This document shows positions 1-46,353 of a DNA stretch of 46,353 nt, piece after piece. The stretch is from Flavobacteriaceae bacterium (lineage in GTDB: Bacteria > Bacteroidota > Bacteroidia > Flavobacteriales > Flavobacteriaceae), in the NCBI GenBank assembly GCA_024643425.1, contig JAHEMY010000007.1, positions 1-46,353 of the forward strand, read 5' to 3'. Positions within the stretch are counted from its first letter, which is position 1; every line of letters starts with the position of its first letter. A program made the translations under genes and the position numbers. The notes below the pieces were generated by a model. The model was not told the DNA's origin. It made no database searches and saw nothing but the letters and a program-made list of their open reading frames with translations.

Positions 1-3000
1 GGTATCTCTATGTAGTTTTATTCTTTTTCACGGTGTTGGGTCAAGCCCAGGATACCCTATCTACCTACCGCGTTAAAAAATTAGCTGTTCGCGACACCCT
101 GCAGGTAGATTCCTTAAGCATAAATCCTTCTCGTTTTGAACTGCTAAATGCTGCCGGAATCGCAATCGATTCGAGTCTTTACAAAGTAGATTTCGCCAAT
201 GGAACTGTGGTCTTATCCGAATCCCTTCAACGAGATAACGATTCCCTTACCGTGCAGTATTTGCGTTATCCCTTATTTATGACCAAAAAGTATTATCAGC
301 TCGATCCTAAGATCATTGTTGAGAACTCCGGGGATATTGAAAAACTCTATGCGTTGGAGCGTAGCAATTTCCAAAAAAGTACTACTCCTTTTGAAGGCCT
401 AAACACTTTAGGAAGTATCACCCGTGGCATTACCGTGGGTAATAACCAAAACGCAGTAGTGAATAGCGAACTCGACCTTCAAATCACCGGGAAGCTAAGT
501 GAAAAGGTCTCTATCCGAGCTTCCTTGCAAGATGCCAATATCCCCACCCAAGAAGGGGGCTATTCTCAAAGTTTGGACGAATTTGATCAGATCTTTATTG
601 AATTGTTTGGCGACCAGTGGAACATTCGTGCCGGGGATGTAGACCTGCAAAATGCACAGAGCTACTTTGGTCGCTTCACTAAAAAGATCCAAGGAATTTC
701 CCTGGGTGGAAATTTAAAGCACTCGGATGGTTCTCAAAGTTCCGCATTTTTGGCCGCGGGATTGGTTCGCGGTGTCTTTCAAAGGAGTCAGTTTGTGGGT
801 CAGGAAGGAAATCAGGGCCCCTACAAATTAGTGGGGCCCAATGGGGAATTATTTATTCTAATTGTTTCCGGAAGTGAGCGCGTATTTGTAAATGGCTTGT
901 TGCTGAATCGCGGTGAAGCTGCCGATTATGTAATCGATTACAACGCGGGTGAAATTAGGTTCAATCCTACCTTCCCTATTACAGCGAACATGCGTATTAC
1001 TGTGGAATACCAATTCACCGAACGCAGCTATACCCGCTTTATTGGGTATGGCGGTGGAAACTATGAAAGTGAAACCTTAAAATTAGGCGCTTATGTTTAT
1101 TCTGAAAGTGATGCCAAAAACCAGCCACTTCAGCAAAACTTAACCGAAGAACAAGTCGCCATTCTACAAGATGCAGGAGACAACAACGACCTGATGAATG
1201 CTCCTTCTGCCGTCTTGGACACCTATTCGGAAAACAAAATACTCTATCGGAAAGAGGTGATCAATGGGGAAGATATCTATATCTTTTCCAACGACCCCGA
1301 AGATGAATTGTACAATGTGCGCTTTACATTGGTGGGCGATGCTATGGGCGATTACATGATAAGCAGCGACAGCGCCATCAGTCGTATTTTTGAATACGTG
1401 GCTCCCATCAATGGCGTTCCGCAGGGTAACTATGCTCCGATTGTGCGATTGAATGCTCCCGAAAAACTTCAAATAGCCGGTTTGAATGGAAGTTATCAGC
1501 CTAGTGAAAAGACCCAGATCGATTTTGAAGTGGCGGGAAGCGTAAACGACCTGAATCAGTTTTCGAACATCGATAATAACGATAACGAAGGGTTTGCTGG
1601 ACGATTGGCAGCAAGACAAACTTTGCTAAAAACCAAAGATACCTTAACCCTCGTTGGCTATACAAGTCTTGACCACATCAACGAAGATTTCCGCACTGTT
1701 GAGCGTTTGTACAACATCGAATTCAATCGCGACTGGAACCTTGAAATGCCCATGGGAGACCAGAATTTTGTCACCCTTGGAACCGAAATAGCCCATCCTA
1801 CCTACGGACAGGGGAAATATGAGTTTCAGCATTTAAACTATTCGGAGAATTTCACCGGAAATCGCCATGGATGGGAAGGACAGTTTAAATACAAGAATCT
1901 TGGGATTAGCTCGGTTGGTAATTTCTTAACCAGCGAAAGTGATGTAACCGATACTAAATTCACGCGTTCATATAATCGCATCACTTACTCCTTTCCCAAG
2001 AATTGGGTGGGTGCTAAGTTGCATTTAGAGGACAATAAAGCGACGGTGATTGCCAATGACAGCTTAACGCCGTTGAGCCAGCGGTTCCATCAATATGAAG
2101 TGTTTACCGGCTATGGAGATAGTACGCAAGTGTATGGTGAAGTTGGGTTTCGTTATCGTGTAAACGATAGTGTTCGAAACAATCGGTTGAATAAGGTGAA
2201 TACCTCCAAGGATTATTTTCTTAAATCGAAATTGATTAATAACCAGAACACACAAGTATCCTTATTTGCCAATTACCGTGAATTAAAATATGAAGATGCA
2301 GAACAAGAGGACGAAAAGAATCTCAACACCCGATTGCTCTATAACCAATCGCTTTGGCGGGGCATGGTACGATGGAATACGGCCATTGAAACCAACAACG
2401 GAGTTTTGCCACAGCAAGAATTTACCTACGTAAAAGTCGACCAAGGGCAGGGGGTTTATACATGGATCGATTACAACAACAACGGTATCCAAGAGTTGGA
2501 TGAGTTTGAGGTGGCACAATTTCAAGATCAGGCCGAATATGTGCGTGTGCTATTGCCCAATCAGGTATTTGTGAAAATACGAAACAATAAATTCAGTCAG
2601 ATACTCACATTAAACCCTCAAAATTGGAGCGAAGCCACCGGATTTAAAAAAGTACTCTCTAAGTTCTACAACCAGACGTCGTTTGTGATTGACCGAAAAA
2701 TTCGTCGCGACAATAACTTAAACAGTCTAAACCCCTTCGAAAGTGGTGGTGACGATGAACTTGGTTTAAATTTAAATTTTAAGAATGCTCTTTTCTTTAA
2801 TCGAGGAAAGCAGCGCTACACGACGAGCTATACTTATGTGTCGAGCAAGAGCAACAATCTAATTTCGTTAGGCCTTCAAGAAAATAAGCTAGAGAGTCAT
2901 CAGGTAAATTTCGCCCATTCGTTCGAAGAGCTATGGTTATTGAACTTAAAAGGGAGCGTGGGCATTAATGAAAGCACTTCAGAGAACTTTGCCATTCGGA

Positions 3001-3410
3001 ACTTTGCATTGGATAATTATTTGCTGAACCCCAAGTTATCCTATTTACTAAACCAGCAAACGCGATTTGATGTATTTTATCAATTTATGAATGAAGAAAA
3101 TGGGTTGGGCGAGATGGAAGTTTTAGACCAGCAGAAAGTAGGTTTTTCGTTTGCCTATAACAATGTTGAAAAAATATCGGTTTCAGGAGAGTTCAGTTAC
3201 ATCGAAAACACCTTTGAAGGAAGTCCTTTTTCACCGGTAGCCTATACGATGCTAGAAGGCTTACAGCCGGGAACCAATTTTACTTGGAATGTCTTATTTC
3301 AGAAACGAATTACGAAGTACTTGGATGTTAACTTATCCTACTTCGGAAGGAAGAGTGAATCGAGCAAAACCATTCATACCGGAACTATCCAGCTTCGTGC
3401 TTTCTTTTAA
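1..3410 (+). CDS. Large outer-membrane protein, SprA N-terminal-like (5' end outside window)
   Basis: The reading frame is open to the left edge (first whole codon at base 3), and the residues before the GTG at 33 form a hydrophobic stretch ending in GQAQ, like the end of a signal peptide. The start is therefore upstream and the visible part is more than 1,130 residues. Residues about 110-240 (counted from the GTG) carry a pattern close to the N-terminal region of SprA, the T9SS outer-membrane translocon: GSITRGITVGNNQ, then a strand-rich segment with LQDANIP and FDQIFIELFG, then RAGDVDL. The rest is rich in alternating aromatic strands typical of a beta-barrel and ends in an aromatic residue (AFF). 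It is far shorter than SprA (over 2,300 residues), so it is probably a related barrel and not SprA itself. Function is not known to me. Family resemblance is from memory. Confidence 0.75.
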   Translation, partial: YLYVVLFFFTVLGQAQDTLSTYRVKKLAVRDTLQVDSLSINPSRFELLNAAGIAIDSSLYKVDFANGTVVLSESLQRDNDSLTVQYLRYPLFMTKKYYQLDPKIIVENSGDIEKLYALERSNFQKSTTPFEGLNTLGSITRGITVGNNQNAVVNSELDLQITGKLSEKVSIRASLQDANIPTQEGGYSQSLDEFDQIFIELFGDQWNIRAGDVDLQNAQSYFGRFTKKIQGISLGGNLKHSDGSQSSAFLAAGLVRGVFQRSQFVGQEGNQGPYKLVGPNGELFILIVSGSERVFVNGLLLNRGEAADYVIDYNAGEIRFNPTFPITANMRITVEYQFTERSYTRFIGYGGGNYESETLKLGAYVYSESDAKNQPLQQNLTEEQVAILQDAGDNNDLMNAPSAVLDTYSENKILYRKEVINGEDIYIFSNDPEDELYNVRFTLVGDAMGDYMISSDSAISRIFEYVAPINGVPQGNYAPIVRLNAPEKLQIAGLNGSYQPSEKTQIDFEVAGSVNDLNQFSNIDNNDNEGFAGRLAARQTLLKTKDTLTLVGYTSLDHINEDFRTVERLYNIEFNRDWNLEMPMGDQNFVTLGTEIAHPTYGQGKYEFQHLNYSENFTGNRHGWEGQFKYKNLGISSVGNFLTSESDVTDTKFTRSYNRITYSFPKNWVGAKLHLEDNKATVIANDSLTPLSQRFHQYEVFTGYGDSTQVYGEVGFRYRVNDSVRNNRLNKVNTSKDYFLKSKLINNQNTQVSLFANYRELKYEDAEQEDEKNLNTRLLYNQSLWRGMVRWNTAIETNNGVLPQQEFTYVKVDQGQGVYTWIDYNNNGIQELDEFEVAQFQDQAEYVRVLLPNQVFVKIRNNKFSQILTLNPQNWSEATGFKKVLSKFYNQTSFVIDRKIRRDNNLNSLNPFESGGDDELGLNLNFKNALFFNRGKQRYTTSYTYVSSKSNNLISLGLQENKLESHQVNFAHSFEELWLLNLKGSVGINESTSENFAIRNFALDNYLLNPKLSYLLNQQTRFDVFYQFMNEENGLGEMEVLDQQKVGFSFAYNNVEKISVSGEFSYIENTFEGSPFSPVAYTMLEGLQPGTNFTWNVLFQKRITKYLDVNLSYFGRKSESSKTIHTGTIQLRAFF

Positions 3411-3501
3411 ATAATAGTAAGTACTAGTCAATTAGAATATTGAAATAGCTCAATTTATTCACAATTGTAGTACTTTCATAACATCAACTAATACTGTTTT
3501 T

Positions 3502-3849
3502 ATGAAATCAATTGTATTCCTATCTGCTCTTTTGATGGCAGTTTCGTGTTCAACTTCAAAATCAGCAGGAAATCAGTCCTCAATGCAAAATATGGAAGAA
3601 GAGAAAAAGATGTTGGCCGAAGGATATTTAAAGGGAACCATAATAGTGTATTCTTCGGAAGGTAATTGTCCTTATGTCATAGAGGTAGCAGCAGCTAATC
3701 CCTATTATTTCGATCCGGTAAATTTGGATGAAGCTTTTAAAATGGACGGCGAGAAAATATGGTTTAAGTACAACGGCTTAGGCATGATGAATCGCTGTGA
3801 GAAAGCGGTTCCTGTTAGCTTAAGTGATATAAAAAAAAGAGCGGAGTAA
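3502..3849 (+). CDS. Small lipoprotein, unknown function
   Basis: This 115-residue protein begins with a lipoprotein signal peptide, with the lipobox around MAVSC (Cys 16), so it should be lipidated and carried to the outer membrane or periplasm. The mature part is short and has two cysteines (NCPYV and NRCEKA) that could form a disulphide. Its strand-rich pattern (GTIIVYSS, YVIEV, IWFKYN) would fit a small beta-barrel fold, but I do not recognise a named domain. The stop codon lies in the loop of a strong hairpin that also serves the convergent glyS gene. Possible promoter signals upstream are weak. The function is unknown. Confidence 0.75.
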   Translation: MKSIVFLSALLMAVSCSTSKSAGNQSSMQNMEEEKKMLAEGYLKGTIIVYSSEGNCPYVIEVAAANPYYFDPVNLDEAFKMDGEKIWFKYNGLGMMNRCEKAVPVSLSDIKKRAE

Positions 3850-3861
3850 CCTCCGCTCTTT
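3836..3861. terminator. Bidirectional terminator between the lipoprotein gene and glyS
   Basis: An 11-bp perfect stem (3836-3846 with 3851-3861) encloses a 4-nt loop, with an A run on the left and a short T run on the right, so it can terminate transcription from both sides. The TAA stop of the rightward gene is inside the loop and the glyS stop is 2 nt beyond the stem, so the structure overlaps the 3' coding end of the lipoprotein gene. Confidence 0.85.
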
Positions 3862-3862
3862 C

Positions 3863-5398
3863 TTAAGATAACCAATTTTTATACGAAATACTGTCTTTCA
3901 TTTTTTCAGAGAGCTCGGAAATGTGAACTCTTTCCTGCTCCATGGTATCTCTGTTTCTTAGTGTTACGGTATTGTCTTCTTTGGTCTGATGGTCTACCGT
4001 GATACAATAAGGAGTGCCGGCAGCATCTTGACGGCGATACCTACGTCCTACCGCATCCTTCTCGTCGTAAATTACGTTGTAGTCCCATTGTAAGTCTTGA
4101 ATAATTTTATGTGCGATTTCGGGCAAGCCGTCTTTTTTAAGCAAAGGAAGCACGGCAGCTTTCACAGGAGCCAAAATAAAGGGCAATTTTAATACCGTGC
4201 GTTCGCTTCCATCTTCCAAGGTTTCATCTTTCAATGAATGACTTAGAACGGCCAAGAACATACGATCCAGGCCAATGGAGGTTTCAACCACATAAGGCAC
4301 ATAACTTTCATTTAATTCAGGATCGAAGAATTGAAGTTTCTTTCCGGAGAACTTCTCATGCTGACTCAAATCGAAATCGGTTCTGGAGTGGATCCCTTCC
4401 AACTCTTTGAATCCAAATGGGAAGTTGAATTCGATATCGGCAGCAGCGTTGGCGTAGTGTGCCAATTTCTCATGATCGTGAAAACGGTAGTTCTCAGCAC
4501 CCATTCCCAGTGACAAGTGCCAATTTAAGCGAGTTTCTTTCCAGTATTCATACCATTTCATTTCTTCTCCCGGACGAACAAAAAATTGCATTTCCATTTG
4601 TTCGAATTCACGCATACGGAAGATAAACTGACGTGCTACAATTTCGTTTCGGAAGGCCTTTCCTGTTTGTGCGATTCCGAAAGGAATCTTCATCCGCCCG
4701 GTTTTTTGCACATTTAGAAAGTTTACAAAAATTCCTTGCGCCGTTTCGGGACGTAAATATAGATCGGTGGCACTATCTGCCGAAGCACCTAATTTGGTGC
4801 CGAACATTAAATTAAACTGACGAACATCGGTCCAGTTTCTTGAACCTGTATCTGGATCGGCAATTTCCAATTCTTCAATTAAAGCTTTCACTCCACTTAG
4901 GTCCTCCGCTTCAAGCAAACGAGCCATACGGTCTAGAATTTCCTGCTTTTCGCTTCGATAGCGCAGGACGCGTTCGTTGGTAGTGACAAATTGTGCTTCA
5001 TCAAAACTGTCACCAAATCGTTTTTGAGCCTTAGCGATTTCCTTTTGTGCTTTTAGTTCAAGCTTTTCAGCATGGTCTTCAATCAATACATCGGCGCGAA
5101 AACGCTTCTTAGAATCTTTATTGTCAATAAGAGGGTCGTTAAAGGCATCTACGTGACCGGAGGCTTTCCAGGTTGTGGGATGCATAAGGATTGCCGCATC
5201 GATCCCGACGATATTCTGGTGCATGTAAACCATACTGCGCCACCAATATTCGCGAATATTCTTTTTTAGTTCCACCCCGTTCTGAGCATAGTCGTACACT
5301 GCACTCAGTCCATCGTAAATTTCACTTGAACCGAAGATGTACCCGTACTCCTTCGAATGTGATATTACTTTTTTGAAAAAATCTTCATTGTTTGCCAT
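3863..5398 (-). CDS. glyS: Glycyl-tRNA synthetase (alpha2 type)
   Basis: This 511-residue class II aminoacyl-tRNA synthetase charges tRNA-Gly with glycine in the cytoplasm. The catalytic motifs are visible: LRPETAQGIF at 225-234, motif 2 around FRNE (249-252) to RMREFEQ, and motif 3 GLDRMFLAVL at 376-385. An insertion at about 105-200 is rich in charged helix. Length fits the eukaryote-like homodimeric form used by many bacteria, not the two-gene alpha/beta form. The start at ATG 5398 gives the expected N-terminus. A TATTTTTG box ends only 4 nt before this ATG, so the transcript may be leaderless. The 3' end shares a terminator with the convergent lipoprotein gene. Confidence 0.96.
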   Translation of the reverse strand: MANNEDFFKKVISHSKEYGYIFGSSEIYDGLSAVYDYAQNGVELKKNIREYWWRSMVYMHQNIVGIDAAILMHPTTWKASGHVDAFNDPLIDNKDSKKRFRADVLIEDHAEKLELKAQKEIAKAQKRFGDSFDEAQFVTTNERVLRYRSEKQEILDRMARLLEAEDLSGVKALIEELEIADPDTGSRNWTDVRQFNLMFGTKLGASADSATDLYLRPETAQGIFVNFLNVQKTGRMKIPFGIAQTGKAFRNEIVARQFIFRMREFEQMEMQFFVRPGEEMKWYEYWKETRLNWHLSLGMGAENYRFHDHEKLAHYANAAADIEFNFPFGFKELEGIHSRTDFDLSQHEKFSGKKLQFFDPELNESYVPYVVETSIGLDRMFLAVLSHSLKDETLEDGSERTVLKLPFILAPVKAAVLPLLKKDGLPEIAHKIIQDLQWDYNVIYDEKDAVGRRYRRQDAAGTPYCITVDHQTKEDNTVTLRNRDTMEQERVHISELSEKMKDSISYKNWLS

Positions 5399-5402
5399 GG
5401 CG

Positions 5403-5410
5403 CAAAAATA
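5403..5410 (-). promoter_or_regulatory. glyS -7 box, adjacent to the start codon
   Basis: On the minus strand the sequence reads TATTTTTG, a full match to the Bacteroidota TAnnTTTG box, followed by 4 nt and the glyS ATG. No clear TTTG was seen about 20 nt upstream, where the terminator hairpin of the preceding gene lies. Transcription would start about at the ATG. Confidence 0.5.
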
Positions 5411-5412
5411 AA

Positions 5413-5442
5413 AAAACCGCTACGATAAGCAGTAGCGGTTTT
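5413..5442 (-). terminator. Terminator after the coiled-coil membrane protein gene
   Basis: An 11-bp perfect stem (5413-5423 with 5432-5442) and 8-nt loop. Read leftward it is followed by a T-rich tract (complement of 5404-5416) 50 nt after the stop at 5464. It lies just upstream of glyS, so glyS needs its own promoter. Confidence 0.85.
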
Positions 5443-5463
5443 GGTTTTTTTAAATGGGAAAGC

Positions 5464-6345
5464 TTACTTTAAATCCAAGCTGGTAGAAGCCACTAGTAAT
5501 GGCCCGTCAAATACATTGATTTGGTAGCGTCCGGATACTAAGTCGTCTTCTAGTGCATCGACTAAAACACATACGTCCAATTCTTCTTGTTCGTAGAATA
5601 CTTTGGTGGAAGCACTGTAATTTAGTGTTCCCGATTCGAACTGCATACTCGCTTTTTCTCCTAGCAGATTATTTTTAGGGTTGATAACCTGTACAAACAA
5701 TAATCGGTCGCCTTTTTCAGCCACAGTATTCGGAGTCAATGTAAAACAAGCACGCACTTTATCGGCTCTGCTCGCTCTTCGGGTATCGACTATTTTACCA
5801 CTATTACGCACAATAACTGCTTCACCGCGTAAATCGATTGCTCTTACCACCGATCCTTTTTTAATTGTTTCTGCCATAGAAAGGTTCTCTTGGCTTACAG
5901 AATCTACCACACGAATGGTTTCATCAATCATTGTTCTTGCGCTGTCTATTTCGATCGCAAGCATTTGGTTCGCATCGATCAAACTATCGGCACGAGCAAA
6001 CAACATTTTGCGTTCGTCTTTCAAGCGGTTAATTTCTGCTTTGTAACGCTTAATAAGAGCGACATTAGCTTCGGAATCTTTAACAGAATCTAAAAGAACT
6101 TCAATACGCTCTCTTGCAGCAAGCAGATCTTTATCTTTTAATTCGTTATCTTTAATAAGCTCATCGTATTCGACGATTAGTTCTTGTAAGTCGTTTTCAA
6201 TTTCGGCTTTCTGATTTTCAAGAGCAGTCACCGTATTCTTACTGTCGTTGTAAAGCGATACAGTATAAACTCCCAGCGCGATAAGCAATGCGGTAAGTAC
6301 ACCAATTAGCACTTTAAATTTCGTGCTGTTATTTTCGTTGTCCAT
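5464..6345 (-). CDS. Single-pass membrane protein with long coiled coil
   Basis: This 293-residue protein has a short cytoplasmic N-terminus, one hydrophobic helix at about 12-30, and a long predicted coiled coil at about 35-165 rich in E, K, L and D heptads. The C-terminal 120 residues are a compact strand-rich domain with two cysteines (RACFTL, DVCVLV). It would sit in the inner membrane with the coil and C-terminal domain in the periplasm. Proteins of this shape are common in Flavobacteriia and are sometimes mislabelled as chromosome-partitioning proteins because of the coil; nothing here supports that. It has its own promoter and terminator, so it is a single-gene unit. Confidence 0.8.
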   Translation of the reverse strand: MDNENNSTKFKVLIGVLTALLIALGVYTVSLYNDSKNTVTALENQKAEIENDLQELIVEYDELIKDNELKDKDLLAARERIEVLLDSVKDSEANVALIKRYKAEINRLKDERKMLFARADSLIDANQMLAIEIDSARTMIDETIRVVDSVSQENLSMAETIKKGSVVRAIDLRGEAVIVRNSGKIVDTRRASRADKVRACFTLTPNTVAEKGDRLLFVQVINPKNNLLGEKASMQFESGTLNYSASTKVFYEQEELDVCVLVDALEDDLVSGRYQINVFDGPLLVASTSLDLK

Positions 6346-6370
6346 AGTAAATGATGTTAGGTTAATAGAA

Positions 6371-6378
6371 CAAAGGTA
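6371..6378 (-). promoter_or_regulatory. -7 box of the coiled-coil membrane protein gene
   Basis: Minus-strand TACCTTTG matches TAnnTTTG exactly and ends 25 nt before the ATG at 6345. No clear -33 TTTG was found. Confidence 0.5.
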
Positions 6379-6429
6379 ATTAAAGGGAAATTGGTCTTGC
6401 GTTTATAAAATGGTAAAAATACTTAAATT

Positions 6430-7092
6430 ATGTTAAATATCTTCTTTCCAAGGCTTTGCAATGGTTGCCAAGGTCGACTCCTAAAACATGAAGAATTAAT
6501 CTGTACACGCTGTCGTCACGAACTTCCTTTGGCTTGTTTTCATAAATTCGATGATCCTTTTATGTTAAATTTGTTCTACGGACGCATTCCGGTGAATTAC
6601 GCTACTTCGTTGATACACTTTCAGAAAAAAGGAATTACCCAAGAACTTATGCATAACCTAAAATACAGGAAGCAAGAAGCCCTTTCTTCATTTTTTGGAA
6701 AGTGGTTGGGAGCCGATCTTTCAGAGCATTCAGGTTTTAGAAGTGTAGATCTTGTGGTTCCGGTTCCCTTGGACCGAAAAAAGCTCAAACAAAGAGGATA
6801 CAATCAAGTCTCGGGGTTTGGATCTGAGCTTGCCAAGGCCTTGCAGGTTCCCTTTCGTGAAGACGTATTAATTAAAGAAAGTGCTGCTACTTCCCAGGTA
6901 TTTAAGAAACGCGTTGGCCGTTTTGAATCGGATGCGTTGTTCAAGGTGCAAAACCAAAATGAATTGAACCAACGCCATGTACTTTTGGTCGACGATATTG
7001 TCACCACTGGTGCGACCCTCGAAAAATGTGCCCTAGAATTGCTAAAAGCAAAGGATGTCCAACTTAGTATTGCAACAATCGCCGTTGCATGA
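6430..7092 (+). CDS. comF: ComF-family phosphoribosyltransferase-like protein
   Basis: This 220-residue protein belongs to the ComF/GntX family, cytoplasmic proteins required for DNA uptake in naturally competent bacteria; the reaction is not firmly known. An N-terminal zinc-finger-like section has two CxxC pairs (CNGC and CTRC at about residues 10-28). The C-terminal domain has the phosphoribosyltransferase PRPP loop, VLLVDDIVTTGAT, at about 190-203, and the family segment VPVPL...RGYNQ at about 115-130. Length is typical. The next gene starts 24 bp downstream, but a promoter box lies between the two. Confidence 0.9.
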   Translation: MLNIFFPRLCNGCQGRLLKHEELICTRCRHELPLACFHKFDDPFMLNLFYGRIPVNYATSLIHFQKKGITQELMHNLKYRKQEALSSFFGKWLGADLSEHSGFRSVDLVVPVPLDRKKLKQRGYNQVSGFGSELAKALQVPFREDVLIKESAATSQVFKKRVGRFESDALFKVQNQNELNQRHVLLVDDIVTTGATLEKCALELLKAKDVQLSIATIAVA

Positions 7093-7103
7093 TAAACTTT
7101 ACT

Positions 7104-7111
7104 TATTTTTG
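7104..7111 (+). promoter_or_regulatory. -7 box directly before the 7117 gene
   Basis: TATTTTTG matches TAnnTTTG and is followed by 5 nt and the ATG at 7117. A TTG at 7085-7087, inside the end of comF, is 16 nt upstream. The start of transcription would fall at or next to the ATG, giving a leaderless message. Confidence 0.5.
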
Positions 7112-7116
7112 AGGCG

Positions 7117-8730
7117 ATGAAAAGAACAGCTATTCAATTCTTCGGTCTGTTGGTGTGCATCTTGTGTTTTTCACATTGTGCGAAGAAAGGAAGACCCACA
7201 GGGGGTCCCAAAGACACTATTCCACCGGTAATTTTGAAAAGCAATCCGGCTAATTTTACGACGCATTTTTCCGGGGATGAGATTAGGGTATATTTTGATG
7301 AATACATCAAGCTGAAGGACCTTCAACAAAACCTCATCGTTTCGCCTCCTTTAAAATATCAGCCTATCATTACGCCTTCCACCTCGGCCAAGGTGTTAAA
7401 AATTAAAATTCTCGACACTTTAAAAGAGAATACTACTTATGTTTTCAATTTTGGTTTAAGTGTAGTTGACAACAATGAGGGAAATGAATTTGAGTATTAC
7501 AAATATGTTTTTTCCACCGGAGACTATATCGATAGTTTGAATTTGAAAGGAGCAGTGAACGACTTACTCCTTCCTACCCAGGATAAGAAAATTACCGTGA
7601 TGCTTTATGAATGGAATGAAGCTTTTAACGATTCCATCGTATTTACTGAAAAGCCTACTTACATTACCACCACAAAAGCCAAAGATTCTTCCTATGAACT
7701 AAGCAATTTAAAAGAAGGCAACTACAAGCTTATGGCCCTTAAGGAAGAAATAAGTAATTACACCTTCCAACCCGCAAAAGATAAAATCGCCTTTTTGTCC
7801 GAACCCATCACTTTGCCAACCGACAGTTCGTTCACGCTTCATTTGTTTAAAGAGACGCCGGATTTTAAGATGACACGACCCAGTCATATCAGCAAGAATA
7901 AAATTGCCTTTGGTTTTGAAGGTCCGATTGATTCACTTGAGATTAAACCCTTATTTACTTTGCCAGAGGGGTTTGAATACAACATATTGAAAGATTCAAA
8001 ATCCGATTCATTGAATTTCTGGTTTAAACCGGCATTCGATATAGAAGTGACGGATACGCTACAATTTGAGGCCCACAATCGTGGACAACGGGACACCTTA
8101 TATGTAAAACTGCGGGATTTATTCGCAGATTCGTTGCAGGTGAATACGGTGGGAGGAACCTCTATTATTCCAAGGGACAGTGTTAAACTCCAGTTCAATA
8201 CACCCCTTACAGCAATCCAAGCTGAAAAGGTTCTTGTAATGGACAAGGACTCTGTTTCTGTTGTGCCGGAGGTCTTTCGCGATGAAGTTCGAAACCAAGC
8301 AATAATCCTATTTCCTAAAAAAGACGAAATGATTTATAGCATCGAAATATTGCCTGAGGCATTTACCGATTTCTATGAAAATACCAACGACACCCTAAAA
8401 TATACCTATCGTACAAAAGCAGTCTCCGATTATGGGACCTTAAATTTTACCTTGCAAGGTGTGAATAAGTTTCCCGTGATTATTGAATTAGTCGATGCAA
8501 ACTTAAAGGTCGCTGCCACCGAATATCTCACCGAAAATAAAGCCGTGTATTTTGACTACATCAATCCCGGATCCTATTATTTGCGGATTGTTTACGATGC
8601 TAACAAAAACAAAACATGGGATACCGGAAATTACCTAGAACAGCGACAGCCGGAATCGATTATTTATTACCCAAAAAAAATTGAAATTCGATCGAACTGG
8701 AGTTTGAATGAAAATTTTATTTTAAAGTAA
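7117..8730 (+). CDS. Ig-like domain (Big_5 type) lipoprotein
   Basis: A 537-residue exported protein. The lipobox is around CFSHC (Cys 21), followed by AKKGRPTGGPKDTIPP, a very recognisable N-terminus of a Bacteroidota lipoprotein family. The first domain, about residues 37-135, has the Big_5 pattern: P-rich entry, IRVYFDEYIKL, and YVFNFG...FSTGD near its end. The remainder is strand-rich, with a C-terminal LRIVYDANKNKTWDTGNY segment resembling other Bacteroidota lipoproteins. The role is unknown, presumably in the outer membrane envelope. Its last 14 bases overlap the 3' end of the convergent nitrilase gene, and no terminator hairpin is visible there. Confidence 0.85.
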   Translation: MKRTAIQFFGLLVCILCFSHCAKKGRPTGGPKDTIPPVILKSNPANFTTHFSGDEIRVYFDEYIKLKDLQQNLIVSPPLKYQPIITPSTSAKVLKIKILDTLKENTTYVFNFGLSVVDNNEGNEFEYYKYVFSTGDYIDSLNLKGAVNDLLLPTQDKKITVMLYEWNEAFNDSIVFTEKPTYITTTKAKDSSYELSNLKEGNYKLMALKEEISNYTFQPAKDKIAFLSEPITLPTDSSFTLHLFKETPDFKMTRPSHISKNKIAFGFEGPIDSLEIKPLFTLPEGFEYNILKDSKSDSLNFWFKPAFDIEVTDTLQFEAHNRGQRDTLYVKLRDLFADSLQVNTVGGTSIIPRDSVKLQFNTPLTAIQAEKVLVMDKDSVSVVPEVFRDEVRNQAIILFPKKDEMIYSIEILPEAFTDFYENTNDTLKYTYRTKAVSDYGTLNFTLQGVNKFPVIIELVDANLKVAATEYLTENKAVYFDYINPGSYYLRIVYDANKNKTWDTGNYLEQRQPESIIYYPKKIEIRSNWSLNENFILK

Positions 8731-9493
8731 ACTTATCGCGGTCGTTCAAGAACTGAAGTTGGTCTCGTTGATCTTGAATATGTGCTTTATCCAATGCAAG
8801 GGTAACGACAAAATCATTTTCCCAACCATTATTTAAAAGCTTTTCCCCCAAAACATCATAAACCATACTATGACCAATATATGGGTGTCCATTTCCATCG
8901 GTACCAATACGATTAAGTCCGACGCAATAGGCCATATTCTCGATGGCACGTGCTTTTAAAAGTGCGTCCCATGCATTGACCCTTTTTGATGGCCAGTTGG
9001 CAATGTAAATAAGCACATCATAACCTTCTGTATTTCTTGACCAAACCGGAAATCGAAGGTCGTAACAAATAAGGGGGCATATTTTCCAGCCTTTGTATTC
9101 GACCACAAGTTTTTCGTTTCCTACAGTATACACCTTTTGTTCTCCTGCCAAGGTAAACGCATGCCTTTTGTCGTACATGCCGTAACTACCGTCCGGAAAT
9201 ACAAAATAGAGTCGGTTATAAAACTTCCCCTCTTCCTGCACCATCAAACTTCCAGTGATGGCTGTATCTTTCTCTGCTGCGATGTTCTTCATCCACAACA
9301 ATGTCGGTCCTTCAACCGGTTCTGCAAATTCACGGGCATTCATCGAAAATCCGGTGGTGAACATTTCCGGTAAGACAATCAAATCGGTTGTTTCTGAAAT
9401 ACCATCGATAAGTGTTCTGAAATGCTCGCGATTGGCATTGGGATTTTCCCAGAATAAACTAGTTTGAATTAATGTGACTTTGAGTTTATCCAT
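8717..9493 (-). CDS. Carbon-nitrogen hydrolase, omega-amidase (YafV/Nit2) type
   Basis: A 258-residue cytoplasmic nitrilase-superfamily enzyme. The Glu-Lys-Cys triad is in place: E43 (LPEMFTTGFSM), K109 (YDKRHAF) and C143 (PLICYDLRFP). The sequence is closest to YafV/Nit2-like omega-amidases, which hydrolyse the monoamide products of glutamine or methionine-linked transamination. The open frame extends to 9568, but those extra codons overlap the ankyrin gene. ATG 9493 gives the family N-terminus MDKLKVTLIQ and an 8-nt overlap with the ankyrin stop, suggesting translational coupling. The matching aminotransferase lies beyond katG at 12405-13547. Confidence 0.88.
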   Translation of the reverse strand: MDKLKVTLIQTSLFWENPNANREHFRTLIDGISETTDLIVLPEMFTTGFSMNAREFAEPVEGPTLLWMKNIAAEKDTAITGSLMVQEEGKFYNRLYFVFPDGSYGMYDKRHAFTLAGEQKVYTVGNEKLVVEYKGWKICPLICYDLRFPVWSRNTEGYDVLIYIANWPSKRVNAWDALLKARAIENMAYCVGLNRIGTDGNGHPYIGHSMVYDVLGEKLLNNGWENDFVVTLALDKAHIQDQRDQLQFLNDRDKFTLK

Positions 9494-9959
9494 GGTCCTG
9501 AAGAATTTTCGTGATGGGTTCAATTCCTTGCATTTTTGCATGATCGTACGCTGTAAATCCCTTTTCATCCTTTAGGTTCATATCGGCACCCTGCTGCATC
9601 AGAAGTTCCACCATTTCAGTACGCCCAAAAGTAGCCGCAAAAATCAATGCGGTTCCTCCGTTAAAATTGGCTTTGTTCACATTGGCGCCATGATCAATTA
9701 ATAATCGGGCGATGGCGACATCACCTTTAAAGCTCACCCCCATGAGGGCTGTGTTCCCTGAAGCATCTTGGGCATCTACGTTCTGTGAAACAGAGAGTAT
9801 CTCCCTAGTGATGTCAACAAGGCCGTAATACGCCGACAGTAATAAAGGCGTTGAGCCTCTTGCGTCTTTTTCATTTACCCATTGAGGATGTTGTTGAAGC
9901 AACAATTTTACTGACTTCAAATCTTGATTTCGGATGGCATCAAACAAGGCTGTACTCAT
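9486..9959 (-). CDS. Ankyrin-repeat protein paired with katG
   Basis: A 157-residue protein built of about four to five ankyrin repeats, with consensus pieces DARGSTPLLLSAYYG, DASGNTALMGVSFKG, NFNGGTALIFAATFG and DEKGFTAYDHAKM. There is no signal peptide, so it should be cytoplasmic. It lies directly downstream of katG in the same direction. Small ankyrin proteins next to catalase genes are known (ankB with katB in Pseudomonas aeruginosa, where the ankyrin supports catalase activity), so a role with KatG is likely by analogy. A terminator-like hairpin separates the two genes, so it may be made by read-through. Its 3' end overlaps the nitrilase start by 8 nt. Confidence 0.85.
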   Translation of the reverse strand: MSTALFDAIRNQDLKSVKLLLQQHPQWVNEKDARGSTPLLLSAYYGLVDITREILSVSQNVDAQDASGNTALMGVSFKGDVAIARLLIDHGANVNKANFNGGTALIFAATFGRTEMVELLMQQGADMNLKDEKGFTAYDHAKMQGIEPITKILQDHG

Positions 9960-9975
9960 AGTTTTAAAGGCTAAA

Positions 9976-10009
9976 AAAAGCGGAACAGTAAAGTTACCAT
10001 TCCGCTTTT
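9976..10009 (-). terminator. Terminator-like hairpin after katG
   Basis: A 10-bp perfect stem (9976-9985 with 10000-10009) with a 14-nt loop, followed on the minus strand by a run of seven T. It starts 34 nt after the katG stop and ends 17 nt before the ankyrin ATG. It may be a partial terminator that lowers ankyrin expression relative to katG. Confidence 0.75.
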
Positions 10010-10042
10010 GTATTTCAAAAAAAATTAAATTCTTCCCAAAAA

Positions 10043-12271
<2,229 letters not shown>

Positions 12272-12358
12272 TTATTGTTTTTATGTGTTTTCTGTAGTTT
12301 CGTAAATTTACCACTTATTACTGCCAATCTTAAACAAAATCTATTGTATGTAATAATT

Positions 12359-12404
12359 AAGTGATTGATAAAACTTATATCAACACTTACATAACATAAG
12401 TTTT
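12359..12404. repeat. Overlapping AT-rich inverted repeats upstream of katG
   Basis: Two mutually exclusive hairpins can be drawn. One pairs 12359-12370 with 12378-12388 (11 pairs, one bulged base). The other pairs 12370-12377 with 12397-12404 (8 bp, perfect). They lie immediately after the aminotransferase stop (12405, minus strand) and 91-136 bp upstream of the katG ATG. They could be a weak terminator for the aminotransferase or an operator for katG. Confidence 0.5.
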
Positions 12405-13547
12405 CTAAATTTCATTCAGGATGGCCGCCGCCAGTTTCAAAGTTTCCTCTGTTTTAGCAAAACACACTCGTAATTGTTTAAAATCTTTTTTGTCTTTGTT
12501 GAATACAGACGTGGGGATGGTCGCAAGTTTAAACTCCTTGGTGAGTCGTTCTGCAAAAGCAACATCAACCTCATCCGAAATGGCAGAATAATCTAATAAC
12601 TGAAAGTACGTTCCTTTGGAAGGGATAAAATTAAATCGCGATCCTTGAATTGCCTTTAAAAAGAAATCTCTTTTAGCTTCGTAAAATTGTGGTAACGCTA
12701 AATAATGTTGAGGGTCTTGAAGATACGCTGCCAGGCCTTTTTGAACAGGATGATTTACACAAAAGACGTTGTATTGATGCACCTTTTGAAATTCCTTCAT
12801 TAAAGACTGTGGTGCTATGCAATACCCCATTTTCCATCCCGTATTATGAAAGGTTTTTCCAAAAGAGGCGGTAATGAATGTCCGTTCTGAAAGTGCTTCA
12901 AATCGCGCCGCACTCTGATGAGTTTCTCCATCGAAGATAATGTGTTCATAGACCTCATCGCTAATCACCAAAAGATTGTGTTTTTCCGCTAATTCTTGGA
13001 GACGCAGCATATCTTCCTTGGCCAACAACATCCCACTTGGGTTGTGCGGACTATTAATGATGATCATTTTAGTGTTCGAAGTAATGGTTTCTGAAACCTC
13101 CTCCCAGTCCGGTCTGTAGAATGGTGGATTTAATTGAATGGGTTTGACTACCCCGCCAAAAAGTTCAATGGCCGGCTCGTAACAGTCGTATGCCGGGGCA
13201 AATACAATCACTTCATCGCCTGGATGAATGCTTGCTGCAATGGCGGTAAAGATGGCCTGAGTAGCTCCTGCCGTAATGGTAATTTCCGTTGCAGGATGAT
13301 AGTACTTTCCATATAATGAAAATACTTTCTCAGAAATTGTTTCCCTCAGTTTCAGATCACCTTGCATGGGTGCATATTGATTAAACCCTTGTTTCATCGC
13401 TCGAGCGACGGCATCCACTAAATTTGGATCACTTTCAAAATTGGGGAAGCCTTGCGAGAGGTTCAACGCACCGAAATCGGCCGCCATTTTACTCATAACG
13501 GTAAAGATGGTCGTTTCTACATGAGGAAGTTTGGAAGATAAATTCAT
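12405..13547 (-). CDS. PLP-dependent aminotransferase, methionine aminotransferase (YbdL) type
   Basis: A 380-residue class I/II aminotransferase. The cofactor lysine is K231 in SFGKTFHNTGWKMGY. Other family marks are NSPHNPSG (166-172), SDEVYEH (197-203) and the N-terminal NLSQGFPNF. The sequence is closest to YbdL, which transaminates methionine and aromatic amino acids, and to kynurenine/glutamine transaminases. Products of this type are substrates or partners of the omega-amidase encoded at 8717-9493. A TACTTTTA box (one mismatch to TAnnTTTG) ends 4 nt before the ATG, after the sdhB terminator, so the gene is probably transcribed separately from sdh. Confidence 0.9.
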   Translation of the reverse strand: MNLSSKLPHVETTIFTVMSKMAADFGALNLSQGFPNFESDPNLVDAVARAMKQGFNQYAPMQGDLKLRETISEKVFSLYGKYYHPATEITITAGATQAIFTAIAASIHPGDEVIVFAPAYDCYEPAIELFGGVVKPIQLNPPFYRPDWEEVSETITSNTKMIIINSPHNPSGMLLAKEDMLRLQELAEKHNLLVISDEVYEHIIFDGETHQSAARFEALSERTFITASFGKTFHNTGWKMGYCIAPQSLMKEFQKVHQYNVFCVNHPVQKGLAAYLQDPQHYLALPQFYEAKRDFFLKAIQGSRFNFIPSKGTYFQLLDYSAISDEVDVAFAERLTKEFKLATIPTSVFNKDKKDFKQLRVCFAKTEETLKLAAAILNEI

Positions 13548-13551
13548 CCTA

Positions 13552-13559
13552 TAAAAGTA
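13552..13559 (-). promoter_or_regulatory. -7-like box before the aminotransferase
   Basis: Minus-strand TACTTTTA differs from TAnnTTTG in the last base and is followed by 4 nt and the ATG at 13547. It overlaps the T tract of the sdhB terminator. Weak alone, but the spacing repeats that seen at glyS and at the 7117 gene. Confidence 0.3.
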
Positions 13560-13561
13560 AA

Positions 13562-13588
13562 AAATCCCAAGCGGTTTGCCTGGGATTT
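13562..13588 (-). terminator. Terminator of the sdh operon
   Basis: An 8-bp stem (13562-13569 with 13581-13588), with two more pairs after one mismatch. On the minus strand it is followed by a T-rich tract. It lies 27 nt after the sdhB stop. Confidence 0.8.
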
Positions 13589-13615
13589 CTAATGTATTCC
13601 TTATTTAATTTTTGT

Positions 13616-14362
13616 TTAGCCTTTTAAACTCGCGCTTAAGAATTCGCGGTTCATTCGGGCGATATTTTCTAAAGAGATTCCTTTCGGACATTCAACTTCG
13701 CAGGCTCCGGTGTTGGTACAGTTTCCAAACCCTTCTTTATCCATTTGCTCTACCATATTCAATACTCGGTTGGTCGCTTCAACGCGTCCTTGAGGCAATA
13801 GTGCAAACTGACTCACCTTTGCGGAAGTAAAGAGCATGGCACTCGCATTTTTACATGCAGCCACGCAAGCTCCACAACCAATACAAGTTGCAGCATTAAA
13901 CGATTCGTCTGCATCTTCCTTCTCAATAGGAATGGAATTTGCATCGATGGTATTTCCGGAAGTATTTACTGAAATATAACCTCCTGCTTGTTGGATTCGA
14001 TCGAAAGCACTTCGGTCGACCATTAGATCTTTGATTACCGGAAAGGCTTTCGCGCGGAATGGCTCTATTACAATGGTGTCTCCATCATTGAACTTTCGCA
14101 TGTGCAACTGACAGGTAGTTACCAATCGGTCCGGACCATGAGGTTCTCCGTTTATTTGTAGCGAACAGGAACCACAAATTCCTTCGCGACAATCGTGATC
14201 AAAAACCACAGGTTCCTCTCCCTTTCCAATAAGTTGATCGTTCAATACATCCAACATTTCTAAAAAAGACATATCACCATCTACGCCATCAAGCGAATAG
14301 GTTTGCATGCTACCCTTAGCTTGGGCATTTTTTTGTCTCCAAATTTTCAGTGTTAACTTCAT
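13616..14362 (-). CDS. sdhB: Succinate dehydrogenase iron-sulfur subunit
   Basis: A 248-residue electron-transfer subunit that passes electrons from the flavin in SdhA to quinone. The N-terminal [2Fe-2S] ligands are C58, C63, C66 and C84 (CREGICGSC then TTCQ). The C-terminal half carries [11 protein letters not shown] and [12 protein letters not shown], which bind the [4Fe-4S] and [3Fe-4S] clusters. It is the last gene of sdhC-sdhA-sdhB, 3 nt after sdhA, and is followed by a terminator. The sequence is of the Bacteroidota/epsilon-type three-subunit enzyme that uses menaquinone. Confidence 0.96.
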
Positions 14363-14365
14363 AAT

Positions 14366-16366
14366 CTATTTGTATGAACGTGTTTTTACTTCGATATTTT
14401 CGTACTGTAATTCTTCTTTATGCAATACTGCTTCACTTGGCGCACCTTTGTATTCCCAAGCTGCGACATACATAAAGTTTTCATCGTCTCTCAAGGCCTC
14501 TCCTTCTTCGGTTTGGTATTCTTCTCTAAAGTGACCTCCACAAGATTCATTTCGGTGTAAAGCATCTTTGGCGAACAATTCCCCCAATTCAAGGAAATCG
14601 GCCACACGACCCGCTTTCTCTAATTCCTGATTCAATTCGTTTGCGGTTCCAGGAACTTTCACGTCCTTCCAGAATTCTTCTCTCAAGGCCTTAATTTCGG
14701 CGATAGCTTCTTTTAATTCTTTTTCATTTCGGGACATTCCGCATTTATTCCACATGATCTTTCCTAAACGCTTGTGGAAATAATCCACACTTTTCGAACC
14801 ATTGTTGTTAATCAATCGATCTATAGAATCACGAACCGTCTTTTCGGCTTCTTCAAATTCAGGCGAATCGGTAGAAATCTTACCGGTTCTAATGTCTTTA
14901 GAAAGGTAATCTCCAATGGTGTAAGGCAATACGAAATAACCATCGGCCAATCCTTGCATCAAAGCACTTGCTCCAAGTCGGTTAGCACCGTGATCACTGA
15001 AATTAGCTTCTCCTGCCGCATAACAACCCGGAATGGTTGTCATTAAATTGTAATCCACCCAAACACCGCCCATGGTATAATGTACCGCAGGGTAAATCAT
15101 CATTGGCGTTTTATAAGGGTTTTGATCCACAATTTTCTCATACATCTGGAACAAGTTCCCGTATTTGTTTTCGATAACCTCTTCTCCCAGTCTTCTAATT
15201 TCATTTTCTGAAGGGTTTTCTATGTGGTTAATAGCCGCTTGTTCTGCTCCGTATCGCATAATGGCAGCGGAGAAATCCAAGTACACCGCTTCCCCTGTTT
15301 TATTGACACCGAAACCAGCATCGCAACGTTCTTTTGCTGCCCTTGAAGCAACATCACGTGGTACTAGGTTTCCAAAGGACGGATAGCGACGTTCTAAGTA
15401 GTAATCGCGATCGGCCTCGGCCAATTCGGTTGGTTTCAATTTACCCTCACGAATTGCTTTTGCATCTTCTAATTTCTTCGGCACCCAAATACGTCCGTCG
15501 TTTCGAAGGGATTCAGACATCAACGTCAATTTTGACTGATGGTCTCCCGAAACAGGGATGCACGTCGGGTGAATTTGTGTATAACATGGGTTGGCAAAAT
15601 AGGCTCCACGCTTGTGAATCTTCCAAGAAGCCGTCACGTTACTTCCCATGGCATTGGTAGAGAGGAAAAACACATTTCCGTAGCCTCCGGTTGCAACTAC
15701 TACTGCATGTGCAGAGTGTCGCTCCAGTTCACCGGTCACTAAGTCACGGGCAATAATCCCACGAGCTTCTCCATTTACAACCACAAGATCTAACATTTCA
15801 TGTCGGTTGTAAGGCTTGATTTTCCCGCGGTTGATTTGTCGGTTCATCGCTGCATAGGCTCCTAGCAATAACTGCTGTCCGGTCTGCCCTTTTGCGTAGA
15901 AGGTTCTTGAGACCAAAACGCCCCCAAAAGAACGGTTGTCAAGAAGACCACCATATTCACGTGCGAAAGGAACTCCTTGCGCCACACATTGGTCTATAAT
16001 ATTGGTAGACACTTCTGCTAATCGGTATACGTTTTCTTCGCGAGAGCGATAATCGCCTCCTTTAATAGTATCATAGAAAAGACGGTACGTAGAATCTCCG
16101 TCCCCTTGATAATTTTTTGCTGCATTGATTCCTCCTTGAGCCGCAATAGAGTGCGCTCGGCGGGGAGAATCTTGATAACAGAATGTTTTTACGTTATAAC
16201 CTAGTTCGGCTAGTGTTGCCGCGGCACTTCCTCCGGCAAGTCCTGTTCCAACCACAATCACGTCAATATTACGTTTGTTGGCAGGGTTTACGAGGTTGAT
16301 ATCGTTTTTATGTTTCGTCCACTTATCGGCTAGAGGTCCTTTGGGTAATCTTGAATGTAATGACAT
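14366..16366 (-). CDS. sdhA: Succinate dehydrogenase/fumarate reductase flavoprotein subunit
   Basis: A 666-residue catalytic subunit that interconverts succinate and fumarate at the cytoplasmic face of the inner membrane. The FAD-binding Rossmann entry is [14 protein letters not shown] (36-49). H72 in AHSIAAQGG is the usual covalent flavin histidine. HPTC, RYGAEQ and the C-terminal [12 protein letters not shown] segments are also typical. Length is normal for Bacteroidota. The ATG lies 11 nt after the sdhC stop and the stop is 3 nt from sdhB, so the three genes form one operon. Confidence 0.97.
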
Positions 16367-16377
16367 ATGGATCGCGT

Positions 16378-17043
16378 TTAGTGGGGTAATTGATTAAAAT
16401 GATGGTATAGTGCTATAAAAATAAATCCTAAAGGAATTAAAACAGCGAACGCCATGGTAAACGTTTTCAAACCTTTTGAGTACTTATTATTAAAGCCTAC
16501 ACTTTGAAATGCTGAAGAAAATCCGTGCCATAAGTGAACGGCTAACAGCACAAAAGCCACAACATAAATTCCGACGCGTACCGGGCTTTCAAATTTGTGC
16601 ACGGTTTCGGCGTAGTAGCGGGTGGGATCTTCCGGATGGGATTCGATGTATTTATGAACGATTTCAGGAATCCAAAAATCGTAAAAATGAAGTCCCAAAA
16701 AGGCCAATACAACCAACCCTGAAATAATCATGTTTCGGGATGCCCATGAAGCATTCGCTCCACCTTTATAAGAGGCGTATTTAATTGAGCGTGCATTTCT
16801 GTTCTGCAATTCAAGCACAAATCCCATGATAAAATGGAACAATACCCCAAAGATTAATATAGGTTGTAAAACTCCTTGAACCAAACCATTGGTTCCCATG
16901 AAATGAGACCAACTATTGAAGGTGTCGGGAGCGATTACGGAGGTAAAGTTAATTGTGAAATGTTGTGCTAAGAAAAAGACCAAAAACAAACCGGAAAGCG
17001 CCATTGCAACTTTTCGGGCAATTGAAGAGGAAAGTAATCCCAT
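16378..17043 (-). CDS. sdhC: Succinate dehydrogenase cytochrome b subunit (type B)
   Basis: A 221-residue membrane anchor with about five hydrophobic helices. It is the single-anchor, probably di-haem, type B form that reacts with menaquinone. Histidines in [23 protein letters not shown] and VHLWHGF are candidates for haem ligands. The open frame extends to an ATG at 17073, but that ATG overlaps the promoter box at 17071-17078. The ATG at 17043 gives [18 protein letters not shown], the expected family start, so it is preferred. First gene of sdhCAB. Confidence 0.92.
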
Positions 17044-17370
17044 AGTGTATCTTTTCAAAATTTTGACAGACAAAAATACGTCTCAAATGCATGATTCCCA
17101 AACTTTGTCTTTTCTTTTACCAAGAATTTATAACTATTTTAAACAATTGTTAAGGATTCGTCTACTTTCCATTATTTTCCCACACGCTCCCTGTGACAAG
17201 AAATTACATTCTATTTGGATAATCATTGCATAGCGTTCACTTTTCAGCTCCAATTATTTTGAAGTATTTCTTTCCATAACTGCTCAATCAAAATGAAAAA
17301 AGTTAAAAAAACCCCTGTTAAATTTCTTAAAAAGAGATATCTTAACCCCTCATTTATAAACTAAATATCA
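17044..17370. other. Divergent non-coding region between sdhC and the OmpA-like gene
   Basis: These 327 bases are AT-rich. They hold the sdhC promoter (17071-17102), a 10-bp perfect palindrome AACAATTGTT at 17142-17151, and no hairpin with a T tract. I found no convincing promoter for the rightward OmpA-like gene. A 23-codon open frame at 17293-17364, very lysine-rich and ending 6 nt before the OmpA-like ATG, is probably chance. Confidence 0.6.
17071..17102 (-). promoter_or_regulatory. sdhC operon promoter
   Basis: Minus strand TTTG (17102-17099), 20 nt, then TATTTTTG (17078-17071): an exact Bacteroidota sigma-A-type promoter. Transcription would begin near 17066, giving a leader of roughly 22 nt to the ATG at 17043 and ruling out the ATG at 17073. 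Confidence 0.75.
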
Positions 17371-18144
17371 ATGAAAAAACTAACCGCATTATTAATTTTT
17401 TTACTTTTTCTGATTTTGGCCTGGCTGAGTTGGAATTGGTACAAATCAACCGTAGTTTGTTGTCCTGAAGCCCCAGTGGTTGTTGAATATGGACCACTAA
17501 TTTTCGATTGTGCATCGGACGACCCTATTGTGAACGATCTATGGCCGGAACAACAGCAGGCTATTCTTTCAGGAAGAAAACCCGGCAAAAAACTACTTAT
17601 CGTTGGGCCTTATTTTGGAAGTGAAAATGAAAGTCAAGGTCTCGCGAGAGCCAATAAACTTAGATCATTGTTTGCAGCCGATTTAACCGACGACGATATG
17701 GTTTATGCTGCTCGAAACGGAGGTGATTGTGAATCAACTAAGACAAACTTCCTACACGAAGCGCAGTTTAAATGGGTTACTCGAAACGACGATGTCATGG
17801 AGCATTACGACAGCACCATTGTACATTATCGCTACGATTCGGACGAAGAGGTGACCAACGAAAATACGGGCGCTTATTTCAATGAACTCGCTGAAGCCTT
17901 GAAAGCCTCGGGTGATTCAATAATGATTACCGGTCATACCGATAGTCAAGGAGAAGAAGATTACAATACGGAATTAGGACTGAAAAGGGCCAACGAATTC
18001 CGTGATCATCTTATAAGTTTAGGTGTCGACGAGAATCAAATTCAAGTTGAATCGAAAGGAGAGTCTCAACCTGTTGCCGATAATGAAACGGAAGAAGGCA
18101 GAAAAGCAAACCGACGCGTAGAAATACATATTACTAAAAATTAA
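17371..18144 (+). CDS. OmpA-domain envelope protein with N-terminal membrane anchor
   Basis: A 257-residue protein with one N-terminal hydrophobic segment (about 4-22) followed by KSTVVCCPEAP. The segment could be an uncleaved anchor, since the cysteines lie well past its end and no lipobox is clear. A middle domain at about 45-130 is unrecognised. The C-terminal OmpA_C domain at about 155-255 shows ITGHTDSQGEEDYN, LGLKRANEF, KGESQPVADN and RKANRRVEI, the pattern that binds peptidoglycan. It is followed 13 bp later by a membrane-anchored helix-hairpin-helix protein and the pair shares a terminator, so they form an operon. Confidence 0.85.
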   Translation: MKKLTALLIFLLFLILAWLSWNWYKSTVVCCPEAPVVVEYGPLIFDCASDDPIVNDLWPEQQQAILSGRKPGKKLLIVGPYFGSENESQGLARANKLRSLFAADLTDDDMVYAARNGGDCESTKTNFLHEAQFKWVTRNDDVMEHYDSTIVHYRYDSDEEVTNENTGAYFNELAEALKASGDSIMITGHTDSQGEEDYNTELGLKRANEFRDHLISLGVDENQIQVESKGESQPVADNETEEGRKANRRVEIHITKN

Positions 18145-18157
18145 ACACCAAATAATT

Positions 18158-18574
18158 ATGAAAATGTTACAAATAAATACAGTTGCTTGTGATGGATCCG
18201 ATGTTTTTTGGCCATGGTTTCTATGGCTATTAGGCGCATTTATTCTTGGATTCCTTTTAGGTTGGCTCCTAAAACAACTATTCGGAGGCTCGAGCAATGC
18301 TGCAGCCAGTGAACGTAAATTTTATAAGGAAGATCTAACAAAAATCGAGGGAATCGGTGATAAGATCGAAAAACTCCTTAACGACGATGGTATTTTTAAT
18401 TACCACCAATTGTCTCAGACTTCCAATGCCGAATTGCAAAAAGTACTCACCGATGCAGGTCCTGCATACACCATGCATCGACCCAGAACTTGGTCTGCTC
18501 AGGCTCGTTTAGCCGATGAAGGTCAGTGGGAAGAGCTAGGCAAATGGCAAGAATTCCTTAAAGGTGGTGTGTAA
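18158..18574 (+). CDS. Membrane-anchored helix-hairpin-helix protein
   Basis: A 138-residue protein with a strong hydrophobic helix at about 19-42 (WPWFLWLLGAFILGFLLGWLL) and a cytoplasmic C-terminal domain. Residues 57-80 (YKEDLTKIEGIGDKIEKLL) show the IEGIG signature of helix-hairpin-helix domains found in the 'predicted 5' DNA nuclease/flap endonuclease-like' group, COG3743-like. In such proteins the motif may bind DNA or only resemble the fold. No catalytic residues are evident. It lies 13 bp after the OmpA-domain gene, so the pair may link peptidoglycan and the inner membrane. Function unknown. Confidence 0.8.
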   Translation: MKMLQINTVACDGSDVFWPWFLWLLGAFILGFLLGWLLKQLFGGSSNAAASERKFYKEDLTKIEGIGDKIEKLLNDDGIFNYHQLSQTSNAELQKVLTDAGPAYTMHRPRTWSAQARLADEGQWEELGKWQEFLKGGV

Positions 18575-18601
18575 TTAAATACAGCCCTCTTTAAATGTTT
18601 T

Positions 18602-18636
18602 AAACTGTGGTAAAGTAGCTTATTTTACCACAGTTT
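18602..18636 (+). terminator. Terminator of the OmpA/helix-hairpin-helix operon
   Basis: A 13-bp perfect stem (18602-18614 with 18624-18636) and 9-nt loop, followed by a T-rich tract, 28 nt after the stop. Confidence 0.9.
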
Positions 18637-18689
18637 TTATTTTAGGTCAATCCACTTTAGGAAGAATATGATTTGATATTCGAATTGAT

Positions 18690-18697
18690 TACTTTTG
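18690..18697 (+). promoter_or_regulatory. -7 box of pepP
   Basis: TACTTTTG matches TAnnTTTG and ends 20 nt before the ATG at 18718. A TTTG at 18672-18675 is 14 nt upstream, shorter than the usual spacing. Confidence 0.5.
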
Positions 18698-18717
18698 AAA
18701 AAATATAAGTTACTATC

Positions 18718-20007
18718 ATGAAATACCTTCCAATCGACAAGCAATTATTTATTAAAAACCGTAAAAATTTTATGGCGCAAATGAAGCCAAGTAGCATTGC
18801 GGTTTTTAACAGTAACGACATTTATCCTGTGAGTGCAGATAGCACTATGCCCTTTAACCAACATCGTGATATTTTTTATTTAAGCGGAGTGGATCAAGAA
18901 GAAAGCATCTTGGTGCTATTTCCCGATGCGGTGGAAGAAAAGCAGCGCGAAATATTATTTTTAAGAGAAACCAACGATCATATTGCGGTTTGGGAAGGTG
19001 AAAAATTGACGAAGGATCGCGCCTTTGAAGTGAGTGGTGTTAAAACGGTGTATTGGCTTTCGGAGTTCGATAAAATATTTTTCGGATTAATGACCCAGGC
19101 AGAAACCGTTTACTTTAACACAAACGAGCATTACCGCCAAAGTGTAGAAACACAAACTAGAGAAGATCGTTTTATAGAACGCACTAAAAAACAATTCCCT
19201 GCGCATTCTTGGGCAAAAAGTAATCCTATTCTGCAAAGGCTAAGATCGGTGAAAGATCCTATTGAAATTGCATTAATGCAAAAGGCTTGTGATATCACCG
19301 AAAAAGGATTTCGCAGATTGCTGTCATTCATAAAACCGGGAGTTTGGGAATATGAGCTTGAAGCCGAATTAATGCACGAATTTTTGTGTAATCGATCCAA
19401 AGGATTTGCCTACACTCCAATTATCGCAAGTGGTAACAATGCGAACGTTCTTCATTACATCGAAAACAACCAACAGTGTAAGGATGGCGATTTGATTTTA
19501 ATGGATGTAGCGGCAGAATATGCCAATTATAGCAGTGACCTAAGTCGTACTGTTCCGGTAAACGGAACTTTTACAAAGCGACAAAGGGATGTATACAATG
19601 CCGTAAATCGAGTGAAAAATGAGGCAACCAAATTATTAGTTCCGGGTGCTTTTTGGAAAGAATACCACGTGGAAGTCGGGAAATTAATGACTTCTGAATT
19701 GTTAGGACTTGGGTTGTTGGATAAGGCCGATGTTCAAAACGAAAATCCCGATTGGCCTGCGTATAAAAAATATTTCATGCATGGCACTAGCCATCACATT
19801 GGACTAGACACTCATGACTACGGTATTTTGTGGGAACCTATGAAAGCGAATATGGTGTTTACCGTGGAACCCGGAATTTATATTCCTGAAGAAGGTTTTG
19901 GAATACGCCTTGAAGATGACGTGGTTATTCAAGCCCAAGGAGAACCCTTCAATTTAATGAAGAACATCCCTATCGAAGCGGACGAAATTGAATCGATAAT
20001 GCATTAA
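18718..20007 (+). CDS. pepP: Xaa-Pro aminopeptidase (aminopeptidase P)
   Basis: A 429-residue M24-family metallopeptidase that removes an N-terminal residue preceding proline. The N-terminal AMP_N domain covers about 1-150, and the pita-bread catalytic domain follows. Metal ligands are visible: two aspartates in LMDVAAEYANYSSDLSRT, a histidine in MHGTSHHIGLDTHD, and glutamates in TVEPGIYIP and IRLEDDVVI. No signal peptide, so cytoplasmic. It is a single-gene unit between a promoter box and a bidirectional terminator. Confidence 0.94.
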   Translation: MKYLPIDKQLFIKNRKNFMAQMKPSSIAVFNSNDIYPVSADSTMPFNQHRDIFYLSGVDQEESILVLFPDAVEEKQREILFLRETNDHIAVWEGEKLTKDRAFEVSGVKTVYWLSEFDKIFFGLMTQAETVYFNTNEHYRQSVETQTREDRFIERTKKQFPAHSWAKSNPILQRLRSVKDPIEIALMQKACDITEKGFRRLLSFIKPGVWEYELEAELMHEFLCNRSKGFAYTPIIASGNNANVLHYIENNQQCKDGDLILMDVAAEYANYSSDLSRTVPVNGTFTKRQRDVYNAVNRVKNEATKLLVPGAFWKEYHVEVGKLMTSELLGLGLLDKADVQNENPDWPAYKKYFMHGTSHHIGLDTHDYGILWEPMKANMVFTVEPGIYIPEEGFGIRLEDDVVIQAQGEPFNLMKNIPIEADEIESIMH

Positions 20008-20033
20008 AAAAGGCCTCCAATTGGAGGCCTTTT
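20008..20033. terminator. Bidirectional terminator between pepP and the CBM48 gene
   Basis: An 11-bp perfect stem (20008-20018 with 20023-20033), 4-nt loop, A run on the left and T run on the right. It directly follows the pepP stop and lies 22 nt from the stop of the convergent gene. Confidence 0.9.
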
Positions 20034-20055
20034 CATTCTCAAAACCAAACCTTAA

Positions 20056-20352
20056 CTATAATTTAAGCACTCCGTTTTCGGCACCTGCATAGTCATTCCA
20101 TGCAAAAGCATCAGCTTGCTCATCATTAATATAGGTTCCGTCAACTAAATAACGGAATTCATACGATTGATCTTTTTCTAAATCAACGGTACCTTTAAAG
20201 GTTCCGTTCTTTAATTTTTTCAATGGTGTTTGCTTGGCATTCCACTTGTTAAAAGTACCTACTACTTTTACGTCTGATGCCTCTTCTGCAGGAACGGTAA
20301 ATGTAACTTTACATACCGGCTTGCTCTTCAAATATTGCTTTGTAATTGCCAT
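20056..20352 (-). CDS. Stand-alone isoamylase early-set/CBM48-type domain protein
   Basis: A 98-residue protein that is almost entirely one carbohydrate-binding early-set domain: KVTFTVPAEEASDVKVVGTFNKWN, then TPLKKLKNGTFKGTVDL, then YEFRYLVDGTYINDEQAD. This is the CBM48/AMPK beta-subunit glycogen-binding pattern, usually attached to glycogen-branching or debranching enzymes. Here there is no catalytic domain and no signal peptide, so it is a free cytoplasmic protein. Whether it binds glycogen or acts as a protein-interaction module is unknown. No glycogen-metabolism gene is in the window. It has a near-ideal own promoter. Confidence 0.88.
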   Translation of the reverse strand: MAITKQYLKSKPVCKVTFTVPAEEASDVKVVGTFNKWNAKQTPLKKLKNGTFKGTVDLEKDQSYEFRYLVDGTYINDEQADAFAWNDYAGAENGVLKL

Positions 20353-20377
20353 GATTTTCTTATTTAAAAATGATATC

Positions 20378-20408
20378 CAAATTTAAAGCACAAAACAACT
20401 ACTTCAAA
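20378..20408 (-). promoter_or_regulatory. Promoter of the CBM48-type gene
   Basis: Minus strand TTTG (20408-20405), 19 nt, TAAATTTG (20385-20378): a full Bacteroidota promoter match. It ends 25 nt before the ATG. Confidence 0.75.
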
Positions 20409-20636
20409 CCTTTAAGTACTAAAAAATCAAGCAATTAACATATTAGCAATTTACTAGATACTTTCTTGTGAAGTTGGAAAAAAAACTACCTAAAAATTGG
20501 TAATAATTCAAAAAAAACACGCTAAAATGAGTTTGCATTTTTGACAAAAAATCACCTTTATCGTTTTCGATTTTTGCGGTTTTTGTTGAAAATCATCAAA
20601 AAACGTCAATTTTCATCTACGACTGAGTTAAAACTG
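20409..20636. other. AT-rich gene-free stretch with repeated A and T runs
   Basis: No gene is supported. The right half (about 20530-20625) has dense T4-T6 and A5-A8 runs and a 7-bp inverted repeat (TGAAAAT paired with ATTTTCA around 20588-20616). It lies upstream of the CBM48 gene and downstream of brnQ, both read leftward. It may hold the brnQ terminator, regulatory DNA or a small RNA. Confidence 0.3.
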
Positions 20637-21896
20637 TTATTTTTTGCGAAGGACCGTTAGAAGAAAAAACGTAATTCCGGCAGGAAGAATCCATCCCAAA
20701 TGTTCGTTTGAAAATGGAATTACTGCAATCAAGTTTTTAAACCATTCGGCGTTGATATAAATTCCTAAAAAATCGGGAATGCTGAATAATAGAGTTATCG
20801 CAATCACCCATTTAAAAACATTCTTGGTCGCCCACTTTTTGGGAAGTGTATTTAAAATGATGAGTATGATGGTTACAGGATAAATAAACATCAATGCAGG
20901 AACCGCTAAATCGATAATAAATTGCACTTGATTGCCCCCAACCAATATTCCGATAATACAGGAGACCACCGCAGTTACAGTATAAGCATGCTGTGAGTTC
21001 CCCAATTGTCCTTTTACAAAATCGGAAGCCCCCGTTACAATCCCAACTGCTGTTGTAAAACAAGCAAGTCCAACCAAAACAGCCAAAAAAGTTGCTCCTA
21101 CATTTCCTAGTGTTTCTGAACTTAAAAAGCTTAGCAACTCCGTTCTAGTGGAAATGGATGTCCCCGAGAAATGCGCCCCTAAAGCAATCAGTCCTATATA
21201 TATACCCAACAAACCCATCCCTGCCCAGAGGCCGGCTTTGGAAATTATGCTTTTCTTTTCCGATTCAGTATAAACCCCTTTCAGCCCAATTGAAATAACA
21301 ATTACGCCACCAACTACTACCCCGCCTATGGCATCAAAAGTTTGATATCCCTCTAAAATTCCAGAGAAGAGATTCAATGAAGTGGCACTTCCTAATTCCT
21401 TCGGTACCTCTATGAAAAGCCCAATACCAATAATCATTAGTAATATAAGTACAATCAAGGGAGTTAAATACTTTCCAATAAGATCTAAAATCTTGGATCG
21501 ATTAAGTACAAATAATAAGACCAACAAAAAATAGAGCGTACTAAAACTCCACGAATTCATAAGATCAAATGGAGCAATAGCCATTTCATAGGTAACCGAA
21601 GCAGTTCTGGGTCCCGGTAAACTTATCGCAATAAGATAAATAATAATGGCATAGATTAAGGCTCCCACACGGCCCATGTTTTTCGAGAAGTCAAATAATG
21701 AGCCTTGAATTCTGGCATAGCCATAAATTGCCATGATTGGTATTACCACTGCCGACAAACAAAAGCCTAATGCTACCCAAAGCCATTGCGCTCCGGCTTG
21801 ATGACCTATATAAGGAGGTAAGATGAGATTTCCTGCACCAAAAAATAACGAGAAGAGTGCAAAAGCAGTAATAAAGGTTTGCTTGGTGTAATTCAA
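20637..21896 (-). CDS. brnQ: Branched-chain amino acid carrier protein
   Basis: A 419-residue inner-membrane transporter of the LIVCS family that imports leucine, isoleucine and valine with Na+ or H+. About twelve hydrophobic segments fit the family, and the N-terminal signature TAFALFSLFFGAGNLILPP is present. The open frame extends to 22001, but that extension overlaps the divergent hydrolase gene and is not typical of BrnQ. The TTG at 21896 gives MNYTKQTFITAFALFSL, matching the usual start, and is preferred. It would leave only 30 bp between the two divergent genes. No clear terminator was seen downstream. Confidence 0.9.
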   Translation of the reverse strand: MNYTKQTFITAFALFSLFFGAGNLILPPYIGHQAGAQWLWVALGFCLSAVVIPIMAIYGYARIQGSLFDFSKNMGRVGALIYAIIIYLIAISLPGPRTASVTYEMAIAPFDLMNSWSFSTLYFLLVLLFVLNRSKILDLIGKYLTPLIVLILLMIIGIGLFIEVPKELGSATSLNLFSGILEGYQTFDAIGGVVVGGVIVISIGLKGVYTESEKKSIISKAGLWAGMGLLGIYIGLIALGAHFSGTSISTRTELLSFLSSETLGNVGATFLAVLVGLACFTTAVGIVTGASDFVKGQLGNSQHAYTVTAVVSCIIGILVGGNQVQFIIDLAVPALMFIYPVTIILIILNTLPKKWATKNVFKWVIAITLLFSIPDFLGIYINAEWFKNLIAVIPFSNEHLGWILPAGITFFLLTVLRKK

Positions 21897-21909
21897 TGGC
21901 AGATATTTG
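21878..21909 (+). promoter_or_regulatory. Promoter of the alpha/beta hydrolase gene
   Basis: TTTG (21878-21881), 20 nt, GATATTTG (21902-21909), one mismatch to TAnnTTTG. Transcription would begin near 21914, so the ATG at 21879 cannot be used and the ATG at 21927 is supported. The promoter lies largely inside the brnQ 5' coding end. Confidence 0.5.
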
Positions 21910-21926
21910 CCCGTGAAGATAGAAAA

Positions 21927-22697
21927 ATGAATTATTACTTTCGAAATAGACCTATATATTATGAGGTTCATGGCCAAGGTCCTGTTTTGGTACTTCTGCA
22001 TGGCTTTTTAGAAAGTTCCACCATATGGAAGGGCTTGATGCCCGAACTTATGAAGACTTATACGGTGGTGATTCTCGACTTGCCCGGCCACGGACAAAGT
22101 GGTGTTTTTGGTGCTGTTCACTCGATGGAGTTTATGGCTGAGGCAATACAACAGTTGCTATCGGAATTAAAATTCGAATCTTTTATTTTAGTGGGACATT
22201 CCATGGGAGGCTATGTTGCTTTGGCATATGCTGAAAAATATCCTAATCAAATTTCAAAACTCATTCTTTTAAACTCAACATCCCAAAGCGATTCGGCCGA
22301 GCGAAAATTAAATCGGAACAGAGCCATAAAATTATTGGCGCAAGAAAAAACAGGATTCATTGGAATGGCGATTAGCAATTTGTTCTCGGAACATTCACGT
22401 AAACACTACGCAAAAGATATCGAAAGGCTCAAACTGGAAGCCATGCAATTTTCTACTGAAGGAATCATCGCTAATATAAAAGGGATGAGAGATCGGAAGG
22501 ACCGAACGCTCGTATTGAAGAATTTTCAACATCCAAAATGGATTGTTTCGGGAACGGATGATCCCATTGTGACGCTCGAGCAATCAAAATTGTTGTCAAA
22601 AAACACCCAATCGACTTTAAAAATAGTCCAAGGAAGCCACATGAGTTGGCTAGAAAACAAAGAGGAAATTGTTAAAATGTTGCATTTTATCGAATAA
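21927..22697 (+). CDS. Alpha/beta-fold hydrolase
   Basis: A 256-residue cytoplasmic alpha/beta hydrolase. The oxyanion-hole region is VLLHGFLES (about 22-30), the nucleophile is S92 in VGHSMGGYVAL, a candidate acid is in SGTDDPIV, and the histidine is in QGSHMSW near the C-terminus. The substrate cannot be told from sequence; relatives include esterases and 2-succinyl-6-hydroxy-cyclohexadiene carboxylate synthase (MenH)-like proteins. A longer frame from 21879 is disfavoured because the promoter lies within it. Divergent from brnQ. Confidence 0.88.
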   Translation: MNYYFRNRPIYYEVHGQGPVLVLLHGFLESSTIWKGLMPELMKTYTVVILDLPGHGQSGVFGAVHSMEFMAEAIQQLLSELKFESFILVGHSMGGYVALAYAEKYPNQISKLILLNSTSQSDSAERKLNRNRAIKLLAQEKTGFIGMAISNLFSEHSRKHYAKDIERLKLEAMQFSTEGIIANIKGMRDRKDRTLVLKNFQHPKWIVSGTDDPIVTLEQSKLLSKNTQSTLKIVQGSHMSWLENKEEIVKMLHFIE

Positions 22698-22764
22698 TTT
22701 TACTTTTTATCGATGTTTATATAATTTTTTATATATATTTATCTCAACCAATAAAAAGAAAATT

Positions 22765-23016
22765 ATGAAAAGCAACTCCTCAAATCAGCTATTCTCCTTT
22801 TCTGGTATCGTTTGCAGTACGCTTGGACACCATTACACAGTAACCCGAAAGGTTACGAACCACATCAATGAATACCGATGTAGTCATTGTGGTAATGAGG
22901 TGACCGACAATTTTTCGGGAAGTTTGGAAACTCTCACGTTGAAAAACAAGGAAATCAATTCTACTTTAGCCTCTTTCTTTCAAAAGAAAACAAGGCGAAG
23001 GTATGCTGCCGCTTAA
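22765..23016 (+). CDS. Small C/H + CxxC putative zinc-binding protein
   Basis: An 83-residue protein starting at MKSNSSNQLF. The core GIVCSTLGHHYTVTR followed by EYRCSHCGNEVTDN has a Cys-His pair and a CxxC spaced like a small zinc ribbon, reminiscent of DUF1660-type proteins. The C-terminus is basic (KKTRRRYAAA), which could favour nucleic-acid binding. An open frame from 22669 would overlap the hydrolase gene and has a hydrophobic, Bacteroidota-atypical N-terminus, so the ATG at 22765 is chosen. The gene ends 11 bp from the convergent thiL. Function unknown. Confidence 0.7.
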   Translation: MKSNSSNQLFSFSGIVCSTLGHHYTVTRKVTNHINEYRCSHCGNEVTDNFSGSLETLTLKNKEINSTLASFFQKKTRRRYAAA

Positions 23017-23027
23017 AAATTACATCA

Positions 23028-24074
23028 TTATTCGAAAGAATTCCAACCGCGCGCTACGATAGGTATTTTCGTCTGCGCCCGCGTGATCAAATGAATCCCC
23101 TCCTGCTCTTGGGTCATATGACCAATCACAGTAAGGTTGGGGTTTCCTTTTATTTTAGGATAATCTTCAACTTTTACAGTAAACAATAGTTCGTAATCCT
23201 CCCCCCCGCTTAATGCAATGGTCGTACTATCCATATTAAATTCTTCACAGGTCGAAATAACTTGTGGGTCCAAAGGAATTTTATCTTCAAAAAGTTGGCA
23301 CCCCACCTTAGACGACTTGCACAGGTGAATAATTTCAGAAGACAATCCATCACTTATATCTATCATGGAGGTTGGCTGCACCTCTAAATCTTTTAATAAT
23401 TGGACGATATCTTTCCGAGCTTCCGGTTTTAATTGACGTTCCACCAAATAGCTGTATGGCTCTAAATCGGGCTGTGCATTCGGATTTACCTGAAATACTT
23501 GTTTTTCTCGTTCCAACACCTGTAAGCCGAGATAAGCAGCCCCCAAATCTCCGGAAACTACAAGTAAATCGGTATCTTTTGCTCCGGAACGATAGACCAC
23601 TTCTTTCGGATCAACGGTTCCCAGTGCCGTGATACTAATGATCAACCCCGTGGGTGAGGTGGTGGTATCTCCCCCGATTAAGTCAACCTTGTAAAATTCG
23701 CAGGCCGTCTTAATGCCGGCATACAATTCATCGATGGCTTCCACAGGAAATCGATTCGAAACGGCAATAGAAACCGTTATTTGATTGGCTTTTGCGTTCA
23801 TGGCAAACACATCGCTTAAATTAACCATCACCGCTTTATACCCCAAATGCTTTAAAGGCATATAACCCAAATCAAAATGCACTCCTTCCACCAGCATGTC
23901 CGTAGTAACCACCGTCAATACGCTAGCGTCTCCCGATATCACCGCGGCATCATCGCCTACGCCAAGGACCGTCGATTTGTGATGCAGTTTAATTTTTTGG
24001 GTGAGGTGTTCAATAAGTCCAAATTCACCTAAATCGGAAATATTTGTTTTCTCGCTATTTTTATCTTCAAACAT
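23028..24074 (-). CDS. thiL: Thiamine-monophosphate kinase
   Basis: A 348-residue cytoplasmic enzyme that phosphorylates thiamine monophosphate to the cofactor thiamine diphosphate. Family motifs: VLGVGDDAAVI near the N-terminus, TTDMLVEGVHFD, the GGDTTTSP loop, VVSGDLGAAYLG, and SMIDISDGLSSE and LSGGEDYELLF in the C-terminal half. Length is normal. It is a single-gene unit here with a promoter box upstream; no other thiamine gene and no TPP riboswitch was seen nearby. Confidence 0.95.
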   Translation of the reverse strand: MFEDKNSEKTNISDLGEFGLIEHLTQKIKLHHKSTVLGVGDDAAVISGDASVLTVVTTDMLVEGVHFDLGYMPLKHLGYKAVMVNLSDVFAMNAKANQITVSIAVSNRFPVEAIDELYAGIKTACEFYKVDLIGGDTTTSPTGLIISITALGTVDPKEVVYRSGAKDTDLLVVSGDLGAAYLGLQVLEREKQVFQVNPNAQPDLEPYSYLVERQLKPEARKDIVQLLKDLEVQPTSMIDISDGLSSEIIHLCKSSKVGCQLFEDKIPLDPQVISTCEEFNMDSTTIALSGGEDYELLFTVKVEDYPKIKGNPNLTVIGHMTQEQEGIHLITRAQTKIPIVARGWNSFE

Positions 24075-24093
24075 GGAATCTTTTATTTGAGTG

Positions 24094-24121
24094 CAAAGTT
24101 ACATTTTCTAGCAGCAACAAA
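24094..24121 (-). promoter_or_regulatory. Promoter of thiL
   Basis: Minus strand TTTG (24121-24118), 16 nt, TAACTTTG (24101-24094). The -7 box is exact and the spacing a little short. It ends 19 nt before the ATG at 24074. Confidence 0.55.
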
Positions 24122-24303
24122 ATGATCTATGAGAAATCTTTAAAATTTGAAAATAATTCATAATTAGGTTAAAATTATGCGAAACAAGACAAGAATAACG
24201 CCTCATTAACAGAATTGTAGACAATATTTTCTTACATTCGGCGCAAGAAAAAAAATTGTCCAAATATTTTACTCTTTTTTAAGACAACCCTAACCCTTTT
24301 ATT

Positions 24304-26226
24304 ATGTTACGATTAATACTAAGTGTGTTTTTATTAGCACCTTTTGCCCTTATTTCTCAAACTCCATGTGTTGGTGGGATGGCCGATGGCTACCCCTGCG
24401 ATGGATATGATTTGCAATCTCATTTACCCTTATCGGTATTTAATACTTCAGGAGCGAACGATTCTTGGGGATGGACCGATCCTTTAGATGGAAAAGAATA
24501 TGTCCTGATGGGACTAGAAAATGGAACTGCTTTTATCGATATTTCAGACCCGGTAAATCCCTTGTATCTTGGTAAACTTCCTACCCATACCAGCGCAACT
24601 ACTTGGAGAGATGTAAAAGTTTATAATGATTATGCCTTTGTGGTGAGTGAAGCCAGCAACCACGGAATGCAGGTATTCGACCTTACACGATTAAGAAACG
24701 TGGCCAACCCACCCGCAACTTTTACAGAAGATGCTCACTTTGGTGGTTTTGGAAGTGCTCATAATATCGTAATCAATGAGGAAACAGGATATGCTTATGC
24801 TGTAGGAACCTCAAACTTTAGTGGAGGAGCTTATTTTGTAAATATTCAAGATCCCTTGAATCCTGTGGCTGCAGGAGGTTATGCTACCGACGGATACATC
24901 CACGATGCTCAAGTAGTAATTTATGATGGTCCTGACACTGATTATACCGGTCGAGAAATCATGGTAAGCAGCAATGGATCTGAGGAAGTCGTATCTTTTG
25001 TTGATGTGACCGACAAGAATAATCCACAAGGTATTTCAACCATAGGATATCCTAATGCAGGGTATACCCACCAGGGTTGGTTTACAGCCGATAAGAAGTA
25101 TGTTCTTGTAGGTGACGAATTTGACGAAAGTGATTGGGGTTTCAATACAAGAACGGTCGTTTTTGACGTGACTGATCTAGATAATCCTGTACAGCATGTG
25201 GAGTTTTTTGGAACTACCCCGGCCATCGACCACAATGGATATGTGATTGGAGATAGCTATTACCTAGCAAATTATGCCGCAGGATTTAGAAAAATAGACC
25301 TTAGTGATATTGATAATGGCAACTTAGCCGAAGTAGCATATTTCGATACGTTTACGGGAAATAATAATGCCAACTACAATGGTGTATGGAATGTTTATCC
25401 TTACTTCGGTAGTGGAAACATCATGATCAACGACCGAAGTGGTGGATTCTTTTTAGTGAAGTCCTCTGAAATTGATGTTGAAGATCCTGTTGCTGTTTGT
25501 CAAAATTTCACAGCTTCGCTAGGCGCCAATGGCCAAGTAATTATTTCAGGTGATGATATTGATGGTGGGTCTACAGACAACAGTGGTTTTGTTAGTTTTT
25601 CGGTTTCACCAAACACCTTTGACTGTGACGATATTGGAAGCGTAATTTCGGTTACGTTAACAGTTACCGACCCTTCCGGGAATACAGATACATGTACTTC
25701 ACAAGTTACCATTGAAGACACAACCGGTCCGGTATTCGATTGCTATGAAGATGTTGACGTTGAAGTTGATAGTGGTCAGAGTTTTTACACCTTGCCTGAT
25801 TATGTGCTCTTAGGAGATGTAACGGCAACCGACAACTGTACTGCCTCACTTAGCATTAGCCAAGATCCTACAGCTGGAACTCAACTTCCTCTAGGAACTC
25901 ATACAATTTCTTTTGAAGCAACAGATGACGAAGGGAACACCACAACCTGTTCTTTTGAGCTTACCGTGACTGAAGAATTAGGTATCGCAGATGTCTTTAA
26001 ACAAGGACTTGCGATTTACCCAAATCCTGCATCAAGTGAATTAACTATAAATTCAAAATCATTGCCAATTGAATCTATACAGTTGTTCGATATTACAGGA
26101 AAACAATTGCTAGAAATGGGTAATATAAATCAAAACGAGGTATCCCTTAATGTTTCAACGTTATCCCAAGGAATCTATTTCTTAAAATTGAATAATCAAG
26201 TAACTCAAAAAATAATAATCAATTAA
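24304..26226 (+). CDS. Choice-of-anchor B/LVIVD-type surface protein with HYR-like region, T9SS type A
   Basis: A 640-residue secreted protein. After a signal peptide (1 to about 19, ending ALISQ), residues 20-390 form a repeat domain of the choice-of-anchor B/LVIVD type (FIDISDPVNPLYLG, KVYNDYAFVVSE, MQVFDLTRLR), probably a beta-propeller. Seven histidines (H95, H120, H145, H153, H200, H256, H310) are also in the downstream paralogue. Residues about 392-553 hold two HYR/Ig-like units (VTDPSGNTDTC and ATDDEGNTTTC). The final 75 residues are a T9SS type A sorting domain (YPNPASSELTI ... GIYFLKLNN). It is 94 bp from the next gene, with a large hairpin between them. The ligand is unknown. Confidence 0.88.
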   Translation: MLRLILSVFLLAPFALISQTPCVGGMADGYPCDGYDLQSHLPLSVFNTSGANDSWGWTDPLDGKEYVLMGLENGTAFIDISDPVNPLYLGKLPTHTSATTWRDVKVYNDYAFVVSEASNHGMQVFDLTRLRNVANPPATFTEDAHFGGFGSAHNIVINEETGYAYAVGTSNFSGGAYFVNIQDPLNPVAAGGYATDGYIHDAQVVIYDGPDTDYTGREIMVSSNGSEEVVSFVDVTDKNNPQGISTIGYPNAGYTHQGWFTADKKYVLVGDEFDESDWGFNTRTVVFDVTDLDNPVQHVEFFGTTPAIDHNGYVIGDSYYLANYAAGFRKIDLSDIDNGNLAEVAYFDTFTGNNNANYNGVWNVYPYFGSGNIMINDRSGGFFLVKSSEIDVEDPVAVCQNFTASLGANGQVIISGDDIDGGSTDNSGFVSFSVSPNTFDCDDIGSVISVTLTVTDPSGNTDTCTSQVTIEDTTGPVFDCYEDVDVEVDSGQSFYTLPDYVLLGDVTATDNCTASLSISQDPTAGTQLPLGTHTISFEATDDEGNTTTCSFELTVTEELGIADVFKQGLAIYPNPASSELTINSKSLPIESIQLFDITGKQLLEMGNINQNEVSLNVSTLSQGIYFLKLNNQVTQKIIIN

Positions 26227-26246
26227 TCAAACTTTTAAAAGTTAAA

Positions 26247-26292
26247 AACCCTTTGTCGTAAACTATTTAAGTAGCATTTACGTTAAAGGGTT
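26247..26292. terminator. Long hairpin between the two choice-of-anchor B genes
   Basis: A 16-nt arm (26247-26262) pairs with 26277-26292 with only two internal mismatches around a 14-nt loop, and can extend outward with a bulge (26238-26242 with 26294-26298). No T run follows, so full termination is doubtful. It could be an attenuator, RNA-stability element or partial terminator. Confidence 0.6.
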
Positions 26293-26320
26293 ACTTTAAA
26301 TAAAAAATCTACCTAATTAC

Positions 26321-27727
26321 ATGAAAAAAATTACTTCACTTTTAGCCCTTCTTACTAGCATTACGCTATTTGCTCAATCTCCTTGTTCGGGAGGCATCGC
26401 CATAGGATTTCCTTGCGATGGATACGATTTACAAGCCAAGTTATACCTTTGGGATATGGGCGCTAGTGATGGGAATGACTCCTGGGGATGGACCGATCCC
26501 GATAGCGGAAAAGAATACGCCTTAGTTGGCCTAGATAATGGTACTGCATTCATCGACATTTCAGACCCTGTTAATGTGGTTTATTTAGGGAAATTACCTA
26601 CACATACAAGTCCTAGCATTTGGAGAGATATTAAAGTATATAATAATCATGCCTTTATTGTTAGTGAAGCAAATGGTCATGGAATGCAGGTGTTTGATCT
26701 AACCCGCTTGAGAAATGTTGCGAATCCTCCAGTAACTTTTACTGAAGATGCCCATAACGGCGACTTTGGCTCTGCACATAATATTGCCATTAATGAAGAA
26801 ACGGGTTTTGCCTATGTAATTGGTGCCGGTAATCAAAATGGAGGTCCAATTTTCTTTGATTTATCAAACCCATTGAACCCGACCAATGTTGGAGGATACA
26901 GTGGAAGTGGATACTCTCATGACGCACAAATCATCGTATACGACGGACCTGATACCGACTATACAGGAAGAGAAATTTTCTTTGGAAGCAATGAAGACCA
27001 AATAGTAATTGTAGATGTTACCAACAAAAATAATCCTCAATTAATTTCAAGCTTAAGCTATGGAAGTGTTGCCTACACACACCAAGCATGGTTAACGGAA
27101 GACCGAAATTTTATTTTAATTGGAGATGAACTTGATGAATTAGATTTTGGGTTTCAAACGCGTACGATAGTTGCGGATGTTTCAAACTTAGACAACCCTA
27201 CTTTTGGATTCCAGTACTTTGGAAATGTTTCTTCCATCGATCACAATGGTTATGTTGTAGGCGACAAATACTATCTAGCCAATTATAGTGGTGGAATGCG
27301 CGTAATTGATATTAGCGATATTGCCAATGAAAATATGAATGAAATAGGTTATTTCGACACCTACCCACAAAACAATGGTGCAAACTTTGGAGGCACATGG
27401 AATGTATATCCTTTCTTCGAAAGCGGTAATATCGTAATTTCTGGTGAAGGTGGATTTACCTTAGTAAAAGAGTCAACTCTTGGTATTGGCGAAGAAACCT
27501 TAAATGGATTTTCTATGGCTCCAAATCCGGCGACTAACGAAATTACGGTACGTTCTGAAAAATCATCTATTGAAAAACTTACCATCCACAATATGTTAGG
27601 TCAACTTGTGTATGAGAAAGAAATAAATAATTCATTAACGGAAACAATTAATATTTCACAATTAACTTCTGGAATGTATATTGTGACAATCAATAATACA
27701 ACTACCCAACGATTAATGGTGAATTAG
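26321..27727 (+). CDS. Choice-of-anchor B/LVIVD-type surface protein, T9SS type A (short paralogue)
   Basis: A 468-residue paralogue of the preceding protein, aligned nearly without gaps over residues 20-390 and sharing PCDGYDLQ, NDSWGWTDP, GTAFIDISDPVN, KLPTHTS, GMQVFDLTRLRNVANPP, SAHNI and DGPDTDYTGREI. It lacks the HYR-like insert: the repeat domain runs straight into a type A sorting domain (MAPNPATNEITV ... GMYIVTINN). The signal peptide ends about TLFAQ. It begins a tight run with the next three genes (gaps of 12, 30 and 9 bp), probably one transcript. Confidence 0.9.
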   Translation: MKKITSLLALLTSITLFAQSPCSGGIAIGFPCDGYDLQAKLYLWDMGASDGNDSWGWTDPDSGKEYALVGLDNGTAFIDISDPVNVVYLGKLPTHTSPSIWRDIKVYNNHAFIVSEANGHGMQVFDLTRLRNVANPPVTFTEDAHNGDFGSAHNIAINEETGFAYVIGAGNQNGGPIFFDLSNPLNPTNVGGYSGSGYSHDAQIIVYDGPDTDYTGREIFFGSNEDQIVIVDVTNKNNPQLISSLSYGSVAYTHQAWLTEDRNFILIGDELDELDFGFQTRTIVADVSNLDNPTFGFQYFGNVSSIDHNGYVVGDKYYLANYSGGMRVIDISDIANENMNEIGYFDTYPQNNGANFGGTWNVYPFFESGNIVISGEGGFTLVKESTLGIGEETLNGFSMAPNPATNEITVRSEKSSIEKLTIHNMLGQLVYEKEINNSLTETINISQLTSGMYIVTINNTTTQRLMVN

Positions 27728-27739
27728 AAACCTTTTAAA

Positions 27740-29137
27740 ATGCTATTGAAAAAAAGAAATTTAACCTACTTATGTTTTCCAATTTTATTCCTTTTTATCC
27801 TTGTTGGTTGCGGTAAGGACGACGGAAGTCCTATGACCGATGATACCGTAGATGACCCCATTGACGATGGAACATCCGGAAACTTCAACGGAGAATTACA
27901 ATGGCTAAAAACATTTGGAGGAAGTAACATCGATCAAGCGACTGCTATCGTTGAAAGTGCCGACGGAAATTACATCCTTGTAGGTTCTACCTATAGCAAT
28001 GATGGTGATTTAGCCGGACTTAAAACGGGAATGGATAGTGACTTTTGGGTCTTAAAACTATCCAAAGAAGGCGCCGTAATTTGGAATAAAATATATGGTG
28101 GTGAAGACGATGAACTTGCTACCGGAATAACACGAACCAATGATGGAGGCTATGCTATTTCAGGCTACAGCCGAAGCGATAATTGTTTTGTAGGAAGTAA
28201 TGGTGGATTTCATGATTTCTGGATTCTTAAAATCGATGCCAACGGTAATGAAGTTTGGTGTCAAAATTATGGCTACCCAGGAAGTGATCAAGCAACTGCT
28301 ATTTTTGAAACTCAAGAAAACGACCTGTTTGTAACTGGTTTTCTAGATGTGACCGCAAGTGAAGGAGAAGGAAACGAAGGCCGCGGAAACAATGGAACCC
28401 TTCATGGGGTTGGGGAATATTGGAGTATTAAAACCAATAGTTCCGGAGATTTCGATTGGAAGCGCTATTTCGGTGGTTCAAACAACGATCGCAGCTACGA
28501 TGCCATTCAAACCAACGATGGTGGTTTTATGGTAATAGGTGCTTCAGAGAGTGACGATTTTGATATTATCGATTCTAAAGGAAGTTACGACTTTTGGGCC
28601 GTAAAAATAAATGCTGATGGTGCACTCCAATGGACCAAATCTTTTGGAGGCTCTGAAATTGATGTCGCTTACAGCATTACGCCAACGCCCGACGGCAATT
28701 TTTTAATCGCGGGAGACACAAGAAGTTTTGACATGGATGTAACCGAAAATAACGGTAATGCAGATATGTGGTTGATTAAAATAAACCCGAACGGCAATAT
28801 AATCTGGGAAAAGAATTTTGGAGGTTCGGAGTTCGATTCAGCCAAAGATATTATCCCGATTTCCGATGGAAACTACTTAATCACAGGATCCTCTCGAAGC
28901 TCAAATGCTGATGTTTCATCAAACAACGGCCAAAACGATGCCTGGTGCATTGTAGTGAATGGAAATGGTGAAATGGTATTTGAAAAAAACATAGGGGGTT
29001 CTAACTTAGATTTTTCCGAAGCTGCTATCTATACTTCAGATGGCTCAGTGATCATCGTTGGGAATACCGAAAGTAATAATGGGGATATCTCAGAGAACAA
29101 AGGGATTAAAGACTTACTAGTCTATAAATTAAAATAA
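27740..29137 (+). CDS. Propeller-like repeat lipoprotein
   Basis: A 465-residue lipoprotein with lipobox LVGC (Cys 24) followed by GKDDG, an acidic start typical of surface export signals in Bacteroidota. After a linker rich in D and T, six or seven repeats of about 55-60 residues follow. Each has a WxKxFGGSxxDxA-like entry and a DGGYxIxGxSxSxD-like core (LKTFGGSNIDQA, KRYFGGSNNDRS, TKSFGGSEIDVA, EKNFGGSEFDSA, EKNIGGSNLDFS). This suggests a beta-propeller. No catalytic motif is seen. It lies 12 bp after the short choice-of-anchor B gene and 30 bp before mbnP, so it is a member of the same transcript. Confidence 0.85.
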   Translation: MLLKKRNLTYLCFPILFLFILVGCGKDDGSPMTDDTVDDPIDDGTSGNFNGELQWLKTFGGSNIDQATAIVESADGNYILVGSTYSNDGDLAGLKTGMDSDFWVLKLSKEGAVIWNKIYGGEDDELATGITRTNDGGYAISGYSRSDNCFVGSNGGFHDFWILKIDANGNEVWCQNYGYPGSDQATAIFETQENDLFVTGFLDVTASEGEGNEGRGNNGTLHGVGEYWSIKTNSSGDFDWKRYFGGSNNDRSYDAIQTNDGGFMVIGASESDDFDIIDSKGSYDFWAVKINADGALQWTKSFGGSEIDVAYSITPTPDGNFLIAGDTRSFDMDVTENNGNADMWLIKINPNGNIIWEKNFGGSEFDSAKDIIPISDGNYLITGSSRSSNADVSSNNGQNDAWCIVVNGNGEMVFEKNIGGSNLDFSEAAIYTSDGSVIIVGNTESNNGDISENKGIKDLLVYKLK

Positions 29138-29167
29138 TAAAACAACCTTAATCTATTTTTTAACCCA

Positions 29168-30019
29168 ATGAAAAAAATCGCGCTTTTACTATGCGTTTTT
29201 GCAGCCCTAAGCAGCTGTAACAATGATGATGATTCTTCACAACCTATTTCCGGTTGTACAGATGAAAATTCTTTAAACTATGATCCAAATGCTAACACAG
29301 ACGATGGCTCTTGTGAGTATGCAGTTACTCCAAGTTTTTCGTTTACACAGAATTGGGACGGTTCTGATATTCAAAATGCAGATTTTGATGTGACGGAATA
29401 CACCAATGCGCACGGCGAAGTTCTTACGCTTTCAAAACTTGTTTACTTAATTTCAGACATTACTTTTACCAATGCCAATGGAGATGTGTACACGGGTGAC
29501 GATTACAACTTAATTAATGTAAGAGAGGGAGAAAACTTAACCTTTACCCCAAACGTTGCAATACCTGCGGGTGATTATTCGGTTTCTTTTACTTTTGGAT
29601 TCAACGACGAAGACAATGCAGAAGTTTATCAGGATTTGAACTCTGCTGATGGAGGATGGAATGTTCCACTTATACTAGGTGGAGGTTACCACTACATGCG
29701 TATGGAAGGGAAATTTACCAGTGCCATTATCACGCCTACAGAGACCAACTTTCAATTCCACACCATTAGAGCCGCCAACCCAATGGTGAGCCCATTACTT
29801 TTGACAGATACTTCTTTTGTTGTAAATTTAGGTGTGATTACCGTTGGTGAAACCACACAAATCGAAATTGCAATGAACGTTGCAGAATGGTTCAAAAATC
29901 CAAATACTTGGGATTTAAATGTTTTATATACCATGTTAATGCCAAATTATGATGCGCAAATCATGATGAACGAAAATGGTGTAGGTGGTGTATTTAGCCT
30001 TGGAGGCGTAATTGATTAA
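29168..30019 (+). CDS. MbnP-family (copper-binding protein-like) lipoprotein
   Basis: A 283-residue lipoprotein; lipobox ALSSC (Cys 17) followed by NNDDD, an acidic surface-export-like start. Residues 30-51 are a GCTDxxxLNYDPNAxxDDGSCEY spacer frequent in Bacteroidota exported proteins. The main domain, about 55-280, matches the MbnP family: YLISDITF, GDYSVSFTFGFND, GGGYHYMRMEGKF (H175) and FQFHTI (H198). Tryptophans at W63, W164, W241 and W248 are candidates for oxidation. In Methylosinus, MbnP binds copper after MbnH converts a tryptophan to kynurenine. The di-haem partner gene follows after 9 bp. No methanobactin gene is present. Confidence 0.85.
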   Translation: MKKIALLLCVFAALSSCNNDDDSSQPISGCTDENSLNYDPNANTDDGSCEYAVTPSFSFTQNWDGSDIQNADFDVTEYTNAHGEVLTLSKLVYLISDITFTNANGDVYTGDDYNLINVREGENLTFTPNVAIPAGDYSVSFTFGFNDEDNAEVYQDLNSADGGWNVPLILGGGYHYMRMEGKFTSAIITPTETNFQFHTIRAANPMVSPLLLTDTSFVVNLGVITVGETTQIEIAMNVAEWFKNPNTWDLNVLYTMLMPNYDAQIMMNENGVGGVFSLGGVID

Positions 30020-30028
30020 TTTAATAAA

Positions 30029-31090
30029 ATGAAATACGGAATAGCTTTTTGTGTACTCTTGACAACCCTTTTCGCTTGTAAAAGTGAGGATGATGGTCCA
30101 GGGTACACAGCTACTCCTGTTTCTTTAGAAGTTCCTCCTTTATTTGAGGAATATATTCTTCCCCCAGTTATCCCCGGAGAAAACCCGCTCACTGAAGAAG
30201 GTATTGCCCTTGGGAAAAAACTATTTTTCGACCCCATTTTATCTGCCAATAATACCCAAGCTTGCGCCGACTGTCACAGACCAGAAAACGCATTTACCGA
30301 TCCCAGACAATTTAGCTTTGGAATAGATGGATCTGAGGGTACGAGAAATTCTATGCCACTCCATAATTTAGCGTGGAATTACGACCAACACTTTTTTTGG
30401 GATGGCCGTGCCGGTACCCTTGAAGCACAAATCTTCGAGCCGGTAACCAATCCCATAGAAATGGCAAACACCTGGCCAAATGCTGTAGCATCACTTCAAA
30501 ACAATAACAATTATCCATTGCTATTTGAACAAGCCTTTGGATCCTCTACGATTGATTCTACCATGGTGAGTAAAGCCATTGCCCAGTTTCTAAGAACCTT
30601 AGTTTCTGCCAATTCTAAATTTGATAAATACTTACTTGGGGAAACAGATTTAAGCCCTGAGGAAGCAAGGGGTTTGAATATATTCATGGATGAAAGCCGA
30701 GGGGATTGTTTTCACTGTCATGGAAATCCATTAAATCCATTGTGGACCGACAATATTTTTCATAATAATGGCTTAGACGCCTTCCCTCAAGACAAAGGCT
30801 TAGGCAGTATTACAGGAGACCCAAGGGACGACGGGAAGTTTAAGAGCCCATCCTTACGAGACTTGGCATTCACGGCGCCTTACATGCATGATGGCCGTTT
30901 TGAAACCATAGATGAAGTGATTGACCACTACAGTGAGGGACTGGTTTATTCTGAAACTATTGACCCACTCATGAAAAAAGTTGCCGAAGGCGGCGTGCAG
31001 CTTACTCCTCAAGAAAAATCCGATTTGAAAGCCTTTCTACTTTCGCTTTCCGACCCAAGTTTTATCAATAATCCGGATTTTCAGAATTAA
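30029..31090 (+). CDS. Di-haem MbnH/MauG/cytochrome c peroxidase-family lipoprotein
   Basis: A 353-residue lipoprotein (lipobox LFAC, Cys 17, followed by KSEDD) with two c-type haem sites, CADCH at 79-83 and CFHCH at 227-231. The family features FWDGRAGTLEAQ, NPIEMANTWP, FKSPSLRDLA and PYMHDGRFETIDEVIDHY are present. Members reduce peroxide or, as MauG and MbnH, oxidise residues on a partner protein. Position 9 bp after an MbnP-family gene favours the MbnH role, but sequence alone cannot separate it from peroxidase, because I cannot assign the axial ligand of the high-potential haem. Last gene of the run; only a weak hairpin follows. Confidence 0.87.
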   Translation: MKYGIAFCVLLTTLFACKSEDDGPGYTATPVSLEVPPLFEEYILPPVIPGENPLTEEGIALGKKLFFDPILSANNTQACADCHRPENAFTDPRQFSFGIDGSEGTRNSMPLHNLAWNYDQHFFWDGRAGTLEAQIFEPVTNPIEMANTWPNAVASLQNNNNYPLLFEQAFGSSTIDSTMVSKAIAQFLRTLVSANSKFDKYLLGETDLSPEEARGLNIFMDESRGDCFHCHGNPLNPLWTDNIFHNNGLDAFPQDKGLGSITGDPRDDGKFKSPSLRDLAFTAPYMHDGRFETIDEVIDHYSEGLVYSETIDPLMKKVAEGGVQLTPQEKSDLKAFLLSLSDPSFINNPDFQN

Positions 31091-31185
31091 GGGGACCTCA
31101 TTGTGGTCTTGTTAATTATTACTTAAATCTATCATGTCATAATGTTTAAATTTCTCTTTGCTATGGAGAAACTAAGGATTTGCAG

Positions 31186-31193
31186 TATATTTG
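31186..31193 (+). promoter_or_regulatory. -7 box of the suf operon
   Basis: TATATTTG matches TAnnTTTG exactly and ends 27 nt before the ATG at 31221. The nearest TTTG of -33 type (31157-31160) is 25 nt upstream, longer than usual. No operator was identified. Confidence 0.6.
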
Positions 31194-31220
31194 CACCTAA
31201 TTTAGAACAAATCTATATTA

Positions 31221-31550
31221 ATGATTAAAGTAAGTGATACTGCTAAATCCAAGATTGCTCAACTTATGAGCGAAGAAGGATTTATTCCCGAAACCGACTA
31301 TGTACGGGTGGGTGTGAAGAGTGGTGGCTGTTCAGGCTTGTCTTACGAATTAAAATTTGATAACACCTTACAGCCCGAAGACAAGTTGTTTGAAGACAAT
31401 TTGGTCAAAATCATTGTGGACAAAAAAAGTTTCCTGTATTTGGTCGGAACCGTACTTGAATACAGTGGAGGTTTGAATGGAAAAGGATTTGTATTTAATA
31501 ACCCAAATGCCAACAGAACATGCGGGTGTGGTGAAAGTTTTTCACTGTAA
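31221..31550 (+). CDS. sufA: HesB/IscA-type iron-sulfur assembly protein
   Basis: A 109-residue A-type carrier of iron-sulfur clusters, which accepts clusters from the scaffold and delivers them to target proteins. The three conserved cysteines are present: one in SGGCSG (about residue 37) and two in RTCGCGESF at the C-terminus. It opens the suf operon, 16 bp before sufB. By sequence it could also be called IscA or ErpA; context gives SufA. Confidence 0.92.
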   Translation: MIKVSDTAKSKIAQLMSEEGFIPETDYVRVGVKSGGCSGLSYELKFDNTLQPEDKLFEDNLVKIIVDKKSFLYLVGTVLEYSGGLNGKGFVFNNPNANRTCGCGESFSL

Positions 31551-31566
31551 TAATTACTGAAAAGAA

Positions 31567-33015
31567 ATGGGAAAATTCACAGAAGACGATTTAAAAAAAG
31601 AACTTGAAACCAAGGAATATGAATATGGTTTCTACACCGATATTGAATCGGATACTTTTCCTGTTGGGCTGAACGAAGAAATTGTTCGAGCCATTTCTTT
31701 GAAAAAAGAAGAGCCGGAGTGGATGACCGATTGGCGATTGGAAGCATTCCGTGCTTGGCAACAAATGGAAGAGCCGGAATGGGCCAATGTGACCTATAAA
31801 AAACCGGACTTTCAGAACATTTCTTACTATTCAGCACCAAATAAAAAAGCGAAATACGACAGTTTGGATGAAGTGGACCCGGAACTTCTTGAAACCTTCA
31901 ATAAGCTGGGAATCTCACTAGATGAGCAAAAGAAATTAGCAGGGGTTGCCGTGGATATCGTAATGGATTCTGTTTCGGTTGCTACCACTTTCAAATCTAC
32001 GCTTGCGAAAAAGGGGATTATTTTCTGCTCCATTTCTGAAGCGATAAAAGAACATCCCGAACTCGTTAAAAAATATATGGGCAGTGTCGTTCCTCAAAAA
32101 GATAATTTTTACGCTGCTTTGAATAGTGCCGTTTTTAGTGATGGATCCTTCTGTTATATTCCAAAAGGCGTTCGTTGCCCTATGGAATTATCCACTTACT
32201 TCCGTATTAACCAAGCCGGTACCGGTCAGTTTGAGCGAACCTTAGTAATTGCCGATGAAGGAAGCTATGTGAGTTATTTGGAAGGATGTACCGCTCCGAT
32301 GCGAGATGAGAACCAATTACATGCCGCTGTGGTAGAATTAATTGCATTGGACGATGCTGAAATTAAATACAGTACCGTTCAAAACTGGTATCCCGGCGGA
32401 AAGGATGGGAAAGGTGGTGTTTTCAATTTTGTTACGAAACGTGGAATTTGTGAGAAAAACGCAAAAATTTCATGGACTCAGGTAGAAACCGGGAGTGCCG
32501 TTACTTGGAAATATCCTAGCTGTGTTTTAAAAGGAGATAATTCAATTGGTGAATTCTATTCGATTGCAGTGACCAACAACTACCAGCAAGCCGATACAGG
32601 GACCAAAATGATTCACCTCGGAAAGAATACCCGAAGCACCATTATTTCTAAAGGTATTTCAGCAGGGAAATCTCAAAATAGTTACCGCGGACTCGTGAAA
32701 GTGAGCCCAAGGGCCGAAAATGCAAGAAACTTTTCACAGTGTGATTCTTTGCTTATGGGAAATAATTGTGGCGCACACACCTTCCCTTACATTGAAGCGA
32801 GCAACAAGACTGCAAAAATAGAACACGAAGCGACTACCAGTAAGATTGGAGAAGATCAAATCTTTTATTGCAATCAGCGTGGAATCGACACTGAAAAGGC
32901 CATCGCCCTTATCGTGAATGGATTTAGCAAGGAAGTTCTGAACAAACTTCCCATGGAATTTGCCGTGGAAGCTCAAAAATTACTTGAAATTAGTTTAGAA
33001 GGATCTGTAGGATAA
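31567..33015 (+). CDS. sufB: Fe-S cluster assembly scaffold subunit SufB
   Basis: A 482-residue subunit of the SufBCD complex, on which new clusters are built. Typical segments are [10 protein letters not shown] near the N-terminus, [31 protein letters not shown] (with the family's functional cysteine), [10 protein letters not shown], and [18 protein letters not shown]. Length is normal. In this operon an unrelated lipoprotein gene separates it from sufC. Confidence 0.97.
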
Positions 33016-33027
33016 AATCATTTAACC

Positions 33028-33444
33028 ATGAAAAAAATAACCCTCGTTTTTACCCTATTATGCAGTGTAATGCTGTTGTCGTGTAAAAATTCTGAAGAGA
33101 CAAAAGATGGTGCTCAGGCGACTCCAGCCTTAATAGATGCTGAATTTCCCATGTATTCCGGAGAGTATTTCTATTCTGAAGATGGCGCCGTGCTAAAAGG
33201 GAATTCATTCATCTTTGCAGTGACCCTCGACGAACTGGCAAAAGAATTAGGAGAAATAGTGGCTCCGGTGAAAAGAGAAGAATACGACATGATTCCCGTA
33301 ATCGTGAAAGGTGTTGTGACGAAAAACCCGGCACTTGACCAAGGACAACAAGTTTGGGAACAAATTATTACCATAAAAGAAATTGTATCTGTAGGGAATG
33401 CCCCTGCCGAAGTGGATATAACCATTGATGAATCGAAAAGTTAA
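33028..33444 (+). CDS. Lipoprotein of unknown function inside the suf operon
   Basis: A 138-residue protein with a lipoprotein signal (lipobox LLSC, Cys 19) followed by KNSEETKD, suggesting outer-membrane and maybe surface location. The mature domain includes MYSGEYFYSEDGAVL and DMIPVIVKGVVTKNP ... WEQIITIKEI, a strand-rich pattern compatible with an OB-like fold, but I do not recognise a named family. It is 12 bp after sufB and 2 bp before sufC, so it is co-transcribed with them. Why an exported protein sits here is unclear; a link to iron or oxidative stress in the envelope is only a guess. Confidence 0.8.
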   Translation: MKKITLVFTLLCSVMLLSCKNSEETKDGAQATPALIDAEFPMYSGEYFYSEDGAVLKGNSFIFAVTLDELAKELGEIVAPVKREEYDMIPVIVKGVVTKNPALDQGQQVWEQIITIKEIVSVGNAPAEVDITIDESKS

Positions 33445-33446
33445 TT

Positions 33447-34199
33447 ATGTTACAAATTAAAGATTTACACGCAAGTGTAGAGGAGAAAGATATTTTAAAA
33501 GGAATTAACCTTACCGTGAATCCGGGCGAAGTACACGCCATTATGGGTCCTAACGGTTCGGGAAAAAGCACCTTCGCTTCTGTGATCGCAGGTAAAGATG
33601 AATTTGAGGTAACTAAGGGTGAAATTCTTTTAAATGGTGAAGAAATTCTTGAATTGGATCCGGAAGAAAGAGCTCACAAAGGTATTTTCTTATCTTTTCA
33701 ATATCCAGTGGAAATCCCTGGAGTGACCGTGACCAATTTCATCAAAACAGCCATCAACGAAACACGTAAGGCAAAAGGATTAAAAGACATGCCAGCCGCC
33801 GAAATGCTTAAGATGATTAAAGAGAAAGCAGATCTTTTGGAAATCGATCGTAAATTCCTCTCTCGTTCTCTTAACGAAGGATTTTCAGGTGGTGAGAAAA
33901 AAAGGAATGAAATTTTCCAAATGGCAATGATGGAGCCTAAATTGGCCATCTTAGATGAAACCGATTCTGGATTGGATATCGATGCCCTTAAAGTAGTTGC
34001 CAACGGAGTAAATAAATTGAGAAGTCCAGAAAATGCGGTGGTTTTAATTACGCACTACCAACGACTACTGGATTATATCGTTCCGGATTTTGTGCATGTT
34101 CTGATGAATGGGAAAATCGTTAAATCCGGCACTAAAGAACTTGCCTACGAATTGGAAGAAAAAGGATACGACTGGATTAAAGAAGAAGTAAAAGCCTAA
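33447..34199 (+). CDS. sufC: Fe-S cluster assembly ATPase SufC
   Basis: A 250-residue ABC-type ATPase, cytoplasmic, that drives the SufBCD scaffold. Walker A is GPNGSGKST at 34-42, the ABC signature is FSGGEKKRNE, and Walker B is LAILDETDSGLDID, with the switch histidine in VLITHYQR. Length is typical. It starts 2 bp after the lipoprotein gene and ends 3 bp before sufD. Confidence 0.97.
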   Translation: MLQIKDLHASVEEKDILKGINLTVNPGEVHAIMGPNGSGKSTFASVIAGKDEFEVTKGEILLNGEEILELDPEERAHKGIFLSFQYPVEIPGVTVTNFIKTAINETRKAKGLKDMPAAEMLKMIKEKADLLEIDRKFLSRSLNEGFSGGEKKRNEIFQMAMMEPKLAILDETDSGLDIDALKVVANGVNKLRSPENAVVLITHYQRLLDYIVPDFVHVLMNGKIVKSGTKELAYELEEKGYDWIKEEVKA

Positions 34200-34202
34200 A
34201 GC

Positions 34203-35516
34203 ATGAGCTTAAAAGACAAATTCATATCCTCATTTTTAGCCTTCGAAGATTATTTGGACGACGATTCGCCCATTCACGATCTTCGAAATAAGGCCATCAA
34301 TAATTTTGAACTTAAAGGGTTTCCTTCCAAGAAGGAGGAGGCATGGAAATACACTTCTCTTAAATCGTTGCTTAAAGCCGATTTAAGTCTTTTCCCTAAA
34401 CAGGAAAATGGCGTCGATTTCAAAGAAGTGAAAAAGTATTTCTTGCACGATATCGATACTTACAAAATTGTTTTTGTAGACGGTGTTTACAGCTCTTTCC
34501 TTTCCTCAACCACCCATGAAGGCATGGATGTATGCCTGCTTTCTGCGGCTTTGAGTAAGGACAAATACAAGTCTGTTGTTGAAACTTATTTCAACAAGAT
34601 TGCCAAGGAAGAAAGCATGACTTCCTTAAATACTGCCTTCGCCAAAGAAGGGGCTTATATTTTTATTCCCAAGCATAAAGAGGTTGAGAAACCTGTAGAG
34701 ATTTTGAATTTTTACACAGGTTCAGAAGTGTCTTTAATGTTGCAGCCACGAAATTTAATCGTCGTAGGCGAAAATGCACACATCCAAATTATTGAACGCC
34801 ATCAAAGTTTATCGGAAAATGCGGTGTTAACCAATTCGGTTACCGAAATTTTTGCTGAACAACGTGCCATGGTGGATTACTATAAAATTCAAAACGACCT
34901 GCCTGAGGCTTCTCTTATCGATAATACCTATATCAAACAAGAAAGAGACAGTGTTTGCAGTATACACACCTTTTCTTTCGGAGGGAAACTCACTCGAAAT
35001 AATTTGAATTTTTACCAATACGGTGAACATTGCAATTCGATTCTGAAAGGAATTACGATTCTTGAAGGCAAACAGCATGTAGATCACAATACTCTTGTGC
35101 ATCATATCGCTCCAAATTGTGAAAGTCATCAAGATTATAAGGGGATTTACGACGAAAATTCTATTGGAGTTTTTAACGGTAAAATTCTCGTGGAGAAAGA
35201 TGCACAAAAACTAAATGCCTTTCAACAAAACAACAACATCCTAATTAGTGATAAAGCAACCATCAATTCGAAACCTCAGCTTGAGATTTTTGCCGATGAT
35301 GTGCGCTGTTCGCATGGTTGTACCATTGGACAATTAGACGATGAAGCTTTGTTTTATCTGCGCTCCAGAGGTATTGGACAAAAAGAAGCACAAGCCCTGC
35401 TTATGTATGCTTTTGCCAATAACGTCCTTGAAAGCGTAAAAATTCCTGAATTAAAAAAACGTATTAACAAACTTATTGCTCGAAAAATAGGAGTATCCCT
35501 AGGATTCGATCTTTAA
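34203..35516 (+). CDS. sufD: Fe-S cluster assembly protein SufD
   Basis: A 437-residue partner of SufB and SufC in the scaffold. Recognisable parts are KKEEAWKYTSLKSLL near residue 50, the beta-helical core (HIQIIERHQSL), and the C-terminal DVRCSHGCTIGQLDDEALFYLRSRGI, the family's best-conserved segment. It lies between sufC and sufS with short gaps (3 and 20 bp). Confidence 0.95.
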   Translation: MSLKDKFISSFLAFEDYLDDDSPIHDLRNKAINNFELKGFPSKKEEAWKYTSLKSLLKADLSLFPKQENGVDFKEVKKYFLHDIDTYKIVFVDGVYSSFLSSTTHEGMDVCLLSAALSKDKYKSVVETYFNKIAKEESMTSLNTAFAKEGAYIFIPKHKEVEKPVEILNFYTGSEVSLMLQPRNLIVVGENAHIQIIERHQSLSENAVLTNSVTEIFAEQRAMVDYYKIQNDLPEASLIDNTYIKQERDSVCSIHTFSFGGKLTRNNLNFYQYGEHCNSILKGITILEGKQHVDHNTLVHHIAPNCESHQDYKGIYDENSIGVFNGKILVEKDAQKLNAFQQNNNILISDKATINSKPQLEIFADDVRCSHGCTIGQLDDEALFYLRSRGIGQKEAQALLMYAFANNVLESVKIPELKKRINKLIARKIGVSLGFDL

Positions 35517-35536
35517 ACTTAAGTCCTAAAATTGCT

Positions 35537-36754
35537 GTGAGTTTCGACGTTGACAACATACGAAAAGATTTTCCTATCCTGCAACGTGAAGTGAATGGTT
35601 ATCCGCTCGTCTATCTTGACAATGCCGCCACTTCACAAAAACCGCAGGCAGTGATTGATGCCATTGTAGCATATTATTCACATTACAATGCCAACATTCA
35701 CCGAGGCGTTCATACGCTTTCACAAGAAGCCACTGATGCCTACGAACAAGCTCGTCAAAAAATTCAACAACATTTTCACATTGGCAAGCCTGAAGAAGTG
35801 ATTTTTACCTCGGGTACTACCCATGGGATAAATTTAGTAGCCAATGGTTTTGCTTCCTTACTTAAAACAGGGGACGAGTTGCTTGTTTCGGCCATGGAGC
35901 ATCATTCAAATATTGTTCCTTGGCAAATGCTCTGTGAAAAAACAGGAGCCACGCTCAAAGTAATTCCTATGAATCTATCGGGAGAACTTGAGATGGACGT
36001 TTTTAATACCCTACTGACCGAAAAAACAAAATTGGTATTTGTAAACCATGTGTCAAACGCCCTTGGAACCATCAACCCAGTTGAAGAAATTATTCAAAAA
36101 GCGCATGCTTTTGGCGCGGCTGTACTAGTAGATGGGGCTCAGAGTTGTGCTCACATACGGCCTGATTTAACGGCTTGGGACGTAGACTTTTTTGTGACCT
36201 CTGCTCATAAAATGTGTGGTCCTACTGGAGTGGGTATGCTCTACGGAAAAAAGGAATGGTTGAACCTACTTCCCCCCTACCAAGGCGGCGGAGAAATGAT
36301 TAAGGAAGTCTCCTTTGAAAAAACAACCTACGCTGAATTACCGCATAAGTTTGAAGCAGGAACCCCAAATATTGCCGGAGGCATTGCTTTTGGAGCGGCC
36401 ATCGATTACCTGAGTAAAATTGGGTTCGAGGAAATTGCCCGCTATGAAAACGAACTTTTAGACTATGCATCCAAACAGCTATTGTCCATTGAAGGTCTGA
36501 AGATTTATGGAACAGCTGAAAACAAAACGTCGGTGATTTCATTTAATATTGATGGAATTCATCCTTACGACATAGGCACTATAGTAGATAAACTGGGTAT
36601 TGCCGTTCGTACAGGACATCATTGTGCACAACCTATTATGGACTATTTTAAAATTCCCGGAACCGTAAGGGCTTCTTTTGCATTTTACAATACACGTGAA
36701 GAAGTAGATCGATTGGTTGCGGCAGTGAAAAGAGCTAAAAACATGCTTAGTTAA
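35537..36754 (+). CDS. sufS: Cysteine desulfurase SufS
   Basis: A 405-residue PLP enzyme that removes sulfur from cysteine and passes it as persulfide to SufE. The cofactor lysine is K225 (TSAHKMCGPTG) and the active-site cysteine is C363 (RTGHHCAQP), close to the E. coli positions 226 and 364. The start codon is GTG at 35537, which gives the expected N-terminus SFDVDNIRKDFPIL; there is no in-frame ATG nearby. A META-domain lipoprotein gene follows 60 bp downstream before sufE. Confidence 0.96.
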   Translation: MSFDVDNIRKDFPILQREVNGYPLVYLDNAATSQKPQAVIDAIVAYYSHYNANIHRGVHTLSQEATDAYEQARQKIQQHFHIGKPEEVIFTSGTTHGINLVANGFASLLKTGDELLVSAMEHHSNIVPWQMLCEKTGATLKVIPMNLSGELEMDVFNTLLTEKTKLVFVNHVSNALGTINPVEEIIQKAHAFGAAVLVDGAQSCAHIRPDLTAWDVDFFVTSAHKMCGPTGVGMLYGKKEWLNLLPPYQGGGEMIKEVSFEKTTYAELPHKFEAGTPNIAGGIAFGAAIDYLSKIGFEEIARYENELLDYASKQLLSIEGLKIYGTAENKTSVISFNIDGIHPYDIGTIVDKLGIAVRTGHHCAQPIMDYFKIPGTVRASFAFYNTREEVDRLVAAVKRAKNMLS

Positions 36755-36814
36755 CACAAATTTTAAACCCTAAATAGGTAATTGTAGTATCTTAGATTAA
36801 CTAAATTATACATT

Positions 36815-37249
36815 ATGAAAAATATATTGAAGTTATTGGTGCTTTGCTTAGCTTTCACCAGTTGTGATGAAACAAAAAAAGTAATTAACACAGCGAGTCA
36901 AGTGGAATTATCAGGAAGTTATACGGTTACCAATTTAGAAGGAAAAGATATAACTGAAAATGCTCCCGACCTCAACTTTTCTGTATTGGAAAAGAGAGTG
37001 TCCGGAAGCACAGGTTGTAATCGATATTTTGCCTCGTACGCCATTGATCTGTATGCCCTGAGTTTTTCCGAAATGGCCTCTACTGAAATGGCTTGTCCCG
37101 ACCCTCAAATGAATACAGAATTCGTGTTTACGTCTGCTTTAAGAAATGTAGGATCCTATTCTTTGGAAAAAGGCACATTAGTTTTATATTCTAAAAACGA
37201 CAGAAGCGTCTTAATGACTGCGCAAAAAAATAATCCGGAAGAAAATTAA
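36815..37249 (+). CDS. META (HslJ-like) domain lipoprotein within the suf operon
   Basis: A 144-residue lipoprotein; lipobox AFTSC (Cys 17). The mature part matches a META/HslJ domain: LSGSYTVTNLEGKDI, then VSGSTGCNRYFASYAI, then FSEMASTEMACPDP, with the two paired cysteines. The fold is found in envelope stress and motility-linked proteins, but its role is not known. It lies between sufS and sufE, one base before the sufE ATG, so the two are translationally linked. A weak -7-like sequence (TATCTTAG) about 20 bp upstream of the ATG may allow extra transcription. Confidence 0.87.
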   Translation: MKNILKLLVLCLAFTSCDETKKVINTASQVELSGSYTVTNLEGKDITENAPDLNFSVLEKRVSGSTGCNRYFASYAIDLYALSFSEMASTEMACPDPQMNTEFVFTSALRNVGSYSLEKGTLVLYSKNDRSVLMTAQKNNPEEN

Positions 37250-37250
37250 A

Positions 37251-37679
37251 ATGACATTAGAGGCAATTCAAGAAGACCTTATTGACGAGTTTTCTCTTTT
37301 TGACGATTGGATGGACAAATACGAGCATCTAATCGAATTGGGGAAATCCCTTCCGTTGATCGATGCCAAATTAAAAACTGAAGATCGATTAATAAAAGGA
37401 TGTCAAAGCAAGGTATGGCTGAATGCAGCGCTGGATCATGGTAAAGTTGTTTTTACCGCAGACAGCGATGCCATTATCACCAAAGGAATTATTGCTGTTT
37501 TAGTGCGGGTATTTTCTAACCAGTCTCCTGAAGATATTGTTGAAGCAAATACCCGATTTATTGATGAAATTGGATTGAAAGAACATCTTTCACCCACAAG
37601 AGCCAATGGATTGGTCTCGATGATCAAGCAAATGAAATTGTATGCCGTTGCCTTTCAGGCACAATTAAAAAACGAATAA
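37251..37679 (+). CDS. sufE: Sulfur acceptor protein SufE
   Basis: A 142-residue cytoplasmic protein that takes persulfide sulfur from SufS and transfers it to SufB. The acceptor cysteine is C51 in LIKGCQSKVWL, the same position as in E. coli SufE. The C-terminal LSPTRANGLVSMIKQMK is also characteristic. The gene begins 1 bp after the META lipoprotein gene and its stop is directly followed by the next ATG. Confidence 0.95.
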   Translation: MTLEAIQEDLIDEFSLFDDWMDKYEHLIELGKSLPLIDAKLKTEDRLIKGCQSKVWLNAALDHGKVVFTADSDAIITKGIIAVLVRVFSNQSPEDIVEANTRFIDEIGLKEHLSPTRANGLVSMIKQMKLYAVAFQAQLKNE

Positions 37680-38006
37680 ATGAGTACCGTAGAAATAGAT
37701 ACAACAGAACTAGGAGAAAAGATTGTAAAAGTATTGAAAACCATTTTCGATCCTGAAATCCCTGTGGATATATACGAACTAGGTTTAATCTACGATGTGT
37801 TTGTAAATGAAGATCGGGAAGTGAAAATTTTAATGACGCTCACTACCCCTAATTGTCCGGTGGCTGAAACCTTACCCCTTGAAGTTGAAGATAAAGTGAA
37901 AAGCATCAAATTGGTCAAAGATGCAGCAGTGGAAATAACCTTCGACCCCCCTTGGACACAGGAATTGATGAGTGAAGAAGCTAAATTAGAGCTAGGAATG
38001 TTATAA
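37680..38006 (+). CDS. DUF59/MIP18-family Fe-S assembly factor (SufT-like)
   Basis: A 108-residue protein of the DUF59 family, which includes SufT, the phenylacetate PaaD subunit and the eukaryotic MIP18/CIA2 factors. These help mature iron-sulfur proteins. The motif DPEIPVDIYELGLIYDV near residue 24 and the conserved cysteine in TPNCPVAETLP are present. Position between sufE and DUF2480 supports an iron-sulfur role. Its stop overlaps the next ATG by one base. Confidence 0.92.
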   Translation: MSTVEIDTTELGEKIVKVLKTIFDPEIPVDIYELGLIYDVFVNEDREVKILMTLTTPNCPVAETLPLEVEDKVKSIKLVKDAAVEITFDPPWTQELMSEEAKLELGML

Positions 38007-38512
38007 TGGCCGATGAAATTGTTAATAGAGTCGCGAACAGCAAACTAGTCACCTTCGACCTAGAAGATTTTTATCCTGAAGGACCAAGAATCGAATTGGA
38101 TATAGCTCAATGGCTTTGGGAAGGAATTGTCCTTAGAGAGAAAGATTTTCGAGAGTCTTTGGAAATGCTCGACACCACTCCCTATCACAATGCTTACGTA
38201 GCTCTAAATTGCAGCACAGACGCCATTATTCCCGGATGGGCTTACACCTTAGTGGCCTTAAAATTAGCTCCGGTTGTAAAAAAAGTGGTGGTAGGATCCC
38301 TTGAGACATTAGAAACTATTCTGTTTACAGAACTATTAACTACGATGGATGTCTCAGAATTTAAGGACCTCCCGGTAATCGTAAAAGGTTGTGCACACAA
38401 GCCCATTCCTCCAAATGCTTATGCTTTACTTGCCCAAAAGTTGCAGCCTTATGCCAAAAGCATCCTTTATGGTGAGGCTTGTTCCTCTGTTCCTCTATTT
38501 AAGAAAAAATAA
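38006..38512 (+). CDS. DUF2480 family protein
   Basis: A 168-residue protein matching the Bacteroidota-restricted DUF2480 family: DLEDFYPEGPRIELDIAQWLWEG, LREKDFRESL, and CSTDAIIPGWAYTLV. No signal peptide is seen, so it is cytoplasmic. It overlaps the DUF59 gene by one base (TAATG), so it is translationally coupled to the suf operon. Cysteines in LNCST, VKGCAHK and GEACSS could bind a metal or cluster. The role is unknown; location suggests accessory work in cluster assembly. Confidence 0.88.
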   Translation: MADEIVNRVANSKLVTFDLEDFYPEGPRIELDIAQWLWEGIVLREKDFRESLEMLDTTPYHNAYVALNCSTDAIIPGWAYTLVALKLAPVVKKVVVGSLETLETILFTELLTTMDVSEFKDLPVIVKGCAHKPIPPNAYALLAQKLQPYAKSILYGEACSSVPLFKKK

Positions 38513-38574
38513 TTCTACACACCAACTCGTGTAAAAAGCTCCATAAATCATTCTTATTCAGCTAAAAAAAAGTT

Positions 38575-38582
38575 TATTTTTG
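38575..38582 (+). promoter_or_regulatory. -7 box of the DUF3078 gene
   Basis: TATTTTTG matches TAnnTTTG, ending 20 nt before the ATG at 38603. No -33 element is obvious. It suggests that the DUF3078 gene is transcribed apart from suf. Confidence 0.5.
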
Positions 38583-38602
38583 CACCTTCAAATAAAAGAT
38601 TC

Positions 38603-39544
38603 ATGAAAAAATTACTTTTATCGCTAATCATATTAGCAATCCCTTTTTCAATAGTTGCTCAAGAAGCAGCGGAAGAAAAAACCGAACCAAAAAAAGAAGG
38701 ATGGACCAGTGCCGGTAACATTTCTTTTCTATTTAATCAAGCAGCCTTTAACAACGAATGGCAAGGTGGAGGTGTAAGCAATATTGCAGGAAACTTAAAT
38801 GTTTCATACGACCTTAATTATGCTAAAGGACCCATAAGCTGGGATAACAAATTATTGGCCGAATATGGAGCCACAAAGCTTAAAACAGAAGAGAATGTTC
38901 AAAAAACCAACGACCGTTTAGAATTAATGTCGACCATCGGTAAACAAATTGATGATAGTTATTGGTACTACTCGGGCTTTTTAAACTTTAGAACGCAATT
39001 CGACTCTGGTTTTGAGGAGACAGAGCGCACCGAAACTATTAATGGGCAAACCATTACCATAACCAACCGTGAGCGTAACACTAAATTTTTATCTCCGGCT
39101 TATTTCTTAATAGGACCAGGTATCCTATGGAAAAAGAGTGATAATTTAAAAGTGAACATTGCTCCGGCCACTGCCAAGTTTGTGCTTGTGGATGGACAAT
39201 TTACCGACCCAGACGATCCTAGAAATCGCCTAGATGCAGACAATAGTTATTTTGGGGTTGAAGCGAATAAAACCATGCGTTTTGAATTAGGTATGGCTGT
39301 AAGTGGCTATGCAAAATTTGGTCTGCTTGAAAATGTAACCATGGAAAATATTTTGAACCTTTATTCAAACTATTTGGAAGATCCTCAAAATGTAGATATC
39401 GATTATACCGCTAATTTAAACTTAAAGGTGAACGATTACATCACCGCGAATGTAGCCTTCCAAGCGATCTACGACGACAATGCAGTTAAAGGATTTCAAA
39501 TCCGTGAAGCCATTGGCGTAGGTTTTGCCTACAAGTTTCAATAA
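38603..39544 (+). CDS. DUF3078 family outer-membrane protein
   Basis: A 313-residue exported protein. The signal peptide ends about SIVAQ, and the mature protein begins with an acidic linker. The body matches DUF3078: WTSAGNISFLFNQAAFNNEWQGGG, then NKLLAEYGATKLKT, and a C-terminal strand pattern ending GVGFAYKFQ, with a terminal aromatic pair typical of barrel proteins. It is probably an outer-membrane beta-barrel; its substrate is unknown. It lies 90 bp after DUF2480 and is followed by a strong bidirectional terminator. Confidence 0.88.
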   Translation: MKKLLLSLIILAIPFSIVAQEAAEEKTEPKKEGWTSAGNISFLFNQAAFNNEWQGGGVSNIAGNLNVSYDLNYAKGPISWDNKLLAEYGATKLKTEENVQKTNDRLELMSTIGKQIDDSYWYYSGFLNFRTQFDSGFEETERTETINGQTITITNRERNTKFLSPAYFLIGPGILWKKSDNLKVNIAPATAKFVLVDGQFTDPDDPRNRLDADNSYFGVEANKTMRFELGMAVSGYAKFGLLENVTMENILNLYSNYLEDPQNVDIDYTANLNLKVNDYITANVAFQAIYDDNAVKGFQIREAIGVGFAYKFQ

Positions 39545-39549
39545 CACTT

Positions 39550-39578
39550 AAAAAGCCTCCGAAATTCGGAGGCTTTTT
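39550..39578. terminator. Bidirectional terminator between the DUF3078 gene and hflX
   Basis: A 13-bp perfect stem (39550-39562 with 39566-39578) and 3-nt loop with T run to the right and A run to the left, next to the hflX stop at 39581. Confidence 0.92.
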
Positions 39579-39580
39579 TT

Positions 39581-40789
39581 TTATTCTTCAATAAATTCTG
39601 GATATAGAAAATTATTATACGGAAAACGGGTGACGTGAATTTCTCTCACTTTTTGATACACCGTTTTTCGAAATTCATCCAAGTTATCTTTATTCAAGGC
39701 TGAAATAAAAATAGCATCGCCATTGGTTTTTGCCATCCAGGTTTGTTGCCATTCCTCTAATGTATAATGTGCTTTTGTTTTTTCAGTCATTAAATCATCC
39801 TCATCAATTTCCTCTTCTTGGTAAGCATCAATTTTATTAAAAACCATCAAGGTAGGCTTGTCTTGACACTCAATTTCATCTAAAATCTTATTAACCGATG
39901 CGATGTGGTCTTCAAAAGAGGGGTGTGAAATATCGACCACATGAAGAAGTAAATCTGCTTCTCGAACCTCATCCAAGGTGCTTTTAAAGGATTCAACCAA
40001 CTGAGTGGGTAATTTTCTGATAAACCCAACCGTATCACTTAATAGAAACGGAAGGTTGCCTATTACCACTTTTCGCACCGTCGTGTCTAAGGTGGCAAAT
40101 AATTTATTCTCGGCAAACACTTCACTTTTTGAAATCACATTCATCAAAGTTGACTTTCCCACATTGGTATATCCCACCAAAGCAGCACGAACAAGGGCTC
40201 CTCGATTGCCTCGTTGCACCGCCATTTGCTTATCGATGCTTTCCAACTTCTTTTTTAATAATGCAATACGATCCCTAACAATCCGACGGTCTGTTTCAAT
40301 TTCCGTTTCCCCAGGTCCGCGCATTCCAATACCTCCTCGTTGTCGTTCCAAATGCGTCCACATCCCTGCCAAGCGAGGCAATAGGTATTCGTATTGTGCC
40401 AACTCTACTTGAGTTCGTGCATAACTCGTGGTAGCCCGTTGTGCAAAAATGTCTAAAATGAGGTTGGTTCGGTCGATTATTTTACACTGCAGCACTTTCT
40501 CAATATTCTTTTGCTGTGCCGGGGATAATTCGTCATCAAAAATAGCCGTTCCTATATCGTTCTCCACTACATATTCGCGCACCTCTTCCATTTTACCGGT
40601 CCCAATAAAGGTCTTGGGGTTCGGCTTCTCCATTTTCTGTGTGAACCGTTTGAAGACTTCACCACCCGCCGTATAGGCTAAAAACTCAAGTTCATCTAAA
40701 TACTCGGTTGCCTTTTCTTCATCCTGCATTTTCGTTACGAGGCCAATAAGTATAACGCGCTCGTATTCAATATCCGTCTGTTCTAACAT
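39581..40789 (-). CDS. hflX: Ribosome-associated GTPase HflX
   Basis: A 402-residue GTPase that in other bacteria splits stalled ribosomes. The N-terminal HflX domain includes GGEVFKRFTQ, FIGTGKMEE and FDDELSPAQQKN, and the segment GGIGMRGPGETEIETDRR precedes the G domain. G1 is GYTNVGKST, G3 is DTVGF, and G4 is NKID. The open frame reaches 40807, but the ATG at 40789 gives the expected MLEQTDIEYERV start, and a promoter box at 40807-40814 lies upstream of it. Confidence 0.95.
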   Translation of the reverse strand: MLEQTDIEYERVILIGLVTKMQDEEKATEYLDELEFLAYTAGGEVFKRFTQKMEKPNPKTFIGTGKMEEVREYVVENDIGTAIFDDELSPAQQKNIEKVLQCKIIDRTNLILDIFAQRATTSYARTQVELAQYEYLLPRLAGMWTHLERQRGGIGMRGPGETEIETDRRIVRDRIALLKKKLESIDKQMAVQRGNRGALVRAALVGYTNVGKSTLMNVISKSEVFAENKLFATLDTTVRKVVIGNLPFLLSDTVGFIRKLPTQLVESFKSTLDEVREADLLLHVVDISHPSFEDHIASVNKILDEIECQDKPTLMVFNKIDAYQEEEIDEDDLMTEKTKAHYTLEEWQQTWMAKTNGDAIFISALNKDNLDEFRKTVYQKVREIHVTRFPYNNFLYPEFIEE

Positions 40790-40806
40790 AGTTATTAATT
40801 TCAACA

Positions 40807-40814
40807 CAAAGGTA
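40807..40814 (-). promoter_or_regulatory. -7 box of hflX
   Basis: Minus-strand TACCTTTG, an exact TAnnTTTG match, ends 17 nt before the ATG at 40789. It partly overlaps the start of the longer open frame, supporting the downstream start. Confidence 0.55.
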
Positions 40815-40831
40815 CAAAACAGTTTGCTCCT

Positions 40832-40839
40832 TATTTTTG
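40832..40839 (+). promoter_or_regulatory. -7 box of the phosphatase-family gene
   Basis: TATTTTTG ends 25 nt before the ATG at 40865. It is 17 bp from the oppositely oriented hflX box, so the two promoters are back to back. Confidence 0.5.
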
Positions 40840-40864
40840 TAAATTAGGCACAAATACATTGTAT

Positions 40865-41827
40865 ATGCCATCAATTTCTTCCGAAGAAAAAGACCTTTTC
40901 ACCATTGCCTTCTACAATCTTGAAAATTTATTTGACACTATCAATGATCCAAAAACCTTGGACGACGATTTTACTGCAAATTCAACCAACCACTGGAATA
41001 AAAAGCGCCTGAATAATAAGATACAAAAACTAAGTCGTGTTATATCCCAAATAGGTTTTGAAGAGATTGGATATCCTCCTGTATTGTTAGGAGTGGCCGA
41101 AGTTGAAAACAGAGCGGTGCTCGAATTATTGACTGAATCCAAATTATTAAAACACAAAAATTACGGCATTATACATTTCGACTCTCCCGATGAACGAGGC
41201 ATCGACACAGGATTACTTTACCGAAAGGAGTTTTTTAAGGTTGTGGACCAGCATGTTCATGAAGTGTTTGTAACCAACGAGCACGGTGAGCGGGACTATA
41301 CACGAGACATCCTTCATGTCGAAGGGGAACTCCAGGGGGAGCCGCTACATTTATTGGTCAATCATTGGCCTTCCAGAAGAAGTGGTACGCAAGAAACTTC
41401 TGAAAAACGCATGACAGTTGCTAAAATAAATCGAGAAATTATTGAAAAAATCCAGCGAGAATCCCCTGAAAAGCGCATTCTTGTGATGGGAGATTTTAAC
41501 GACGACCCCTTCAGCGCCAGCGTTCAGCATTTAACCTCAGACCAGCTTTACAATCCCATGGCCACCTTACTTTCCAATGAAGAAGGAAGTCTAAATCACG
41601 ATCATACGTGGCATCTTTTCGATCAAATTTTGATTACCCCAAATTTTCTTGCCATGCACGAAAATAGGTTTCGGTTTGAACATGCCGGAATCTTCAATCC
41701 GAGCAGTATCAAGACCTTTAAAGGGCCTTTCCAAGGATTGCCTTTTAGAACCTTTGGAGGAAGAAAATATTTGGGAGGCTATAGCGACCATTTTCCTGTA
41801 TATAGCATCTTTTCCATCAAAAGTTAA
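40865..41827 (+). CDS. Endonuclease/exonuclease/phosphatase-family protein
   Basis: A 320-residue protein with the EEP-fold signature: FTIAFYNLENLFD near the N-terminus (metal-binding Asn and Glu), VAEVENR, LLVNHWPSRRSG, VMGDFNDDPFS (catalytic Asp and Asn), and GGYSDHFPVYS at the C-terminus (catalytic Asp-His). Substrate class (DNA, phospholipid or other phosphoester) is not clear. No signal peptide is visible, unlike many secreted members, so it should be cytoplasmic. The start at ATG 40865 is preferred over a TTG two codons earlier. Confidence 0.88.
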   Translation: MPSISSEEKDLFTIAFYNLENLFDTINDPKTLDDDFTANSTNHWNKKRLNNKIQKLSRVISQIGFEEIGYPPVLLGVAEVENRAVLELLTESKLLKHKNYGIIHFDSPDERGIDTGLLYRKEFFKVVDQHVHEVFVTNEHGERDYTRDILHVEGELQGEPLHLLVNHWPSRRSGTQETSEKRMTVAKINREIIEKIQRESPEKRILVMGDFNDDPFSASVQHLTSDQLYNPMATLLSNEEGSLNHDHTWHLFDQILITPNFLAMHENRFRFEHAGIFNPSSIKTFKGPFQGLPFRTFGGRKYLGGYSDHFPVYSIFSIKS

Positions 41828-41941
41828 AAATTTTTATAAGAAAATTCCTTCAATTCTGGGATAAGCTTTGGCTTTTACAGCTCAATGTTCTTAATTTATT
41901 TAACTTTAACAGTATAATTAATAATCACCAAACAAGCCAAA

Positions 41942-44900
41942 ATGAATCAAATTTTACCTCTGTGCTTGACTTCCTTCGTCAAAGGCAATAAAAGCATACT
42001 ACTAGGTGTTTTTCTCGTATTATGTATCGGCTTCAATGCAAACGCCCAAGGCCCGGGATCTCTTTTTGTCGACGCCGGACCGGACGTCACCATTGATTGT
42101 ACAAATGGTAGTGGTTGTACCGATATCACAGCAACTTTTTTAGAGACTTTCGAGTCTATTTCCAATACGTATACGGTCGATCCAATTACGTACAATCCAC
42201 CCTTCCCTTTCAGCGGATTGGCTACACAATTAAATCCAAATGAAGACGATCGTTGGTCGGTAGTTGAAAACTTACCCTTTGAATTTTGTTATTTCGAGAA
42301 TATTGAATCTCAGTTTCAAGTAGGCTCGAATGGCGTAATTCGATTTGATGTAGACCCTACTGATACCAGCAATGGTTGGTCGTTTACTGAAAACCTTCCC
42401 AATAATACTAATTCAACGTTAGCGGAAGCCAATGTATTTACTCCGGGTCATGATATCGACCCCTCTGTTTCAACAACCGAAGAAATTGGCTATGAGGTCT
42501 TAGGGGATTTTCCAAATCGAGTTTTAGTAGTTTCCTATTTTGAAGTACCTATGTTTTCCTGTAATAACTTATTGGCAACTCAAATGGTCGTGTTCTATGA
42601 GTTTTCAAACGTTATTGAAGTGTATATTCAGGACAAACCGGTTTGTAGCACATGGAATAGCGGAAATGCCGCGCTAGGAATTCAAAACAACGATGGCAAT
42701 ATTGCTTTTGTTCCTCCGGGAAGAAACACTTCCGATTCACCCTGGACCACAAATAATGAAGCTTGGCGTTTTAGCCCGGCAGGAACTGAAACTTATTTTT
42801 TCGAGTGGGTTGATTCTAACGGTACCGTAATTAGTACGGATCCTACCACTGAGGTATGCCCATCCGGTGCCGAAACGTATACGGCACGCGTAACCTATAC
42901 CAATTGTAACGGTGAAGTGGTGGTCCTTACCGACGATGTAGTTGTTACTTCAAGTGTTTCATTTACCGCCGATTTAGGGGGTGATCAAACTTTATGCGAC
43001 ACGCCTTCTTATGAAATTACTGCCGAATTAGATGGTGCAGATCCCAACGATGCTACCTTCTTATGGAGTACGGGTGAAACTACCCAAACCATTTCGGTTA
43101 CTGCTACAGATCTATATAGTGTTGATATTACTGTAGATGGATGTACCATTACTGAATCTGTAACCATTACCTTCTTAACCGGTCAGGCCTGTAATATTTT
43201 ACCAAATTGTGCCGACATCGATTTCAATGAAGATTTTGGAACCGGAATTGGCCGTGTGTGCGATTTAAATGGAGCAACTACCACCTATGTCTGTAATACG
43301 GTTTCACAGGTGGAAGACGGCGAATACTCCATAACAAATACGTCAAATGGCCTTAATTCCGGCTGGCATGTTGGAATGGAAGACCATACTCCGGACGATG
43401 TAGACGGTCGAATGCTTTTTATTAATGCGGATGATGTTACCTCAGGAGAGTTTTATCGCAGAAGTATCATCTTGAATGAAAATACCGATTATACTTTTAA
43501 TGCTTGGATTACCACGGTTTATGATACCGATACGGGAATCTGTCCCGGAGGAGGAATTCCTTCAAATGTAAAATTCAGAATTGAAGATTCCGTGGGTAAT
43601 ACCATTACAGAAACGGATACAGGCGACATTCCAAACGGTCCCGAACCTAATTGGCAAGAATATACCATTGCTTTCAATACCGGAGCAAATACAGAAGTTC
43701 AACTCGTTCTTTTCAATAATGGTCTTGGTGGTTGTGGAAACGATCTTGCCATCGACGATATTACGCTAGCTTTCGAAAATAGTCAGCCGCAAATTGCGAC
43801 TCCCGACGATCTTTCTGCCTGTGATGAAACAGGGAATGAAGAAGCTGTCTTCGATTTGGATTCGGTAATACCCACCGTGTTAGATGGACTTGATCCTGCA
43901 TTGTTCAATGTTTCTTTTCATCACAATACTTTTGATGCAACTTCCAATAACAACCCGATTGTTCCAAGCAATGCTTATCAGAACATCGCCAACCCGGATA
44001 CCATCTATGTTCGTGTTGAGAAAGTGGATGAACCGGATTGTTTTAATGTGGTAGATTTTGATCTCATTATAGAACCTATTGTAGATTTTCAAGTAGAATT
44101 ACCGCCAACCCTTGTGATTTGTGAAGGAGGCGATTTCCCAACCTGGGATGCTACCCCTCAAAATCCGGCTATTGATCTTACCCTTGTTACCTATTCTTGG
44201 CAAGATTCAGATGGAATTGAACTCTCTACAGAAGCTGAATTTACACCCACTGCTGCCGGTATTTACACGGTTGTGGTAACCTTAGCCCCTTGTAATGAAG
44301 CAAGCTATACTGCAGAGGTAGTTGTAAACCAAGCACCTATCCTTGATCTAGGAGTAGATCAATCTATTTGTGATGGGGGTGTTTTCGAAATCATTCCTAC
44401 CATCGAAGGGGACACTACCGGAATTACTTATTTGTGGAGTACGGGCGAAACAACCCCAACGATAACGGTTTCTAGTACCGGCGATTATTCGTTGGAAATA
44501 ACAGTAGGGCCATGCGTTGCTTCAGATTCGATAGTGATTTCCCTAGCCGAAAATCCAATTATAGAACTAGGCGCAGGTTTCGAATCGTGCTTTGATCAAG
44601 ATGTTGTCTTGGATGCCACTCCGGAAAATTATGATGGTGCCGAAGCAACTTATGTATGGAGCCAGGATGGAACCATTTTAGACGACGAAACAACGCCGCT
44701 GCTTTTTGTAACGGAAGCCGGAACGTATGAAGTGACCGTGAGTGTTGGCGATTGTAGTTCAACAGATACCATTACTCTAACTCAAAGACCAGACTTGGTG
44801 GTTTCTGTAGATCCCGATTTTAAAACTTGTCCGGATGAAATACAAGTGCTCACCGCAGTAACGGATGAGACCGATGTAAGTTATCAATGGTCCTTAAATG

Positions 44901-45337
44901 GAGACTTGTTGGTAGGTGAAACTTCAAGCACCTTGGAGATTAGCATTCCTGCGAACACCATGGGAGAACAAATCTACACGGTGACCATTTCAGTAGGAGA
45001 TTGTACAGGATTTGACAGCGTAGGGGTTGTTCTTTACGATGTGGGACAATGTGTAATTCCCGAAGGTCTATCTCCAAATGGTGATGGTTTAAACGACTGC
45101 ATGGATTTGGCATTCATTGCAGATCGTACAGGCTCGTTCTCCGTTGAAATTTTCAACCGATATGGAATGAACATCTTTAGTCAGAACAGTTATGTTGATG
45201 AGTTCTGCGGAATTGATAGCGACGGAAACGCGCTAACTACAGGAACTTATTTCTATGTCATGAAATTTGATACTCCAGACCCTGTGTACGGTTCAGTGAA
45301 AACCGGTTGGATATACATTAACACGGAAGAAAACTAA
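41942..45337 (+). CDS. Large Ig-like-repeat surface protein with T9SS type B sorting domain
   Basis: A 1,131-residue secreted protein. The signal peptide ends about NANAQ (residue 36). The N-terminal part (37 to about 285) is a globular domain (DAGPDVTIDCTNG, FEFCYFENIESQFQVGSNG). Around 420-620 is a jelly-roll-like domain (SSG-WHVGMEDH, DYTFNAWI, LAIDDITL). At least four Ig-like repeats carry YLWSTGETTxTIxV or similar and a terminal Cys. The last 90 residues are the gliding-motility-associated type B domain: EGLSPNGDGLNDCMDL, VEIFNRYGMNIF, TTGTYFYVMKF. The next gene is a PorP/SprF partner, 40 bp on by the preferred start. Probably an adhesin-like surface protein. Confidence 0.9.
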   Translation: MNQILPLCLTSFVKGNKSILLGVFLVLCIGFNANAQGPGSLFVDAGPDVTIDCTNGSGCTDITATFLETFESISNTYTVDPITYNPPFPFSGLATQLNPNEDDRWSVVENLPFEFCYFENIESQFQVGSNGVIRFDVDPTDTSNGWSFTENLPNNTNSTLAEANVFTPGHDIDPSVSTTEEIGYEVLGDFPNRVLVVSYFEVPMFSCNNLLATQMVVFYEFSNVIEVYIQDKPVCSTWNSGNAALGIQNNDGNIAFVPPGRNTSDSPWTTNNEAWRFSPAGTETYFFEWVDSNGTVISTDPTTEVCPSGAETYTARVTYTNCNGEVVVLTDDVVVTSSVSFTADLGGDQTLCDTPSYEITAELDGADPNDATFLWSTGETTQTISVTATDLYSVDITVDGCTITESVTITFLTGQACNILPNCADIDFNEDFGTGIGRVCDLNGATTTYVCNTVSQVEDGEYSITNTSNGLNSGWHVGMEDHTPDDVDGRMLFINADDVTSGEFYRRSIILNENTDYTFNAWITTVYDTDTGICPGGGIPSNVKFRIEDSVGNTITETDTGDIPNGPEPNWQEYTIAFNTGANTEVQLVLFNNGLGGCGNDLAIDDITLAFENSQPQIATPDDLSACDETGNEEAVFDLDSVIPTVLDGLDPALFNVSFHHNTFDATSNNNPIVPSNAYQNIANPDTIYVRVEKVDEPDCFNVVDFDLIIEPIVDFQVELPPTLVICEGGDFPTWDATPQNPAIDLTLVTYSWQDSDGIELSTEAEFTPTAAGIYTVVVTLAPCNEASYTAEVVVNQAPILDLGVDQSICDGGVFEIIPTIEGDTTGITYLWSTGETTPTITVSSTGDYSLEITVGPCVASDSIVISLAENPIIELGAGFESCFDQDVVLDATPENYDGAEATYVWSQDGTILDDETTPLLFVTEAGTYEVTVSVGDCSSTDTITLTQRPDLVVSVDPDFKTCPDEIQVLTAVTDETDVSYQWSLNGDLLVGETSSTLEISIPANTMGEQIYTVTISVGDCTGFDSVGVVLYDVGQCVIPEGLSPNGDGLNDCMDLAFIADRTGSFSVEIFNRYGMNIFSQNSYVDEFCGIDSDGNALTTGTYFYVMKFDTPDPVYGSVKTGWIYINTEEN

Positions 45338-45377
45338 TATGAAATATTTGAAGAACAGATATAAACAACCCTTACGA

Positions 45378-46283
45378 ATGAAAAATTTAGCATTCTTAAT
45401 CTTCCTGTTCTGTGGCATCTCTGCTTCAGCACAGCAGGATCCACAATACACCCAATACATGTATAACATGAATGTGGTGAATCCGGCCTACGCGGGTTCA
45501 AAGGAGACCTTATCATTAACGGCCTTGTATCGCAAGCAATGGTCCGGATTAGATGGCGCTCCGGAAACCTTTACGTTTTCAGGACACAGTCCTATTTCGG
45601 ATAAAGTAGGTTTAGGTTTATCGGCTATTAAAGATGAACTAGGACCCATTAATGAAACCAATGTGTTTGTCGATTTTTCCTATACACTTCAAGTTAGTGA
45701 AACGCTAAAATTAGCATTGGGATTAAAAGCAGGTGCTACCTTTCACGATGTTGGTCTAACCGATCTAGAATTACAGGACCCGAACGATCCATTTTTCTCT
45801 CAGGATATTAGCAATACCTACCCTAATATTGGTGCAGGAGCCTTTTTCTATGGAGACAACTTCTATGTTGGATTGTCGGTGCCTAATTTCTTGAACTCGG
45901 TTCATATCGATGAGAATGGATTGAAGTATGGAAGTGAAACCAAGCATTATTTCGCAACAGCAGGATACGTTTTTCAGCTGTCTGAAAACACCAAGTTAAA
46001 GCCATCGGCCATGGTGAAATCGGCTTTCGATGCACCGCTATCCTTTGATGTGAATTTGAATGCTTTGTTTTTTGAAAAGTTCGAAATTGGAGCTTCCTAT
46101 CGTTTAGAGGATTCCTTTAGCGGATTGGTTGGATTTCAAGTTGCACCCTATTTACGCATCGGATATGCTTACGACCACATAACCAGTGAACTGGATGTTG
46201 TTACCAATGCTTCGCATGAGGTGATCTTGACCTTCGATTTACTATTCAAGCAAAAAGCATTGCGTTCACCGCGTTACTTCTAA
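45378..46283 (+). CDS. PorP/SprF-family T9SS membrane protein
   Basis: An outer-membrane beta-barrel of the PorP/SprF family, about 301 residues from the ATG at 45378. It has a signal peptide ending ASAQ and the hallmark QQDPQYTQYMYNMNVVNPAYAGS. In Flavobacterium, SprF-like proteins are needed to export and anchor type B cargo encoded next door, which fits the preceding gene. An upstream in-frame ATG at 45339, two bases after the previous stop, would add 13 residues before the signal peptide and would suit translational coupling; both are possible. The C-terminal aromatic RYF is typical of barrels. Confidence 0.92.
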   Translation: MKNLAFLIFLFCGISASAQQDPQYTQYMYNMNVVNPAYAGSKETLSLTALYRKQWSGLDGAPETFTFSGHSPISDKVGLGLSAIKDELGPINETNVFVDFSYTLQVSETLKLALGLKAGATFHDVGLTDLELQDPNDPFFSQDISNTYPNIGAGAFFYGDNFYVGLSVPNFLNSVHIDENGLKYGSETKHYFATAGYVFQLSENTKLKPSAMVKSAFDAPLSFDVNLNALFFEKFEIGASYRLEDSFSGLVGFQVAPYLRIGYAYDHITSELDVVTNASHEVILTFDLLFKQKALRSPRYF

Positions 46284-46306
46284 TGATTAATTATAATTTC
46301 ATTACA

Positions 46307-46353
46307 ATGAAAAAAACACTTATCCTCTTTATTATATTTTCGGTGACCTTGAC
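46307..46353 (+). CDS. Start of an exported protein (cut by the window edge)
   Basis: The last 47 bases encode MKKTLILFIIFSVTLT, a classical signal-peptide start, 23 bp after the PorP/SprF stop. In many Flavobacteriia the PorP/SprF gene is followed by an OmpA-domain gene, so this may be one, but nothing in the visible residues shows it. Confidence 0.55.
   Translation, partial: MKKTLILFIIFSVTL

Follow-up and report, generated by a model that had tools for sequence, protein, structure and literature searches.

The window, a 46,353-nt stretch whose positions we count from its first letter, encodes a distinct version of the MbnP/MbnH pair that is common in one large bacterial family, the Flavobacteriaceae, and is placed in an apparent operon with surface propellers. 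Most likely, the pair is a metal-binding lipoprotein and a di-haem oxidase that serve these propellers. What is known of MbnP and MbnH comes mainly from methanobactin and from copper handling by methane-eating bacteria. The window pair falls, in the MbnP tree as in the MbnH tree, in a clade, here class B, apart from the WxW-bearing class A. Gaps of 12, 30 and 9 bp separate, in order, the co-oriented genes cabB2, propeller lipoprotein, mbnP and mbnH, and rechecking reproduced exactly the coordinates, order and gaps of a preliminary description of this locus. The gene bordering the block on the left is presumably thiL. The suf names other than the first are our reading of the proteins.

23028..24074, minus strand: thiL-like AIR synthase (Pfam AIRS), left border of the conserved block
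24304..26226, plus strand: cabB1, the longer of the choice-of-anchor B propellers, bearing an HYR domain and a T9SS type A signal (TIGR04312, 532 bits; HYR; Por_Secre_tail)
26227..26320, plus strand: intergenic hairpin between cabB1 and cabB2 (MFE -18.9 kcal/mol, z -3.77, 1/200 shuffles equally stable)
26321..27727, plus strand: cabB2, choice-of-anchor B propeller with T9SS type A signal (TIGR04312, AF2 model)
27740..29137, plus strand: propeller-like lipoprotein with delta-60/SBBP repeats (profile search, lipobox)
29168..30019, plus strand: class B MbnP lipoprotein (PF20243, AF2 model, Foldseek)
29657..29665, plus strand: W164-N-V166, remnant of the WxW pair (class B versus class A residue counts)
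29690..29698, plus strand: H175 and M177, candidate metal ligands specific to class B (conservation)
29759..29761, plus strand: H198, a His kept in both MbnP classes (60/60 class B, 41/41 class A)
29939..29941, plus strand: M258, candidate Met ligand (60/60 class B)
30029..31090, plus strand: MbnH-type di-haem oxidase lipoprotein (CCP_MauG, PDB match 6E1C)
30263..30277, plus strand: haem-binding CADCH of mbnH (C79/C82/H83 in 99% of 101)
30707..30721, plus strand: haem-binding CFHCH of mbnH (C227/C230/H231 in 100% of 101)
30929..30931, plus strand: Tyr301 of MbnH, at the Met position of classical di-haem peroxidases (alignment to 1IQC)
31221..35516, plus strand: sufA, sufB, small lipoprotein, sufC and sufD, right border (first gene Pfam Fe-S_biosyn)

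The window MbnP scores 94.6 bits on PF20243 (cut-off 27) and carries the lipobox LSSC (Cys17). Its AF2 model (pLDDT 88.6) has a sole confident structural match, the Methylosinus trichosporium MbnP (7L6G), whose chains fill Foldseek ranks 1-6 (next match, probability 0.16) and align with a VIA Z of 16.4 (rmsd 3.7, 218 aligned; next entry, Z 5.2). Sequence-profile searches against the PDB gave no lead for the window MbnP or for the class A MbnP of L130. TIGR04052 (MbnP_like_WxW) does not match the window MbnP at E 0.001, nor any other protein of its genome. Three class A MbnPs also fall below the cut-off of this model (47.9-55.1 bits, cut-off 140), so the cut-off fails to separate the classes and the WxW motif does.

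The partner, the only CCP_MauG match in its genome (190.8 bits, cut-off 25.6), carries two CxxCH motifs, CADCH and CFHCH. Together with the 7L6G match, this bears out the proposed MbnP fold and MbnH-type partner. Its best PDB match is 6E1C, a 'Di-heme enzyme' (E 1.6e-55) that we take to be Methylosinus MbnH. It scores 253.6 on the MbnH model TIGR04039, below the curated cut-off of 362.85, as do four other MbnHs (229.6, 198.5 and 226.3 in class A, 245.8 at L171). Tyr301 aligns with the Met of 1IQC. In MauG, Tyr replaces Met at the distal position, and this MauG-type Tyr occurs in 60/60 class B and 32/41 class A MbnHs.

The pair resembles that of M. trichosporium in its adjacency, MbnP fold and di-haem enzyme with two CxxCH motifs. 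Unlike it, the pair has propeller genes in front and no MbnB-family gene in the genome; the MbnB family (PF05114), the one methanobactin family searched for, is unmatched in this 96% complete genome, consistent with the suggestion of a module not linked to methanobactin. The two MbnPs share 13% identity, and the window protein has WxV in place of WxW and an invariant class-B-specific His175.

In the M. trichosporium MbnP, the first Trp of WxW is the kynurenine site. Both Trp are present in 41/41 class A MbnPs, whereas the pair is missing in 49/60 class B loci and neither Trp is kept in 6/60. Position 164 is W in 54 and F in 6 of the 60 (73 W and 6 F among 79 in a wider Flavobacteriaceae class B set), and position 166 is V in 49 and W in 11. 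The motif reads W-N-W in 7L6G, but the alignment is weak (E 0.018). The placement of W164 relative to the first WxW Trp carries an uncertainty of two residues: in the Latescibacterota sequences, the Trp falls at window position 166 in one alignment and at 164 in another. With no WxW pair in the window MbnP, no TIGR04052 match and six class B proteins that keep neither Trp, the kynurenine chemistry is not simply transferable to the window pair.

Other MbnP residues are better kept. H175 occurs in 60/60 class B proteins, and none of the 41 class A proteins has His there. M177 is found in 51/60, and H175, H198 and M258 are kept together in 60/60. In Flavobacteriaceae, class B MbnPs retain W63 (69/79), W241 (74/79) and W248 (79/79), but W63 and W248 are each absent from 10/10 class B MbnPs from outside the family. 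Of the residues suggested earlier for a copper site, the two His, H175 and H198, are invariant in class B, but W63 and W248 are not general.

The neighborhood recurs. We sampled 199 Flavobacteriaceae genomes, with 109 MbnP matches, and fetched 100 loci. The same four-gene order, with a propeller relative preceding mbnP, was found in 63/100, so the absence of recurrence, the first of three outcomes that would have counted against the preliminary description, is not seen. None of the 36 class A loci outside the SUF slot has cabB or a propeller within about 7 kb, and on raw counts (63/100 versus 0/36) the four genes co-occur more than expected by chance. In front of 58/59 fetched class B pairs there is a cabB-propeller; at the 59th (L101), the contig ends inside mbnP and the SUF side alone is visible. 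Median gaps at the class B junctions are 9, 4 and 5 bp, and 16/58 propeller-mbnP junctions touch or overlap (gap <= 0), which together point to one transcript. The block sits between thiL, near 57/64 four-gene loci with the window included, and sufA/sufB relatives, which follow in 63/64. Since synteny includes thiL, part of the co-occurrence reflects position. In the window, sufA begins 130 bp downstream of mbnH and was absent from the preliminary description.

The slot is used by two MbnPH lineages. Class A pairs fill it in five loci, and in the MbnP and MbnH trees alike these five group as a single clade (0.999) nested within class A; at one of these loci, L128, mbnH lies 4 kb from mbnP. The class A pair of Flavobacteriaceae is otherwise the same kind of pair, but 36/41 lie outside the slot, beside a small Cys-bearing membrane protein that is accompanied by an OM-barrel-like gene at 23 loci, a TonB-receptor-like gene at 9 and some other gene at 4, by our own readings of these neighbors. 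Two or three MbnP matches occur in nine of the sampled genomes, excluding one match split across contigs.

Twenty comparison loci were chosen for the absence of an adjacent MbnP match. In 17/20, cabB-propeller occupies the same SUF place without mbnPH. These 17 blocks have no mbnH either; L139 carries a distant relative, but at another point of its stretch. In 14/17, propeller and sufA are 45-352 bp apart. As mbnP and mbnH are missing together and the gap is mostly closed up, the pair comes and goes as a unit. None of the 19 cabB loci chosen outside Flavobacteriaceae has mbnPH, so cabB, which exceeds its cut-off in 105/199 genomes, does not generally need mbnPH. The proposed propeller link is therefore real in its recurrence but one-sided. 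Because cabB-propeller occurs without the pair and class A pairs enter the same slot, mbnPH looks like the accessory of the propellers and not the reverse. The family offers a natural experiment at this locus, with relatives that have the Trp, lack it, or lack mbnPH altogether.

CabB2 scores 530 bits on TIGR04312 (cut-off 100) and 51.8 bits on the T9SS type A model TIGR04183 (cut-off 23). Its AF2 model (pLDDT 84.6) matches propellers at Z of about 30. SBP56 of the methanethiol oxidase system is also a propeller. The best Foldseek match is the Sphingobium TCM1 phosphotriesterase 5HRM (E 6.6e-11; VIA Z 30.5, 335 aligned, 16% identity), presumably a propeller with a binuclear metal site. Many WD40 propellers reach an equal Z, and a CabB profile matched T9SS tails alone in the PDB, with 5HRM unmatched at E 0.01. 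CabB H153, H200, H254 and H308 stand at or beside model strand starts (154, 201, 253 and 307) in four successive repeats and are conserved in 98-100% of 92 cabB near mbnP and 95-100% of 20 without it. The propeller lipoprotein has SBBP/delta-60 repeats that score under the cut-offs of those models, and the lipobox LVGC (Cys24). With LSSC and the MbnH lipobox LFAC (Cys17), which was read by eye after a pattern scan had missed it, the three lipoboxes and one T9SS type A signal described earlier are all present and support an envelope or surface location. A literature search under 'choice-of-anchor B' and 'metallo-mystery pair' found nothing.

We tentatively favor a reading in which the four genes are a single envelope operon and the pair is accessory to the propellers. 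MbnP would be an outer-membrane lipoprotein that binds a soft metal ion, with Cu(I) the likeliest, and its candidate ligands are H198 of both classes, the class-specific H175, and Met177/Met258. MbnH, as a MauG-type di-haem enzyme, may oxidize an MbnP Trp (W164, or W241/W248) or instead hold the metal site in a working redox state. Most likely, mbnPH would load or mature a metal site in the T9SS-exported CabB propeller, where the conserved His at strand starts are candidates. The invariant ligand-type residues of MbnP count for this reading, as do the recurrence, the tight junctions, the joint absence of mbnP and mbnH, the use of one slot by two lineages, the MbnP fold match, the conserved CabB His and, by analogy, the methanethiol oxidase operon. 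Against it count the cabB-propeller loci without the pair, the class B pairs without cabB, the shared synteny, the distant mbnH at L128, and the equal conservation of the cabB residues without mbnPH. The interpretation given in the preliminary description stands in fold, partner, location, recurrence and separation from methanobactin, and gives way in the kynurenine chemistry, in part of the residues suggested for copper and in the link to the propellers, which is one-sided.

A somewhat unlikely alternative is that mbnPH scavenges copper or another metal on its own account, from a stable slot upstream of SUF, and that the propellers do something else. The thiL-SUF block indeed keeps its synteny whether or not mbnPH is present. 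Class B mbnPH is also found away from cabB, in Latescibacterota and Gemmatimonadota, at L196 and in another Bacteroidota family, once (L286) directly upstream of a TonB-receptor-like gene. The few-base and overlapping propeller-mbnP junctions speak against mere adjacency, as do the second lineage in the slot and the count of fetched class B pairs seen outside the block (0/59, with L101 visible on its SUF side only). It is unlikely that class B has dropped, or is dropping, the kynurenine chemistry at WxW while keeping its MauG-type partner intact for a new substrate, another MbnP Trp or the T9SS propeller, which would make the four genes a new maturation system for a surface metallo-oxidase.

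We give little credence to MbnH as a peroxide-scavenging di-haem peroxidase that guards the envelope or the adjacent SUF, with MbnP as electron donor or anchor. Its PDB matches include bacterial di-haem peroxidases and SUF genes nearly always follow, but Tyr301 replaces the classical Met throughout class B, 6E1C is the closest solved relative, and SUF proximity also holds without mbnPH. For the same reason, and as thiL is syntenic too, we rejected SUF proximity as proof of an iron-sulfur role. It is very doubtful that MbnH oxidizes or cross-links CabB at the W-G-W or at some other Trp, in the way proposed for MauG and methanethiol oxidase. W-G-W occurs in 91/92 cabB near mbnP (the other row has a gap) and W101 in 92/92, and a published case has a mauG-like gene next to that of a copper enzyme from a different family (PMC5739008). 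W-G-W is, however, as well conserved in cabB with no mbnP nearby (20/20), so its conservation calls for no MbnH, and we rejected it as a specific MbnH target on conservation.

The methanethiol oxidase operon, mtoX-SCO1/senC-mauG, resembles the window in grouping an enzyme gene with MauG-like and metal-carrier genes (PMC5739008). It differs in its protein families, and no SCO1 was identified in the window. CorA/CorB and MopE/SACCP of methanotrophs combine a surface copper protein, a di-haem partner and a kynurenine site (PMC3912023). Their likeness to the window pair, a surface protein with a di-haem partner, is drawn from published descriptions; a 2013 survey sees no marked similarity of MbnP to them (PMC3621798). 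The locus and its relatives make testable what MbnH oxidizes when WxW is missing, what choice-of-anchor B proteins are for, and whether the locus is an unrecognized metal-handling or protein-oxidizing surface module.

Among the genes of the block, none was recognized as a known copper gene, which also counts against the favored reading. Counts of the Bacteroidota -7 promoter pattern (46 versus 52.9 expected), sigma-70 promoters (30 versus 24.5) and terminators (5 versus 5.9) gave no lead, and an Rfam search gave no match. The second choice-of-anchor B gene, cabB1, lies 94 bp upstream of cabB2 and was absent from the preliminary description. The stable hairpin between them is possibly a terminator or processing site.

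The four genes run in one direction, separated by 12, 30 and 9 bp, and the position and order given in the preliminary description proved exact. Profile searches assigned the first a choice-of-anchor B domain (TIGR04312; such genes are called cabB) and a T9SS type A tail. The second encodes an SBBP/delta-60-type propeller lipoprotein scoring under the cut-offs of the SBBP/delta-60 models, the third MbnP (PF20243) and the fourth a di-haem CCP_MauG enzyme (MbnH). A longer second choice-of-anchor B gene is located 94 bp upstream beyond a hairpin, and sufA follows 130 bp downstream.

24304-26226, cabB1, the longer choice-of-anchor B gene
26227-26320, hairpin between cabB1 and cabB2, AACCCTTT...AAAGGGTT; equal stability in only 1 of 200 shuffles
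26321-27727, (+), cabB2, choice-of-anchor B gene
27740-29137, (+), propeller lipoprotein gene
29168-30019, (+), mbnP
30029-31090, (+), mbnH

The hairpin perhaps divides two transcripts or trims one. Whole-genome profile searches returned a single PF20243 match, a single CCP_MauG match and no match to the MbnB family in the window's genome. This genome also carries a third choice-of-anchor B gene (G000:C191:29626-30780) within a 1070-residue open frame.

The arrangement recurs in Flavobacteriaceae, where PF20243 had 109 matches in 98 of 199 sampled genomes. We fetched 100 of these loci with about 7 kb per side where the contig was long enough and labeled neighbors using profiles seeded with the window's own proteins. 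cabB, propeller, mbnP and mbnH occur together at 63 of the 100 loci (64 counting the window), and mbnP and mbnH (mbnPH) occur without propellers at 37, including L101, which lacks them because its contig ends inside mbnP. In the 59 fetched loci of class B, the MbnP clade that includes the window's protein, all four genes share one direction with median junction gaps of 9, 4 and 5 bp. Of the 64 four-gene loci, 63 have sufA or sufB downstream (all but L061, which is a short contig) and 57 have thiL upstream. One more four-gene locus from a phylum sample (L263) was left out of these counts. Named relatives with the same gene order include Altibacter, Marinirhabdus, Aureisphaera, Halomarinibacterium and Flaviramulus.

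cabB scored over cut-off in 105 of the 199 genomes, so many genomes have cabB without mbnPH. Among 20 cabB loci selected for the absence of an adjacent MbnP match, 17 still have the SUF block; 14 of these have 45-352 bp between propeller and sufA, and three have 1.2-1.5 kb. No SUF block was seen at L135, L144 or L150, of which L150 is a contig of only 3 kb. A second set of 20 cabB loci was picked after searching across the phylum. Of these, 19 lie outside the family and showed no mbnP, mbnH or window-type propeller, with some stretches ending at contig ends. Thus, the link is one-way within the family: mbnPH goes with propellers, and propellers do not require mbnPH.

We think that mbnPH encodes a putative metal-binding lipoprotein and its di-haem oxidase, which serve the surface propellers. 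By analogy, the metal would most likely be copper, because characterized proteins of broadly this type bind it. Methylosinus MbnP binds copper. So do CorA and MopE, according to PMC3912023. According to PMC3621798, close MbnP relatives had no data tying them to copper as of 2013, and the same paper already noted MbnPH pairs outside methanobactin producers. The arrangement resembles mtoX-SCO1-mauG, for which PMC5739008 proposes that a metal carrier and a MauG-like enzyme mature a copper enzyme. Searches confined to an open-access library turned up no publication on the four-gene operon or on proteins under the name choice-of-anchor B.

MbnP and MbnH trees (FastTree, 130 pairs, midpoint-rooted) resolve the same two clades, A and B. 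Class A neighbors were named by reading the sequences. Away from the SUF slot (the site between propeller and sufA) there are 36 class A loci: an outer-membrane-barrel-like gene follows mbnH in 23, a TonB-receptor-like gene precedes mbnP in nine and another gene follows mbnH in four; 32 have a small Cys-bearing membrane protein upstream. Class A pairs occupy this slot at five loci and cluster as a single clade within class A in both trees. A quick SufB tree covering 78 loci includes four of the five, which do not all group together, and on it mbnPH presence or absence requires at least seven changes (200 shuffles: mean 15.7, minimum 11).

Class B groups with Latescibacterota/Gemmatimonadota sequences and with those of locus L196 (support 0.995 for MbnP, 0.975 for MbnH). 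Eleven Latescibacterota/Gemmatimonadota loci (L171-L181) all have class B mbnP, and cabB was seen in none; mbnH was seen in nine, since two end just past mbnP. In those of these MAG loci that were read, an HU-like gene follows mbnP-mbnH, and in L177 the gene before the pair encodes an outer-membrane-like protein containing a His-rich segment. Of 20 MbnP loci read outside the family, one belongs to class B: L286, where a TonB-receptor-like gene lies downstream. Distant Bacteroidota MbnP loci L274, L280, L281, L287, L288 and L292 have two MbnH-like genes, as does L277, with one gene intervening.

The class split was counted on 101 MbnPs (100 fetched plus the window's). All 41 class A proteins carry W-x-W, and Methylosinus MbnP shows W-N-W in its weak alignment (E 0.018) with a distant WxW relative. 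The 60 class B proteins, including the window's, have a short insertion followed by G-G-G-Y-H, with Trp (54) or Phe (6) at position 164 and Val (49) or Trp (11) at 166. The six with Phe164 also have Val at 166, leaving no Trp of the motif. Judging from sequence, kynurenine formation from an MbnP Trp, as raised in the preliminary description, is possible at W164 in the window but is not general for class B. H175, H198, W248 and M258 are invariant (60/60), W241 occurs in 55 and M177 in 51. MbnH Tyr301 is present at all 60 class B loci and at 32 of the 41 in class A. Phe or Leu replaces it in L033, L034, L035, L036, L038, L040, L042, L043 and L045, all of which keep the MbnP WxW and have a TonB-receptor-like gene before mbnP.

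The CabB2 model (pLDDT 84.6) is a propeller with seven blades by count of repeats. The Sphingobium phosphotriesterase 5HRM ranks first in Foldseek, and its Z of 30.5 is level with many WD40 proteins, so the evidence supports the fold only. Conserved H153, H200, H254 and H308 fall at or beside the starts of strands 154-158, 201-206, 253-258 and 307-313 and could therefore, in a propeller, sit around the opening of the central channel. The only confident matches of the MbnP model (pLDDT 88.6) are six chains of 7L6G (VIA-align Z 16.4, 218 residues, rmsd 3.7; next entry Z 5.2). MbnP starts with a short Asp-rich repeat, CTDENSLNYDPNANTDDGSCEY (residues 29-50), which is found again in other Bacteroidota proteins and has a weak match (E 0.0022) to structures of macrophage-expressed gene 1 protein.
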